The notes beneath the pieces are model-generated. The model searched no databases. It saw only the letters and a program-made list of their open reading frames with translations, and had not been told where the DNA came from. This document shows positions 1 to 44,407 of a DNA stretch of 44,407 nt, one piece after another; the stretch's first letter is position 1; the number at the start of each line of letters is the position of its first letter. The stretch comes from a virus. The position numbers and the translations under genes are program-made. The stretch is taken from positions 1 through 44,407 of IMG/VR virus record IMGVR_UViG_3300007344_000054, one strand, 5' to 3'.

Positions 1-1
1 A

Positions 2-1714
2 CCTCTACTCACATTTGGACAGAATGTACAGTTTGGACTTAAACTTGTAAATCAAGATACAGACGCAGTAGTTGATGAAACAAACCCTATTCAAGAAGGA
101 GAAGTACTTAGAATGGAGTTACATATGTCAGCAGTTGGTACTGCAGATTATGATGCTTTAGTTAACTTTAAGTATCTATTTTTAGACATTCAATATAACC
201 ACGACTTAATCACACCTGTAGAAGGTTGTTTTGATTTTCCAGGCATAGGCATTATAAGTGACCCTGGAGTGGTAACAGAAAAATATGATTTCTCTAATAC
301 AAGTTTTAACTCTTTAGATAATCATAACTTGATGCAAAAGTATATAGACTGGAAAGCTGGTAATATATCTTATGCACCTCAAAATGCTAAATGGAGTGTT
401 GTAAGGATAGCAATACAGCTATCCACTAAATCGTTCCAAGATTTATTATCTCCTGGAGACTACACTACAGCTACTTCTATATTTGACATGTGTTTTGATG
501 TTAAACCGGGATCGGCAGCAGACGTAGAGAAAGAATTCAGAATTAATTTAGCTGGATTAGAAGACACAGACGCTGCTTTACCTACCTCTATTTATGCTGA
601 TAAGTCAGAAGCTAGATATCTTTATTCAATTGAAGAAGCAGTAACATACTCTACTAAATTACATTTTGATTTACCTAACACTTTAGACCCTACTAATTTT
701 CAAGTAAACGTAGCTAAAGGATCAATGGGGCTGCAAGAAATGCCGACTACTTACACTTTAGATGCAAATGCTGATGTAGTAATAAATGATGTAAAATTAG
801 ATTCTGTATATTCTTTATTTACTTTAGAGCCAATAGATGGCTCATACATTCCAGATGTACATACAGTTACAGATGCTTATAGAGCATTTAAGTTTTTAAC
901 TGATGTAGGTATAAACGGAGGAGATTATATATACAACGGGTTTGAAGGATTCTCAGCAGACGCTAACTTAGACGGCACACTTAACTCTGCAGATACATAC
1001 GGTATACTTGCTTATGTGATGGGAGTAGATGTTTCAGGAGGTGACGGTCCAGGGTACTGTTTACCTGAACAGGCAGAAGATGGTACTTGGTACCACGGAT
1101 GTACTGCTACAGTAAAAATAGAAGATTATAATGAAGAGGTATTAGGAGCTTCTGTAGCACTCAATAAATCAGAAGGCGGTACAGGAGGAGGATGGTCTAG
1201 TGAATTTACCCCTACTGAAGAAGGACAGACATTTACTTTTGGATATTGGCATCATGTTGATTTAGATCAATCTCACAGTACAGCTTATCCTGCACAAATA
1301 ACAGCAAAAGCAGCAAAAGCAGACATTAGCCTGTCATCTAAAGCAGTTGGTACTGTTAACTTTGATATGGTTAGTAAAATAGAAGGAGGACAAGTAATAG
1401 TAGAATTAAATCATTCCGGTACTAATATTGTAGGAATGCAAGCTAGAATCAAATACGATACAAATAGACTTGTATTAAAAGATATTGTGTACGATACAGG
1501 TAACACAGCTACTAATTTCTCTAAAACATTAAACAAAGGATTACTATTCGGATCTCTATCAGTAGATGGTTCAACTAATATAAAAGAAGGCATACCTTTT
1601 AAATTAATATTCGATACGGTTGGTACAGTAAACAACACAACAGGTTTATTCTATTTCGAAAACACAGATGCTGTTAGAGCTAATGGTGATAAATTAACAT
1701 TAAACATAAATTAA
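2..1714 (+). CDS. Cohesin/dockerin-like surface or fibre protein, 5' partial
   Basis: The frame is open to the first bases of the window, so the gene begins upstream; the in-frame ATG at 113 is probably internal. The last 120 residues form a beta-rich segment with cohesin-like features (a 'KYDTNRLVL' strand and an 'IPFKLIFD' strand). Upstream, near position 960-1010, lies an EF-hand-type calcium loop, DANLDGTLNSAD, preceded by a helix, as in one dockerin half-repeat. In cellulosomes these domains mediate protein-protein docking; here they may hold fibre or adhesin parts together, which is inference. The next gene follows after one base, suggesting co-translation. A generic Ig-like or carbohydrate-binding fold is an alternative. 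Confidence 0.7.
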   Translation, partial: PLLTFGQNVQFGLKLVNQDTDAVVDETNPIQEGEVLRMELHMSAVGTADYDALVNFKYLFLDIQYNHDLITPVEGCFDFPGIGIISDPGVVTEKYDFSNTSFNSLDNHNLMQKYIDWKAGNISYAPQNAKWSVVRIAIQLSTKSFQDLLSPGDYTTATSIFDMCFDVKPGSAADVEKEFRINLAGLEDTDAALPTSIYADKSEARYLYSIEEAVTYSTKLHFDLPNTLDPTNFQVNVAKGSMGLQEMPTTYTLDANADVVINDVKLDSVYSLFTLEPIDGSYIPDVHTVTDAYRAFKFLTDVGINGGDYIYNGFEGFSADANLDGTLNSADTYGILAYVMGVDVSGGDGPGYCLPEQAEDGTWYHGCTATVKIEDYNEEVLGASVALNKSEGGTGGGWSSEFTPTEEGQTFTFGYWHHVDLDQSHSTAYPAQITAKAAKADISLSSKAVGTVNFDMVSKIEGGQVIVELNHSGTNIVGMQARIKYDTNRLVLKDIVYDTGNTATNFSKTLNKGLLFGSLSVDGSTNIKEGIPFKLIFDTVGTVNNTTGLFYFENTDAVRANGDKLTLNIN

Positions 1715-1715
1715 G

Positions 1716-2096
1716 ATGAACTGGAAATTTATAAAATATTATCAAACAGTTTTATTTACTCTTTTTCTTGCCTGCTCAACAGACGAGATTTACGAACCGA
1801 TCTATATGGAAGAGATTCCACAGGAATTAAAAATTGATGCATTAGTAGGTATAAAGTTAGAAAGTAACTTTGCTACAGATGTAATCAATATGAACGTAAA
1901 ACTTGATACTGAAGGTGAGTACTTTATAACAGTGTTAGATATCTCAAATAGAATTGTCTCTAAAGAAAAGGTTAGTGGTAAACTAGGTGATAATTTATTT
2001 AGAGTGTATACATCAACTTTACCTAAAAGCTCCTATAGATTAGAGTTGTATAGAGATCAAACTAAGGTTGGAACAACAAACATAAATTTAAGATGA
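1716..2096 (+). CDS. Small lipoprotein with beta domain resembling a T9SS C-terminal domain
   Basis: The 126-aa product has a short signal sequence ending in LFLAC, a plausible lipobox with Cys20. Acidic residues follow (STDE), as in the lipoprotein export signal of Bacteroidota. The remainder reads like a small beta sandwich: 'EYFITVLDISNRIVSKEKVSG', then 'LPKSSYRLELYRDQTKVG', ending TTNINLR. This pattern resembles the type A type-IX-secretion sorting domain, but here it makes up almost the whole protein, so sorting is not its obvious role. The start ATG lies one base after the previous stop, and the stop overlaps the next start (ATGA). Its function is unknown; attachment to host surface or a lysis accessory are possibilities. 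Confidence 0.75.
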   Translation: MNWKFIKYYQTVLFTLFLACSTDEIYEPIYMEEIPQELKIDALVGIKLESNFATDVINMNVKLDTEGEYFITVLDISNRIVSKEKVSGKLGDNLFRVYTSTLPKSSYRLELYRDQTKVGTTNINLR

Positions 2097-2350
2097 AAGA
2101 AATTAAAAACGCAATAATAGGCGTAATAGTCTTAGCTATCACTTCAGTAGGAGGAGTGATGATTAATAAATTTGTGGGGGGTGAAGAGGAAGATAAATCA
2201 GAAGTATCTACCCCTGCTCAACCAACTGTAATAGTAAATATACCTCAACAAGAAGCAAAAAAAGATACTGTCGTTAAGAGGGTATATGTTAAACCAACAC
2301 CAAAAAAGACTGAGACTGAAAAACGTAAAGAAGAAGGACTAGATTGGTAA
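2093..2350 (+). CDS. Small single-span membrane protein, possible lysis accessory
   Basis: The 85-aa product has one hydrophobic helix at about residues 6-27, then an acidic/charged stretch and a Pro/Lys/Val-rich tail ('VYVKPTPKKTE'). The start overlaps the preceding stop by four bases (ATGA). An N-terminal anchor with a periplasmic-length charged tail immediately before a holin-like gene and an endolysin is the topology of an inner-membrane spanin or lysis regulator, but there is no sequence motif that proves it. The family is not recognised. Confidence 0.7.
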   Translation: MKEIKNAIIGVIVLAITSVGGVMINKFVGGEEEDKSEVSTPAQPTVIVNIPQQEAKKDTVVKRVYVKPTPKKTETEKRKEEGLDW

Positions 2351-2354
2351 TATA

Positions 2355-2362
2355 TATTTATA
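2355..2362 (+). promoter_or_regulatory. Candidate late promoter box TATTTATA
   Basis: The octamer TATTTATA lies 14 bases before the holin-like gene's ATG. The same octamer stands before other structural or lysis genes and lacks the upstream TTTGG box found at the accessory genes. It may be the recognition site of the gp55-like sigma encoded at 18759; this is inference, and in AT-rich DNA the box can arise by chance. Confidence 0.4.
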
Positions 2363-2376
2363 ATAAAGATTAGACT

Positions 2377-2703
2377 ATGGAACAAACCTCACATACCCAA
2401 AAAAATAGAAATAAAAACAGATTTGTAATTACATCGGTTGTATTAGGAACATTTGCTTTTATTATGGTAGGAATTGGAGCTGCTATTTTAGGAGATGGAG
2501 ATACTCCTGCAATTAATCAAGAATGGAAAGAAATATTATTATTAGTATTAGGAGCATTTTTAGGTTCCTATTCTCGTATTATTGATTATTGGTTTAACGG
2601 TAGAGATGACGAACCACTAACACCTCCACCTACTCTTATAGAAGAAGGACATCCTAAATTTTGTGATAACTGTGGTGATCAAATAGATTACGATAATTTT
2701 TAA
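2377..2703 (+). CDS. Two-span membrane protein, holin candidate
   Basis: The 108-aa product has a charged N-terminus, hydrophobic helices at about residues 16-39 and 49-70, and a C-terminal cytosolic tail with a CDNC knuckle (only one Cys pair, so half a zinc ribbon). Size, two membrane spans and position four bases before an amidase endolysin fit a class II-like holin that opens the inner membrane at lysis. Holins are too diverse for sequence alone to settle this. It follows a TATTTATA box, suggesting late expression. Confidence 0.75.
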   Translation: MEQTSHTQKNRNKNRFVITSVVLGTFAFIMVGIGAAILGDGDTPAINQEWKEILLLVLGAFLGSYSRIIDYWFNGRDDEPLTPPPTLIEEGHPKFCDNCGDQIDYDNF

Positions 2704-2706
2704 GAT

Positions 2707-3198
2707 ATGGCTATACAACCTAAAGGAATTATTTTACATTCAATGTCTGAATATCTAGTATATGAAGGACAAAAATTATATGCTAAAGATTTTTTAACAA
2801 AATTAGGTCTATCAGTTCATGGATTTATTAAACCCGATGGAACTTATGACAAAATGGTTGAAACACCCGGTAAAGCATTTCATGCTGGAAAATCCCTACA
2901 TGAAGGTTTATCTGGATTAAATTCTTATTACTTAGGAGTAGAACTATTAGTACCCGGTACTAATGATTATGCTAGTTTTAGTAAAAAAATAAAAACACCT
3001 GGGACTTATTCTGAAGCACAGTTTGAACAAACTGTTAAAGTATTTAAGTTTTGGATGGATAAATATAATATACCTTCTAATCGTGTTGTACGTCATTCAG
3101 ATGTATCGGGAGATCACGTTAGAGGTAAAGGTAAAGGAAAAACAGACCCTGGCTCAGCTTTTGATTGGGACAGGTTCCAACAACAATTAGTTATATAA
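2707..3198 (+). CDS. N-acetylmuramoyl-L-alanine amidase (endolysin)
   Basis: The 163-aa single-domain protein matches the Amidase_2/T7-lysozyme type, which cleaves the bond between N-acetylmuramic acid and L-alanine in peptidoglycan. Candidate zinc ligands are His11 (ILHSMSE), His130 (VVRHSDVSG) and Asp147 (KTDPG); the HAGKS and GVELLV segments match the family core. There is no signal peptide, so it would need a holin, and the preceding gene is a suitable one. The length is typical for a minimal phage amidase. Confidence 0.92.
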   Translation: MAIQPKGIILHSMSEYLVYEGQKLYAKDFLTKLGLSVHGFIKPDGTYDKMVETPGKAFHAGKSLHEGLSGLNSYYLGVELLVPGTNDYASFSKKIKTPGTYSEAQFEQTVKVFKFWMDKYNIPSNRVVRHSDVSGDHVRGKGKGKTDPGSAFDWDRFQQQLVI

Positions 3199-3230
3199 AC
3201 ATTAATCAATTTTAAAACCAGTGAAGCGGA

Positions 3231-3425
3231 ATGAAAAATTTTATTACAAACTACAAAACACTCATGAGTGAGTGTGAGACACCTATTGACTATGTCCTAG
3301 CAGTATGGTTAAATTTATTAGCTGCAGTAGTCGTTACAGGCCTCGGAAAGGTAATTTTCGAACTTGTAACTAATCCATCACAATTTAACAACGCAACTTG
3401 GGGTATTTTCGATACCCTTGGGTAA
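3231..3425 (+). CDS. Small single-span membrane protein in lysis block
   Basis: The 64-aa product has one clear hydrophobic helix at about residues 22-45 flanked by charged segments. It sits 32 bases after the endolysin and overlaps the start of the CsgG-like gene by eight bases. It could be an antiholin, a second holin or a spanin-like element; the sequence shows only the membrane topology. Confidence 0.65.
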   Translation: MKNFITNYKTLMSECETPIDYVLAVWLNLLAAVVVTGLGKVIFELVTNPSQFNNATWGIFDTLG

Positions 3426-4134
3426 AAAAGTATTAGCTCTACTACTATTAGTATGCAGCTATACCTCAGCTCAAGTTATTGGTAAGACAACAACAGAAGA
3501 TTATCAAGCGGATTTCGAGAAAACAACCTCAATTCTTTCAATCCCTGAATATGACGGTGATCCAGTACCAGTTGCCTTACTTAATATAGGTGTTACAGAA
3601 GATGTATTACAACAATATCCTGAATTAAGAGATAATAGAGTTGGCTTAGGTCTAACTAATATTACTGTTGCTTTTTTAGATGAAACCTGGAGATTTGAAT
3701 TCGTTGAAACTAGAGACGAAATTAAAGATCGAATGGTTAAACAATATAAAGCATCTCAAAAGGGAATAACTGCCAATGAAACTAATATTATTGGTAAGAT
3801 TACTTTAGCTAAATTTTTTATTTATGTTGAAGTATATGATTACTCTGTATCAGAAGATGAAACGGTAAACCTAAAAGACGGAGTAAAAAATACTCTTGTA
3901 ACTAGATTAGGTTTACAAATTAGAGCAGTTGATTCTGAAACAGGGCTCTATATGACAGGTTCTGGATTAGGTAAAGCTATTACTACTAGAGAACTTACCT
4001 TATCAAATTCAGACAACTTAGACGAAGTAAAATTCAATTCCTCTTCTATTGGTATTACTACTAGAAAAGCATTAGAAACAGCTGTGGCTAAGATAGTTAA
4101 AAGGATGATTCGTAAGGGTGTATTTGACCATTAA
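3418..4134 (+). CDS. CsgG-like outer-membrane secretion pore protein
   Basis: The 238-aa product starts with a signal peptide (MGKKVLALLLLVCSYTSAQ). The TTG at 3418 is the only start that keeps it, as the next in-frame ATG is far inside. The body has CsgG-family features: 'WRFEFVETRDEIKDRMVKQ' matches the family's 'vveR..l..il.E' segment, and the C-terminal 'SIGITTRKALETAVAKIVKRM' matches its 'A...Al..A...l' helix. CsgG oligomerises into an outer-membrane channel for curli export. The lipobox is poor (Val before Cys), so signal peptidase I cleavage after SA is more likely than lipidation. It overlaps the upstream gene by eight bases and shares a base with the next start (TAATG). Related genes have been reported in some marine myophages with a suggested lysis role. 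Confidence 0.82.
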   Translation: MGKKVLALLLLVCSYTSAQVIGKTTTEDYQADFEKTTSILSIPEYDGDPVPVALLNIGVTEDVLQQYPELRDNRVGLGLTNITVAFLDETWRFEFVETRDEIKDRMVKQYKASQKGITANETNIIGKITLAKFFIYVEVYDYSVSEDETVNLKDGVKNTLVTRLGLQIRAVDSETGLYMTGSGLGKAITTRELTLSNSDNLDEVKFNSSSIGITTRKALETAVAKIVKRMIRKGVFDH

Positions 4135-5693
4135 TGAAAAAAATATTTGTTTTATTATTATTTTTAATAAGTAACTTTGTATCTGCTCAAAATTTAATAC
4201 AAACTTATGTTGACCGTTGTACTGGTGAAGTAAAAATATTTTCTGTACCTTTAAATGGTGCAACGGTTGTTACTTATTATGATAAATCTAGAACATTTAC
4301 ATCACAAGATTTTCAAAATGGAACTCTACAAGCTTGGTTAGAACAAACATATTTATGGTGGAGTAATTTAAGTCCTTGTTCTACAAATCAAGTAGCTACA
4401 ACAGCAACCCAACAAACTACCCAACAAACTACTCAACAGGCAACACAGGCAGCTACTAATGCTGCTCAACAAACAGCAAATACAACTGTAAATGTATCAC
4501 CTCCTCCAGTTAGCACTCCCACACCTACACCAACACCTCAGCCTACGACTGCAACTACTCAAAATACTTCTCAAAATACTGGTTCTACAAATTCAACTCA
4601 AGGAACGACAAATAATGCTAGCACGGGAAGTAGTTCGTCAAATACCGGAGGATCTACTTCAAGCTCGTCTAGCGCTCAAACAAACAATAGCTCTTCTGAA
4701 ACAACAAACTCAACTTCAAATGAAACTCAGAATGGATCTTCAGACTCTACTACATCCGGAACAGAAGACACTCAATCAGGAACTTCAGGAAATGATGGAG
4801 GAACAGAAGACACAACCTCAGAAGTAGAAAATACTACAGAGGAAACTACTACTGAAGAATCAACTGAAGAAACCACATCTGAGGAATCAACTGAAGAAAG
4901 TACAGAGGAATCTACTGAAGAGGAATCAACAGAGGAAGAATCAACTGAAGAAGAAAGTGAAGAATCATCTGAAGAATCAGATGAAGAGGAAGAAGAAGAT
5001 AAAAAAAAGAAAAAGAAACAAACATCTGCCCCACCTATAATTTCTGCAAATATCGCTTCACTTCAGAATCTGGATGGAACCTACAATCAAGCATTTACAA
5101 TAGGAATATCCCAAAGCTCTCTTATGGGAACCAGTACCTATGGTGCTACCTTTATGGTATGGGATAATTTACAACAATTTATGTTAAATTTAAATTATTC
5201 TCGAATCCATGTTAATAAAAAAGGAAGAATAAGTAGGGTTTATTCTGCTTCTGTAGGTGGGGTAAAGATGTTTTCTACATTAGTAGGAATGACTAATCAT
5301 AGTATAGTTTTTTTAGGTAAAAAGGGATCGGTAGCAGGTATAGCTTTAGGAGCAAATATGGTTGCTATAAATGGTCAAAAATTAAGAGGACAATTTCTTG
5401 TTGATCAGTTATTAGCTGGAGCATCCTTAACGGGTTTTTATACAAAACCTTTTAATTTTGATAGATTAACAATTAGTCCTATGTTAGCTATATCAAATCC
5501 TTTTATATCATTTGATATGTATGAACATACAACAACATGGAATAAAAATGTTATGATAATAGCTGGTTCTAATTTTGATTATAAATTAACTAAAAGATTT
5601 AATATTAATCTTGGAATAAACTCAGTAGGATCAACACTCCCAGATTTTCCTATTATAACTAATTTTACAGTTGGATCAAGGTTCAGTTTTTAA
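4134..5693 (+). CDS. Exported protein with low-complexity linker and outer-membrane barrel-like domain
   Basis: The 519-aa product has a signal peptide ending in VSAQ. A roughly 65-residue N-terminal domain follows with Cys pairs and a Trp-rich end (WLEQTYLWWSNL). Next comes a Gln/Thr/Ser/Pro linker of about 140 residues, an acidic Glu/Ser/Thr tract ending in a Lys run (to about residue 300), and a C-terminal domain of alternating strands. The protein ends FTVGSRFSF, whose last Phe is the usual BAM recognition signal of outer-membrane barrels. It is coupled to the CsgG-like gene by a shared stop/start base, implying joint action at the outer membrane. Roles in outer-membrane rupture, curli-like export or superinfection exclusion are inference. 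Confidence 0.8.
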   Translation: MKKIFVLLLFLISNFVSAQNLIQTYVDRCTGEVKIFSVPLNGATVVTYYDKSRTFTSQDFQNGTLQAWLEQTYLWWSNLSPCSTNQVATTATQQTTQQTTQQATQAATNAAQQTANTTVNVSPPPVSTPTPTPTPQPTTATTQNTSQNTGSTNSTQGTTNNASTGSSSSNTGGSTSSSSSAQTNNSSSETTNSTSNETQNGSSDSTTSGTEDTQSGTSGNDGGTEDTTSEVENTTEETTTEESTEETTSEESTEESTEESTEEESTEEESTEEESEESSEESDEEEEEDKKKKKKQTSAPPIISANIASLQNLDGTYNQAFTIGISQSSLMGTSTYGATFMVWDNLQQFMLNLNYSRIHVNKKGRISRVYSASVGGVKMFSTLVGMTNHSIVFLGKKGSVAGIALGANMVAINGQKLRGQFLVDQLLAGASLTGFYTKPFNFDRLTISPMLAISNPFISFDMYEHTTTWNKNVMIIAGSNFDYKLTKRFNINLGINSVGSTLPDFPIITNFTVGSRFSF

Positions 5694-5696
5694 TCA

Positions 5697-5704
5697 TATT
5701 TATA
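5697..5704 (+). promoter_or_regulatory. Candidate late promoter box TATTTATA
   Basis: This octamer lies right after the barrel-protein stop and 21 bases before the ATG at 5726. No TTTGG box lies 20 bases upstream. It belongs to the same set as the boxes at 2355, 7615, 19585 and 33993. Confidence 0.4.
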
Positions 5705-5725
5705 TTCATCAAGAATTAATATCAA

Positions 5726-6088
5726 ATGAAAATAACAGGTAGTTTATTAGTAAGTGGTGGTTTATTTCCACAAGTATACTCTCCAACATCTAGTTTAACC
5801 CCCTCTGCTACAGTAAGTGTTAACTTTACAAGTGCTTCTATTTTTGAATTAACACCTAATGCTAACACGATGCTTAACCTTACAGAAGTTCAAGTCGGCG
5901 TAAACAGAACAATTATTGTAACTGGAGCTGGTGGTGGATATACACTTCAACTAAATGTAGAAGGAGAAAGTGGAACATTCAACAAAATATCCGGTAACTA
6001 TAATGATGCTGGATCGACTAAAAATTTTATTAATATACAGAGTGTAGCCCCAAAAGAATTTTGGTATACTATAGCACAACCCATATAA
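5726..6088 (+). CDS. Predicted beta-rich tail or fibre protein
   Basis: The 120-aa product is rich in Ser, Thr, Asn and Val with alternating strands and no signal peptide. The C-terminal pattern 'NFINIQSVAPKEFWYTIAQ' resembles segments common in tail-fibre or virion proteins of marine phages. It lies between the outer-membrane barrel gene and a Pro/Thr-repeat fibre-like gene, behind a late-type box. No enzymatic motif is visible. Confidence 0.7.
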   Translation: MKITGSLLVSGGLFPQVYSPTSSLTPSATVSVNFTSASIFELTPNANTMLNLTEVQVGVNRTIIVTGAGGGYTLQLNVEGESGTFNKISGNYNDAGSTKNFINIQSVAPKEFWYTIAQPI

Positions 6089-6106
6089 CAAAAAACATTT
6101 AGTTTT

Positions 6107-6679
6107 ATGAATATGTTTGCCCAAAATTTTTTGATTGCCCCTACACCATCACCCACACCATCTCCTACTCCAGCACCTACTCCAGCTCCAACTGCACCGG
6201 CACCTACACCTACTCCTACACCGGCAACACCTGCACCTACTCCTACACCTGCAACACCTGCACCAGCAACACCTGCTCCTGCAACACCTGCACCGGCAAC
6301 ACCTACACCAACACCTGCACCTGCAACACCAACACCTACTCCTGCAACACCAACACCTACTCCTGCAACACCAACACCTACTCCTGCAACTCCTGCACCT
6401 GCAACACCTACACCTACACCTTCACCTACTCCAGCACCAACTTGTACTGTAGCTGCTTTATTTTACGGTAATACAGGCGATGCTGCATGTAATGCTAATA
6501 CAAGGTATACTACATATAACCCAGAAGGAGATGATGGCCCTGTAGCTAATGGTGTTGCTATTTACAGCAATAGTACTTGTAATACTCCTGCTCCTTCAAG
6601 ATGGTATGCTGATTTATACGGGATTTATGATTTTTGGAATGGAAATACCTGGGCGGGTAGTGGTGGATCATGTTTTTAG
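6107..6679 (+). CDS. Pro/Thr/Ala-repeat stalk with Cys-bounded tip domain, fibre-like
   Basis: The 190-aa product has a short N-terminus, about 100 residues of P-T-P/P-A-P repeats (residues 11-111), and a compact C-terminal domain. That domain has Cys at about residue 113 and further Cys residues before the terminal SCF. The segment 'ALFYGNTGDAACNANTRYTT' with a later 'SRWYADLYGIYDFWN' looks like the small Cys-bounded domains repeated in the larger tail protein at 39057. An extended stalk carrying a small adhesive tip is the likely architecture. The start is uncertain: MNMFAQ could begin at either Met. Confidence 0.7.
   Translation: MNMFAQNFLIAPTPSPTPSPTPAPTPAPTAPAPTPTPTPATPAPTPTPATPAPATPAPATPAPATPTPTPAPATPTPTPATPTPTPATPTPTPATPAPATPTPTPSPTPAPTCTVAALFYGNTGDAACNANTRYTTYNPEGDDGPVANGVAIYSNSTCNTPAPSRWYADLYGIYDFWNGNTWAGSGGSCF
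6137..6439 (+). repeat. Degenerate Pro/Thr/Ala coding minisatellite
   Basis: Short units such as CCTACTCCTGCAACACCAACA recur in register, three nearly identical copies standing at about 6333-6385. They encode the stalk of the fibre-like protein. Such tracts can change length by slippage. Confidence 0.85.
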
Positions 6680-6714
6680 GCCCTTAAAATAAATTAAGAG
6701 TAATTCATATTCTA

Positions 6715-6746
6715 TTTGGCTACCCAGGAGACCTGTCGTATATTTA
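6715..6746 (+). promoter_or_regulatory. Bacteroidota-type promoter, TTTGGCTACC and TATATTTA
   Basis: TTTG (6715-6718) and TATATTTA (6739-6746) are separated by 20 bases. A start of transcription a few bases downstream would leave a leader of about 30 nt ending in AAGGTTATG at the DUF932 gene. One of eleven sites with identical spacing. Confidence 0.85.
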
Positions 6747-6781
6747 CAGGGTAAATAAGTAATTAATTAAATAATAAGGTT

Positions 6782-7585
6782 ATGTTAAATTATCAAAGCG
6801 AAGAGTTCAAAAGTTTAGAAGAATTAAGAGAAATTGCTCCATCAATTTTTACTAAAAATGGTAGTGATAATACTTCAAAGAAGTATTCACACATTCCTAC
6901 TGACCAAGTAATTCGAGATTTAGAATTGTTAGGATGGAATGTTGTAGATGCTAAAGAAGTTAAGGCAAGAAAGCAAGTAGGTTATCAAAAACACTTAGTT
7001 GTATTCCGTAATTCTGATGTAGTAATCAACGGAAAAAACGGTGATACAGTGTATCCTCAAATATTATTAACCAACTCACATGATGGTAAGAATTCATTCA
7101 TTTTCCAAGCTGGTTTGTTTAGAATGATTTGTGAAAATGGGTTAGTAATTGCTACTAAGCAGTTTGAAGCAATGAAAATCCGTCATATGGGTTATGATTT
7201 TGAAACACTTCAAGATGTAATTAAAAATATGATTTCAAATCTTGATTTAACAGTTGAATCAATGAACAAAATGAAACAAACTGAATTAACTGAAAAACAA
7301 ACATTTGAATTTGCTAAACAATTACTCCAAACTAGAGTTGCTGGTTCTAAAAATACATTTAACGATGTTGCTGTTTTAGATGTTTTACAATCACAACGTA
7401 CAGAAGATAACGGTTTTGGACTTTGGGAAACATTTAATCGTATTCAGGAAAACATAGTTGAAGGTAATTTCCAGTATTTAACTCCAAATGGTAAGCTTAG
7501 ACAAGCACGCCCAATTAAGAATTTTAGACAAGATATGAATATCAATGCTAAAATGTATGAGCAAGCTTTAACGTTTGTAGCGTAA
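6782..7585 (+). CDS. DUF932 (phage/plasmid-like TIGR03299-type) protein
   Basis: The 267-aa product fits the DUF932 family throughout: a conserved central segment 'NSHDGKNSFIFQAGLFRMICENGLVI', then 'IRHMGYDF', and a C-terminal 'GLWETFNRIQENIVEG' followed by 'RQARPIKNFRQDMNINAKMYE'. Family members are widespread on phages and plasmids and are of unknown biochemical function. It has its own promoter and is followed by a strong hairpin terminator, so it is probably a monocistronic early gene. Confidence 0.9.
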   Translation: MLNYQSEEFKSLEELREIAPSIFTKNGSDNTSKKYSHIPTDQVIRDLELLGWNVVDAKEVKARKQVGYQKHLVVFRNSDVVINGKNGDTVYPQILLTNSHDGKNSFIFQAGLFRMICENGLVIATKQFEAMKIRHMGYDFETLQDVIKNMISNLDLTVESMNKMKQTELTEKQTFEFAKQLLQTRVAGSKNTFNDVAVLDVLQSQRTEDNGFGLWETFNRIQENIVEGNFQYLTPNGKLRQARPIKNFRQDMNINAKMYEQALTFVA

Positions 7586-7595
7586 TTAAATTAAA

Positions 7596-7613
7596 TGCCC
7601 CCGAAAGGGGGCA
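7596..7613 (+). terminator. Hairpin terminator with GNRA loop
   Basis: TGCCCCC (7596-7602) pairs perfectly with GGGGGCA (7607-7613) around a GAAA loop, followed by an AT-rich run (ATATTTATAA). It stands 11 bases after the DUF932 stop, so it should end that transcript. The T-tract is short, so efficiency is uncertain. Confidence 0.8.
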
Positions 7614-7614
7614 A

Positions 7615-7622
7615 TATTTATA
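7615..7622 (+). promoter_or_regulatory. Candidate late promoter box TATTTATA
   Basis: The octamer immediately follows the terminator hairpin and lies 18 bases before the ATG at 7641. It lacks a TTTGG box 20 bases upstream, so late-type expression of the next gene is suggested. Confidence 0.4.
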
Positions 7623-7640
7623 ACATATAAATTTATCTAA

Positions 7641-8279
7641 ATGAAATTATCTAAATTAATAAACGAAATCGCATTAAGTAGAGGAGGAACAGTTACTGAT
7701 TCTTTTTATTCTATTGCTAATAGAGCTGATGAAATTGATGGTCAAAATATAGGAAAAGATACCTATCCAATTTATGTTCAACGCTTAGGTGCCTCAGAAG
7801 ATGGTAAAGTCAATGATGAAATATCTATTCGTTATGGTGATGGTCACAGAGATTATTTTACTATTTATGATTATAAATTTGGTGAAGACCCTACTGATGA
7901 AGATAATTATCAAAAAGAATATCCATTTAGTTTAGGTGTACCAACAGGTAATAAAGATGCTCTTGAATGGGCTAAAAAATTAGGTTTTAATACTGAACCA
8001 ATGGTTCGAGAAACAGAAGAAAATATGAAAGAACAAGACATAAATGACCCTACTTATATCCCACCAGGAATAGGTAAACAAGCAATCACTTTAGATGATG
8101 CACAACACGACCAACTAATGAATAAAGGATCTGTACTTATTAAAGTAGATGGTAAAACTTATCCATTAGTATGGACTGGATTCGATAAAATGGATGAAGA
8201 AGGTGATACTGATACTATGGAAGAAGAAACACTTGATGAAAGTGTAGAATTCTTTAAGAGGATTGCTTTTAAAAAGTAA
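7641..8279 (+). CDS. Unknown acidic protein with capsid-targeting-like N-terminus
   Basis: The 212-aa product has no recognised domain. The first nine residues, MKLSKLINE, form a short helix ending in L-I-N-E, a match to the (L/I)xxE prohead-protease sites that remove targeting leaders from T4 internal proteins. Similar leaders occur on the proteins at 24445, 43433 and 44230. Residues 25-110 look like a small mixed domain; the tail is rich in Asp and Glu and ends in a helix. A late-type box precedes it. I infer a packaged virion protein. Confidence 0.75.
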   Translation: MKLSKLINEIALSRGGTVTDSFYSIANRADEIDGQNIGKDTYPIYVQRLGASEDGKVNDEISIRYGDGHRDYFTIYDYKFGEDPTDEDNYQKEYPFSLGVPTGNKDALEWAKKLGFNTEPMVRETEENMKEQDINDPTYIPPGIGKQAITLDDAQHDQLMNKGSVLIKVDGKTYPLVWTGFDKMDEEGDTDTMEEETLDESVEFFKRIAFKK

Positions 8280-8290
8280 ATTAAAGTAAG

Positions 8291-8322
8291 TTTGGCTCCC
8301 TAAGGGAGCCATCGTACATTTA
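8291..8322 (+). promoter_or_regulatory. Bacteroidota-type promoter, TTTGGCTCCC and TACATTTA
   Basis: TTTG (8291-8294), 20-base spacer, TACATTTA (8315-8322). It drives the SWIM-domain gene at 8340, whose leader ends AAAGGTTATG. The upstream box and spacer lie inside a perfect inverted repeat (8294-8310). Confidence 0.85.
8294..8310 (+). terminator. Perfect hairpin overlapping the promoter; terminator or operator
   Basis: GGCTCCC (8294-8300) pairs with GGGAGCC (8304-8310) around a 3-base loop TAA. It follows the stop at 8279 by 14 bases and could end the upstream transcript, but there is no clean T-run after it. Because it includes the last G of the -33 box it could also be a repressor site. 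Confidence 0.6.
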
Positions 8323-8339
8323 TATATTAAATAAAGGTT

Positions 8340-8789
8340 ATGGCATTGTTACAATTTTCAAATAAAAACAAACATGGTAATATTAGAACTCGTATATTTT
8401 ACCATCCTTCTACAAGTATAAGTTATAACCCCTCAGGTTTTGGAAGTTTTACAGCTGTTAGATGTTTTAAATACGAGTATGAACATCCTGTAATGGCACC
8501 AACATTGTTAAAAAGGGATGGTAAAACATATTTAATGCCCGAGTGGAGGGAAGTACATCCTAAAACAACATTAAACGATATTATTTGGAAAAAACCAAAA
8601 GTAAAAAAACAAAATAAATTTGAAAAGAAAACATGGAAATTTGAATCATCAAGTAGTGATTCAGTTTACACAGTAACACAGGTTGATTCTGCTACCATAA
8701 ACTGTAACTGTCCTGGTTTCTATAGAGCAAAAGATAGAAATTTAGGATGTAAACACGTTCAAAAAGTCAGAGCAAGTCTAACTAAATGA
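8340..8789 (+). CDS. SWIM-type zinc-finger protein
   Basis: The 149-aa product has a basic N-terminal half and a C-terminal SWIM motif, CxC-x12-CxH, formed by Cys122, Cys124, Cys137 and His139 in the run from NCNCPGFY to LGCKH. SWIM fingers bind nucleic acid or protein and occur in transposases, helicases and ubiquitin-related proteins. Here it stands alone, so a nucleic-acid-binding regulator is a reasonable guess. It has its own promoter and overlaps the next gene's start by four bases (ATGA). Confidence 0.8.
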   Translation: MALLQFSNKNKHGNIRTRIFYHPSTSISYNPSGFGSFTAVRCFKYEYEHPVMAPTLLKRDGKTYLMPEWREVHPKTTLNDIIWKKPKVKKQNKFEKKTWKFESSSSDSVYTVTQVDSATINCNCPGFYRAKDRNLGCKHVQKVRASLTK

Positions 8790-9391
8790 ATTATATGAGG
8801 AAATATGCTACAAATGTTGCACTCGTACTATTATTAATGCTTGTTTCGGCTTTTGTTGAAGCAAAATCTAAACTAATTATATATAGAGATCATAGTCCTA
8901 TTGTAATTAAAACTACTTCTATTTTAACAACCTTACCTAAAATAAAATCCAACACTTCAGTTCCTATTATTAAAAACCATTATAGGTTTTTAGAAGACTT
9001 AGGAATGAGAGAATCATCTAAAAATTATAAAGCCGTAAATAGATTTGGATATTTAGGTAAATACCAGTTTGGTAGAAAAACTCTTGATGCATTAGGATAT
9101 AAACATATATCTAATAGAGAATTTTTATCTGATCCTGATTTACAAGAACAAATTATGGAAGATCTTTTAGTACATAATAAAAAAATACTTAGGAGATATA
9201 TTAAAAAATATAATAATAAGACAATTCATGGAGTATATGTTACTGAATCAGGTATCTTAGCTGCTGCTCATTTAGCAGGAGCAGGTAATGTAAGAAGATT
9301 TTTTCGTAATGGAAAAAACTTTGCTGATGGTAATGGGACCAAAATGACTTCATATATGAAACAATTTGCAAATTATAAATTAAACATTTAA
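8786..9391 (+). CDS. Exported lysozyme/transglycosylase-like protein
   Basis: The 201-aa product has a hydrophobic signal or anchor at about residues 9-27 (ending FVEAKS) and a lysozyme-superfamily segment starting 'RESSKNYKAVNRFGYLGKYQFG'. The Glu of RESS is the likely catalytic acid and GKYQFG is typical of transglycosylase-like peptidoglycan hydrolases. A helical part with 'AAAHLAGAGNVRRFF' follows. It would cut glycan strands from the periplasm without a holin. An internal ATG at 8795 is an alternative start that keeps the signal. It is a second cell-wall enzyme besides the amidase at 2707. Confidence 0.8.
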   Translation: MNYMRKYATNVALVLLLMLVSAFVEAKSKLIIYRDHSPIVIKTTSILTTLPKIKSNTSVPIIKNHYRFLEDLGMRESSKNYKAVNRFGYLGKYQFGRKTLDALGYKHISNREFLSDPDLQEQIMEDLLVHNKKILRRYIKKYNNKTIHGVYVTESGILAAAHLAGAGNVRRFFRNGKNFADGNGTKMTSYMKQFANYKLNI

Positions 9392-9396
9392 ATGTT

Positions 9397-9735
9397 ATGA
9401 AAGTAGGCAGTTACGTAATATGTATTAATGATCAATTCACAGAAGAGCAATTAAGTAAATTAAGTAAAATACCTAAAAAAGGTAATTATTATACAATTAG
9501 GGAAATAGTAGAATACCCTGAGTTTAATAGAACAGGTGTTAGTTTAGAAGAAATATCTAACCCACCTATAGAAAAAAGTGATGGTACGATGCATGAACCA
9601 ACTTTTAGCATAACGCGGTTCAGAGAACTAGATATTCCATCACCATTTGAAGAAGCAATTAAAAATGTATTACTTAAAGAATTTGAACCTGCAGGAGTAG
9701 AAGATGACGGACTATTTAGAGAAATTCGTAATTAA
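9397..9735 (+). CDS. Conserved-looking hypothetical protein
   Basis: The 112-aa product begins 'MKVGSYVICINDQFTEEQ' and continues as a small beta-rich domain ('GNYYTIREIVEYPE'), then a 'FSITRFRELDIPS' segment and an acidic helical tail. The arrangement resembles small SH3-like 'KGK..YTVR' proteins of Bacteroidota genomes and phages, but I cannot assign a function. It follows the lysozyme-like gene by five bases and overlaps the next gene by 32 bases. Confidence 0.7.
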   Translation: MKVGSYVICINDQFTEEQLSKLSKIPKKGNYYTIREIVEYPEFNRTGVSLEEISNPPIEKSDGTMHEPTFSITRFRELDIPSPFEEAIKNVLLKEFEPAGVEDDGLFREIRN

Positions 9736-9922
9736 ACAGATAGAATTTTATGTCCCTAAAGGGATAGATAAACATACTCATGTTAATTCAAGAGCATATA
9801 TGTACGACATTATATCTGAACTTATTGAAAATAAAGAAATTCCTATTAAGTTAGGGAGTATTAAATATTTATGTTTGAATTACAAAAGTATAATCGAAAC
9901 AAAATTATCTGTTTTAAATTAA
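9704..9922 (+). CDS. Small hypothetical protein
   Basis: The 72-aa, mainly helical product starts inside the previous gene in another frame. Codon use and the 'YLEKFVIKQIEFYVPKGIDK' run look like real coding sequence. No motif is recognised. It belongs to the run of genes behind the promoter at 8291. Confidence 0.55.
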   Translation: MTDYLEKFVIKQIEFYVPKGIDKHTHVNSRAYMYDIISELIENKEIPIKLGSIKYLCLNYKSIIETKLSVLN

Positions 9923-9932
9923 ATCAATTTTT

Positions 9933-10235
9933 ATGAAAACTATTTTAATTATTATTTTAGTTGTTGCTGCAATTGCAGGAGCAATTTTTGTTGCTACCAA
10001 GTATTTTGGATTATTTAGTGACACAGACAAGGACGGAATTCCGGACGAAGTTGAAAACGTTGTTGAAGACGTTAAAGCTACTGCTAAAGAAGTAAAACGT
10101 AGAGCAAAGAGAGTTAAAGAAGAGCTAGGAGATGTAGCTGATGCTGCTAAAGACGTTCTTGAACAAGCCGGAGATGTAGCTGCTGCTGCTAAAGGTAAAC
10201 CAAGAAAAGGTCGTAAACCTAGAACTAAAAAATAA
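9933..10235 (+). CDS. Membrane-anchored coiled-coil protein with EF-hand-like loop
   Basis: The 100-aa product has an N-terminal membrane helix (about residues 3-26) followed by DTDKDGIPDEVE, a calcium-binding loop of the EF-hand or thrombospondin-3 type. A roughly 45-residue alanine-rich amphipathic helix comes next, and a very basic tail (KGKPRKGRKPRTKK) closes the protein. The layout recalls YtxH-type proteins that line a membrane. The tail could contact DNA or phosphate-rich surfaces; no function is known. The nuclease gene starts two bases after its stop. Confidence 0.7.
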   Translation: MKTILIIILVVAAIAGAIFVATKYFGLFSDTDKDGIPDEVENVVEDVKATAKEVKRRAKRVKEELGDVADAAKDVLEQAGDVAAAAKGKPRKGRKPRTKK

Positions 10236-10236
10236 A

Positions 10237-10845
10237 TTGAAAAAGTTACTATTAGTTTTATTAACATTAACTTATCTAAGTTGCACAGCCCAAGATAATT
10301 ATGTTAAACCTGACTTAAGGACTTCAGTTGAAATCAAAAATCAAATATTTCATGTTTGGTATTCTGAAACTAAAGAACAACCCTTAGTATTAATTTATAA
10401 ATCATCTAACCGTCCTAAGAATGTAGATAGAGGTTCTATGAACTTTTATACCGAAGATGATTATCATACTTCAGATAATGCAGATTATTATAGAAACGTA
10501 TGGGATAAAGGACATTTAGCTCCTGCTGCTACATTTAGTGATTCTAAAGAAAATCTTAAACAAACATTTTCCTATTTAAATTGTGCTCTACAAAACCAAT
10601 ACCTCAATAGAGGAGCTTGGAGATTATTAGAAGAACAAGAAAGAAAATGGGACGACACACAGGAACTTGTAATTAAAATAGATATCAAATTCTCAGATTC
10701 TATTTTACCTACGGGTGCAACACTACCTTTAAGGTTTATTAAGCATGTAAAATTTACAAAGGATAATATATACAAGTGTTATGATTTTCCTAATGAACGC
10801 CCAACCAAAGATTGGGAAGAATATCAAGTAATACATGCACATTAG
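10237..10845 (+). CDS. Exported DNA/RNA non-specific endonuclease (NucA/Serratia type)
   Basis: The 202-aa product has a signal peptide, MKKLLLVLLTLTYLSCTAQ, present only if the TTG at 10237 is the start. LSC could act as a lipobox. The nuclease core has the D-(R/K)-G-H motif at residues 90-93 (WDKGHLAPAA, His93 the general base). It continues with Asn115 in 'NCALQNQYLNRGAW', where Asn120 or Asn124 should bind the metal. This beta-beta-alpha-metal family cuts single- and double-stranded nucleic acid. Export would place it in the periplasm or on the surface, where it could destroy competing phage DNA or scavenge nucleotides; that is inference. Confidence 0.88.
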   Translation: MKKLLLVLLTLTYLSCTAQDNYVKPDLRTSVEIKNQIFHVWYSETKEQPLVLIYKSSNRPKNVDRGSMNFYTEDDYHTSDNADYYRNVWDKGHLAPAATFSDSKENLKQTFSYLNCALQNQYLNRGAWRLLEEQERKWDDTQELVIKIDIKFSDSILPTGATLPLRFIKHVKFTKDNIYKCYDFPNERPTKDWEEYQVIHAH

Positions 10846-10877
10846 GTTGGTTACTTAAAATTAGGTTTGTATATTAA
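10846..10877 (+). promoter_or_regulatory. Bacteroidota-type promoter, GTTGGTTACT and TATATTAA
   Basis: GTTG (10846-10849), 20-base spacer, TATATTAA (10870-10877), just after the nuclease stop. It drives the sulfotransferase gene, whose leader ends AGGTTATG. Confidence 0.75.
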
Positions 10878-10884
10878 ATAGGTT

Positions 10885-11709
10885 ATGAAACAAAAAATTA
10901 TATTCCAATCGTCAATGCCTCGTTCTGGAGGGACTTTATTACAAAATATTCTATCCCAAAATCCAGAATTTTATGCTACCCCCACATCTCCTTTACATAC
11001 TATTGTAAATAATATAAAAAATAATTATACAGAAAGTAGTGTACGTAAAGGAGAACCCACTAATTTATATGATAAACCTTATATGAATTTTATTAAAAAG
11101 GGTGTAAAGGGGTATATAAAATCTATGACAAATAAACCTTATTTTTTTGATAAAGGTAGGGGTTGGTTAGATGAAGCTTATTTCCTTGATAAATTATATA
11201 AAAATTGGAAATGTATTGTTTTAGTTAGGGATCTTAGGGATATAATAGCTTCATTCGAAAAATTACATAGACAAAAACCACACATAATTCCTCAATATAG
11301 GATGGAAAATCCAAACGCAGGTAGAAGTACTAATGAAAGAACGGAAACCCAATTATTCAATTCAGTTTCTTTAAGACAAACCCTTCCTTATATATATGAT
11401 TATACTTATCTAGTTTCTTTTCCAAATATTTTATTTATTAAGTATGAGGATTTATGTACTGATCCTCAATCTACTATAGAAAAAATATATGATCATATTG
11501 GTGCTAAAAAATTTACTCATAATTTTAACAAAATAAAACAATCAGTTATAGAGAATGATAATGCACATGCCTCACCTATTGATCACACTACTAGAAAAAA
11601 ATTAAAACAATCTAAAACAGATGCTAAACAAATTCTAGGTGAATTTACTTATAATAAAATATATCAACAAAACAAATGGTTTTTTGAAGCATTTGGCTAC
11701 CCAGAATAA
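10885..11709 (+). CDS. Sulfotransferase family protein
   Basis: The 274-aa product begins 'KIIFQSSMPRSGGTLLQNIL', the 5'-phosphosulfate-binding loop of PAPS-dependent sulfotransferases. A 'CIVLVRDLRDIIASFEKLH' segment follows, matching the 3'-phosphate-binding strand (R..RD..AS), then 'FIKYEDLCTDPQSTIEKIYDHIG'. These enzymes move sulfate from PAPS to a hydroxyl or amine on sugars, lipids or proteins. Similar genes occur in marine phages. With the sugar epimerase at 12249 it suggests glycan modification of host or virion surface. It has its own promoter. Confidence 0.88.
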   Translation: MKQKIIFQSSMPRSGGTLLQNILSQNPEFYATPTSPLHTIVNNIKNNYTESSVRKGEPTNLYDKPYMNFIKKGVKGYIKSMTNKPYFFDKGRGWLDEAYFLDKLYKNWKCIVLVRDLRDIIASFEKLHRQKPHIIPQYRMENPNAGRSTNERTETQLFNSVSLRQTLPYIYDYTYLVSFPNILFIKYEDLCTDPQSTIEKIYDHIGAKKFTHNFNKIKQSVIENDNAHASPIDHTTRKKLKQSKTDAKQILGEFTYNKIYQQNKWFFEAFGYPE

Positions 11710-11723
11710 ATTACGTATATTTA
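11692..11723 (+). promoter_or_regulatory. Bacteroidota-type promoter, TTTGGCTACC and TATATTTA
   Basis: TTTG (11692-11695), 20-base spacer, TATATTTA (11716-11723). The first box lies inside the last codons of the sulfotransferase gene. It drives the gene at 11750. Confidence 0.85.
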
Positions 11724-11749
11724 AACATATTAATCAATAAATTATAAAG

Positions 11750-11956
11750 ATGTCATATTTTTCAGTATTAGTTGAGTTGGAAGGTGAACCAAAAAGAAAT
11801 GGTGCCCCAACTAAAATTCGTGAGATGTATTTAGTAGATGCTATGTCATGCACAGAAGCAGAAGCAAAAACCGTAAGTAAATTACGTGAAGAAGGTACCC
11901 TTACTAACTTTCAAGTTACTAAAGTAAGCGAAACAAAATATTTAGCTGTTATCTAA
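11750..11956 (+). CDS. DUF4494-like small protein
   Basis: The 68-aa product contains 'IREMYLVDAMSCTEAEAKTVSKL', which resembles DUF4494, a family known mostly from Bacteroidota ('YLVDALSFTEAEA'). The function of that family is unknown. The stop shares a base with the next start (TAATG). It begins a compact operon that runs to 13438. Confidence 0.75.
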   Translation: MSYFSVLVELEGEPKRNGAPTKIREMYLVDAMSCTEAEAKTVSKLREEGTLTNFQVTKVSETKYLAVI

Positions 11957-12105
11957 TGAGTTATCTAGAAAAAAGTAAAGACCAATATCTTGAAATAATT
12001 ACTTTAATAGATGAAAAAATCTCTAAGGGTAAGGGTATAAAGTCTTTACGTAAATCTATAATTGAAAGAATAAATCAATTAGAATACATAATAGACCATA
12101 AATGA
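11956..12105 (+). CDS. Small helical hypothetical protein (49 aa)
   Basis: The frame ATG 11956 to TGA 12105 encodes a 49-aa, mostly helical, basic protein (MSYLEKSKDQYLEIITLIDE...). It is coupled on both sides: TAATG with the preceding gene and a four-base ATGA overlap with the next. Such packing is the main evidence that it is real. Confidence 0.65.
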   Translation: MSYLEKSKDQYLEIITLIDEKISKGKGIKSLRKSIIERINQLEYIIDHK

Positions 12106-12248
12106 GTAAAACATCCTCTAAAAATCGTTATACCCAACTAATGAGTTGGCTAGAAACAAGAAAACAAACTGCTAAGAGATTAAACCCTCAAAACTCACCA
12201 AGTAAATTAACTCATTATAAAAATAAAGGCAACAGCAAATCGTTATAA
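12102..12248 (+). CDS. Small basic hypothetical protein (48 aa)
   Basis: The frame from ATG 12102 to TAA 12248 encodes a 48-aa protein rich in Lys, Ser and Asn (MSKTSSKNRYTQLMSWLETR...). It overlaps the preceding gene by four bases and its stop abuts the epimerase ATG. No motif is recognised. Confidence 0.6.
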   Translation: MSKTSSKNRYTQLMSWLETRKQTAKRLNPQNSPSKLTHYKNKGNSKSL

Positions 12249-13097
12249 ATGAGAATATTAGTTACAGGTGGAGCAGGGGCAGTTGGTTCAAACCTTATAA
12301 AACAACTACTAAAAAACAACCACAAAGTAACCAGTTGGGATAACTATTCATACGGATTAGAATCTAACCATGTTGATGGATGTAATTATCTAAGAATTGA
12401 TACTAGAGAAGCCGAACAAGCATTTGATCCAAATTTCGATTTAGTATACCATTTAGGTGAATATTCTAAAGTAGTTCCATCATTTGATAAAATAAACGAA
12501 GTATTTGAATATAACATTAGAGGTAGCTTTGCATTAATAGAACAATGCAAAAAACATAATGTACCAATTGTATATGCTGCTTCATCTACTAGGTTACATG
12601 CCGATGAAAAACAATCACCATATTCATTTTTTAAATCAACAGTAGCTAATTTAATAAAGGGTTATGGTGAATGGTATGGATTAAAATATAATATATGTTA
12701 TTTCTTTAATGTATATGGTCCTAAAACAGAAACATGGGGTAATGAATGGCAAACCGTTATAAACATATTTCTAAACCAATATAAAGAGGATAAACCATTA
12801 ACTGTAACAGGCAACGGTTCTCAACGTAGAGATTTTACTCATGTAGATGATATAGTACAAGGTTTAATACTAGCAGGTAACAATATAAAAAACCATGAAT
12901 TTCAATTAGGTAGTGGTGAGGAGTACTCTATATTAGATATAGCTAAAACATTTAACCACCCAATTGAGTTTATAGAGGCGAGAAAGGGTGATAGAGAAAA
13001 GGGGGTAGCAGATATAGGGGAAACCAAATTGATATTAGGTTACGAACCAAAATACAATGTAAAAAATTACATCCAAAATGAAATTAGAAATAGGTAA
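12249..13097 (+). CDS. NAD-dependent nucleotide-sugar epimerase/dehydratase
   Basis: The 282-aa extended short-chain dehydrogenase has the N-terminal nucleotide loop 'ILVTGGAGAVGSN' (GxxGxxG at residues 7-13), the catalytic Tyr125-xxx-Lys129 (SPYSFFK) and an upstream Ser/Thr patch (AASSTRL). The sugar-side segment 'YFFNVYGPKTETWG' and 'RRDFTHVDDIVQG' are typical of UDP-glucose 4-epimerase and dTDP-glucose dehydratase relatives. It interconverts or dehydrates a nucleotide sugar; substrate cannot be read from sequence. It overlaps the next small gene by 20 bases. Confidence 0.9.
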   Translation: MRILVTGGAGAVGSNLIKQLLKNNHKVTSWDNYSYGLESNHVDGCNYLRIDTREAEQAFDPNFDLVYHLGEYSKVVPSFDKINEVFEYNIRGSFALIEQCKKHNVPIVYAASSTRLHADEKQSPYSFFKSTVANLIKGYGEWYGLKYNICYFFNVYGPKTETWGNEWQTVINIFLNQYKEDKPLTVTGNGSQRRDFTHVDDIVQGLILAGNNIKNHEFQLGSGEEYSILDIAKTFNHPIEFIEARKGDREKGVADIGETKLILGYEPKYNVKNYIQNEIRNR

Positions 13098-13236
13098 TAA
13101 TCAAGGTTATGTTATTGTAGAAGACGATACGGGAAAAATACTATCGGTACTAGTAAAAAAAACAGTTAAGAATAAATTCGACTTTATTAATACAAAAAGT
13201 TACACAAGTAAAAATAACAAACACAAAACTATATAA
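13078..13236 (+). CDS. Small hypothetical protein (52 aa)
   Basis: The frame from ATG 13078 to TAA 13236 encodes a small strand-rich domain (MKLEIGNNQGYVIVEDDTGK...) with a basic, Asn/Lys-rich end. It starts 20 bases before the epimerase stop and ends one base before the next ATG. No family is recognised. Confidence 0.6.
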   Translation: MKLEIGNNQGYVIVEDDTGKILSVLVKKTVKNKFDFINTKSYTSKNNKHKTI

Positions 13237-13237
13237 T

Positions 13238-13438
13238 ATGACACTAGAAGAAGTAGCAATGCACCATCGAATTAATCCCAACAGTTTAAACACAAAAGAT
13301 GATGCGTTAAAAATAGGGATCAAATCAATTAAAGAACTAGTGCCAATAATGGAAAAAAGGGGCGTAGACAAAAACACAATAAGTGATATAAAAAGGCTAG
13401 GATTATTCTTTCAAGATGTAATAAACACATCAATGTAA
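13238..13438 (+). CDS. Small helical hypothetical protein (66 aa)
   Basis: The 66-aa helical product (MTLEEVAMHHRINPNSLNTK...) begins like a helix-turn-helix: 'LEEVAMHHRINPNSL' could be the first two helices of a small DNA-binding fold, but the rest does not confirm it. It is the last gene of the operon starting at 11750; noncoding DNA follows. Confidence 0.6.
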   Translation: MTLEEVAMHHRINPNSLNTKDDALKIGIKSIKELVPIMEKRGVDKNTISDIKRLGLFFQDVINTSM

Positions 13439-13578
13439 AAAAAACATAATAAAAAAGCTAGTAATAATCTCAGCAAATAATATTACGAATGACTCACGAG
13501 CTAAAAGTTTACCGACGATCTCAATGTGTCACAATACGTATATACCATCCTAACCCATACCAACCATAAACACGTTAG
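13439..13578. other. AT-rich spacer, nothing recognised
   Basis: About 140 bases with no long frame, hairpin or promoter pair of the type seen elsewhere. Only poly-A stretches at the start could relate to transcript ends. Confidence 0.5.
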
Positions 13579-13701
13579 ATGAAAGCAATACAACGAAACA
13601 CCCGAGTAAAATGGCATAACCCAACAGGTGAATTGGTAAACATTATAGTACACCAATTTAATTTGTATCGTAGGTTTAAACGTATATTCAAACGAGGTTA
13701 A
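13579..13701 (+). CDS. Possible very small basic protein (40 aa)
   Basis: ATG 13579 to TAA 13701 encodes a 40-aa product rich in Arg and Lys (starts MKAIQRNTRVKWHNPTGELV). The beginning reads like a small SH3-type strand pair. No promoter pair precedes it and no neighbour couples to it, so chance remains possible. Confidence 0.4.
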   Translation: MKAIQRNTRVKWHNPTGELVNIIVHQFNLYRRFKRIFKRG

Positions 13702-13951
13702 TAAACGATTTGGGGCTGGTAAACATAAACACGCTGGTATTCATGGTATAACAACGCCATACTTGCGCTTACTATCCCCTATCCACCCTATGCCCATCTT
13801 AATATTCTAAATGCGTTATACGCGTTACCTATAATGTTATATATTACAATACCGATATAAGGATATTGGGAGGTATGTAGATATGTAGATGTGTATTACC
13901 AAGTGATACGGGGTAGGTAGTAGGTGCGAGGCGGGGTGTATACACTTTTGC
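13702..13951. other. Noncoding stretch with C-rich and G-rich tracts
   Basis: No frame of note. A C-rich tract (about 13769-13796, CCCC/CC/CCC/CCC runs) is followed about 115 bases later by a G-rich tract at 13910-13936 (GGGG, several GG, GGGG). Both stand out in AT-rich DNA. They could pair at long range or fold locally; function unknown. Confidence 0.5.
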
Positions 13952-14086
13952 ATGCATGCCACCAAATTTTCTTATCGAACAGTATATATTTTGTTAAATG
14001 CACAATTAGCACCGTTGGAAGAAAAAATGATTCACAATAAAATGCGTGTTAAAATGAGGATACTTCAAAAATGTAAAGTAATTTAA
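13952..14086 (+). CDS. Possible very small basic protein (44 aa)
   Basis: ATG 13952 to TAA 14086 encodes a 44-aa basic helical product (MHATKFSYRTVYILLNAQLA...). A second ATG lies four bases downstream in another frame. There is no promoter pair in front. Real but unprovable from sequence alone. Confidence 0.35.
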   Translation: MHATKFSYRTVYILLNAQLAPLEEKMIHNKMRVKMRILQKCKVI

Positions 14087-14092
14087 TAAAAA

Positions 14093-14124
14093 TTTGGATA
14101 TTAAAATGATTCAGCGTATATTTA
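14093..14124 (+). promoter_or_regulatory. Bacteroidota-type promoter, TTTGGATATT and TATATTTA
   Basis: TTTG (14093-14096), 20-base spacer, TATATTTA (14117-14124). It supports the tiny gene at 14147, 22 bases downstream. Confidence 0.8.
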
Positions 14125-14146
14125 GGCATAATTTAAAAGCGAAAAT

Positions 14147-14278
14147 ATGAACACATTACAATCAATTACCAAAAATTACAAACCATTTTATTATTTTAAC
14201 ACTGAATCAAGATTAAATTTACTTGATAAGTCAAAATTTATTAAAATTAATAATAAAACTTATTATAAAATAAAATAA
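14147..14278 (+). CDS. Small basic hypothetical protein (43 aa)
   Basis: ATG 14147 to TAA 14278 encodes 43 residues rich in Lys, Asn, Tyr and Phe (MNTLQSITKNYKPFYYFNTE...). The well-placed promoter with the standard 20-base spacing is the best evidence for expression. No motif is recognised. A candidate early host-takeover peptide by position and size. Confidence 0.6.
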   Translation: MNTLQSITKNYKPFYYFNTESRLNLLDKSKFIKINNKTYYKIK

Positions 14279-14296
14279 AAAAATATTAAAGCACTA

Positions 14297-14352
14297 TGCT
14301 AAACGAGATTAATGCGTTCGTTTTGTAGGTGGGGTTCATTACCCCTTTAGCA
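14297..14352 (+). ncRNA. Candidate structured RNA, tRNA-like without D arm
   Basis: TGCTAAA (14297-14303) pairs perfectly with TTTAGCA (14346-14352). Directly inside the 3' arm is a second stem, GGGGT (14331-14335) with ACCCC (14341-14345), loop TCATT. A weak CGA/TCG stem fills the remaining space. The closing stem plus adjacent T-arm-like hairpin recalls a tRNA, but at 56 nt and without D arm or TTCRA loop it is not a normal one. Confidence 0.4.
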
Positions 14353-14370
14353 CGGCACTACACCCAAGCA

Positions 14371-14386
14371 TTCCCAGACGTGGGAG
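14371..14386 (+). other. Short hairpin, possible terminator
   Basis: TTCCCA and TGGGAG pair (one G-T) around loop GACG. It lies between the structured element and the promoter at 14404, in GC-richer DNA. No T-run follows, so its role is uncertain. Confidence 0.35.
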
Positions 14387-14403
14387 GGGAGCTGGTTAAA
14401 ATA

Positions 14404-14435
14404 TTTGGTTACCTAAAATAAAATTCGTATATTTA
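14404..14435 (+). promoter_or_regulatory. Bacteroidota-type promoter, TTTGGTTACC and TATATTTA
   Basis: TTTG (14404-14407), 20-base spacer, TATATTTA (14428-14435). The leader ends AAAGGTTATG at the gene starting 14459. Confidence 0.85.
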
Positions 14436-14458
14436 CGTGTTCAATTAAAATAAAGGTT

Positions 14459-14578
14459 ATGACAACGAACGAATACATTATTAAAGCGACATTAATAGCA
14501 TACAAACAAGGTGGTATCAGTTTGGATGATGCAGTTGAGTTTATTTTTGATGAATTAGATTTGGCTACCGTAAAATAA
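14459..14578 (+). CDS. Small acidic hypothetical protein (39 aa)
   Basis: ATG 14459 to TAA 14578 encodes a 39-aa helical product (MTTNEYIIKATLIAYKQGGI...). The start has the recurring AAAGGTT leader and a promoter at the standard distance. Its last codons contain the upstream box of the next promoter. No family is recognised. Confidence 0.7.
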   Translation: MTTNEYIIKATLIAYKQGGISLDDAVEFIFDELDLATVK

Positions 14579-14591
14579 GTTTGTACATTTA
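14560..14591 (+). promoter_or_regulatory. Bacteroidota-type promoter, TTTGGCTACC and TACATTTA
   Basis: TTTG (14560-14563), 20-base spacer, TACATTTA (14584-14591). It overlaps the 3' end of the preceding small gene and drives the one at 14608. Confidence 0.85.
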
Positions 14592-14607
14592 CGTATAAAT
14601 AAAACAT

Positions 14608-14790
14608 ATGAGCACATTAGACGATTTTAATATAGAACCAGGCATGCCGATGGGCTTTAAAATTGAATTAATGAACCCTAAAATTGGATGTCTGCTTGGA
14701 TTCCAACTATGGGAAGCAGACAATGAAGACGACTATAGTACATTTAAGATACATCTGTTATGGTTAGCTTTGAGATGGGATTGGGTATGA
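14608..14790 (+). CDS. Small hypothetical protein (60 aa)
   Basis: The 60-aa product has a Gly/Met/Pro-rich middle and a Trp-rich end (LLWLALRWDWV). No signal peptide or known domain. It has its own promoter. Confidence 0.65.
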   Translation: MSTLDDFNIEPGMPMGFKIELMNPKIGCLLGFQLWEADNEDDYSTFKIHLLWLALRWDWV

Positions 14791-14867
14791 TACATTCGTA
14801 TTTCCGCTTCACACTATTACCCGCCTACCCACCTGCTCCATCCCGGGGCAGGGAGGCTAACCTATTA

Positions 14868-14875
14868 TATATTTA
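14868..14875 (+). promoter_or_regulatory. TATATTTA box without the usual upstream element
   Basis: TATATTTA lies 16 bases before the ATG at 14892. GGCTAACC stands only about 12 bases upstream rather than 20, so it does not fit the eleven-site set. A weak or differently regulated promoter. Confidence 0.4.
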
Positions 14876-14891
14876 CGGACAAAATAATTAA

Positions 14892-15122
14892 ATGGCCACA
14901 TTAAGGGAAATATACGAGCAACTGGATATAATAATAACAGAACTCGAAGATATCATTGAAAACGAAACAAATAGCAACAAAGCCAGCGATATACAAAAAT
15001 TGGTATTAATTGCCGTAGAAAACGCAACTGTCGAATTAGATGGCATAATTGCCGACGAGAACGACGGACTATATGAAGAATATGAAGAGGACGAATTTTT
15101 AGGAGAAGACGAAGATTTTTGA
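14892..15122 (+). CDS. Strongly acidic small protein, possible DNA mimic
   Basis: The 76-aa product has 25 Asp/Glu against 3 Lys/Arg, a net charge near -22. Residues 1-45 look like a helical pair; the end is an acidic tail (EEYEEDEFLGEDEDF). Size, charge and placement among promoter-served tiny genes match the general profile of phage DNA-mimic or anti-restriction proteins such as Ocr, but no homology is claimed. An RNA-polymerase-binding or chaperone-like acidic protein is another option. Confidence 0.7.
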   Translation: MATLREIYEQLDIIITELEDIIENETNSNKASDIQKLVLIAVENATVELDGIIADENDGLYEEYEEDEFLGEDEDF

Positions 15123-15130
15123 AAGATCGA

Positions 15131-15163
15131 GCCGATAGCGGGCCGATAGCGGATCATTAGCGG
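15131..15163. repeat. Three tandem 11-base repeats, GC-rich
   Basis: GCCGATAGCGG occurs at 15131-15141 and 15142-15152, directly abutting, followed by a degenerate copy ATCATTAGCGG at 15153-15163. An 11-base period places the units on one DNA face, as for repeated protein-binding sites. Confidence 0.8.
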
Positions 15164-15186
15164 GATGCTCCCACGTTAGCCGCGGT

Positions 15187-15196
15187 CCATCGATGG
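15187..15196. other. Palindrome CCATCGATGG inside a larger inverted repeat
   Basis: A perfect 10-base palindrome is flanked by CCCAC (15170-15174 region) and GTGGG (about 15198-15202), which can pair around it. With the adjacent 11-base repeats it gives about 80 bases of organised, GC-rich noncoding DNA. Confidence 0.6.
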
Positions 15197-15277
15197 TGTG
15201 GGGTCGTTAAAAAAAGTGTTGACATCTTCAGAGATTCCTAACAAGATCCCGCATCGATTAGTATATACAAATATATT

Positions 15278-15445
15278 ATGAAACAACTATGGCGCTATTG
15301 GGCACGAGCCTTAGGTGAAAAAATAGGTGAAGATAATAAGAAAGCAGATACAGTAGCTTGGATAAGAACATTTATCATACTTCAAGCGATAATTACAAAT
15401 ATACTCATTGCAGTTAACATATTAATTAATTGGTTTGAAAAATAA
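15278..15445 (+). CDS. Small membrane protein (55 aa)
   Basis: ATG 15278 to TAA 15445 encodes a 55-aa product with a conserved-looking start, MKQLWRYWARALGEKIGED, followed by one hydrophobic helix (about residues 31-53). It resembles a short membrane protein I recall from T4-like marine phages with a similar 'LWRYWA.ALGEK' start; function unknown. The next gene begins 11 bases before its stop. Confidence 0.75.
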   Translation: MKQLWRYWARALGEKIGEDNKKADTVAWIRTFIILQAIITNILIAVNILINWFEK

Positions 15446-15581
15446 AAAACAACTTACTCAACAAGTATTAGAACGAGAGCTATGGAACGCGGCCCTTCGC
15501 ACCCCTCCTCCCCGTACCCCTAAGACTAAGTACACTCGTAAGGGCAAATCCCGTTTTAACCCTTTTCGCAACGAGGATTAA
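15435..15581 (+). CDS. Small basic Pro-rich protein (48 aa)
   Basis: TTG 15435 to TAA 15581 encodes 48 residues with a helical start (MKNKKQLTQQVLERELWNAA...) and a Pro/Lys/Arg tail. There is no ATG alternative. The overlap with the membrane-protein gene and the GC-richer codon use suggest a real, coupled gene. The charge suggests nucleic-acid binding, which is not proven. Confidence 0.55.
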   Translation: MKNKKQLTQQVLERELWNAALRTPPPRTPKTKYTRKGKSRFNPFRNED

Positions 15582-15622
15582 TATTTTAAAATTCTTTTTT
15601 TTAAAAATTTTTTGCATCGATA

Positions 15623-15654
15623 CGTGGATATACGGATATCTGTTCGTATATTTA
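15623..15654 (+). promoter_or_regulatory. Bacteroidota-type promoter, CGTGGATATA and TATATTTA
   Basis: The TGG core of the upstream box lies in CGTG (15623-15626), then 20 bases, then TATATTTA (15647-15654). It fixes the T5orf172 gene start at ATG 15678, because the longer TTG frame from 15612 would include the promoter. Confidence 0.7.
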
Positions 15655-15677
15655 TATTGAATTTAAAAGGTTATATT

Positions 15678-16163
15678 ATGCAACACATTTCACCACAGGA
15701 AGCCGAACAGTATATTTCATTAAAAGATGATTATACGAATGCTGGTTTAGAATCAGCTGCTTTTTTTACATTAACTCCTTCAAAAAATAAAAAATATCCA
15801 GCTAGTGAAGGTTGGGAAGATGTTACTTACTACACTCCCCGTAAAAAGAATATGTTTGTAGAAAGAGGAGAAGGAGATCAATGGGTCTATATTCTATCAA
15901 ATCCTTCTACACCGGGTCTACTAAAAATAGGCTATACAAAACTCGACCCAGATACTCGCGCAAAACAAATATCTAACGCTACGGGGGTCGCATTACCATA
16001 CAAAGTAGAGTGGGCTTTTAAGTGTTTTAACGGTGAGCAATTAGAAGGTGAGGTACATCATTACCTTAAGGCATATCGCGTTAATAATAACAGAGAGTTT
16101 TTCGAGATAGAGCTTAATGAGGCTAAAAAAGCCGTGATGGAAATTGGAGAAAATTATATATAA
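15678..16163 (+). CDS. T5orf172/MUG113-domain (GIY-YIG-like) protein
   Basis: The product is 161 aa from ATG 15678. The C-terminal 85 residues fit T5orf172: 'VYILSNPSTPGLLKIGYTKLDPDTRAKQIS' (the Y-I-L and K-I-G-Y-T strands), then 'VEWAFKCFNGEQLEGEVHHYL', and 'NREFFEIELNEAKKAV'. The family is related to GIY-YIG nucleases and is common in phages; several members lack proven nuclease activity. The N-terminal 75 residues are unassigned. Preceded by a promoter and an AAAGGTTAT leader. Confidence 0.85.
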   Translation: MQHISPQEAEQYISLKDDYTNAGLESAAFFTLTPSKNKKYPASEGWEDVTYYTPRKKNMFVERGEGDQWVYILSNPSTPGLLKIGYTKLDPDTRAKQISNATGVALPYKVEWAFKCFNGEQLEGEVHHYLKAYRVNNNREFFEIELNEAKKAVMEIGENYI

Positions 16164-16164
16164 A

Positions 16165-16196
16165 TTTGGCTCCCCGGGAGACTTATTGTATATTTA
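16165..16196 (+). promoter_or_regulatory. Bacteroidota-type promoter, TTTGGCTCCC and TATATTTA
   Basis: TTTG (16165-16168), 20-base spacer, TATATTTA (16189-16196). A near-palindrome CTCCCCGGGAG (16170-16180) sits in the spacer, as at 8294. It drives the lipoprotein gene at 16222. Confidence 0.85.
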
Positions 16197-16221
16197 CGTG
16201 TTCAATTAAAAAGGTTATATC

Positions 16222-16806
16222 ATGTTAAATTTTATTAGAAAAAACAGTGAAAGAATAATATTAATTATACTCGGAACACTAGTGTGTTTAGGTTTATTCA
16301 GTTGCCAACCCGAGCCTCTTGATGATATTCATTTTGAATATGATATTCTCAGTCAAAAAAGATTTAACCCCCAAGCTCTTATTATTAATAATGATAATTC
16401 CAAATATAGAACCATTTATTTAGATACCCTTCAATCAAATGTATATACCTCCATCTACGCAGAAGCAAACGAAATGCCCGAGCACCAGAGATATAACGGT
16501 GAAAATAATATATGGGCTACTTTCCACACCCCTGCTACTTATAGTAGCCCTGATAGTGACGGTAATCTTAGTAATGTTCCTTATGTTGCTTCCACCTCTG
16601 TTAGGTTTGATTATGCTCGAACTTATAATGGACAAACAACTGGATACGTCCCAAAATACTTGGATTTATATACTAAACAAATGGTGGGCCCGATTCACAA
16701 ATCTGCGGTAAAAAATAGAGATACTATTCCTGTTTATATGCATGTTGATTTTGATGGAGAATATCAAGTTAGAGATACGTTATTTATTGTTTTAGCTCCT
16801 AGATAG
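16222..16806 (+). CDS. Lipoprotein of unknown function
   Basis: The 194-aa product has a long hydrophobic signal ending GLFSC, a good lipobox, followed by QPEPLDD, acidic as in Bacteroidota lipoprotein export signals. The mature part is beta-rich with many Tyr and Asp and resembles small DUF-type lipoproteins of Bacteroidota, without a name I can give. An early promoter and surface location suggest host-envelope remodelling or superinfection exclusion; inference only. Confidence 0.8.
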   Translation: MLNFIRKNSERIILIILGTLVCLGLFSCQPEPLDDIHFEYDILSQKRFNPQALIINNDNSKYRTIYLDTLQSNVYTSIYAEANEMPEHQRYNGENNIWATFHTPATYSSPDSDGNLSNVPYVASTSVRFDYARTYNGQTTGYVPKYLDLYTKQMVGPIHKSAVKNRDTIPVYMHVDFDGEYQVRDTLFIVLAPR

Positions 16807-16880
16807 TATATACGTATTATTATATATATAACACATCGGTTACTTTTCTTAGAAGAGTCTGCTGAGTCAAATTTAAAAAA

Positions 16881-17174
16881 ATGTTAGAAGATCAATTTGA
16901 AAATGCAATTAATGAATTAGAAGGTTTAGCTAAAGGTTTAGGTTCATTGACTAATAATTTAATTGAAACTGCTTTAGAACCCATTGGGCTTCTTTTAGAA
17001 GAGGATGATAATGGTAAACCTTTGTATGAAAGTAGTGAGAAAGAAGATTTAGAAGAAATGATTTTTACCTTGAAAAATGATATTATTCCTTTATGTGAAG
17101 AATCTAGATATAGTGAAGGGGAGGAAAAAGCTAGAAAAATGATAGAAGTTTTTCAAAATAGCTTGGAGAAGTAA
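16881..17174 (+). CDS. Acidic helical hypothetical protein
   Basis: The 97-aa, acidic, predicted all-helical product (MLEDQFENAINELEGLAKGL...) has heptad-like Leu spacing, so a small helical bundle is likely. No family is recognised. It lies between the lipoprotein and glutaredoxin genes with gaps of 74 and 46 bases. Confidence 0.65.
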   Translation: MLEDQFENAINELEGLAKGLGSLTNNLIETALEPIGLLLEEDDNGKPLYESSEKEDLEEMIFTLKNDIIPLCEESRYSEGEEKARKMIEVFQNSLEK

Positions 17175-17220
17175 AAAAAGATTATTACCTTCGACATACG
17201 GTTGGTTTTAAAAATTAAAA

Positions 17221-17553
17221 ATGGAAGAAAATAAAAATAAGAAAAAAGGGGTAGGGGAAATAACATTATATACTTTGCCATATTGTGATTATTGTAAGGT
17301 ATTAAAACAATCTCTTTCCCACCTCAGAATTCCATTTAAGGATATTAATGTTGACCAGAACCCTCAATTAGGGGACAACATTGAAGAAAAATTAAAAACA
17401 GAATCTTATCCTATTATATATTTTCAAAAACGTAAAGGGGAATATATTTATATACTATCCGAAACAGACTTGGAATCCCTAAATGGCATTCGTATATTTA
17501 ATACGATTGAGGAAGCACTAGAAATCCTCTTACAATATTATTATGAGATATAA
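17221..17553 (+). CDS. Glutaredoxin-like thiol oxidoreductase
   Basis: The 110-aa thioredoxin-fold protein has the redox motif Cys22-Asp-Tyr-Cys25 (LPYCDYCKVLK), the cis-Pro segment 'ESYPIIYF' and the 'DINVDQNP' strand. T4-type phages carry glutaredoxins that reduce ribonucleotide reductase; the partner here would be phage or host reductase, not in the window. It overlaps the next small gene by 11 bases. Confidence 0.87.
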   Translation: MEENKNKKKGVGEITLYTLPYCDYCKVLKQSLSHLRIPFKDINVDQNPQLGDNIEEKLKTESYPIIYFQKRKGEYIYILSETDLESLNGIRIFNTIEEALEILLQYYYEI

Positions 17554-17716
17554 AGATAATTTACAACGTAGTTTGGCTAAAATTGAAAATCAATTAAATG
17601 TTTTAAAACATCATTCACAACGTGGTGAACATGTTCAAGTCAACCAAACAATTGATTCTATAAAAGAAATTATAGAACAATCACAAACACTTTTAAATAA
17701 CGAAACACAAATATAA
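17543..17716 (+). CDS. Small coiled-coil protein (57 aa)
   Basis: ATG 17543 to TAA 17716 encodes a 57-aa protein of two amphipathic helices (MRYKDNLQRSLAKIENQLNV..., ending SQTLLNNETQI). It overlaps glutaredoxin and stops one base before the HD-hydrolase ATG. Similar short helical proteins occur in T4-type marine phages; function unknown. Confidence 0.65.
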   Translation: MRYKDNLQRSLAKIENQLNVLKHHSQRGEHVQVNQTIDSIKEIIEQSQTLLNNETQI

Positions 17717-17717
17717 A

Positions 17718-18473
17718 ATGGTTTTAACAGCGGAGCAAATAAAGGAGAATTATGGGGTACTCCTTAGTGGCATTGAGAAATACGTTCAAGGGGATCGTAA
17801 AGACCAATTTTTGGATTTTTACAATCAATTAGATGAACGGATCGCACTGCTCCCAGCCTCTCATAAAAAGTCGTATCACAATTGTTTTCCCGGGGGTTAT
17901 GTTGAACACGTTATACGTGTAATTACTGCTGCATTTAAAATAAGTGCTGTATGGCAGGAAATGGGGACAAAGGATACTTATACAGATGAAGAGCTATTTG
18001 TTTCCGCTTTAAACCATGATTTAGGTAAAATTGGATCTCTAGAACATACTTCTGTTTTCCCATCCCAGGATGAATGGAGGAAGAAAAATCTAGGTGAAAT
18101 GTATACCTTTAATAAAGCAAATGAATATATGACGGTCCCAGATCGTTCTTTATTTTTATTGCAACAAGCAGGGATCCAACTTACAACTAATGAGTGGATT
18201 GCTATTAAAACCCATGATGGTTTATACGATCAGGCAAACGAATCTTACCTTAAAGGATTTATGCCCGAGACTAAACCTCGTACTTCACTTCCTTTTATTT
18301 TACACCAAGCTGACCTTATGGCAGCAAGAATTGAGTTTGAAAGAGAATGGTTAGACACTTTTGGAAAACCTCAATCCGAAGAAAAAACTACAAAACAAGA
18401 TCGAGTTAATATTAACTTAGATAAAATAGGTTCTAAAAATACTAATTTAATGGATTTAGTAAAGAATCTCTAA
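17718..18473 (+). CDS. HD-domain phosphohydrolase
   Basis: The 251-aa product carries an HD metal site: the 'GYVEHVIRVI' His, then His100-Asp101 in 'ALNHDLGKIG', His in 'IKTHDGLY' and Asp in 'HQADLMAARIEFE'. HD proteins hydrolyse phosphomonoesters, nucleotides or cyclic nucleotides; similar genes are common in T4-like marine phages. Nucleotide-pool adjustment or removal of a defence signal nucleotide are possible, not shown. The stop abuts the next ATG. Confidence 0.85.
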   Translation: MVLTAEQIKENYGVLLSGIEKYVQGDRKDQFLDFYNQLDERIALLPASHKKSYHNCFPGGYVEHVIRVITAAFKISAVWQEMGTKDTYTDEELFVSALNHDLGKIGSLEHTSVFPSQDEWRKKNLGEMYTFNKANEYMTVPDRSLFLLQQAGIQLTTNEWIAIKTHDGLYDQANESYLKGFMPETKPRTSLPFILHQADLMAARIEFEREWLDTFGKPQSEEKTTKQDRVNINLDKIGSKNTNLMDLVKNL

Positions 18474-18758
18474 ATGACAACAATCACTATTATTTTAATT
18501 AATGTTGGTATCCTCATTTTCGGGATCATTTCCTATATTATTTGGAATTTGATGCGTAAAAATGAGAAACTAGAAGATGCTATCATAAAACGGGACCAGT
18601 ATATAGACACTATGTCTATTATAATGTCCGAATCAAATCGCAAAATTAAAGAAATAGATTCAAAACAAATATTTGAATCAGACGATGAAATAGGATGGTT
18701 TTTTAAGGGTATAAAAGAGATTCAAGAACTTATAAACGAGTATAATCTAAACAAATAA
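18474..18758 (+). CDS. Membrane-anchored coiled-coil protein
   Basis: The 94-aa product has an N-terminal membrane helix (about residues 4-26) then a helical, charged cytosolic part ending in 'FFKGIKEIQELINEYN'. It fits exactly between the HD-hydrolase and sigma-factor genes with no spacer on either side. Function unknown. Confidence 0.7.
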   Translation: MTTITIILINVGILIFGIISYIIWNLMRKNEKLEDAIIKRDQYIDTMSIIMSESNRKIKEIDSKQIFESDDEIGWFFKGIKEIQELINEYNLNK

Positions 18759-19568
18759 ATGAGCTTACCCTTAGATGATGATTTGCAGGCCAAAATTCTA
18801 GCTGTACCACAGAAAGATGAAGGTCCCCAATATACTAAAAAAGGTACTTTAAGAAAACGAAGACCTAAAACCAAAAATCAATATTTTACAGCTGATACTG
18901 AAGAAGCAATCATCGAGTATTTAAATACTACTGATGAACGTATGCGTAATAAAATATATAATGAACGTATATGGTATGGTTTTCACAAATTAACAGAAAA
19001 TATTATCCATACCTTTAAATTCTACTATACAGAGGTAGATACTATAGCCGAGTTACAACATGAGGTAACAGCTTTCCTTTTAGAAAAACTTCACTTATAT
19101 AAGCAAGATAAAGGTAAAGCCTTTTCTTATTTTGGTACTATTGCAAAACGTTATTTGATTTTATATAATAATAACAATTATAAAAAACTAAAACAGCGGG
19201 CCGAAGTAGATGCTATAGATAATGATCAGTCAATTACAATTGATATTATTAACAATCAAAATGTAATTGAACAACCTAAAGATGAGGCAACAGAATTTAT
19301 AGAATATCTTATTAAATATTTTGATTTATTTTTATTTGATCATTTCCCCAAACCAGAGGATGCTAAAACAGCAGATGCTATTATATCCTTATTTAAAAGA
19401 AGAGAAAATTTAGAGTTATTTAATAAAAAAGCAATATATATTTATATACGTGAAATAACAGACCAAAATACCCCACAAATTACTAAGGTCTTAAAAAAAA
19501 TGAAAAAGATATATAAAAAATTAGCTACTCAATATTATGATTATGGGTATGTAAGTATGTCTCTTTAA
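18759..19568 (+). CDS. gp55-like late-transcription sigma factor
   Basis: The 269-aa product resembles T4 gp55-type sigma factors, which bind host RNA polymerase core and read the late promoters. The key region is the sigma-2-like stretch around residues 105-150: 'ELQHEVTAFLLEKLHLYKQD', then 'KAFSYFGTIAKRYLILYNNN', corresponding to the family's segment that binds core and melts DNA. The N-terminus is basic. Positioned directly before the tail module, whose first gene has a TATTTATA box 40 bases downstream. Similarity is moderate, so a related regulator is possible. Confidence 0.8.
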   Translation: MSLPLDDDLQAKILAVPQKDEGPQYTKKGTLRKRRPKTKNQYFTADTEEAIIEYLNTTDERMRNKIYNERIWYGFHKLTENIIHTFKFYYTEVDTIAELQHEVTAFLLEKLHLYKQDKGKAFSYFGTIAKRYLILYNNNNYKKLKQRAEVDAIDNDQSITIDIINNQNVIEQPKDEATEFIEYLIKYFDLFLFDHFPKPEDAKTADAIISLFKRRENLELFNKKAIYIYIREITDQNTPQITKVLKKMKKIYKKLATQYYDYGYVSMSL

Positions 19569-19584
19569 ATTTTTAATGTATCTA

Positions 19585-19592
19585 TATTTATA
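19585..19592 (+). promoter_or_regulatory. Candidate late promoter box TATTTATA before the tail module
   Basis: The octamer lies 14 bases before the first tail-module ATG. No TTTGG box lies 20 bases upstream. The genes after it run almost without gaps to 24404. Confidence 0.5.
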
Positions 19593-19606
19593 TCCAAAGC
19601 ACCGCT

Positions 19607-19969
19607 ATGGATTTTTCACAAGTAAAATTATTCGGAAAGAAAAGCTTCTCTGATCTCTTAAAAGAGATACACGTTAATCAAAAAGATAAAGAAGTTCAAC
19701 TCCGTTCTTTAATAGAAGGATTAAAACCTATGATCACCAGTCCTGGTGATGCAGTAATTATGGTTCCTTTAATTAAAGAATATATGGAACTAGCTATTAA
19801 GAATGATGATGCCCTAATTAAAATGGCTGGTATCGTTCAACGTGCTATGAATAGTAAAATGGCTGATACAGACGAGATACTTTCAGATGAAGATAAAGAG
19901 ATGTTATTTAGTTCTCTTCAAGAATTAGATTCAAAAACCAAAGAAATAGAAGTTAAACATGCCGGTTAA
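19607..19969 (+). CDS. Helical protein at head of baseplate module
   Basis: The 120-aa helical product (MDFSQVKLFGKKSFSDLLKE...) has an acidic end and no known motif. It overlaps the spike-protein gene by 11 bases. By position a structural or assembly protein of the baseplate. Confidence 0.7.
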   Translation: MDFSQVKLFGKKSFSDLLKEIHVNQKDKEVQLRSLIEGLKPMITSPGDAVIMVPLIKEYMELAIKNDDALIKMAGIVQRAMNSKMADTDEILSDEDKEMLFSSLQELDSKTKEIEVKHAG

Positions 19970-20951
19970 CAATCAGGGCCCTGTATCTGGTATTAATGAT
20001 AGAGGACAATCTAGTATAGGATCAAAAAGTGGAGGATTTATACCTGTAAGGGTTATAGATGTTTCTTTAGTCCCTGAAGAAGACGGACGTTCTACTTATC
20101 AATTAACAGATGGGTTTTGGGGAATTGGTGCTATTAAATTTGAAGCAATTAACAAAGGTAGTTTAAAAAGAAAGTTCCCACAAGGTAGTATAGCTTATCC
20201 TTTAGATGCTAATTATAGAAAAATGCCTTTAATAAATGAAATTGTATTTGTTATTTTAGGTCCATCTCGAAAACGTCTTTTAGATGGTAATTCAGATGCT
20301 GTTGAATTTTATTATACAAGTGCAGTTAATATTTGGAATGGTGTTCATTTAAACGCCTTACCTTCACCAAATACCCTTCCTTCATCAACTAATAATTCAA
20401 GTAACCCAAATGTAGATAGAGGTATTGAAAATAATGAAGATGGTCCTCAACCTGAACCATCTTATGGACAATTGTTTACTGAAAACCCCGCTATAAGAAA
20501 TTTATATCCACAAGAAGGAGATATAATTTTTGAAGGTAGGTTTGGAAACTCCCTTCGATTTACCTCTACAAATACTCAACCTTCTAGTAGCAAATCCATA
20601 CAAAGTCCATGGAGTACTACGGGAAAAAACGGTACACCCTTAACAATATTACGGAATGGGCAAGTTGATGCTGGAATACGTAATAATGACTGGTTTCCAA
20701 TCTACGAAAATATTCAACAAGATGATTCTTCTATATACCTTACATCAGGACAAACAATCCCTGTGGCCCTAGCATCAACAAATTTTAATTCTTATGGTAT
20801 AGATGCTGTATCTGCTGTTGATACTACAAAACCTTTACAAGAAACTCCTGTTTCAAATACTACTGTATCACCAAAAGAAGCAGATTCTACGGGAAGTGTA
20901 TTCGATACAGTAAATGTAGAACCCACTTTAAATACAGGATCTAATGGCTAA
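19959..20951 (+). CDS. Baseplate hub/spike protein with OB-fold (gp5-like N-domain)
   Basis: The 330-aa product has a strand-rich N-terminal domain (about residues 25-110, 'IPVRVIDVSLVPEEDGRSTYQ' to 'INEIVFVILGPS') like the OB domain of gp5/VgrG-type spike proteins, then a low-complexity spacer. Near residue 180 stands 'EGDIIFEGRFGNSLRF' and 'GTPLTILRNGQ', a pattern typical of baseplate proteins of T4-like marine phages. No lysozyme domain is present, unlike T4 gp5. It overlaps both neighbours. Confidence 0.8.
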   Translation: MPVNNQGPVSGINDRGQSSIGSKSGGFIPVRVIDVSLVPEEDGRSTYQLTDGFWGIGAIKFEAINKGSLKRKFPQGSIAYPLDANYRKMPLINEIVFVILGPSRKRLLDGNSDAVEFYYTSAVNIWNGVHLNALPSPNTLPSSTNNSSNPNVDRGIENNEDGPQPEPSYGQLFTENPAIRNLYPQEGDIIFEGRFGNSLRFTSTNTQPSSSKSIQSPWSTTGKNGTPLTILRNGQVDAGIRNNDWFPIYENIQQDDSSIYLTSGQTIPVALASTNFNSYGIDAVSAVDTTKPLQETPVSNTTVSPKEADSTGSVFDTVNVEPTLNTGSNG

Positions 20952-21384
20952 ACAAAATGTTCCTTTTGCTCCTGCTTTTCCCTATAATGGTAATCAAATT
21001 ATTATAGATTCGGGTCGTATTATGCTTAATGCAAAAGATGATGCCATATTAATATTAGGAAATAAAACAATTGGTTTATCTTCACCTGGGAGTATTAACT
21101 TAGATACTAATACTTCTGTTATAGTTAATTCCCCTAAAATTAAATTAGGAATAGGAATAGATTCAGACCACCCTTTAGTTAAGGGGGACGTTTTAATAGA
21201 TTTACTTAATGATTGGATTGAGATTTTTGGTGTAGGAATTGTAGAACCACTTAAAAAAGCCTTAGATTCACAAGGTTTTGAACAAACTGAACTGCAAATG
21301 GTTTCAAATGCTTTTGAAAAATTAACTAACGTAGTACAAGAAAGGAAAAAATTCCTTCTTTCTAACACCACTTATACTAAATAA
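20944..21384 (+). CDS. Spike tip or hub-associated protein with beta-helix segment
   Basis: The 146-aa product has a first half of short repeated strands ('IIIDSGRIMLNAKDDAILIL', 'GSINLDTNTSVIVNSPKIKL'), like the beta-helix of central spikes. The second half is helical. It overlaps the hub gene by eight bases and shares its stop/start base (TAATG) with the next, so it is probably the spike extension split from the OB-domain protein. Confidence 0.7.
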   Translation: MAKQNVPFAPAFPYNGNQIIIDSGRIMLNAKDDAILILGNKTIGLSSPGSINLDTNTSVIVNSPKIKLGIGIDSDHPLVKGDVLIDLLNDWIEIFGVGIVEPLKKALDSQGFEQTELQMVSNAFEKLTNVVQERKKFLLSNTTYTK

Positions 21385-24300
21385 TGAGTAATAAACTACT
21401 AAATAAAGTAAAATCTCAATATAATACTACAAGTAAACTTTTAAATAAAGTTAATAGATTATCACTTGATATAGTTTATGGTAAAGGTATTAGTGATGAA
21501 GCAGGTGCTACCCAATCTATTCGAGCACAAAGTAATCAAAATTTAGCTAATAAATTAACTAAAAATTTAAGTTTATTTAAAACATTAGTAGCTTTAAAAC
21601 AACTTAACACTTATGATATTTGTAACCCCTTAAATTTTTCAGCTAATAAATTATTTCCTTTAGATAGTATAGTAGGGGGAAAATTACAACAAGTAGCTGG
21701 GGTTATTAAAGAAATTCAAGCAGCATTAAGAGGATTTTCCATTATACCAGGTACTATTGAAGTTGAAGCTATATCTGAAAATGGTCAAGAAATTAAAACC
21801 GGTCTTATAACTTTAAGTTTAAAAAGACCATCAGATCAACCTATCGCTAATGGTACAACTGTATTTATCACCCAAGCTGATGATGAAAATATTGGGGTTC
21901 AAATGGCAGGTACTGTAGAATCCTCTTTAGTTCCCTTAGAAGTTGATGAAATTCCTGAAGAAACCTATGATGCTATAATTAATATTACTTCTTTTTCACC
22001 ACTTGAACCTCCCTATGCTAAAAATAAAAATGGGGTTACTTTAAAAGATGAAGATGGTAATCCTATTCCTAGAAAGTTTACTAATTTTAAACTAGAAGTA
22101 CAAAAAGTATCTACCTCAGATATAAGACAAATTGCAAAAGAAACTAGAGAAATAGCTGAATTATTTAGATCTATTGGTATTGCGGATTTTGCTGATGACA
22201 TTGCTGATATTCAAGCTGTTCCTGGATTATCTAAATTAGCAGAAACTGCTAAAAATATAGTTGATATAGTAAACGCACCTATTGCTGCTGTAAGTCAAAC
22301 TGGAATACCTACTGGACAAATAGCAAATAGACAAGAAGCCATAGCTGATTTTTTAGATGGTGGTTTAACGGCCCAACAAGTTTTAGATAGAGCTAGAATA
22401 TTTTCAGATTTTGCTAGAAAATTAGAACCCTTTGCTAGATTTGATTTTTCTTTAGATAGTATATTTAAAAAACAAGTAGAAGAAATAAATAAAATTCTAA
22501 ATGGAGTTGTTCCATTTGGTGATTTAGCTAAATTTGTAAAAGCTGTAGCTAGAGGTGTTCGATTTATAGTGGGTATAGTTTCATTTATAATACTACTACT
22601 TAAAGTTATTAATACTATACTAAAAGTACTAATTATTATTATAAAAGTACTTAAAAAAATTATTAAAATAGTAAGAAAAATAATTAAATTATTAGGATTA
22701 CTTACAGGAGGAGCTTTATTAAAATTAGCAGAAAAATTAAGACATATAGAAGATGCTCTTCAACAAATTATAGATGTGCTCACTAAACTAAATAATGTTA
22801 TTGAAGCACTTTTACGACCACTTTTATTAATAAAAAAATATTTAAAAGAAATAGTTATAGAATTAACTAAATTATCTGTAAAATTAGAAACTTGTGAAAA
22901 TCTAAAAGATTCAGATCTAACAAAAGATATTTTAGATGCTACTAAATTAGCTGCTATAACTGCTCGTAATTTAGATAATGTTGTCACTGCTGATGATAGA
23001 GATATAAACATATCTATAGCTTCTGGGGTTGAATTCAATGAAAGTGAGGCTCAAACTTTTAGAGAAAACCTTCCTTATTATAATAATAGCAAATTTATAG
23101 ATAACCAAAATGGTTTCTTATTTAATTTAAGAGAAAATATAATTGGGTTTGATCAATTTGGAAATCTAGTATTTTATTCACCTTTAGTATCATTAGCATC
23201 AGGAGTTAATTTTGATGAGAGTGAAGCTCAACAATTTAGAGAAAATTTAAGATATTATACTTTTGATAAATTTAGAAATAATGAAATTGTACTAGCCTTA
23301 TTAAATGAAGCCGATAAATTATCTGCTGAAAATATTAAAAATGCTAGAGAAGTAGATCCTAATGATGTGTTTGGGAATTTCCAAGAACGTTTTATGGGTT
23401 ATACTATAAAAATTCAAGAAGAAAGACCTCTTCAAAAACCTGCTAATACACAAGTTAAAACTAGAAGAAGAGGTATAGCTTTAGATGGAAATGAAAAATT
23501 GGTTGTTTCTACTGAATTAACCTTTAATGAAAATTTAACAACTATAGTACAAGAAGTTAAATTTAAAATTAAAAGAAATATAGAATTAGGTTTAATATCA
23601 ATTAACACAACAGATAAATTAGGAGTAGATGTTTCAGATAGTGATGTTTTAGATATGACTGCTGGAATAGGAGCTCCTCCTCTAATAGTTAATGATATTA
23701 AAGCTGAAGCAAATAATAGAGCAGCTAGTAATATTTCTTCAAAACCTGATCCCGAAGCAAATATACCCTTTGAAGCTAGAATTGGTAATGAACCTTTTGT
23801 TGAACAAGAATTACCCCCAACTTCTATACCTCAAACTGCAGATAAAGGGTCTGAAGCAAAAACATCTCCTTTAGATCAATTGGTTGATCAAGGATTCAAT
23901 GATTTTATCCAAACTAATCCTTCTTTAAAGAAAATACAAGATACTATTGATTTAGTTTTTAGAGCCACTCCTCAACAATTAAACCAAATCTTAAATCAAC
24001 CCGGTAATGAAGAATTAGATCCTGAACAATTTGCTGTTAGCTTAAAACAATCTATATTAGATGAAGTTGATCCTAATCCTGAAAAAATTCAAGAAGTAAA
24101 GGATAAAACAGACCAATGGTATGAAGGATTAAAAGAAAAAGCTAAGATAGAATATGAAGAATTTATAAAGACTATAAGACTAAAACAACCTAAACCAGAA
24201 TTTGAACAATATTTTCAAGATATTGAAGAACAAGAATTACCTAAATGGATTAAATTTTTATTAAGACAAAGATATACTGAAACTGAAGTAGAATCTGGTT

Positions 24301-24404
24301 TAGAGAAAAATGAAATTAGAGATAAGTTTAAAATTCAAATTAATGATAATGATGTAAAAGTTACTATCAGAAGAGCATTTAAACGAAAAAGTATTTCACA
24401 ATAA
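21384..24404 (+). CDS. Large tail protein with hydrophobic helical core (tape-measure or hub candidate)
   Basis: The 1006-aa product is strongly helical. Residues about 390-490 are very rich in Ile/Leu/Lys ('FIILLLKVINTILKVLIIII' and following), as in tape-measure proteins. An internal duplication stands near residues 546-575 and 605-635 ('SGVEFNESEAQTFRENL' and 'SGVNFDESEAQQFRENL'). It lies between the spike and gp25 genes, where T4-type genomes hold baseplate hub genes. Tape measure versus hub component cannot be decided here. Confidence 0.6.
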   Translation: MSNKLLNKVKSQYNTTSKLLNKVNRLSLDIVYGKGISDEAGATQSIRAQSNQNLANKLTKNLSLFKTLVALKQLNTYDICNPLNFSANKLFPLDSIVGGKLQQVAGVIKEIQAALRGFSIIPGTIEVEAISENGQEIKTGLITLSLKRPSDQPIANGTTVFITQADDENIGVQMAGTVESSLVPLEVDEIPEETYDAIINITSFSPLEPPYAKNKNGVTLKDEDGNPIPRKFTNFKLEVQKVSTSDIRQIAKETREIAELFRSIGIADFADDIADIQAVPGLSKLAETAKNIVDIVNAPIAAVSQTGIPTGQIANRQEAIADFLDGGLTAQQVLDRARIFSDFARKLEPFARFDFSLDSIFKKQVEEINKILNGVVPFGDLAKFVKAVARGVRFIVGIVSFIILLLKVINTILKVLIIIIKVLKKIIKIVRKIIKLLGLLTGGALLKLAEKLRHIEDALQQIIDVLTKLNNVIEALLRPLLLIKKYLKEIVIELTKLSVKLETCENLKDSDLTKDILDATKLAAITARNLDNVVTADDRDINISIASGVEFNESEAQTFRENLPYYNNSKFIDNQNGFLFNLRENIIGFDQFGNLVFYSPLVSLASGVNFDESEAQQFRENLRYYTFDKFRNNEIVLALLNEADKLSAENIKNAREVDPNDVFGNFQERFMGYTIKIQEERPLQKPANTQVKTRRRGIALDGNEKLVVSTELTFNENLTTIVQEVKFKIKRNIELGLISINTTDKLGVDVSDSDVLDMTAGIGAPPLIVNDIKAEANNRAASNISSKPDPEANIPFEARIGNEPFVEQELPPTSIPQTADKGSEAKTSPLDQLVDQGFNDFIQTNPSLKKIQDTIDLVFRATPQQLNQILNQPGNEELDPEQFAVSLKQSILDEVDPNPEKIQEVKDKTDQWYEGLKEKAKIEYEEFIKTIRLKQPKPEFEQYFQDIEEQELPKWIKFLLRQRYTETEVESGLEKNEIRDKFKIQINDNDVKVTIRRAFKRKSISQ
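23019..23270 (+). repeat. Internal coding duplication in the large tail protein
   Basis: Two related segments of about 70 bases (near 23019-23090 and 23196-23270) encode SGV-(E/N)-F-(N/D)-ESEAQ-x-FRENL-x-YY. The copies differ at many synonymous positions, so the duplication is old. Confidence 0.75.
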
Positions 24405-24433
24405 ATTAAACAAATAAAAAAATAGTTAATAAA

Positions 24434-24441
24434 TATTTATA
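24434..24441 (+). promoter_or_regulatory. TATTTATA box very close to a start codon
   Basis: The octamer ends only three bases before the ATG at 24445. If it is a promoter, the transcript would be leaderless or start inside the gene, so it may be chance or may serve downstream genes. Confidence 0.25.
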
Positions 24442-24444
24442 ATC

Positions 24445-24909
24445 ATGAAATTAGAAGCTTTTAGAAAAATTATTCGAGAAGAAGTAAGAGGTGTAATTAA
24501 AGAAGAACTTTCTTTGATTATGCAAACTCCTATTACTGAAACAAAAGTAGTCCAGAAGCCAGTTGTAGAACAAAAACAAACAAAACCTTCATTATCTGAA
24601 TTAACAGAGACAGTACAACCTTCTGTTCCACAACCTCCCTTATTTGATTCACAAAACCCCTTAGCACAAATGTTAAATGAAACAGCTGCTTCAGGAGAAT
24701 GGAGAAATATAAATGGAGGTGGATATACTTCTCAAAATGCAGTTGGGTTCCAAGGTGGAATGCCTGGTGGTGCAACTAAAGTAGTTGAAAGCGTAGATCA
24801 GATGTTAGCTGGAAAACAAGGAGCTACAGATATAAACCAAGTATCAATTGATGCTGTACCAGACTTTTCAGGTTTAATGGGTAAAATGAAAGAATCAGGC
24901 AAAATATAA
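24445..24909 (+). CDS. Structural-region protein with capsid-targeting-like leader
   Basis: The 154-aa product begins MKLEAFRKIIREEVRGVIKE, an amphipathic helix with I-I-R-E at residues 9-12, like the leaders at 7641, 43433 and 44230. A Pro/Gln/Val-rich linker and a Gly-rich, disordered-looking part follow, then a short C-terminal segment with 'DFSGLMGKMKESGKI'. Unknown function; found between the large tail gene and gp25. Stop and next start share a base. Confidence 0.7.
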   Translation: MKLEAFRKIIREEVRGVIKEELSLIMQTPITETKVVQKPVVEQKQTKPSLSELTETVQPSVPQPPLFDSQNPLAQMLNETAASGEWRNINGGGYTSQNAVGFQGGMPGGATKVVESVDQMLAGKQGATDINQVSIDAVPDFSGLMGKMKESGKI

Positions 24910-25328
24910 TGGCATATATAGTACGTAATGTTGATATTCTAGATTTAAAACCTAGTACGGGTGTAGGTGTATCTATACCCTTTAATGGTCCTACAGGATT
25001 AAATACAACTTATACTACACAAGATGCAATTAAATCAAACCTTTTAAATTTTATCTTAACAGGTAAAAGAGAAAGAATAATGAACCCTGGATTTGGATCA
25101 GGATTACGTGATGTAATTTTTGAACAACTAACCCCAGAAGTAATAGATACAATTGAAGATATTATCGTCAATGGTGTAGATTTATATTTTCCACAAATAA
25201 CAATAGGAACATTAAATGTAAATTTAGACCCTGAAACCCAAACCGTATCTATCTATTTAAGTTATTCCGTAGATAATACGAATATTACAGATGAATTACA
25301 AATAAACCTAAACAATGGCGGAGTCTAA
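24909..25328 (+). CDS. 25: Baseplate wedge protein, gp25/GPW family
   Basis: The 139-aa product, near the usual 132 aa of T4 gp25, holds the family core 'KSNLLNFILTGKRERIMNPGFGS' with the conserved G-(K/E)-R-x-M-x-P-x-(F/Y)-G, then 'LRDVIFEQLTPEVIDTIEDII'. gp25 forms the inner wedge contact around the hub and is conserved across contractile systems. It overlaps the gp6-like gene by 14 bases. Confidence 0.95.
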   Translation: MAYIVRNVDILDLKPSTGVGVSIPFNGPTGLNTTYTTQDAIKSNLLNFILTGKRERIMNPGFGSGLRDVIFEQLTPEVIDTIEDIIVNGVDLYFPQITIGTLNVNLDPETQTVSIYLSYSVDNTNITDELQINLNNGGV

Positions 25329-27192
25329 GCAAATACAATATTTAAATAAAGACTTTGATGGATTTAAACAGAAACTCTTAGAGTTCGCTGAAATTTATTA
25401 TCCCCAAACCTATAATGATTTTTCTGAGACCTCCCCTGGGTTGATGTTAATTGAAATGGCATCTTATGTTGGTGACGTTTTATCATTTTACGTTGACAAT
25501 CAAGTTCAAGAAAATTTTCTTCAATATGCTAAACAAAGAAATAACTTACTTTCTTTAGCTTATAACCACGGTTACTCCCCTCAGGTAACTAATGCTTCAA
25601 CAGCAGAAGTTGATGTGTTTCAAATTGTACCTTCCTCTATAGCTAGCGGTTTAGTACAACCCGATTTTAATTATGCAATGATTATAGATGATGGGTTTCA
25701 AATACAATCATCTAATGATACATCTCAATTCTTTTATTCATCAAATAAAATAGATTTTACTATTTCGGGAAGTGCAGATCCAACTGATATATCTGTATAT
25801 TCTTTAGATTCAAATAACCAACCTAATTTTTATCTTTTAAAGAAAAAGGTTAAAATGACAGCTGGTGCTTTAAAAACTGCTACTTTTTCATTTACCTCCC
25901 CTCAAAGATTTTCAACTGTACAAATTGAAGATAATAATATAATTGAAATAGTTAATGTAACCGATAGTGATGATAATAGATGGTATGAGGTTCCATATCT
26001 AGCACAAGAAACTATATTTGATGAACAAACTAATATAGCTCAAAATGATCCTGAACTGTATCAATATAATGAAACTACTCCCTATCTTCTTAAAATAAAA
26101 AAAGTACCTAGGAGATTTGTAAGTAGATTTAAAGCTAATAACACCTTAGAATTACAATTTGGTCCTGGTATATCTGATAGTCCTGATCAAGAAATTATTC
26201 CTAATCCTGACAATATAGGACTAGGTTTACCCTATGGTCAAGATAAACTTACTACAGCTTATGATCCTTCAAATTTTTTATATACAAAAACTTATGGTTT
26301 ATCCCCTTCTAATACAACTTTAACAGTACAGTATTTAATAGGTGGTGGGGCTGCCTCAAATGTAAGCTCAAATTCACTTACAATTTTATCCTCAGGAAAT
26401 GTTTCATTTTTTGGATCTAATCTTGATTCAACATTACAATCTACAGTTAGAGATTCATTAGCTTTTACTAATAATACTCCTGCAATTGGAGGGGGAGATG
26501 GAGACACAAATGAAGATATAAGACAAAATACTATATCTCAATTTCCCACACAATTAAGAACTGTAACTAAAGATGATTATATAGTTAGATCACTTTCATT
26601 ACCTCCTAAATTTGGAACTGTATCTAAAGTATATATAACACAAGATCTTTCAATATCACCTAATAATAGAACCCCAGAAAATTCTTACGATACAAATTTA
26701 TTAGCTTTATATCTTTTATCTAAAAATAACGCTGGATATATGTCTATAGCAGATCCTGCTTTAAAAAACAACCTAATTACTTTTTTAGGTGAATATAGAA
26801 TGTTAACAGATGCTGTAGTAATTAAAGATGCTTTTATAATTAATATAGGAATTAATTTTGATATAATTTTACTACCTAACTATAATAATAGAGTAGTTAT
26901 TAATAATTGTATTAATGCTATTACTAATTATTTTGATATAGATAAATGGCAAATAAATCAACCTATATTATTAAACAATGTTCGTAATTTAATTGATAAT
27001 GTAGATGGTGTTCAAACTATTAAAAAATTAGAAATAATAAATAAAGTAGGAACTAGTAATGACTATTCACAATATGCTTATGATATAAGAGGAGCTACTA
27101 TAAATGAAGTTATTTACCCTTCATTAGATCCTTCTATATTTGAATTAAAATTCCCTTCTACTGATATAAATGGTAGGGTAGTAACAAACTAA
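25315..27192 (+). CDS. 6: Baseplate wedge protein, gp6/J-like
   Basis: The 625-aa product (T4 gp6 is 660) opens with 'YLNKDFDGFKQKLLEFAEIYYPQ', followed by 'SPGLMLIEMASYVGDVLSFYVDNQVQENFL', a signature of gp6 proteins. The 'QFPTQLRTVTKDDYIVRSLSLPP' segment is the J-like region. gp6 forms the ring of wedges with gp25 and gp7, and the gene order matches. Confidence 0.93.
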   Translation: MAESKQIQYLNKDFDGFKQKLLEFAEIYYPQTYNDFSETSPGLMLIEMASYVGDVLSFYVDNQVQENFLQYAKQRNNLLSLAYNHGYSPQVTNASTAEVDVFQIVPSSIASGLVQPDFNYAMIIDDGFQIQSSNDTSQFFYSSNKIDFTISGSADPTDISVYSLDSNNQPNFYLLKKKVKMTAGALKTATFSFTSPQRFSTVQIEDNNIIEIVNVTDSDDNRWYEVPYLAQETIFDEQTNIAQNDPELYQYNETTPYLLKIKKVPRRFVSRFKANNTLELQFGPGISDSPDQEIIPNPDNIGLGLPYGQDKLTTAYDPSNFLYTKTYGLSPSNTTLTVQYLIGGGAASNVSSNSLTILSSGNVSFFGSNLDSTLQSTVRDSLAFTNNTPAIGGGDGDTNEDIRQNTISQFPTQLRTVTKDDYIVRSLSLPPKFGTVSKVYITQDLSISPNNRTPENSYDTNLLALYLLSKNNAGYMSIADPALKNNLITFLGEYRMLTDAVVIKDAFIINIGINFDIILLPNYNNRVVINNCINAITNYFDIDKWQINQPILLNNVRNLIDNVDGVQTIKKLEIINKVGTSNDYSQYAYDIRGATINEVIYPSLDPSIFELKFPSTDINGRVVTN

Positions 27193-27196
27193 GAAA

Positions 27197-28255
27197 ATGG
27201 CAGTATATAAAATATTTCCCGAAAAAGATGCTTATATATCATCTAAGTATCCTGCTCAAAATACAGGACGAGATGAAATATTAGAGGTTTCAAATACAAA
27301 CGCTATTAACCTCGATACATCAGCTCAAGGTGATGTTCCTGCCGTTAAACGTGCGCTAATTCAGTTTAAAACAACGGATATAAGCGATATTATTACAAAT
27401 AAAATAGGCGACGCGGCTTTCCAAAGTAACTTAAATTTATACTTGGCAAACGCTACTGTTGCCCCCTTAGATTATACAATTGAAACATTCCCTATATCTC
27501 AATCTTGGAATATGGGTACAGGTAGATCAGCAGATTCCCCCAAAACCGATAATGGTTGTTCATGGGGTTGGAGATTAGAATCAGGTTCTGGTGCTTGGGA
27601 TACAGATGGTGGTGATTATACTGCTTCTGTTTCAGGCACTCAAGATTTTACCTATGATAGTACTAAAGACATCTCAATGGATGTTACCAACATAGTACAA
27701 GAATGGAATAGTGGATCACTTGATAATCACGGTTTTATAGTTAAACTAACCGGGAGTATCGAATTCTCTGCTTCATACGTTGATACTAGCTATTTTTCCG
27801 TAGATACTCACACTATATACCCACCTGAACTAGAATTTAAATGGGATGATAGCTCATACGCTACACCATTAACTGCTGTAACTTCAAGCGATTTTGTATT
27901 AGCATTTACAAATTTAAAAAGCGAATTTGAAGACAGTGGAATATATAATTTTAGAGTAAAAGCAAGAGATAAATACCCTGCTAGGGCTTTCCAAACCAGT
28001 TCAGTATATTTAAATGCTAAAGCACTACCTACATCTTCATATTGGGGTCTAAAGGACGCTAAAACAGATGAAATGGTAGTTGATTTCGATACTTCATACA
28101 CAAAAATAAGTGCTGATAGTGGTAGTAACTACTTTACAGTTTATATGGACGGATTAGAACCAGAAAGATATTATCAATTAATGGTTAAAACAGTTATTGG
28201 AGATGAAACTCTAGTAATTGAAGATAAAGGAAACTATTTTAAAGTAGTTAGATAA
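27197..28255 (+). CDS. Tail or baseplate protein with DNRLRE-like beta domain
   Basis: In the 352-aa product the N-terminal 210 residues follow the DNRLRE-type jelly roll: 'IFPEKDAYISSKYPAQNTGR', 'RALIQFKTTDISD', 'PISQSWNMGTGR', 'GCSWGWR' and 'VQEWNSGSLDNHGFIVKL'. The C-terminal 130 residues look like Ig/fibronectin-type strands. Such domains bind glycans or build fibres. Position after gp6 suggests a wedge-associated or peripheral baseplate protein. Confidence 0.75.
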   Translation: MAVYKIFPEKDAYISSKYPAQNTGRDEILEVSNTNAINLDTSAQGDVPAVKRALIQFKTTDISDIITNKIGDAAFQSNLNLYLANATVAPLDYTIETFPISQSWNMGTGRSADSPKTDNGCSWGWRLESGSGAWDTDGGDYTASVSGTQDFTYDSTKDISMDVTNIVQEWNSGSLDNHGFIVKLTGSIEFSASYVDTSYFSVDTHTIYPPELEFKWDDSSYATPLTAVTSSDFVLAFTNLKSEFEDSGIYNFRVKARDKYPARAFQTSSVYLNAKALPTSSYWGLKDAKTDEMVVDFDTSYTKISADSGSNYFTVYMDGLEPERYYQLMVKTVIGDETLVIEDKGNYFKVVR

Positions 28256-28602
28256 TGGCTAAACAGCAAGTGAGATTAAATAAAACGGTATATGGTAAGA
28301 TCTCTTATCCTAATGTAGTAGATACAGAGTTTAGAGAGTTAGTTACCCCCGAGGCTGTTACTGAAATAGAAGAACCTATGACCGTAGCTGAGTTTTTTGA
28401 AGAATATGATAGATTATTTTTTGAAATTCCAAGAAAAGGTAATTTTGGATCTCATGAAGAACTTGTTAAAAGAAGTTCCTCTTATATAGGAGTAACAGGC
28501 CAATCGGATGAAATGCAAGCTTTATTAGACGAAATAAATGATTTGAGAGTACAATTATTAACATCTCAACAAGAAATTGTTAACTTAAGCAGTAATACTT
28601 AA
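28255..28602 (+). CDS. Baseplate-region protein with C-terminal coiled coil
   Basis: The 115-aa product ends in a coiled-coil helix (about residues 83-110, 'EMQALLDEINDLRVQLLTSQ'). The start overlaps the previous stop (TAATGG) and the stop shares a base with the giant gene, so all three are probably co-translated. Trimerisation adaptor or chaperone for the next protein is a guess. Confidence 0.7.
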   Translation: MAKQQVRLNKTVYGKISYPNVVDTEFRELVTPEAVTEIEEPMTVAEFFEEYDRLFFEIPRKGNFGSHEELVKRSSSYIGVTGQSDEMQALLDEINDLRVQLLTSQQEIVNLSSNT

Positions 28603-31600
28603 TGGAAAAAATTAGTGTTGTAAATTCCTTAACTGATTACTCAAATCAGGATTACGTTAGTAAAGACCAATCTTTATTAAATGGGTATGATATTAATAGA
28701 GAATTTGGTGCCGAACAGGATGTTGTAGAACTCCATATATATAATGCTAATAATCAACTTTTAAGATCTCTTTATAATTTTAGTAATTATACCACTCAAA
28801 ATACTATAGAAAATAGTTCTTTATTTGATACTATTTTTATCGATCCTGAAAGGGATTTAAAAGGATTAGGGTATAATTTAGGAAAATATAATCCTTCATA
28901 CTTTTTTTATAGACCTTTATTTTTAAGTAATCCCGATAGAAGATTCTTTATTAAAGAAATTTCATCAGATAGAACTGAGATTAGAGTAGTTACTAATGAT
29001 TTATCTTATGATGAATTAGGTACATCTTATTTTAATTACTTAGTATCAAAACAAGGTAAAAGTTTCTACTCAGATTTTCTTTTAAACTTTGGTGATAATA
29101 GAACTTTAATTGGAGTTAATAGTTTATTAGATAATTCAAACCAGGCAGAACCTAGTTTATTTATTAAATTATATGAACCCCTTCCAACAGATTTAAGTTT
29201 AAAAGATACTTTTTGGTTTGTAGAAGAAATCTCAGACTCTATATCATTTAATGTTGATATTGAGTTTATTCCTGAAGTTGAAGAAGAACAATTTGAATAC
29301 TTAAGAGGTCCAAATACAAATATTGAATTAAATACTCAAACAGGTTTTAATACTAAGTATTTTAATTATAACGAATTAATAGATACTACACTTACATCTT
29401 CGTATCAACAGTTAAAATCTGTTTTAGAAGAAAAAAGTATAAATATTAGTGTAGATCATGATGAATATTCTAATTTTGTTCATTTTTCTTCCGCTTACGA
29501 AAGATTAGAAAATTTTAAATACAAATTAACTTTAATTCAAAATTATCAAAATGATTTAGATAATTTAAAAGGAGCTGATGTTTTAACAGATAACTCTTTT
29601 ATTTCTGCATCTAAAGCTTCACTTCAAGAAAATATAAATACTTTAATTGAACAGTTTGATAATTATGAATATTTCTTATATTACGAATCAGGTTCTAAAT
29701 CGTGGCCTAAATCAAACTCAACTGCTCCTTATATAAATTATCCCGTAAATTCAATTTCATCTTCAGTATGGTATGGGTCTATAAATGAAGAAAGTGATTA
29801 TTATGGAGGTCAAATACTATCAGCTTCATTTTATGATTCTGATAATAGAGATTATATTTGGAATACCCTTCCATCTTATATTAAAGATGATCCACAAAAT
29901 AATAATTTAGAATTACTTGTAGCAATGTTAGGTCAACATTTTGACTATATTTGGACTTACTCTAAAGCTATAGGTGATATAAAAGTCGCTGATAATAGAC
30001 CAGATTATGGTATATCTAAAGATTTAGTAGCAGATGCTTTACGCTCTTTAGGTGTAAAACTATATACATCTAATAAAACAGATGAAAATTTATTTTCTGC
30101 TTTAATAGGTCTAAGCCCTTCGGGTTCACTAGTTCCTGATACAGGCTCCCTAAGAGTAGAAAATTATATATCCGCCTCTAATGAACTTATTACTTATGAT
30201 GATGTAAATAAAGAAGTTTATAAACGTATATATCATAATTTACCTTATTTACTTAAAACAAAAGGTACCTATAGAGGATTAAGAGCTCTTTTAAATTGTT
30301 TTGGGATTGCTGATTCAATTTTAAGAATAAATGAATATGGGGGAAACCAGAAAAATATAAGAAAGGTAACACAATTACATGAAGTAGATAGTTATGCATT
30401 TGCTACTCAAACATCAAGTGTAGTAGAAGTTCCATGGTTACCTACTTTATATCCTATAATTCCTGAATATTGGGAAGATGTTGAACAAGATTGGAATAAT
30501 ATTGAAGGTTGGTGGAACGGTATTTTAGCTGAAGATCAAGTACCTGATACTATAGAATTTAGATTTAAATCAAATGGTATACCTTCTTCAAGTAATTATT
30601 ATACTCAATCCCTATTTCAAGTAAATAATTCACCTTCAACATCCCAATTTGGATTACAATTACTCTACCCCTCAGCTTCTAACGCTGCTAGAGGTGGTGG
30701 TAATTTTGAAGAATATGGTGAATTAAGACTAATAATGTCTGGTTCTCAAGGTTATACTTCAACAGAACCTATATATTTACCCTTTTTCTCTGGGAGTGGA
30801 TGGTGGAATCTAAAATTAGATAGAACTCCAACCTCTTTAAACTTAAATAATACTGGTTCAAATGATGTAACTTATTCTGTAGAAGTTAAATCTGGAAATT
30901 ATGATGGAATTAATACTTTTATTGACTTTCAAGGTTCTGCTAGTTTAGCCATTTCTGGATCATCATCTGCTTCATATAATGAAGCTTGGAACAATTATAC
31001 ATTTGATACAGAAAATAATCAATTATATGGGTTTCTAGGTGGTGCTAGCAGTAGCAATGTTATAGCTAAAGATGGTGTTATATTTGATGGCTGTTTTCAA
31101 GAATTTAGATATTGGATTTCTACTAGTTTATCAAGCCAAACTTTTGACCAACACGTATTAAATCCAACATCTTATGTTGATAATGATATAACATCCTCAT
31201 ATTATAATTTAATTTATAGATTACCCTTAGGAAACTATAATAACATATCAGGATCTGATGGTGATAATAAAATATATACTGTTCACCCAATGTCTACAGG
31301 TTCATTTGCACCTACGGCATCATTTTTAGGTACGGGTTCGTCTACAGTAAACTATGGAAATATTACTAATTTTACTACTAATAGTTTTGTAACAAATAGT
31401 AATGTTGATATAGTACAAGGACCAGATATAGGTGCTTTTACTCAAAATGAAATTAAAATTAGATCTCAACAATATCCAATTGCTTCAGGGTCTACTTTAT
31501 CACCATATATAAGTGTACAAGAACAAATTAGAAACCCTTATACTGCTGATCTTGATATAGCTGAAATAGCTTTTTCAACTCAAAACAGTATCGATAATGA

Positions 31601-33977
31601 TATTATAAATCAAATAGGGTTTTTTGATATAGATGAATATATTGGGGATCCAACTCTTGCTTCATCAACATCATACCCAAAATTAAATGAATTAAGAGAT
31701 TTTTATTTTAAAAAGTATTATAAGAAAACTAATGTTAATGCCCTAATTAGATTACTAAATTATTTTGATAGTTCTTTATTTAGAATGATTAAAGATTTTG
31801 TACCTGCAAAAACATTACTTAATACTGGTTTAGTAATTAAACCCCATATTTTAGAAAGAAATAAAACTGAAAAATTTGAACCTGCATTTACATACATAGA
31901 TTATTCGGGATCTATAGATATGGTTAATGTAGAAGGTTCAACCCCAATGGGTACCCCATTAAATACAAGTTACACAGCTGAAGTAAAAATCCCTTCAAGT
32001 TCAGCCAATACAATCACTGCTTCTGGAGTGATTTATAACTTTACAGATAATAGAGAACCATTTACTGGAGAATATAGTGGTAGTGAAATTACAGCTTATG
32101 AATTACCTAGTAGAAGTTTTGCTATAGAAAAAAGTTTCTTTAATCTAGAGCCAGATGCTTCAACTTCTGTTTCTTATTCATTTTCCCCTCTTAATCCTAT
32201 ATTAAATAATATTTCTGAAGCCCGAAAATCAGATCAATATATGGATGTTGATTACTCTTCAAATGTAATTACGCCCGTTAATATTGGGTTTATTACAAGT
32301 AGATCATTTGGTCAAATCACAGAAGCTGATACTGCTTTCTTAGATGCTCCTATTCAAGATAGTAATTATACTTTATTACGTAATATTAATCCACGTTATT
32401 TAGGAAGTAAAACTATATCTAAATTATATAATGAATACACTTTAGGCGATACTTCTTATGGTTCAACCGCAGCAATAGATTTAAATTCACTTAAATTTGC
32501 TTATTTCTCTGAAGTAGTTGAAACTGGTTCTTTCTTCCCTGGAAGATCTAATGTGTATATTAAATACTTAATTGATGGTAGATCAAATATTACTGAGTTA
32601 ACTCGTAAAAATGAAACTATTTTTGAAGTACAAAATATATTCAACGCTAAAAAACAAGCTAACATTTCGTTAGATAATAATCAACAGTTTTCAGATCAAA
32701 AATATCTTGATGGGTTAAAACCAGTATATGCGGGTGGTTTTAGATATTTACCTTGTTTACAAAACCCAACAGGTAGTAGTACATTAGTATATAAATTTAC
32801 TACAGGATCTATTACTAATATCACTAAAGAAGATTTAGAACAACTCCCAGATAGTTTAGGAGGAGAATATATCCAATTAGGAGATTTTAATTTAGGAACT
32901 CTTCAAATCCAAAGTAGCAGTAATGCTGTTTCAGTAGGAGGCTTTCCAAGTGTTACTTTAACTCGTAATACTCCTATTAACCAATCTACTATTTGGTGGG
33001 ATAACGATTTATTAGTTAATATCGAAGGTCAATTAATATTAGAACTTAATATACCTAAAAATTCATCTGCTGATATAACTGATATAACTTGGAACCCCTT
33101 TAATGGAGTAGCCCCTATTGCTTCTTCCTCTCAAAATCTTGGAAGTTTTGCTTTACTACAAGCTACATATTATATTAGCAACTCAGTAATTTTACCTAAG
33201 AATACAAATACTATAGAAGCTTTATTAAATGAAGCTAATTCTCCAATGGGAGGATATTTTGAATCAAATTTCTCTTCTCCCGAATTCAATAGTGCTTCTA
33301 TTAATATAGGAAATAGCGCATTAAGATACTCAGAACCTGAATATACTTATTACTTCCCCTCAGATCCAGTAATATCTTTAACTTCTAGTATTGTTGATGG
33401 TGGTGATGCTAATAATGGAAATGCCTTCTTTGTAAGAAACAATACAGGTTCTTTTAATATACTAACAGCTTCAGTTTCAATGTCATATTGGTTTGGTGAT
33501 TTTATACAAACCTCGTCTGTATTTATAAGTGGATCAGATTCATTTGGTGTAGTAGATGAAGAATTTGCTATTAGAAAAGGGGATCTATTTAGATTTGTAG
33601 ATGTTAAAGGAGGAAGTGCAGGTTCTGGTAGTGGTGAATTTCCTATAGAATTTGAAAGACAAGTAAAAAGAGTTAATATTATACCTAGAGACGAAGTAAC
33701 TAATACAAGACGTTTATCTATTGAATTTGACAGGGATATACCAGCTCGTGCTTGTGAAGATTTTCCCTCTTCTACTACTCCCGAAGATGCAAGACAAATC
33801 AAACGCTTTATTATTTTAAGGAAAACAGAAGATGAAACAAATATTGTTTTAAATTTTCAAAAACAACCCGGCCAGACGTCAACAGGTATCGTTTTACCTG
33901 CTGATATACCAAAAACTCTTCAAGAAAGAGCAGGTAATATTATAAAAGAATTAAAATCACAGAATCTAATTTCATAA
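28602..33977 (+). CDS. Giant baseplate/tail protein, gp7/gpI-like with lectin-like insert
   Basis: The 1791-aa product has an N-terminal part shared with phage wedge proteins. Near residues 540-580 it has 'LPYLLKTKGTYRGLRALLNCFGI', the K-G-T-x-x-(A/G)-L-x-x-L pattern of P2 gpI-type wedge proteins. Residues about 645-845 resemble a concanavalin/LamG sandwich. Near 1035-1087 is 'RMIKDFVPAKTLLNTGLVIK', a segment recurrent in tail proteins of marine phages. The position after gp25 and gp6 is that of T4 gp7 (1032 aa). Fusion of wedge and receptor-binding modules would explain the extra length. Confidence 0.75.
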   Translation: MEKISVVNSLTDYSNQDYVSKDQSLLNGYDINREFGAEQDVVELHIYNANNQLLRSLYNFSNYTTQNTIENSSLFDTIFIDPERDLKGLGYNLGKYNPSYFFYRPLFLSNPDRRFFIKEISSDRTEIRVVTNDLSYDELGTSYFNYLVSKQGKSFYSDFLLNFGDNRTLIGVNSLLDNSNQAEPSLFIKLYEPLPTDLSLKDTFWFVEEISDSISFNVDIEFIPEVEEEQFEYLRGPNTNIELNTQTGFNTKYFNYNELIDTTLTSSYQQLKSVLEEKSINISVDHDEYSNFVHFSSAYERLENFKYKLTLIQNYQNDLDNLKGADVLTDNSFISASKASLQENINTLIEQFDNYEYFLYYESGSKSWPKSNSTAPYINYPVNSISSSVWYGSINEESDYYGGQILSASFYDSDNRDYIWNTLPSYIKDDPQNNNLELLVAMLGQHFDYIWTYSKAIGDIKVADNRPDYGISKDLVADALRSLGVKLYTSNKTDENLFSALIGLSPSGSLVPDTGSLRVENYISASNELITYDDVNKEVYKRIYHNLPYLLKTKGTYRGLRALLNCFGIADSILRINEYGGNQKNIRKVTQLHEVDSYAFATQTSSVVEVPWLPTLYPIIPEYWEDVEQDWNNIEGWWNGILAEDQVPDTIEFRFKSNGIPSSSNYYTQSLFQVNNSPSTSQFGLQLLYPSASNAARGGGNFEEYGELRLIMSGSQGYTSTEPIYLPFFSGSGWWNLKLDRTPTSLNLNNTGSNDVTYSVEVKSGNYDGINTFIDFQGSASLAISGSSSASYNEAWNNYTFDTENNQLYGFLGGASSSNVIAKDGVIFDGCFQEFRYWISTSLSSQTFDQHVLNPTSYVDNDITSSYYNLIYRLPLGNYNNISGSDGDNKIYTVHPMSTGSFAPTASFLGTGSSTVNYGNITNFTTNSFVTNSNVDIVQGPDIGAFTQNEIKIRSQQYPIASGSTLSPYISVQEQIRNPYTADLDIAEIAFSTQNSIDNDIINQIGFFDIDEYIGDPTLASSTSYPKLNELRDFYFKKYYKKTNVNALIRLLNYFDSSLFRMIKDFVPAKTLLNTGLVIKPHILERNKTEKFEPAFTYIDYSGSIDMVNVEGSTPMGTPLNTSYTAEVKIPSSSANTITASGVIYNFTDNREPFTGEYSGSEITAYELPSRSFAIEKSFFNLEPDASTSVSYSFSPLNPILNNISEARKSDQYMDVDYSSNVITPVNIGFITSRSFGQITEADTAFLDAPIQDSNYTLLRNINPRYLGSKTISKLYNEYTLGDTSYGSTAAIDLNSLKFAYFSEVVETGSFFPGRSNVYIKYLIDGRSNITELTRKNETIFEVQNIFNAKKQANISLDNNQQFSDQKYLDGLKPVYAGGFRYLPCLQNPTGSSTLVYKFTTGSITNITKEDLEQLPDSLGGEYIQLGDFNLGTLQIQSSSNAVSVGGFPSVTLTRNTPINQSTIWWDNDLLVNIEGQLILELNIPKNSSADITDITWNPFNGVAPIASSSQNLGSFALLQATYYISNSVILPKNTNTIEALLNEANSPMGGYFESNFSSPEFNSASINIGNSALRYSEPEYTYYFPSDPVISLTSSIVDGGDANNGNAFFVRNNTGSFNILTASVSMSYWFGDFIQTSSVFISGSDSFGVVDEEFAIRKGDLFRFVDVKGGSAGSGSGEFPIEFERQVKRVNIIPRDEVTNTRRLSIEFDRDIPARACEDFPSSTTPEDARQIKRFIILRKTEDETNIVLNFQKQPGQTSTGIVLPADIPKTLQERAGNIIKELKSQNLIS

Positions 33978-33992
33978 AATTAAAAAATATTA

Positions 33993-34000
33993 TATTTATA
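33993..34000 (+). promoter_or_regulatory. Candidate late promoter box TATTTATA
   Basis: It lies in the 40-base gap after the giant gene, 17 bases before the ATG at 34018. This is one of the few gaps in the tail module, which supports a real promoter. Confidence 0.5.
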
Positions 34001-34017
34001 TACAACAAGAATAAACC

Positions 34018-34677
34018 ATGGGATATTTAAATAACACTACAGTTACTGTTGATGCCATCCTCACTAAAAAAGGACGCGAGCTGTTAGCTCGAAATGATGG
34101 CTCCTTTAGAATTACACAATTTTCTTTAGCAGATGACGAAATCGATTATACACTGTATAATCCAAACCACCCATCTGGTTCTGCATTTTACGGTGAGGCA
34201 ATTGAAAATATGCCCATCCTTGAAGCATTCCCAGATGAAACTCAAGTAATGAAATATAAACTCATTACTTTACCAAGAGGTACAGCTAAACTACCTGTAT
34301 TAGAATTGGGATATACAACTCTTACCCTAAAACAAGGTGCTTCAATTTCAATTACACCTCAAACCTTAAATTATCTAGGTACAGATTCAACATTTGAATC
34401 TAGTGGTTATGTAGTTACAATTGGAGATTCTAGAACTTTATCTAACTTTGAAGGAGTAGGTGTAAATACTAATGATGCTTCTACTTTAAACTCAACCTCT
34501 ACTATTGGTACTAATGTATCAAGAACAGTAATTGGAACTACAATTAACCTAACTGCAACTACAGTTAATACATTATTTGGAACTGCTAATACATTGAATA
34601 CAATTTTAACCGTAACAGGTAGAGATTCAGGTGCAAGATTAACAATCCCATTAAATATAACAAAAGTAACATCGTAA
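34018..34677 (+). CDS. Tail structural protein
   Basis: The 219-aa product starts 'MGYLNNTTVTVDAILTKKGRELLARNDGSFRITQFSLADDEIDYTLYNP', a form I associate with structural proteins next to baseplate genes in T4-like marine phages ('ILTKKGRE.LA'). The C-terminal half is a Thr/Asn-rich beta domain. It follows a late-type box. Confidence 0.78.
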   Translation: MGYLNNTTVTVDAILTKKGRELLARNDGSFRITQFSLADDEIDYTLYNPNHPSGSAFYGEAIENMPILEAFPDETQVMKYKLITLPRGTAKLPVLELGYTTLTLKQGASISITPQTLNYLGTDSTFESSGYVVTIGDSRTLSNFEGVGVNTNDASTLNSTSTIGTNVSRTVIGTTINLTATTVNTLFGTANTLNTILTVTGRDSGARLTIPLNITKVTS

Positions 34678-34681
34678 TATT

Positions 34682-35722
34682 ATGAGCTTCGTAAGTTTAA
34701 ATGCTAGTGATTTTGTAGTTAGTGCGGATTCTATCACATCTACTTTGTGGACAGGTGGAGAACCTATTCTAAACAAATTTTTCACTTCTTCTCAAACATC
34801 TTCTTTTAACACATATTTAGATGTTTACCAAACTAGTTCCGTAAGATCAGATTCTGAAATTCAGTTTTCGATTGCTTATGGAGAATTAGAAGGTTCAGGT
34901 TCTGCACCCTATAATAATTTAGTAACAGGAAGTTCTCCTTCTAGAGTAACCTATGGTCAATTTAGAACTTTAGTAAATGGCGATGAAAATACAAACTTTA
35001 GTTTTGGAACCGGAAACACAAATTCTAGAGACATTTATGTATTAAATATCAATAGAGCAAGATATAAAGAAAAATTATTCCCTGGTACATTTAATTTAGT
35101 ATTATCTGGATCAGATGGTACTGAAATTTCTCGTATACAATTAACTGATAATTCTAAAGATGTATCTACCTTAACTTTTACAGATGCTGGTAGAATATTT
35201 GATATTGTAAGTGGTACTAATGGTAGTGCTGTAGATGTTAGTGTAACTGAAAGTGTAACTCCTGGTTATACACCTTCTGGATCTTATGGAAAATTTTTAC
35301 CTGATGTAGGTTTAATACTTTTAAATCCAAGAGCATTAGCCTTATCTGCTTCTCAAGGAGGAGTAGGACTAATACTTAGTGATGATTTAACAGACACTGC
35401 TCTTGTAAATAACAATAGTAACCTGTTTGAATCAATAAAATTAGCCCAAACCTTTTCACTCAATTCAGAAGAAACTATAACATCAGATTATATATTTGTA
35501 AGAGTAAGAAATACAGATTTTAATTATTCAACTAACCCTTCTATGATTAGTGGTAGTGGAGAATTTGTATACTCAAGTTTAATTAATAACCCCCAAACAT
35601 TTATAACAACTGTAGGTTTATATAATGATGCTACTGAATTACTATCTGTAGCTAAATTATCAAAACCATTAGTTAAAGATTTCACAAAAGAAGCTCTAGT
35701 AAGAGTAAAATTAGATTTTTAA
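34682..35722 (+). CDS. Tail structural protein sharing a C-terminal domain with the 40754 gene
   Basis: The 346-aa, strand-rich product has 'VYQTSSVRSDSEIQFSIAYG' near its N-terminus. The last 80 residues ('FNYSTNPSMISGSGEF', 'TFITTVGLYNDATELLSVAK') match the 99-aa protein at 40754 segment by segment. Four bases separate it from its neighbours on each side. Confidence 0.78.
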   Translation: MSFVSLNASDFVVSADSITSTLWTGGEPILNKFFTSSQTSSFNTYLDVYQTSSVRSDSEIQFSIAYGELEGSGSAPYNNLVTGSSPSRVTYGQFRTLVNGDENTNFSFGTGNTNSRDIYVLNINRARYKEKLFPGTFNLVLSGSDGTEISRIQLTDNSKDVSTLTFTDAGRIFDIVSGTNGSAVDVSVTESVTPGYTPSGSYGKFLPDVGLILLNPRALALSASQGGVGLILSDDLTDTALVNNNSNLFESIKLAQTFSLNSEETITSDYIFVRVRNTDFNYSTNPSMISGSGEFVYSSLINNPQTFITTVGLYNDATELLSVAKLSKPLVKDFTKEALVRVKLDF

Positions 35723-35725
35723 TGA

Positions 35726-38700
35726 ATGAGTTTTGCATACAAAAAGATAAATCCGTCTGATATAAAATCAGTACCTTATGTTGCTAATAAGCAATATGAG
35801 TTTACTTCAGAATCTTATTCCGATAATAATATACAAACTTACGTTGGTGAATACATTCCTGTATCAGAAAAAAATCCTTTTGATCCAGTAAATGATAATC
35901 TTACTACAGATGGAAATTATAGAAGACTATTATTTGAATCTATTCGCCATTTATATTATGAAAATTACATAACAGCATCTTCATTAGATCAACTCCCTGT
36001 TTCTAATGATCTTTTATATGCCACCAATATAAATTATTTTTGGCATACTTCTTCATATATAAATTATGAACAAAATACTATGGCCTCTGGGTCATATCCT
36101 AATTTTAAAAATTTTCCTTATTTTACAGCTTTACAATTTAACTATGATGATCCTACAGGTTCATATTATGATGGTAATGCTGTTTACTTTCAAGATAATG
36201 CCGCTAGAGTTAGAATAATATCTATTCCTAAAGACAAATATGGTGAAGGAATTAAACCTTATTCTTTTATACTTTCAGGTTCTAATTTTTATATAGCAGA
36301 CGATGGTCAGGGAAATTTATTTGATTATGAAGCTTTTAGAGCTGAATATTTGTCTGCACAATATTCCGATCCAATATCAAAGTATGCCGGATTAAGTATT
36401 AATGATCAAGTACCTAATGTTGGTAATATTTTTTATGGACACGGGGTAGCAGTTGTTACAAATCAAGATTATATCTGTTTTATAGAAGGTAACCCTGTAG
36501 CTAAAAATGATTATTACGATTTAATTAATACACAAGAAGAAAAAAATCTATTAATATTAGCTAATGATTTTGATGACTGTTTACAAATAGATACTACTTC
36601 AGTAGTTACCTTCCCATTCCCTGATTATACATTCCCGGATTATAGTGTAAGTAGTAGTGGAGATATTGTAATTACCCCTAATCAAACTAGTGTAACTCCT
36701 GGTGAATATAGGTTACAATATTCTTATCAAAATAATTTAGGACTAGTAAGTAATACTGGGTCTATATTTTTAAATATAAATGCTGATCCATTAGAATTTA
36801 CTATAAACTCTGTAACCCAAGCATGTTATCTTAACCCTGACAACATCTCATCTTCAGTAACATTTTCAGTAGATAAAGGAGTTCCTCCTTATAGTTGGTC
36901 AGTAGATAACTCTACATACATTCCTATAGATGATTTATTCCAACCTATAATTACTGCATCTATACTTCCAACTAGATCACAAGTAATATATGTTAAAGAT
37001 TATGAAGGCTCAATATCAACTGCTTCTATTAATACTGGATTTAATAGAATATCATGTTCAATATGGGAAGATGATGTTTCATTTTGTGGTACAACCGATG
37101 GTGCTATATTAATTAGTGCTAGTGATGGTTATTTAGGAGACACATCCTCTTTATCGGCTTCATTATCTACTTCATTTGATAATGCTATAGGTTTACCTGC
37201 TACATTCCCTAGCCTATCAGTAGGAACTTACAATGTAATAATAAAAGATGCTAATAATTGTACATCTGTTTCTCAAATGGAAGTAACTAAAACTGCTCCT
37301 GTAACAGTTAGTTATTTAATAGACCATATAGATTGTTTTGGTTCATCTACTGGAATAATTGAATTTGATGATGCAGACATGGACACTCAAGAAACGGGGA
37401 GTGATAATGGAGGAACTGAGAAAGTTTATTTAGAGGGAGGTAAAGAACCCCTTGAATTTGAATGGTCAGGTCCTAATGGCTTTACAACTACCTCACAAGA
37501 ATTATACAATGTTCCCTCAGGAAGTTATATTTTAAATATTACAGATGATGATGGGTGTATTTATGGATTTAATTATGAAATAACTACCTCAGCTAAAATC
37601 GAATTTACGGCTAATGTAACTTATAGTAATGAAGAATATCCTATATTACTTATTAATGATCTTACAGGTGGTGTCCCTCCATATAATATAACAGCTTCAA
37701 CTCCCTTTTCAGAATACTTGTTTACAGCAAGTGTTACAAATAGTTATGAGTTTGATTTAAATGGTGAAGGTTTAAATTCAAGTTCAGTAACAGTTTCCAT
37801 TCAAGATTCAATCTCATGTTCAGCTGATACTCAAAGTCAAGAAATTTATGGAAGAGTATGGGAAGTAATAGATACTTTTTGTGAAGACGGTACAGGTAGT
37901 GTAGCACAACGTAATCTTAATTTTTACACTAATGAACCTACAGGAGCAGAATGGGTAACAGTAAAAATCAGATCTGGAAGTGAAACACCTGTTGAATTAG
38001 CTACTTCAGGAAGTGCTACTGGTAGTTATTCATATAATACTAATGATACTTTATTTATAGATATATTTACTGGGTCTAATGATGCATTTTATTTAAGAAG
38101 AGAATATAGTGGATCTAGTGATACAAGTGGTAGTGCTGCTAATGTTACTGGAAGTGAAGTTACTAATTCCTTAATTATATCTGGAAATGCTAATTTGTCT
38201 CATTTCGATCAAAACTTAGATGTTTCCCTAGCATTTGGTTTAGAATACTCAGCTTCAATTGAAGCTTTACATTTAACAGTATCTAAAGTTAATACTGAAG
38301 AAGAAACTACTAATATAAACTTTAAATTTGATAGACAAATACCTTTATCAAAAATTAGAGATAACTTTACAGCAAGTGTTGAAAATTTATCTTTAACAGG
38401 AAGTGGGGGTACTGCTATAGCAGATGGATCTGGTAGTAATTTTATAGCTAGAAACGATGAATTTACAGATATTCTTTATGGTAGTACAGGTAGCTTTATA
38501 GGTCCTAATAAAAAATTATTTAGACCTACTTATGCATTTGGAAATATATTTAACACCGTTTCTGGATCAAATGTAGAATATACTAGTGGATCTATTTGGA
38601 GTGGATCTGTATCTGCAAGTTACTTTGGAGCTGATAATGCATATTATTTTACTCAAAGAGAAGATAAAATGTGGTTATTAACAGCAGATATAGATCATAT

Positions 38701-39064
38701 TGGATTTTTAGAAGCTTATTCGTATACTGACCCAACACAATTTTCAAGTGATCCTATAGGAACCAGAACCAATTTAGATCCCTATACCCACAGAGATTAT
38801 ACAATCTATGCTGGCTCTCAGAAAATGGAACATGATCTTATGTATATTATGATAATACATGAAGATGAAAATACAACAATGCCTTTACCAACAGGTATAG
38901 GAGGAGGAGAAATATTCTCTAGAAGATTAGAAAATATACAAGATGTTAACCGTATTTACTATTTATTTTTGTCACCAAATGCTACAACAGGATCCCAGGC
39001 AGAAATAGACAATAGAGCAGTTGCAGTAGGAAAATATTTTATAGATAACGTAATTTATGGCTAA
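35726..39064 (+). CDS. Long tail fibre-like protein with SprB-like repeats
   Basis: The 1112-aa product has an N-terminal attachment region (to about residue 350), then about three repeats of roughly 90-110 residues. They follow the SprB pattern: Cys, G-x-(T/S)-(D/T)-G-x-I, (G/E)G-x-P-P-Y-x-(W/I), L/V-x-x-G-(T/S)-Y-x-(V/L)-x-(I/V)-x-D, then N/G-C. Clear pieces are 'FCGTTDGAILISASDG', 'LSVGTYNVIIKDANNC', 'DCFGSSTGIIEF', 'VPSGSYILNITDDDGC' and 'LTGGVPPYNI'. SprB repeats occur in the flavobacterial gliding adhesin. The C-terminal 400 residues form a separate structural domain. It overlaps the next gene by eight bases. Confidence 0.78.
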   Translation: MSFAYKKINPSDIKSVPYVANKQYEFTSESYSDNNIQTYVGEYIPVSEKNPFDPVNDNLTTDGNYRRLLFESIRHLYYENYITASSLDQLPVSNDLLYATNINYFWHTSSYINYEQNTMASGSYPNFKNFPYFTALQFNYDDPTGSYYDGNAVYFQDNAARVRIISIPKDKYGEGIKPYSFILSGSNFYIADDGQGNLFDYEAFRAEYLSAQYSDPISKYAGLSINDQVPNVGNIFYGHGVAVVTNQDYICFIEGNPVAKNDYYDLINTQEEKNLLILANDFDDCLQIDTTSVVTFPFPDYTFPDYSVSSSGDIVITPNQTSVTPGEYRLQYSYQNNLGLVSNTGSIFLNINADPLEFTINSVTQACYLNPDNISSSVTFSVDKGVPPYSWSVDNSTYIPIDDLFQPIITASILPTRSQVIYVKDYEGSISTASINTGFNRISCSIWEDDVSFCGTTDGAILISASDGYLGDTSSLSASLSTSFDNAIGLPATFPSLSVGTYNVIIKDANNCTSVSQMEVTKTAPVTVSYLIDHIDCFGSSTGIIEFDDADMDTQETGSDNGGTEKVYLEGGKEPLEFEWSGPNGFTTTSQELYNVPSGSYILNITDDDGCIYGFNYEITTSAKIEFTANVTYSNEEYPILLINDLTGGVPPYNITASTPFSEYLFTASVTNSYEFDLNGEGLNSSSVTVSIQDSISCSADTQSQEIYGRVWEVIDTFCEDGTGSVAQRNLNFYTNEPTGAEWVTVKIRSGSETPVELATSGSATGSYSYNTNDTLFIDIFTGSNDAFYLRREYSGSSDTSGSAANVTGSEVTNSLIISGNANLSHFDQNLDVSLAFGLEYSASIEALHLTVSKVNTEEETTNINFKFDRQIPLSKIRDNFTASVENLSLTGSGGTAIADGSGSNFIARNDEFTDILYGSTGSFIGPNKKLFRPTYAFGNIFNTVSGSNVEYTSGSIWSGSVSASYFGADNAYYFTQREDKMWLLTADIDHIGFLEAYSYTDPTQFSSDPIGTRTNLDPYTHRDYTIYAGSQKMEHDLMYIMIIHEDENTTMPLPTGIGGGEIFSRRLENIQDVNRIYYLFLSPNATTGSQAEIDNRAVAVGKYFIDNVIYG

Positions 39065-40751
39065 TACAGGCTACAAAAGAATACCGACAGTAAAACAATT
39101 CTTCACAACAGGTCCACAATCTGGTAGTGTAGTATCGGCTTCTTATGACAGAGATTTAACTGTTACTCCCTTTAGTGCTTCATTAGACAATGTAACATTC
39201 TATAATAGATCATTTGATCCAGAAACATGCGAAATTGGATTTGAAGATTGTTTAGTACCTTTACTTACTAGTTTAAATACTGGATCTTTAAGAGGAAGAT
39301 TTGAAATAACTTACGTTACTCAATCTGGGTTTAATCCCCCCTTAGATATAACTGCTTCAGTTGCTAACAATGAAAGTTTTGCTAATTCTGAAATATTTTC
39401 TGCTTCAATTGGAAATACAATTCCTATTACTTCTTCATTTGTAAGTGGAACTGTATATTTTAAGGCATTTACATCATGTAGTGGTCCTACTCCTTCTCCC
39501 GATTCATCCCCACTATCCTTTACTTTTAACCCTCTTTCTCCTCCTAGAGGAAATGCAAATATAGTTTTTACAAATAACTATTCTACTACTATGAAAGTAG
39601 AAATACGAAGTGAAAGAGGAAATCAAAATTATAATATAGCCCCTAGAGCTTCAGTAACTTACAATTATGTAGAAACTGCTAATCCTGGCTCTTGGTCAAC
39701 AACAGGTAAAGCTGACCCTTTAAATATTACTATAAAAGGGGGAGCTAAAAATACTTATGGTAATTATATCCAAAGAAGAACAAATGATGAAAATAGAGTA
39801 ATTTTTACTTCTGGAGGAGGATTTGGAGGAACTGATAAAACTGAAAATAGTAGTACATTTGTTCCTGATAAAGGATTAACCTTTAAAATCCAACAATTAG
39901 AATTACCCCCTGTAGGAACTACATCAACAACAACCTTTACTTTATTAGCTAATACCCCTCCTCCTGCAGTTGCACCTCCAACTGCTGTCCCGGAACTTGT
40001 ATTTGGTACATCTCCTTTTTCTACCCAAGCAGAAATTTGTAATTTTACCCGAAATTTTAGAGAAAGAACTTATTATTTATTTAATAATTATTTATATAAT
40101 ACCCAAGCTGATGCCTTAGCTGATAGAAAAGCTACATATCCTAATGAAGATAATTATATACTAATAAACCAAACTCGATTTTTAAAAGTAAATAAACAGG
40201 GATACACTTTTGGTTTAGGTTTTGGTAGTGGTGATTGCCCTACTAATTCATATAGATTATCTACCTCCTCCACTCCTACTGCTATTGAAGCTTGTAAAAG
40301 AACTTCATGGTTTAGTAGCTCACGTTATTATACATTTAAAAATAATACTCTAATAGACTCTTTTGGATATAGAAGATCTGGATATTTTTGGCAATACAAT
40401 GGTGCTGGAAGAAAACCTAGTAAAATATTTTTAATTAGTGGAGGTAAGTTTATAGCAACACAAGATTGTTCAACTGACGTATTTAGAAATCAACCACTTT
40501 TACCACTTTATGGCGGTTTTAAAGATTTTGGACCTGAGGGATGGGAATCAATTTCACCTTCATCAAAAAGATATGCTAAAGTAACACCTGACTATAGGTA
40601 TAGAACATATTATATAGATTCTTCAACGGGTCAATACTTTAGATACGGTTCCTTCAATTTTTACTACTTATCAGGATGGGCTTATAACAAACCAGCTCAA
40701 CAATTTTTATACTTTCAAAATGGTATTATCACACACACTTTTCGAACTTAA
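39057..40751 (+). CDS. Tail fibre-like protein with Cys-bounded tip repeats
   Basis: The 564-aa product has N-terminal residues 1-150 like a fibre base. An Ig-like segment follows, then a Pro/Thr hinge (TPPPAVAPPTAVPE). At least two Tyr/Phe-rich units each begin with a Cys ('AEICNFTRNF', 'IEACKRTSWF') and end in a DC ('FGSGDCPT', 'TQDCSTD'). Their style matches the tip domain of the protein at 6107. Receptor contact is the likely role. Confidence 0.75.
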   Translation: MANTGYKRIPTVKQFFTTGPQSGSVVSASYDRDLTVTPFSASLDNVTFYNRSFDPETCEIGFEDCLVPLLTSLNTGSLRGRFEITYVTQSGFNPPLDITASVANNESFANSEIFSASIGNTIPITSSFVSGTVYFKAFTSCSGPTPSPDSSPLSFTFNPLSPPRGNANIVFTNNYSTTMKVEIRSERGNQNYNIAPRASVTYNYVETANPGSWSTTGKADPLNITIKGGAKNTYGNYIQRRTNDENRVIFTSGGGFGGTDKTENSSTFVPDKGLTFKIQQLELPPVGTTSTTTFTLLANTPPPAVAPPTAVPELVFGTSPFSTQAEICNFTRNFRERTYYLFNNYLYNTQADALADRKATYPNEDNYILINQTRFLKVNKQGYTFGLGFGSGDCPTNSYRLSTSSTPTAIEACKRTSWFSSSRYYTFKNNTLIDSFGYRRSGYFWQYNGAGRKPSKIFLISGGKFIATQDCSTDVFRNQPLLPLYGGFKDFGPEGWESISPSSKRYAKVTPDYRYRTYYIDSSTGQYFRYGSFNFYYLSGWAYNKPAQQFLYFQNGIITHTFRT

Positions 40752-40753
40752 CT

Positions 40754-41053
40754 ATGGCTTTAACAGTAGGACCAAATAAATTATCATTTAAAAATAGATA
40801 TACAGTTTACGAAAACGAACTTGTATGTACTATTGAACAAAATGAATTCAATATGAGCCAAAATCCGACTATAACAACGGACACTTCAGGCTCATTAAGA
40901 GATTTTGCTACAGGCTCGGATTTTCAACCTTACGTTACAACTATAGGATTATATAACGAAGCAAATGAACTATTAATAGTAGGTAAATTAGCACAACCTA
41001 CATTATTATCAACTAAAACTGATACAACGTTCGTAATTAGATACGATCAATAA
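40754..41053 (+). CDS. Small tail protein paralogous to the C-terminus of the 34682 protein
   Basis: The 99-aa product aligns with the end of the 346-aa protein: FNMSQNPTITTDTSG against FNYSTNPSMISGSGE, and 'YVTTIGLYNEANELLIVGKL' against 'FITTVGLYNDATELLSVAKL'. A shared virion-docking or capping fold is likely. It is the last gene of the tail run. Confidence 0.78.
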   Translation: MALTVGPNKLSFKNRYTVYENELVCTIEQNEFNMSQNPTITTDTSGSLRDFATGSDFQPYVTTIGLYNEANELLIVGKLAQPTLLSTKTDTTFVIRYDQ

Positions 41054-41062
41054 AAACACAAT

Positions 41063-41482
41063 ATGTGGTTATATAAAGGAGAGGTTATAGGGAGCATCGA
41101 ACAGATGCCCGAAAATACATTTGGTTTCATTTACGAGGCTACTTATATTCCAACTAAAGAAAAATATCTAGGGAAAAAGGTACTATTTTTTAATCGTACT
41201 TTACCACCTTTAAAAGGTGCTAAACGCAAACGTAAAGTAGTTAAAGAAAGTGACTGGCAAACCTACTATGGTTCACACACAAAAATCAAACAATTACTAT
41301 TAGAAGGTAAACAAGAAGATTTTTCACGTGAAATACTAGAATTTGCATTTAACAAAAAACATCTTACATACCTAGAAACAAAATATCAATTCTGTAATAA
41401 CGTACTTGAAAACACAGAATATATAAACGATAATATTTTAGGTAAATTCTTCAGAAAAGACTTGGTAAACCCAAATACTTAA
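41063..41482 (+). CDS. GIY-YIG-superfamily-like putative nuclease
   Basis: The 139-aa product shows the style of small phage nucleases: 'TFGFIYEATYIPTKEKYLGKKVLFF' could hold the strand pair and G-(K/R)-K turn, 'DWQTYYGSHTKIKQLLLEGK' the next helix, and 'REILEFAFNKKHLTYLETKYQF' the catalytic Glu helix, with a late Asn ('YINDNILGKF'). I recall this family as common in T4-like marine phages; activity is not established. It begins ten bases after the tail operon. Confidence 0.7.
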   Translation: MWLYKGEVIGSIEQMPENTFGFIYEATYIPTKEKYLGKKVLFFNRTLPPLKGAKRKRKVVKESDWQTYYGSHTKIKQLLLEGKQEDFSREILEFAFNKKHLTYLETKYQFCNNVLENTEYINDNILGKFFRKDLVNPNT

Positions 41483-41492
41483 CGTATATTGA
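41461..41492 (+). promoter_or_regulatory. Weak Bacteroidota-type promoter, CTTGGTAAAC and TATATTGA
   Basis: CTTG (41461-41464), 20-base spacer, TATATTGA (41485-41492). The spacing fits the set although both boxes are imperfect. If used, the following gene would begin at TTG 41507 rather than 41489. Confidence 0.55.
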
Positions 41493-41698
41493 ACCAAAAA
41501 TATTTTTTGGCTCGAAAAAAGATAAAAATAGGAGATACTGTTAGTTTTAATTTTGCAGGTCAACCTTTAGAAGGGGTGTTAAAAGATATAGAAAAAGTAC
41601 AATGGGGGACAATTATAAATACCTGGTATCAAGTAAAACATAAAGATGGTACAATATATCCTTGTCGAAAAGAAACACTAACTTTAGTTAATGATTAA
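41489..41698 (+). CDS. Small hypothetical protein, SH3-like
   Basis: The product is 69 aa from TTG 41489, or 63 aa from TTG 41507; no ATG is available. A basic start (ARKKIKIGDTVSF) is followed by strands 'PLEGVLKDIEK', 'INTWYQVKHKDGTIYPCRK', the look of a small SH3/KOW-type barrel. The upstream promoter-like pair argues for the shorter form. The end overlaps the primase start by eight bases. Confidence 0.65.
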   Translation: MNQKYFLARKKIKIGDTVSFNFAGQPLEGVLKDIEKVQWGTIINTWYQVKHKDGTIYPCRKETLTLVND

Positions 41699-42620
41699 TC
41701 AAATATTACTTGGATTAGTTCAATCCGTTTTAGGTAGAAGTAATCCTACAGCTAGAGGTAACCACTCTTTTAACTGTCCTTTTTGTAATCATAAAACCCC
41801 AAAACTAGAGGTTAATTTGATCCCTAATAAGAAAAATGAAAATTTTTGGCATTGTTGGGTTTGTGATGCTAAAGGAAAAACCCTATTTGGTTTATTTAAA
41901 CGTTTAAAAGTATCACAAGAAAAACGTACTCAATTAAGTGAAATATTAGGTACAACAGACAAATATGATACTATAGTAGCTAGTAGTAGTGTAGAATTAC
42001 CTAAAGAATACAAACCATTATATAACCTAACTAAATCGGACATACACGCTAGACATGCCTTAGCATACCTTAAAAAACGAGGTTTAACAATGGTTGATGT
42101 TTTAAAATATCAAATTGGATATTGTGAAAATGGACGTTATGCAAATAAAATTATTATACCTACATATAATGCCGAAAGTCAATTGGAGTATTTTGTAGCA
42201 CGTTCATTTGAAAAGGAACCATCTAGAAAATATGATGCACCATCCTCAGATAAAAACATTATAGGGTTTGAAAATATGATAAATTGGAATGTACCTATTG
42301 TGTTATGTGAAGGTGCATTTGATGCTATTGCTATAAAACGAAATGCTATCCCCTTATTTGGTAAAAATATCTCAAGAAAACTAATGCAAAAATTAGTTAC
42401 ATCAGAAGTAAAAAAAGTCTACCTAGCTTTAGACAGTGATGCTATAAAGGCAACTTATAAAATAGCTGAACAACTCTTAAAAGCAGGTAAAAAATTATTT
42501 GTAGTAGAATTAGATGATAAAGATCCCGCCGATATGGGGTTTGCTCTATTTACAAATAAAATACAGGAGGCACAAGAATTTACATTTTCTTCCCTCCTTA
42601 ATTTAAAACTATCTATATGA
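41691..42620 (+). CDS. DnaG-type DNA primase
   Basis: The 309-aa product has an N-terminal zinc-binding domain with Cys29-x2-Cys32 (NCPFCNHKTPKLEVN) and Cys55-x2-Cys58 (HCWVCDAKG). A linker with 'AYLKKRGLTMVDVLKYQIGYC' follows, then a TOPRIM domain with Glu207 (LCEGAFDAIA) and Asp248-x-Asp250 (LALDSDA). It makes RNA primers for lagging-strand synthesis, the role of gp61 in T4. The helicase is not in the window. It overlaps both neighbours by a few bases. Confidence 0.92.
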   Translation: MINQILLGLVQSVLGRSNPTARGNHSFNCPFCNHKTPKLEVNLIPNKKNENFWHCWVCDAKGKTLFGLFKRLKVSQEKRTQLSEILGTTDKYDTIVASSSVELPKEYKPLYNLTKSDIHARHALAYLKKRGLTMVDVLKYQIGYCENGRYANKIIIPTYNAESQLEYFVARSFEKEPSRKYDAPSSDKNIIGFENMINWNVPIVLCEGAFDAIAIKRNAIPLFGKNISRKLMQKLVTSEVKKVYLALDSDAIKATYKIAEQLLKAGKKLFVVELDDKDPADMGFALFTNKIQEAQEFTFSSLLNLKLSI

Positions 42621-43384
42621 TATTACGTAAAGCGAATTTCCCTAAACAGGAATACAATCGAACATTTACGCAGATTACAACAAATGATTCTCGTTTTTAT
42701 GAGGATGGGGAAAAAACATACCCCTCTGTAACTTATGTTTTATCCTACTACCCTAAGGGTAGACATTTTGAAGAATGGCTTAAAAAAGTAGGAATGAATG
42801 CCGACTATATAGCCAAAAAATCAGCCGATGAAGGTACAATAGTACATAACTTAGCTGAAGATTATCTATTAGGAAAAGAAATTAAACTAATGGGTGAAGA
42901 TGGTAATCCTAAATACGATCTTAAAGTTTGGAAGATGTTTTTAGCATTTGTAGACTTTTGGAAAAGTAGTGGAGCTGAACTTTTAGAAACAGAAGTATTT
43001 TTATACTCTGATACACTCCAGGTTGCTGGAACATGCGATCTTGTATGTAAAATCAACGGAGAACTGTGGGTAATCGACTTAAAAACATCCAACCACCTAC
43101 AGACGACGTATGACCTACAGACAGCGATTTATACGCGCTGTTTTGAAGAATGCTATGATCAAAAAGTAGATAGAGTTGGTGTACTTTGGTTAAAATCTAA
43201 ATCAAGAGGACCAGATAAAACTGGTAAAAGACTTAAAGGTAAAAAATGGGAAGTATATGAATCATCCCGCACTGTAGATGAAAATTTAGAGATATATTCT
43301 CATGTACGCGCTTTATTTGATTTAGAAAACCCTAATCTTAAACCTATCTCAGAAAAATGGCCAACAGTTATTAAAAAATCCTAG
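42617..43384 (+). CDS. PD-(D/E)XK nuclease (RecB/Cas4-like)
   Basis: The 255-aa product has the core at about residues 120-175: 'ETEVFLYSDTLQVAGTCDLVCKINGELWVIDLKTSN', giving G-T-x-D and D-x-K catalytic positions, then 'YDLQTAIYTRCFEE', the RecB-type Q-x-x-x-Y motif. Earlier helical residues include 'EGTIVHNLAEDYL', with the conserved His. Such nucleases process DNA ends in phage recombination and replication. It overlaps the primase gene by four bases. Confidence 0.87.
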   Translation: MILRKANFPKQEYNRTFTQITTNDSRFYEDGEKTYPSVTYVLSYYPKGRHFEEWLKKVGMNADYIAKKSADEGTIVHNLAEDYLLGKEIKLMGEDGNPKYDLKVWKMFLAFVDFWKSSGAELLETEVFLYSDTLQVAGTCDLVCKINGELWVIDLKTSNHLQTTYDLQTAIYTRCFEECYDQKVDRVGVLWLKSKSRGPDKTGKRLKGKKWEVYESSRTVDENLEIYSHVRALFDLENPNLKPISEKWPTVIKKS

Positions 43385-43412
43385 GCTTCCTCAGTATCTT
43401 TTCGTATATTTA
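43381..43412 (+). promoter_or_regulatory. Bacteroidota-type promoter, CTAGGCTTCC and TATATTTA
   Basis: CTAG (43381-43384, imperfect TTTG), 20-base spacer, TATATTTA (43405-43412), which also contains TATTTATA at 43407-43414. It drives the kinase gene at 43433 and could respond to both sigma types. Confidence 0.65.
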
Positions 43413-43432
43413 TATGTTGACAATGTAACCCT

Positions 43433-44233
43433 ATGTATAAATTACGAGATATAATCTTAGAACAATCCGTTAATCCTAAGGCACTTATACTTGCTGGCTC
43501 TCCAGGAGCTGGTAAATCTTCGTTTATCGAAGGTGTAAAGAATGCTTTAATATTAAATGTAGATGATTTCTACATGCGTAATCTAAAAGATTTAAATGTA
43601 TCTTTAGATTTAAAAAATGCAAATGCTGAAGATCGAAGTAAAGCAGCACAAGCAATGGCTGCAGCTAATAAGGAATTTCGCCCAATGACACGTGAAATTA
43701 TCTTAGGTAAAAAGAATTTTATCTTAGATGGAACAGCTGCTTCTTCTGGACCTACATTAAAATTGAAGGCTGAATTAGAAGAACTAGGCTATGATGTATT
43801 AATGGTATATGTATTTGCTTCACTAGAAAAAGCACTAGAACGAAATGATACACGATTTGATCGTTCAGGTGGAAAAGACAGAAGTTTAGCACCTGCTATC
43901 GTACTTCGTACTTGGAATAATATAACTCAAAACTACGAGTTGTATCAAAAAGAATTTGGAAACAATTTTGTATCGGTTGTAAACGATAAAGCATTAGAAA
44001 AAGGAGAATCTATGAAATCTTTAGAAGATTTAATAGATAAATATCTTACACCCTATGCCCCAACTGATACAAAACCAAAAACCGATAAACAACAAGCTCG
44101 TTCTGATGCTTCAAAAGCAGAATTAGAGAAACAAATTAATGATTTTGTAGAATCAGATAAAGTAGAAGATATCAAATCAAATTCCGTATCTAAAGACGAG
44201 GCAAAATCTAGAGTAAAACAGTTCTTCTCATGA
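43433..44233 (+). CDS. P-loop kinase (zeta-toxin/AAA-type) with capsid-targeting-like leader
   Basis: The 266-aa product has Walker A G22-SPGAGK28-S29 at the very start of the fold, then 'ILNVDDFYMRN' (acceptor-side Asp pair), 'KNFILDGTAASSGP' and 'VYVFASLEKALERNDTRF', as in zeta-toxin-like and uridine-kinase-like enzymes. Residues 1-10, MYKLRDIILE, form a leader ending I-I-L-E, a prohead-protease-like site. The C-terminal 60 residues are a charged helical tail. The substrate is unknown. It overlaps the next gene by four bases. Confidence 0.82.
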   Translation: MYKLRDIILEQSVNPKALILAGSPGAGKSSFIEGVKNALILNVDDFYMRNLKDLNVSLDLKNANAEDRSKAAQAMAAANKEFRPMTREIILGKKNFILDGTAASSGPTLKLKAELEELGYDVLMVYVFASLEKALERNDTRFDRSGGKDRSLAPAIVLRTWNNITQNYELYQKEFGNNFVSVVNDKALEKGESMKSLEDLIDKYLTPYAPTDTKPKTDKQQARSDASKAELEKQINDFVESDKVEDIKSNSVSKDEAKSRVKQFFS

Positions 44234-44407
44234 ACCCAGAAAAAATAGGTAACCAAATAGCGAAATCTATCCTATTAGAGGAAATTGTAGAGAAAGTTGC
44301 TCTATATCCTGGTGCATTCAAACCACCTCATAAAGGACACGTTGCTACTGCTTTAAGAGCAAAAGAAGGAGACATAGATCGTGTTATTGTCTTCATGTCT
44401 ACAAAAG
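44230..44407 (+). CDS. Nucleotidyltransferase (cytidylyltransferase/NMNAT-like), 3' partial
   Basis: The first 59 codons are present; the frame runs off the window. After a leader with I-L-L-E-E (residues 14-18) comes 'VALYPGAFKPPHKGHVATAL', the nucleotide-binding start of the HxGH superfamily (PPHKGH). 'DIDRVIVFMSTK' matches the second strand. These enzymes transfer AMP or CMP to phosphorylated small molecules such as NMN or glycerol phosphate. The coupled kinase upstream suggests a two-step pathway or a NadR-like split pair. Confidence 0.82.
   Translation, partial: MNPEKIGNQIAKSILLEEIVEKVALYPGAFKPPHKGHVATALRAKEGDIDRVIVFMSTK

Follow-up and report, generated by a model that had tools for sequence, protein, structure and literature searches.

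A conserved gene cassette at the lysis locus of Bacteroidetes-infecting phages with a predicted CsgG-fold protein and a predicted outer-membrane barrel

What would a phage do with a CsgG-like protein and an outer-membrane barrel encoded close behind its endolysin? The question is raised by IMG/VR virus record IMGVR_UViG_3300007344_000054, whose 44,407 nucleotides (the window) represent only part of a genome; the related contigs L025 and L032 and the genome of phage immuto are approximately 160-170 kb long. An initial annotation had delimited a six-gene lysis block at positions 2093-5693 and suggested that its last two products could replace spanins or export a fibre. An ORF check found all six genes at the positions and in the order given there and confirmed their overlaps, which measure 4 nt at 2093, 8 nt at 3418 and 1 nt at 4134; the 8-nt overlap recurs in 17 loci and the 1-nt overlap in 25. 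However, the unit begins earlier than proposed: its 5' half, comprising genes A, B and Z, had been missed. Gene Z lies upstream in relatives, and the window edge removes it together with the 5' start of A. The features are listed in Table 1.

Table 1. Features of the cassette and its lysis neighbours in the window.
Feature	Position	Strand	Description
Gene A	2..1714	+	5' end cut by window edge; secreted; cohesin-like C-terminal domain; EF-hand/dockerin-like loop (DANLDGTLNSAD)
Gene B	1716..2096	+	Lipoprotein (LFLAC); fold like a type IX secretion C-terminal sorting domain; acidic stretch after Cys
Gene C	2093..2350	+	85 aa; one N-terminal TM; short Pro/Lys/Glu-rich tail; invariant C-terminal Trp
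HOL, holin-like two-TM protein	2377..2703	+	108 aa; named from topology and place only
Endolysin, N-acetylmuramoyl-L-alanine amidase	2707..3198	+	163 aa; Amidase_2 PF01510, E 4.7e-17
Gene D	3231..3425	+	64 aa; one TM; ends NATWGIFDTLG; overlaps E by 8 nt
Gene E	3418..4134	+	238 aa; TTG start; exported CsgG-fold protein
Gene F (barrel protein)	4134..5693	+	519 aa; signal peptide, N-terminal domain, linker, barrel
F signal peptide and conserved N-terminal domain	4134..4382	+	Motif QTYVDRCTG...WLEQTYLWW..L.PC
F linker, disordered	4383..5009	+	Thr/Ser/Gln, then Glu-rich
F outer-membrane barrel	5010..5690	+	12 strands; ends ...GSRFSF

The genes form a cassette of six or seven members, Z-A-(B)-C-(D)-E-F, in which E and F co-occur with Z, A and C in 38 of 41 dereplicated viral loci. 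C is present in all 41 loci and its terminal Trp in 80/80 distinct relatives, and its tail would lie in the periplasm; relatives of D are found in 18 loci. Export signals were detected in the sequence of each soluble member: signal peptides are present on Z, A, E and F, and a lipoprotein signal on B, whereas C and D each contain a single transmembrane (TM) segment (shown or predicted). Z was classed as YajG-like solely through Pfam Lipoprotein_16. E is encoded by at least 556 viral stretches and by almost no cellular genomes, and the cassette is found in hundreds of environmental viral contigs. A cellular origin was discarded, since within the family of a Flavobacterium MAG only 1 of 199 genomes encodes E, on that MAG's own contig. 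The cassette is real and widespread, and its carriers are a large uncharacterised group of Bacteroidetes-infecting viruses. They include the cultured genus Immutovirus (phage immuto, host Flavobacterium sp. LMO8), which makes the cassette testable. No description of it was found in the literature searched, open-access papers, which agrees with the earlier impression that the pairing of a barrel with a CsgG-like protein is new.

Within the cassette, conservation is highest in E (median identity 77%). The best Foldseek matches of its structural model, whose confidence is moderate (pLDDT 66.7, pTM 0.60), are all CsgG (E about 1e-8; 8.9e-9), and VIA ranks CsgG (Z 12.1) above Cj1090c (10.4), PelC (9.6) and LptE (about 9). 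The fold check proposed in the initial annotation therefore bears out its reading of the gene at 3418-4134 as CsgG-like, in the sense of a predicted fold. A sequence relationship to CsgG was not recovered: 0/14 E relatives match Pfam CsgG (PF03783) at E 1, and a six-frame PF03783 search of the record found nothing while recovering the E. coli CsgG control. A profile-profile comparison was likewise not significant, and E was rejected as a member of the Pfam family or a CsgG homologue, leaving the similarity of fold alone. Profiles of E and Z gave chance matches only against PDB sequences. Moreover, the signal peptide of E is of the cleavable type, with [AGS]Q cleavage in 76/78 relatives, and there is no lipobox; a Cys within the first 30 residues occurs in only 31/78 relatives and is not conserved. 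Of the two putative membrane hairpins, the first has a facial hydropathy of about 1.5 (1.6 in CsgG) and the second, apparently weakly amphipathic, one of 0.5-2.2 (2.0 in CsgG); a membrane pore formed by E is therefore putative.

For F, the same annotation had described a barrel protein with a long acidic linker and a BAM-type end, and the model together with residue counts confirms all three. The barrel is modelled with 12 strands at a pLDDT of about 90, and the last residue is F or L in 74/77 relatives, as in a BAM signal. The linker has 209 residues, of which 42 are acidic and 3 basic, and residues 117-286 are mostly below pLDDT 50. Residues 20-79 form a modelled domain (pLDDT about 77-92 except at the ends) that is conserved across relatives and is probably periplasmic. 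VIA matched the barrel to the NalP translocator (Z 23.5), KdgM (19.3, rmsd 1.6) and FapF (18.8); its resemblance to autotransporter translocators and to FapF, which exports functional amyloid, counts for an export function.

Genes A and B encode a predicted surface protein pair. The reading frame of A is open from base 2, with the first in-window ATG at 113; its relatives have signal peptides, and the window opens with the remnant of one (PLLTFGQ). Pfam Cohesin is matched by 10/16 relatives (E <= 0.1, best 5.9e-9) and by the A of the window at E 0.018, below the curated cut-off, and the A profile finds a cellulosomal cohesin in the PDB (7e-4). There was no significant Pfam match to dockerin in A. 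In B, Por_Secre_tail is found in 26/35 relatives (E <= 1, best 1.3e-7; 0.054 for the B of the window). Two or more acidic residues occupy positions +2 to +6 in 46/66 B proteins, compared to 2/33 other lipoproteins, and judged by its sequence this motif after the Cys is like a surface-export signal. Where B is missing, 9/14 A proteins carry a C-terminal Por_Secre_tail themselves (E <= 0.1, best 1.9e-11), compared to 0/15 in B-bearing loci; the single match in the search that covered the latter came from immuto, which is B-less. The sorting domain thus sits on B or, in B-less loci, usually on A, which indicates that A and B are a split or fused pair. Pairwise distances of A and B are correlated with r 0.94 (partial 0.92 when E and Z are controlled for), far above those of A and E (0.47), and A covaries more with the F barrel (partial 0.46) than with the F N-terminal domain (0.15). 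Conservation within the cassette is lowest in A (median identity 30%), which has also been swapped independently of E, since in L003 E is 92% and A 21% identical, and in L025 E is 67% and A 52% identical.

Such rapid diversification and a cohesin-like domain are often seen in receptor-facing proteins, and the products might accordingly be virion or tail adhesins that ride on the particle instead of residing in the envelope of the infected cell. We consider this very improbable: the signal peptides, the lipoprotein signal and the barrel direct the products out of the cytoplasm, where virions are assembled, and the cassette adjoins lysis genes, not baseplate genes.

A second possibility is a fibre exporter resembling the type VIII secretion system (T8SS), in which E would work as a genuine CsgG-type pore and secrete either an amyloid or a fibre of A linked through cohesin and dockerin, trapping sibling cells. 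The CsgG fold of E, the FapF-like barrel of F and the presence of a cohesin-like domain and a dockerin-like loop on a single A chain fit this proposal, and 'sibling capture' has been put forward for the curli genes of pelagiphages (PMC7029224). However, E has neither the Pfam match nor the lipobox nor the detectable profile homology of CsgG, and the dockerin match of A is not significant. No CsgF match was obtained (that of the F N-terminal domain spans 16 columns and was dismissed as chance), and no CsgA/B-like gene was noticed. A fibre exporter of this kind therefore seems improbable. The original remark that the genes might export a fibre was nearer the mark in one respect, since the cassette includes a secreted, fast-diversifying A-B pair.

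How firmly is the cassette tied to lysis? The amidase of the window resembles the AmpD family in the PDB (8.7e-9), and in relatives its slot is occupied by other lysin types, making it an exchangeable neighbour. No holin match was found for HOL in Pfam or PHROG, nor for NEK in PHROG; HOL relatives occur in 11/41 loci, 5' or 3' of E/F, and are a frequent but not constant companion. In 35/41 loci the -5/+6 kb around E include an endolysin, drawn from six types in all, and holin-like proteins are present in 31/41. The lysis-locus setting is therefore real, as had been assumed. The view that the adjacency is accidental, suggested by immuto, was dropped once lysins of all six types were counted. 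On the E tree, the lysin type has switched at least 10 times and its side at least 6 times, and the cassette has been conserved as a unit.

These observations bring in a role in lysis, in which C and D at the inner membrane, E and Z in the periplasm and F at the outer membrane would form a complex that, triggered by endolysin removal of peptidoglycan, breaches or weakens the outer membrane and replaces or helps spanins. The persistence of endolysins and holin-like genes beside the cassette despite repeated lysin swaps argues for it, as does the range of its members from inner to outer membrane. Moreover, 13% of analysed phages have no recognisable spanin, and an outer-membrane protein could serve as o-spanin (Kongari et al., PMC6139136); the CsgG that phage Melnitz encodes has been suggested to act in lysis (PMC9004378). 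A spanin pair is indeed not seen within the window, which is a 44-kb part of a larger genome. On the other hand, in 12/41 loci an Rz-like, out-of-frame overlapping pair adjoins the endolysin, consisting of an i-spanin-like gene with a TM segment and a coiled coil (PHROG Rz-like spanin, best 5.9e-6) and of an overlapping gene whose product is also exported; in L003 such a pair lies at 13393-14059. In immuto, E (gp017) and F (gp018) are separated by approximately 6 kb from an annotated endolysin and by approximately 28 kb from the endolysin-holin locus. Both observations weaken the idea that E and F replace spanins, and it is not obvious what a secreted cohesin/T9SS-type pair would do in lysis. 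We regard a lysis complex as possible but rather unlikely. C and B were also considered as a spanin pair, an assignment that looks doubtful: their topology fits loosely, but inspection by eye reveals no coiled coil in C, and the sandwich fold of B is like that of a T9SS CTD.

In the explanation we favour, which has about an even chance of being correct, the products would assemble late into a module that spans the envelope and brings the variable A-B surface protein to the outside of infected cells, by export or display. The cassette would belong to large Bacteroidetes myophages and be expressed late, from the lysis locus. C (and D) may serve as inner-membrane anchors of the assembly, with the invariant Trp at the C-terminus of C as the docking point, and E and Z, of the CsgG/YajG kind, may form a periplasmic ring or adaptor that lies beneath the F barrel and is held by the F N-terminal domain. 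This apparatus would export or present A, which B would tether to the cell surface as a lipoprotein; in B-less phages the type IX sorting domain of A itself would do so. The resulting surface layer probably changes the binding properties of the infected cell or its debris, through either adhesion of neighbours or exclusion of other phages. Several points weigh against this explanation. A of the B-less phages would use the host type IX system, and hence E and F need not export A; surface display alone leaves the strong lysis-locus placement (35/41) unexplained; E has no lipobox, and its pore-forming hairpins are putative; and the Cohesin match of the A in the window falls below the cut-off. It is conceivable, if doubtful, that the CsgG/YajG-fold periplasmic ring, the acidic-linker barrel and the Trp-tailed anchor constitute an undescribed phage machine that drives the variable cohesin-like surface protein across the outer membrane at a late stage and thereby also primes that membrane for lysis. 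If display on infected cells is correct, the cassette would be a widespread means to change adhesion or to block competing phages in Bacteroidetes; a role in lysis would show by what means these phages get through the outer membrane.

Four known systems are closest. Compared to CsgG, the type VIII channel of curli, E shares the fold over approximately 160-170 residues at 2.9-3.7 A, with a collinear C-terminal half. It differs in its approximately 15% identity, the missing PF03783 match and lipidated Cys, the apparently weakly amphipathic hairpin 2 and the lack of recognised CsgE/F/A/B genes alongside it; a lipobox-bearing true CsgG occurs separately in Flavobacteriales. FapF and autotransporter translocators share with F a 12-stranded barrel preceded by an N-terminal domain and a long linker, although sequence identity is approximately 10%, the acidic linker and N-terminal domain of F differ, and no Fap genes were recognised. 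Like Rz/Rz1 spanins, the cassette is an envelope-spanning set beside holin and endolysin that includes a single-TM inner-membrane protein (C) and a lipoprotein (B); unlike them, it has a C without a visible coiled coil and a beta-sandwich B with T9SS-CTD similarity, and it coexists with a separate Rz-like pair in 12 of its 41 loci. Finally, the curli cassettes of pelagiphages and Melnitz (CsgG, CsgF, CsgA/B and FecR), for which a role in lysis or 'sibling capture' has been proposed (PMC9004378, PMC7029224, PMC9599517), also place a phage-borne CsgG-type gene within an exported multi-gene set. The cassette described here differs from them in that its E sequence has no detectable CsgG homology, and it combines a YajG-like Z, a cohesin-like A, a T9SS-CTD-like B and the barrel F in phages of Bacteroidetes hosts.

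In the window, a viral record of 44,407 bases, the six open reading frames named in the initial annotation were all found with the spacing it described, and the amidase assignment is firm (Pfam PF01510, 4.7e-17; AmpD-family chains match in the PDB). The last two encode E (238 residues) and F (519 residues). Relatives of E are encoded on at least 556 viral stretches recovered by a pattern scan of IMG/VR. In 84,980 species genomes two contigs carry such a relative, both in metagenome-assembled genomes; in the family of one of these, 1 of 199 genomes has one, namely the assembled genome itself. Relatives of E and F turned up in just four of 50,697 phage records, all from Flavobacterium phage immuto: for E the identity is 48% along the whole protein, and for F the match is confined to the 82 N-terminal residues. 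One cassette, Z-A-B-C-(D)-E-F, emerges from gene order across about 95 loci. After dereplication at an E identity of 95%, 41 loci had sufficient flank, and 38 of these contain all of Z, A, C, E and F. Gene A is already under way at the window edge (open reading frame from base 2; signal-peptide end PLLTFGQ visible), and Z therefore lies outside the window. Z matches Pfam Lipoprotein_16 (YajG; 3.2e-6 in the first member, over the curated cut-off; 6/7 at permissive level).

E was modelled by AlphaFold2 from an alignment of 31 members, with moderate confidence (pLDDT 66.7, pTM 0.60). The best PDB matches of the model are CsgG throughout (Foldseek E about 1e-8; VIA Z 12.1 over about 160-170 residues), above others of the same broad fold group (Cj1090c 10.4, PelC 9.6, LptE about 9), and, of viral structures, one annotated as a phage CsgG scores best (3.6e-8). 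E has a counterpart of CsgG membrane hairpin 1 that is about as amphipathic; its counterpart of hairpin 2 is less so. However, E has no significant Pfam match, Pfam CsgG hits neither any of 14 E relatives nor the window's record, profile-profile comparison with CsgG gives no significant score, and the N-terminus is a cleaved-type signal peptide where CsgG of E. coli and Flavobacteriales has a lipidated Cys. Judged by sequence E is thus not a CsgG, and the label "CsgG-like" holds for the predicted fold only. That the cassette is a true curli-like fibre exporter appears improbable.

F also lacks a significant Pfam match. Its residues 302-518 are predicted to form 12 strands (pLDDT about 90), and in VIA this barrel matches NalP (autotransporter translocators; Z 23.5), KdgM (19.3, at 1.6 Å) and FapF (18.8). 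Before it come a conserved N-terminal domain and a linker of 209 residues, 42 of them acidic and 3 basic. The barrel and long acidic linker ascribed to F are thereby borne out and, modelled singly, both proteins gave the anticipated folds, E nearest CsgG and F a barrel.

The immuto pair occupies 13.7-15.9 kb; of that phage's lysis genes, one annotated endolysin maps to 22.1 kb and the endolysin-holin locus to 43.7-44.8 kb. The link to lysis, which at first seemed accidental from this layout, was reinstated by lysin counts across the 41 loci. Six lysin types were considered: Amidase_2, GH19, Peptidase_M15_3, an NlpC-like type recognised by eye, and a pair of PHROG families assigned to the lysin slot; one member of the pair has an endolysin PHROG match as well. 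The -5/+6 kb interval around E includes a lysin in 35 loci (29 with the first four types alone), and holin-like proteins are encoded in 31, in agreement with the proposed lysis-block setting. On the E tree the nearest lysin type switches at least 10 times and the lysin side at least 6 times, so the cassette stayed with lysis genes across these switches. We rate a role of the cassette in outer-membrane lysis as doubtful, if less so than fibre export. It had been suggested that E and F could replace spanins. In 12 of the 41 loci, a gene for a transmembrane and coiled-coil protein adjoins the lysin, matches PHROG 'Rz-like spanin' (best 5.9e-6) and shares 77-128 nt, out of frame, with a gene for an exported protein, the architecture of overlapped two-component spanins. 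Because the second protein lacks a lipobox, this pair is a spanin candidate only; its presence makes replacement by E and F unlikely in those 12 phages. No such pair was seen near the window-type cassettes (window and three related loci).

A carries an export signal and resembles cohesins (10 of 16 members hit Pfam Cohesin, best 5.9e-9; profile match to cellulosomal cohesin chains in the PDB, 7e-4); its dockerin-like loop has a pattern basis only (Pfam Dockerin 0.068, one member). B is a lipoprotein, and 26 of 35 members show similarity to the type IX sorting domain (best 1.3e-7). An acidic run follows its Cys in 46/66 B proteins versus 2/33 other lipoproteins; such residues resemble Bacteroidetes surface-export signals. 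A has its own C-terminal sorting domain in 9 of 14 B-less loci (best 1.9e-11) and in 0 of 15 B-bearing ones, by sequence a split/fused arrangement. The single such match among the 16 A proteins we take to be that of immuto, which lacks B and has a sorting-domain-like A tail. A and B distances correlate at 0.94 (0.92 with E and Z removed, shared ancestry being only partly controlled), beyond linkage alone, since the neighbours Z-A and B-C reach only 0.48 and 0.56; A-E gives 0.47. A covaries more with the F barrel (partial 0.46) than with the F N-domain (0.15). Median identities (E 77%, Z 55%, F N-domain 53%, F barrel 41%, C 41%, B 37%, A 30%) describe a constant machinery and a variable A-B surface pair; between the related locus L003 and the window, E is 92% identical, A only 21%.

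The C-terminal Trp of C is invariant (80/80); this residue, the export signals, the F barrel, the CsgG fold of E, the lipoprotein B and the T9SS-type domain are shown or predicted. Our leading reading, to which we give even odds, is that the cassette forms an envelope-spanning bridge which places the A-B pair on the cell surface. C and D would be inner-membrane anchors, E and Z would bridge the periplasm, the F N-domain would contact E, and the variable A-B pair would end on the cell surface.

Several neighbouring genes were also recorded. The endonuclease (Pfam 2e-17 to 4e-40, two relatives) recurs within or close to the cassette, is apparently exported in the relatives examined and may digest DNA outside the cytoplasm. 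The NEKSVVGF family accompanies endolysins of differing types and is likely an unrecognised holin-type protein. The coiled-coil lipoprotein occurs in 7 of the 41 loci, the window not among them, and the 201-residue protein has no PDB sequence match.

Genes neighbouring the cassette in the window, in related viral loci (L numbers) and in immuto
Feature	Coordinates	Remarks
DNA/RNA non-specific endonuclease, NUC1 type	window 10237-10845; L060 9189-9800; L087 12259-12882; immuto 9935-10513	
Small two-TM family	L025 7372-7599; L087 9678-9944; immuto 43386-43721	NEKSVVGF motif
Coiled-coil lipoprotein, 160 aa	L025 6578-7060	between B and C; thrombospondin-3-like loop
Candidate Bacteroidetes-phage spanin pair	L003 13393-13746 and 13631-14059	equivalents in 11 more dereplicated loci; partner exported, coiled-coil, C-terminal hydrophobic segment
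Exported protein, 201 aa	window 8786-9391	lytic-transglycosylase- or muramidase-like by eye
Repeat protein	window 6107-6679	shortly 3' of F; about 100 residues of Pro-Thr-Ala repeats, then Cys-containing domain
Window-type cassettes	window; L009; L024; L025	no Rz-like overlapping pair seen nearby

As the initial annotation stated, CsgG-type phage genes with a suggested lysis role have been described: for those of pelagiphages and phage Melnitz, 'sibling capture' or lysis control was proposed (PMC7029224, PMC9599517, PMC9004378). No description of the Z-A-B-C-D-E-F cassette was found in the open-access papers searched, and the pelagiphage and Melnitz systems differ from this cassette in their gene set.
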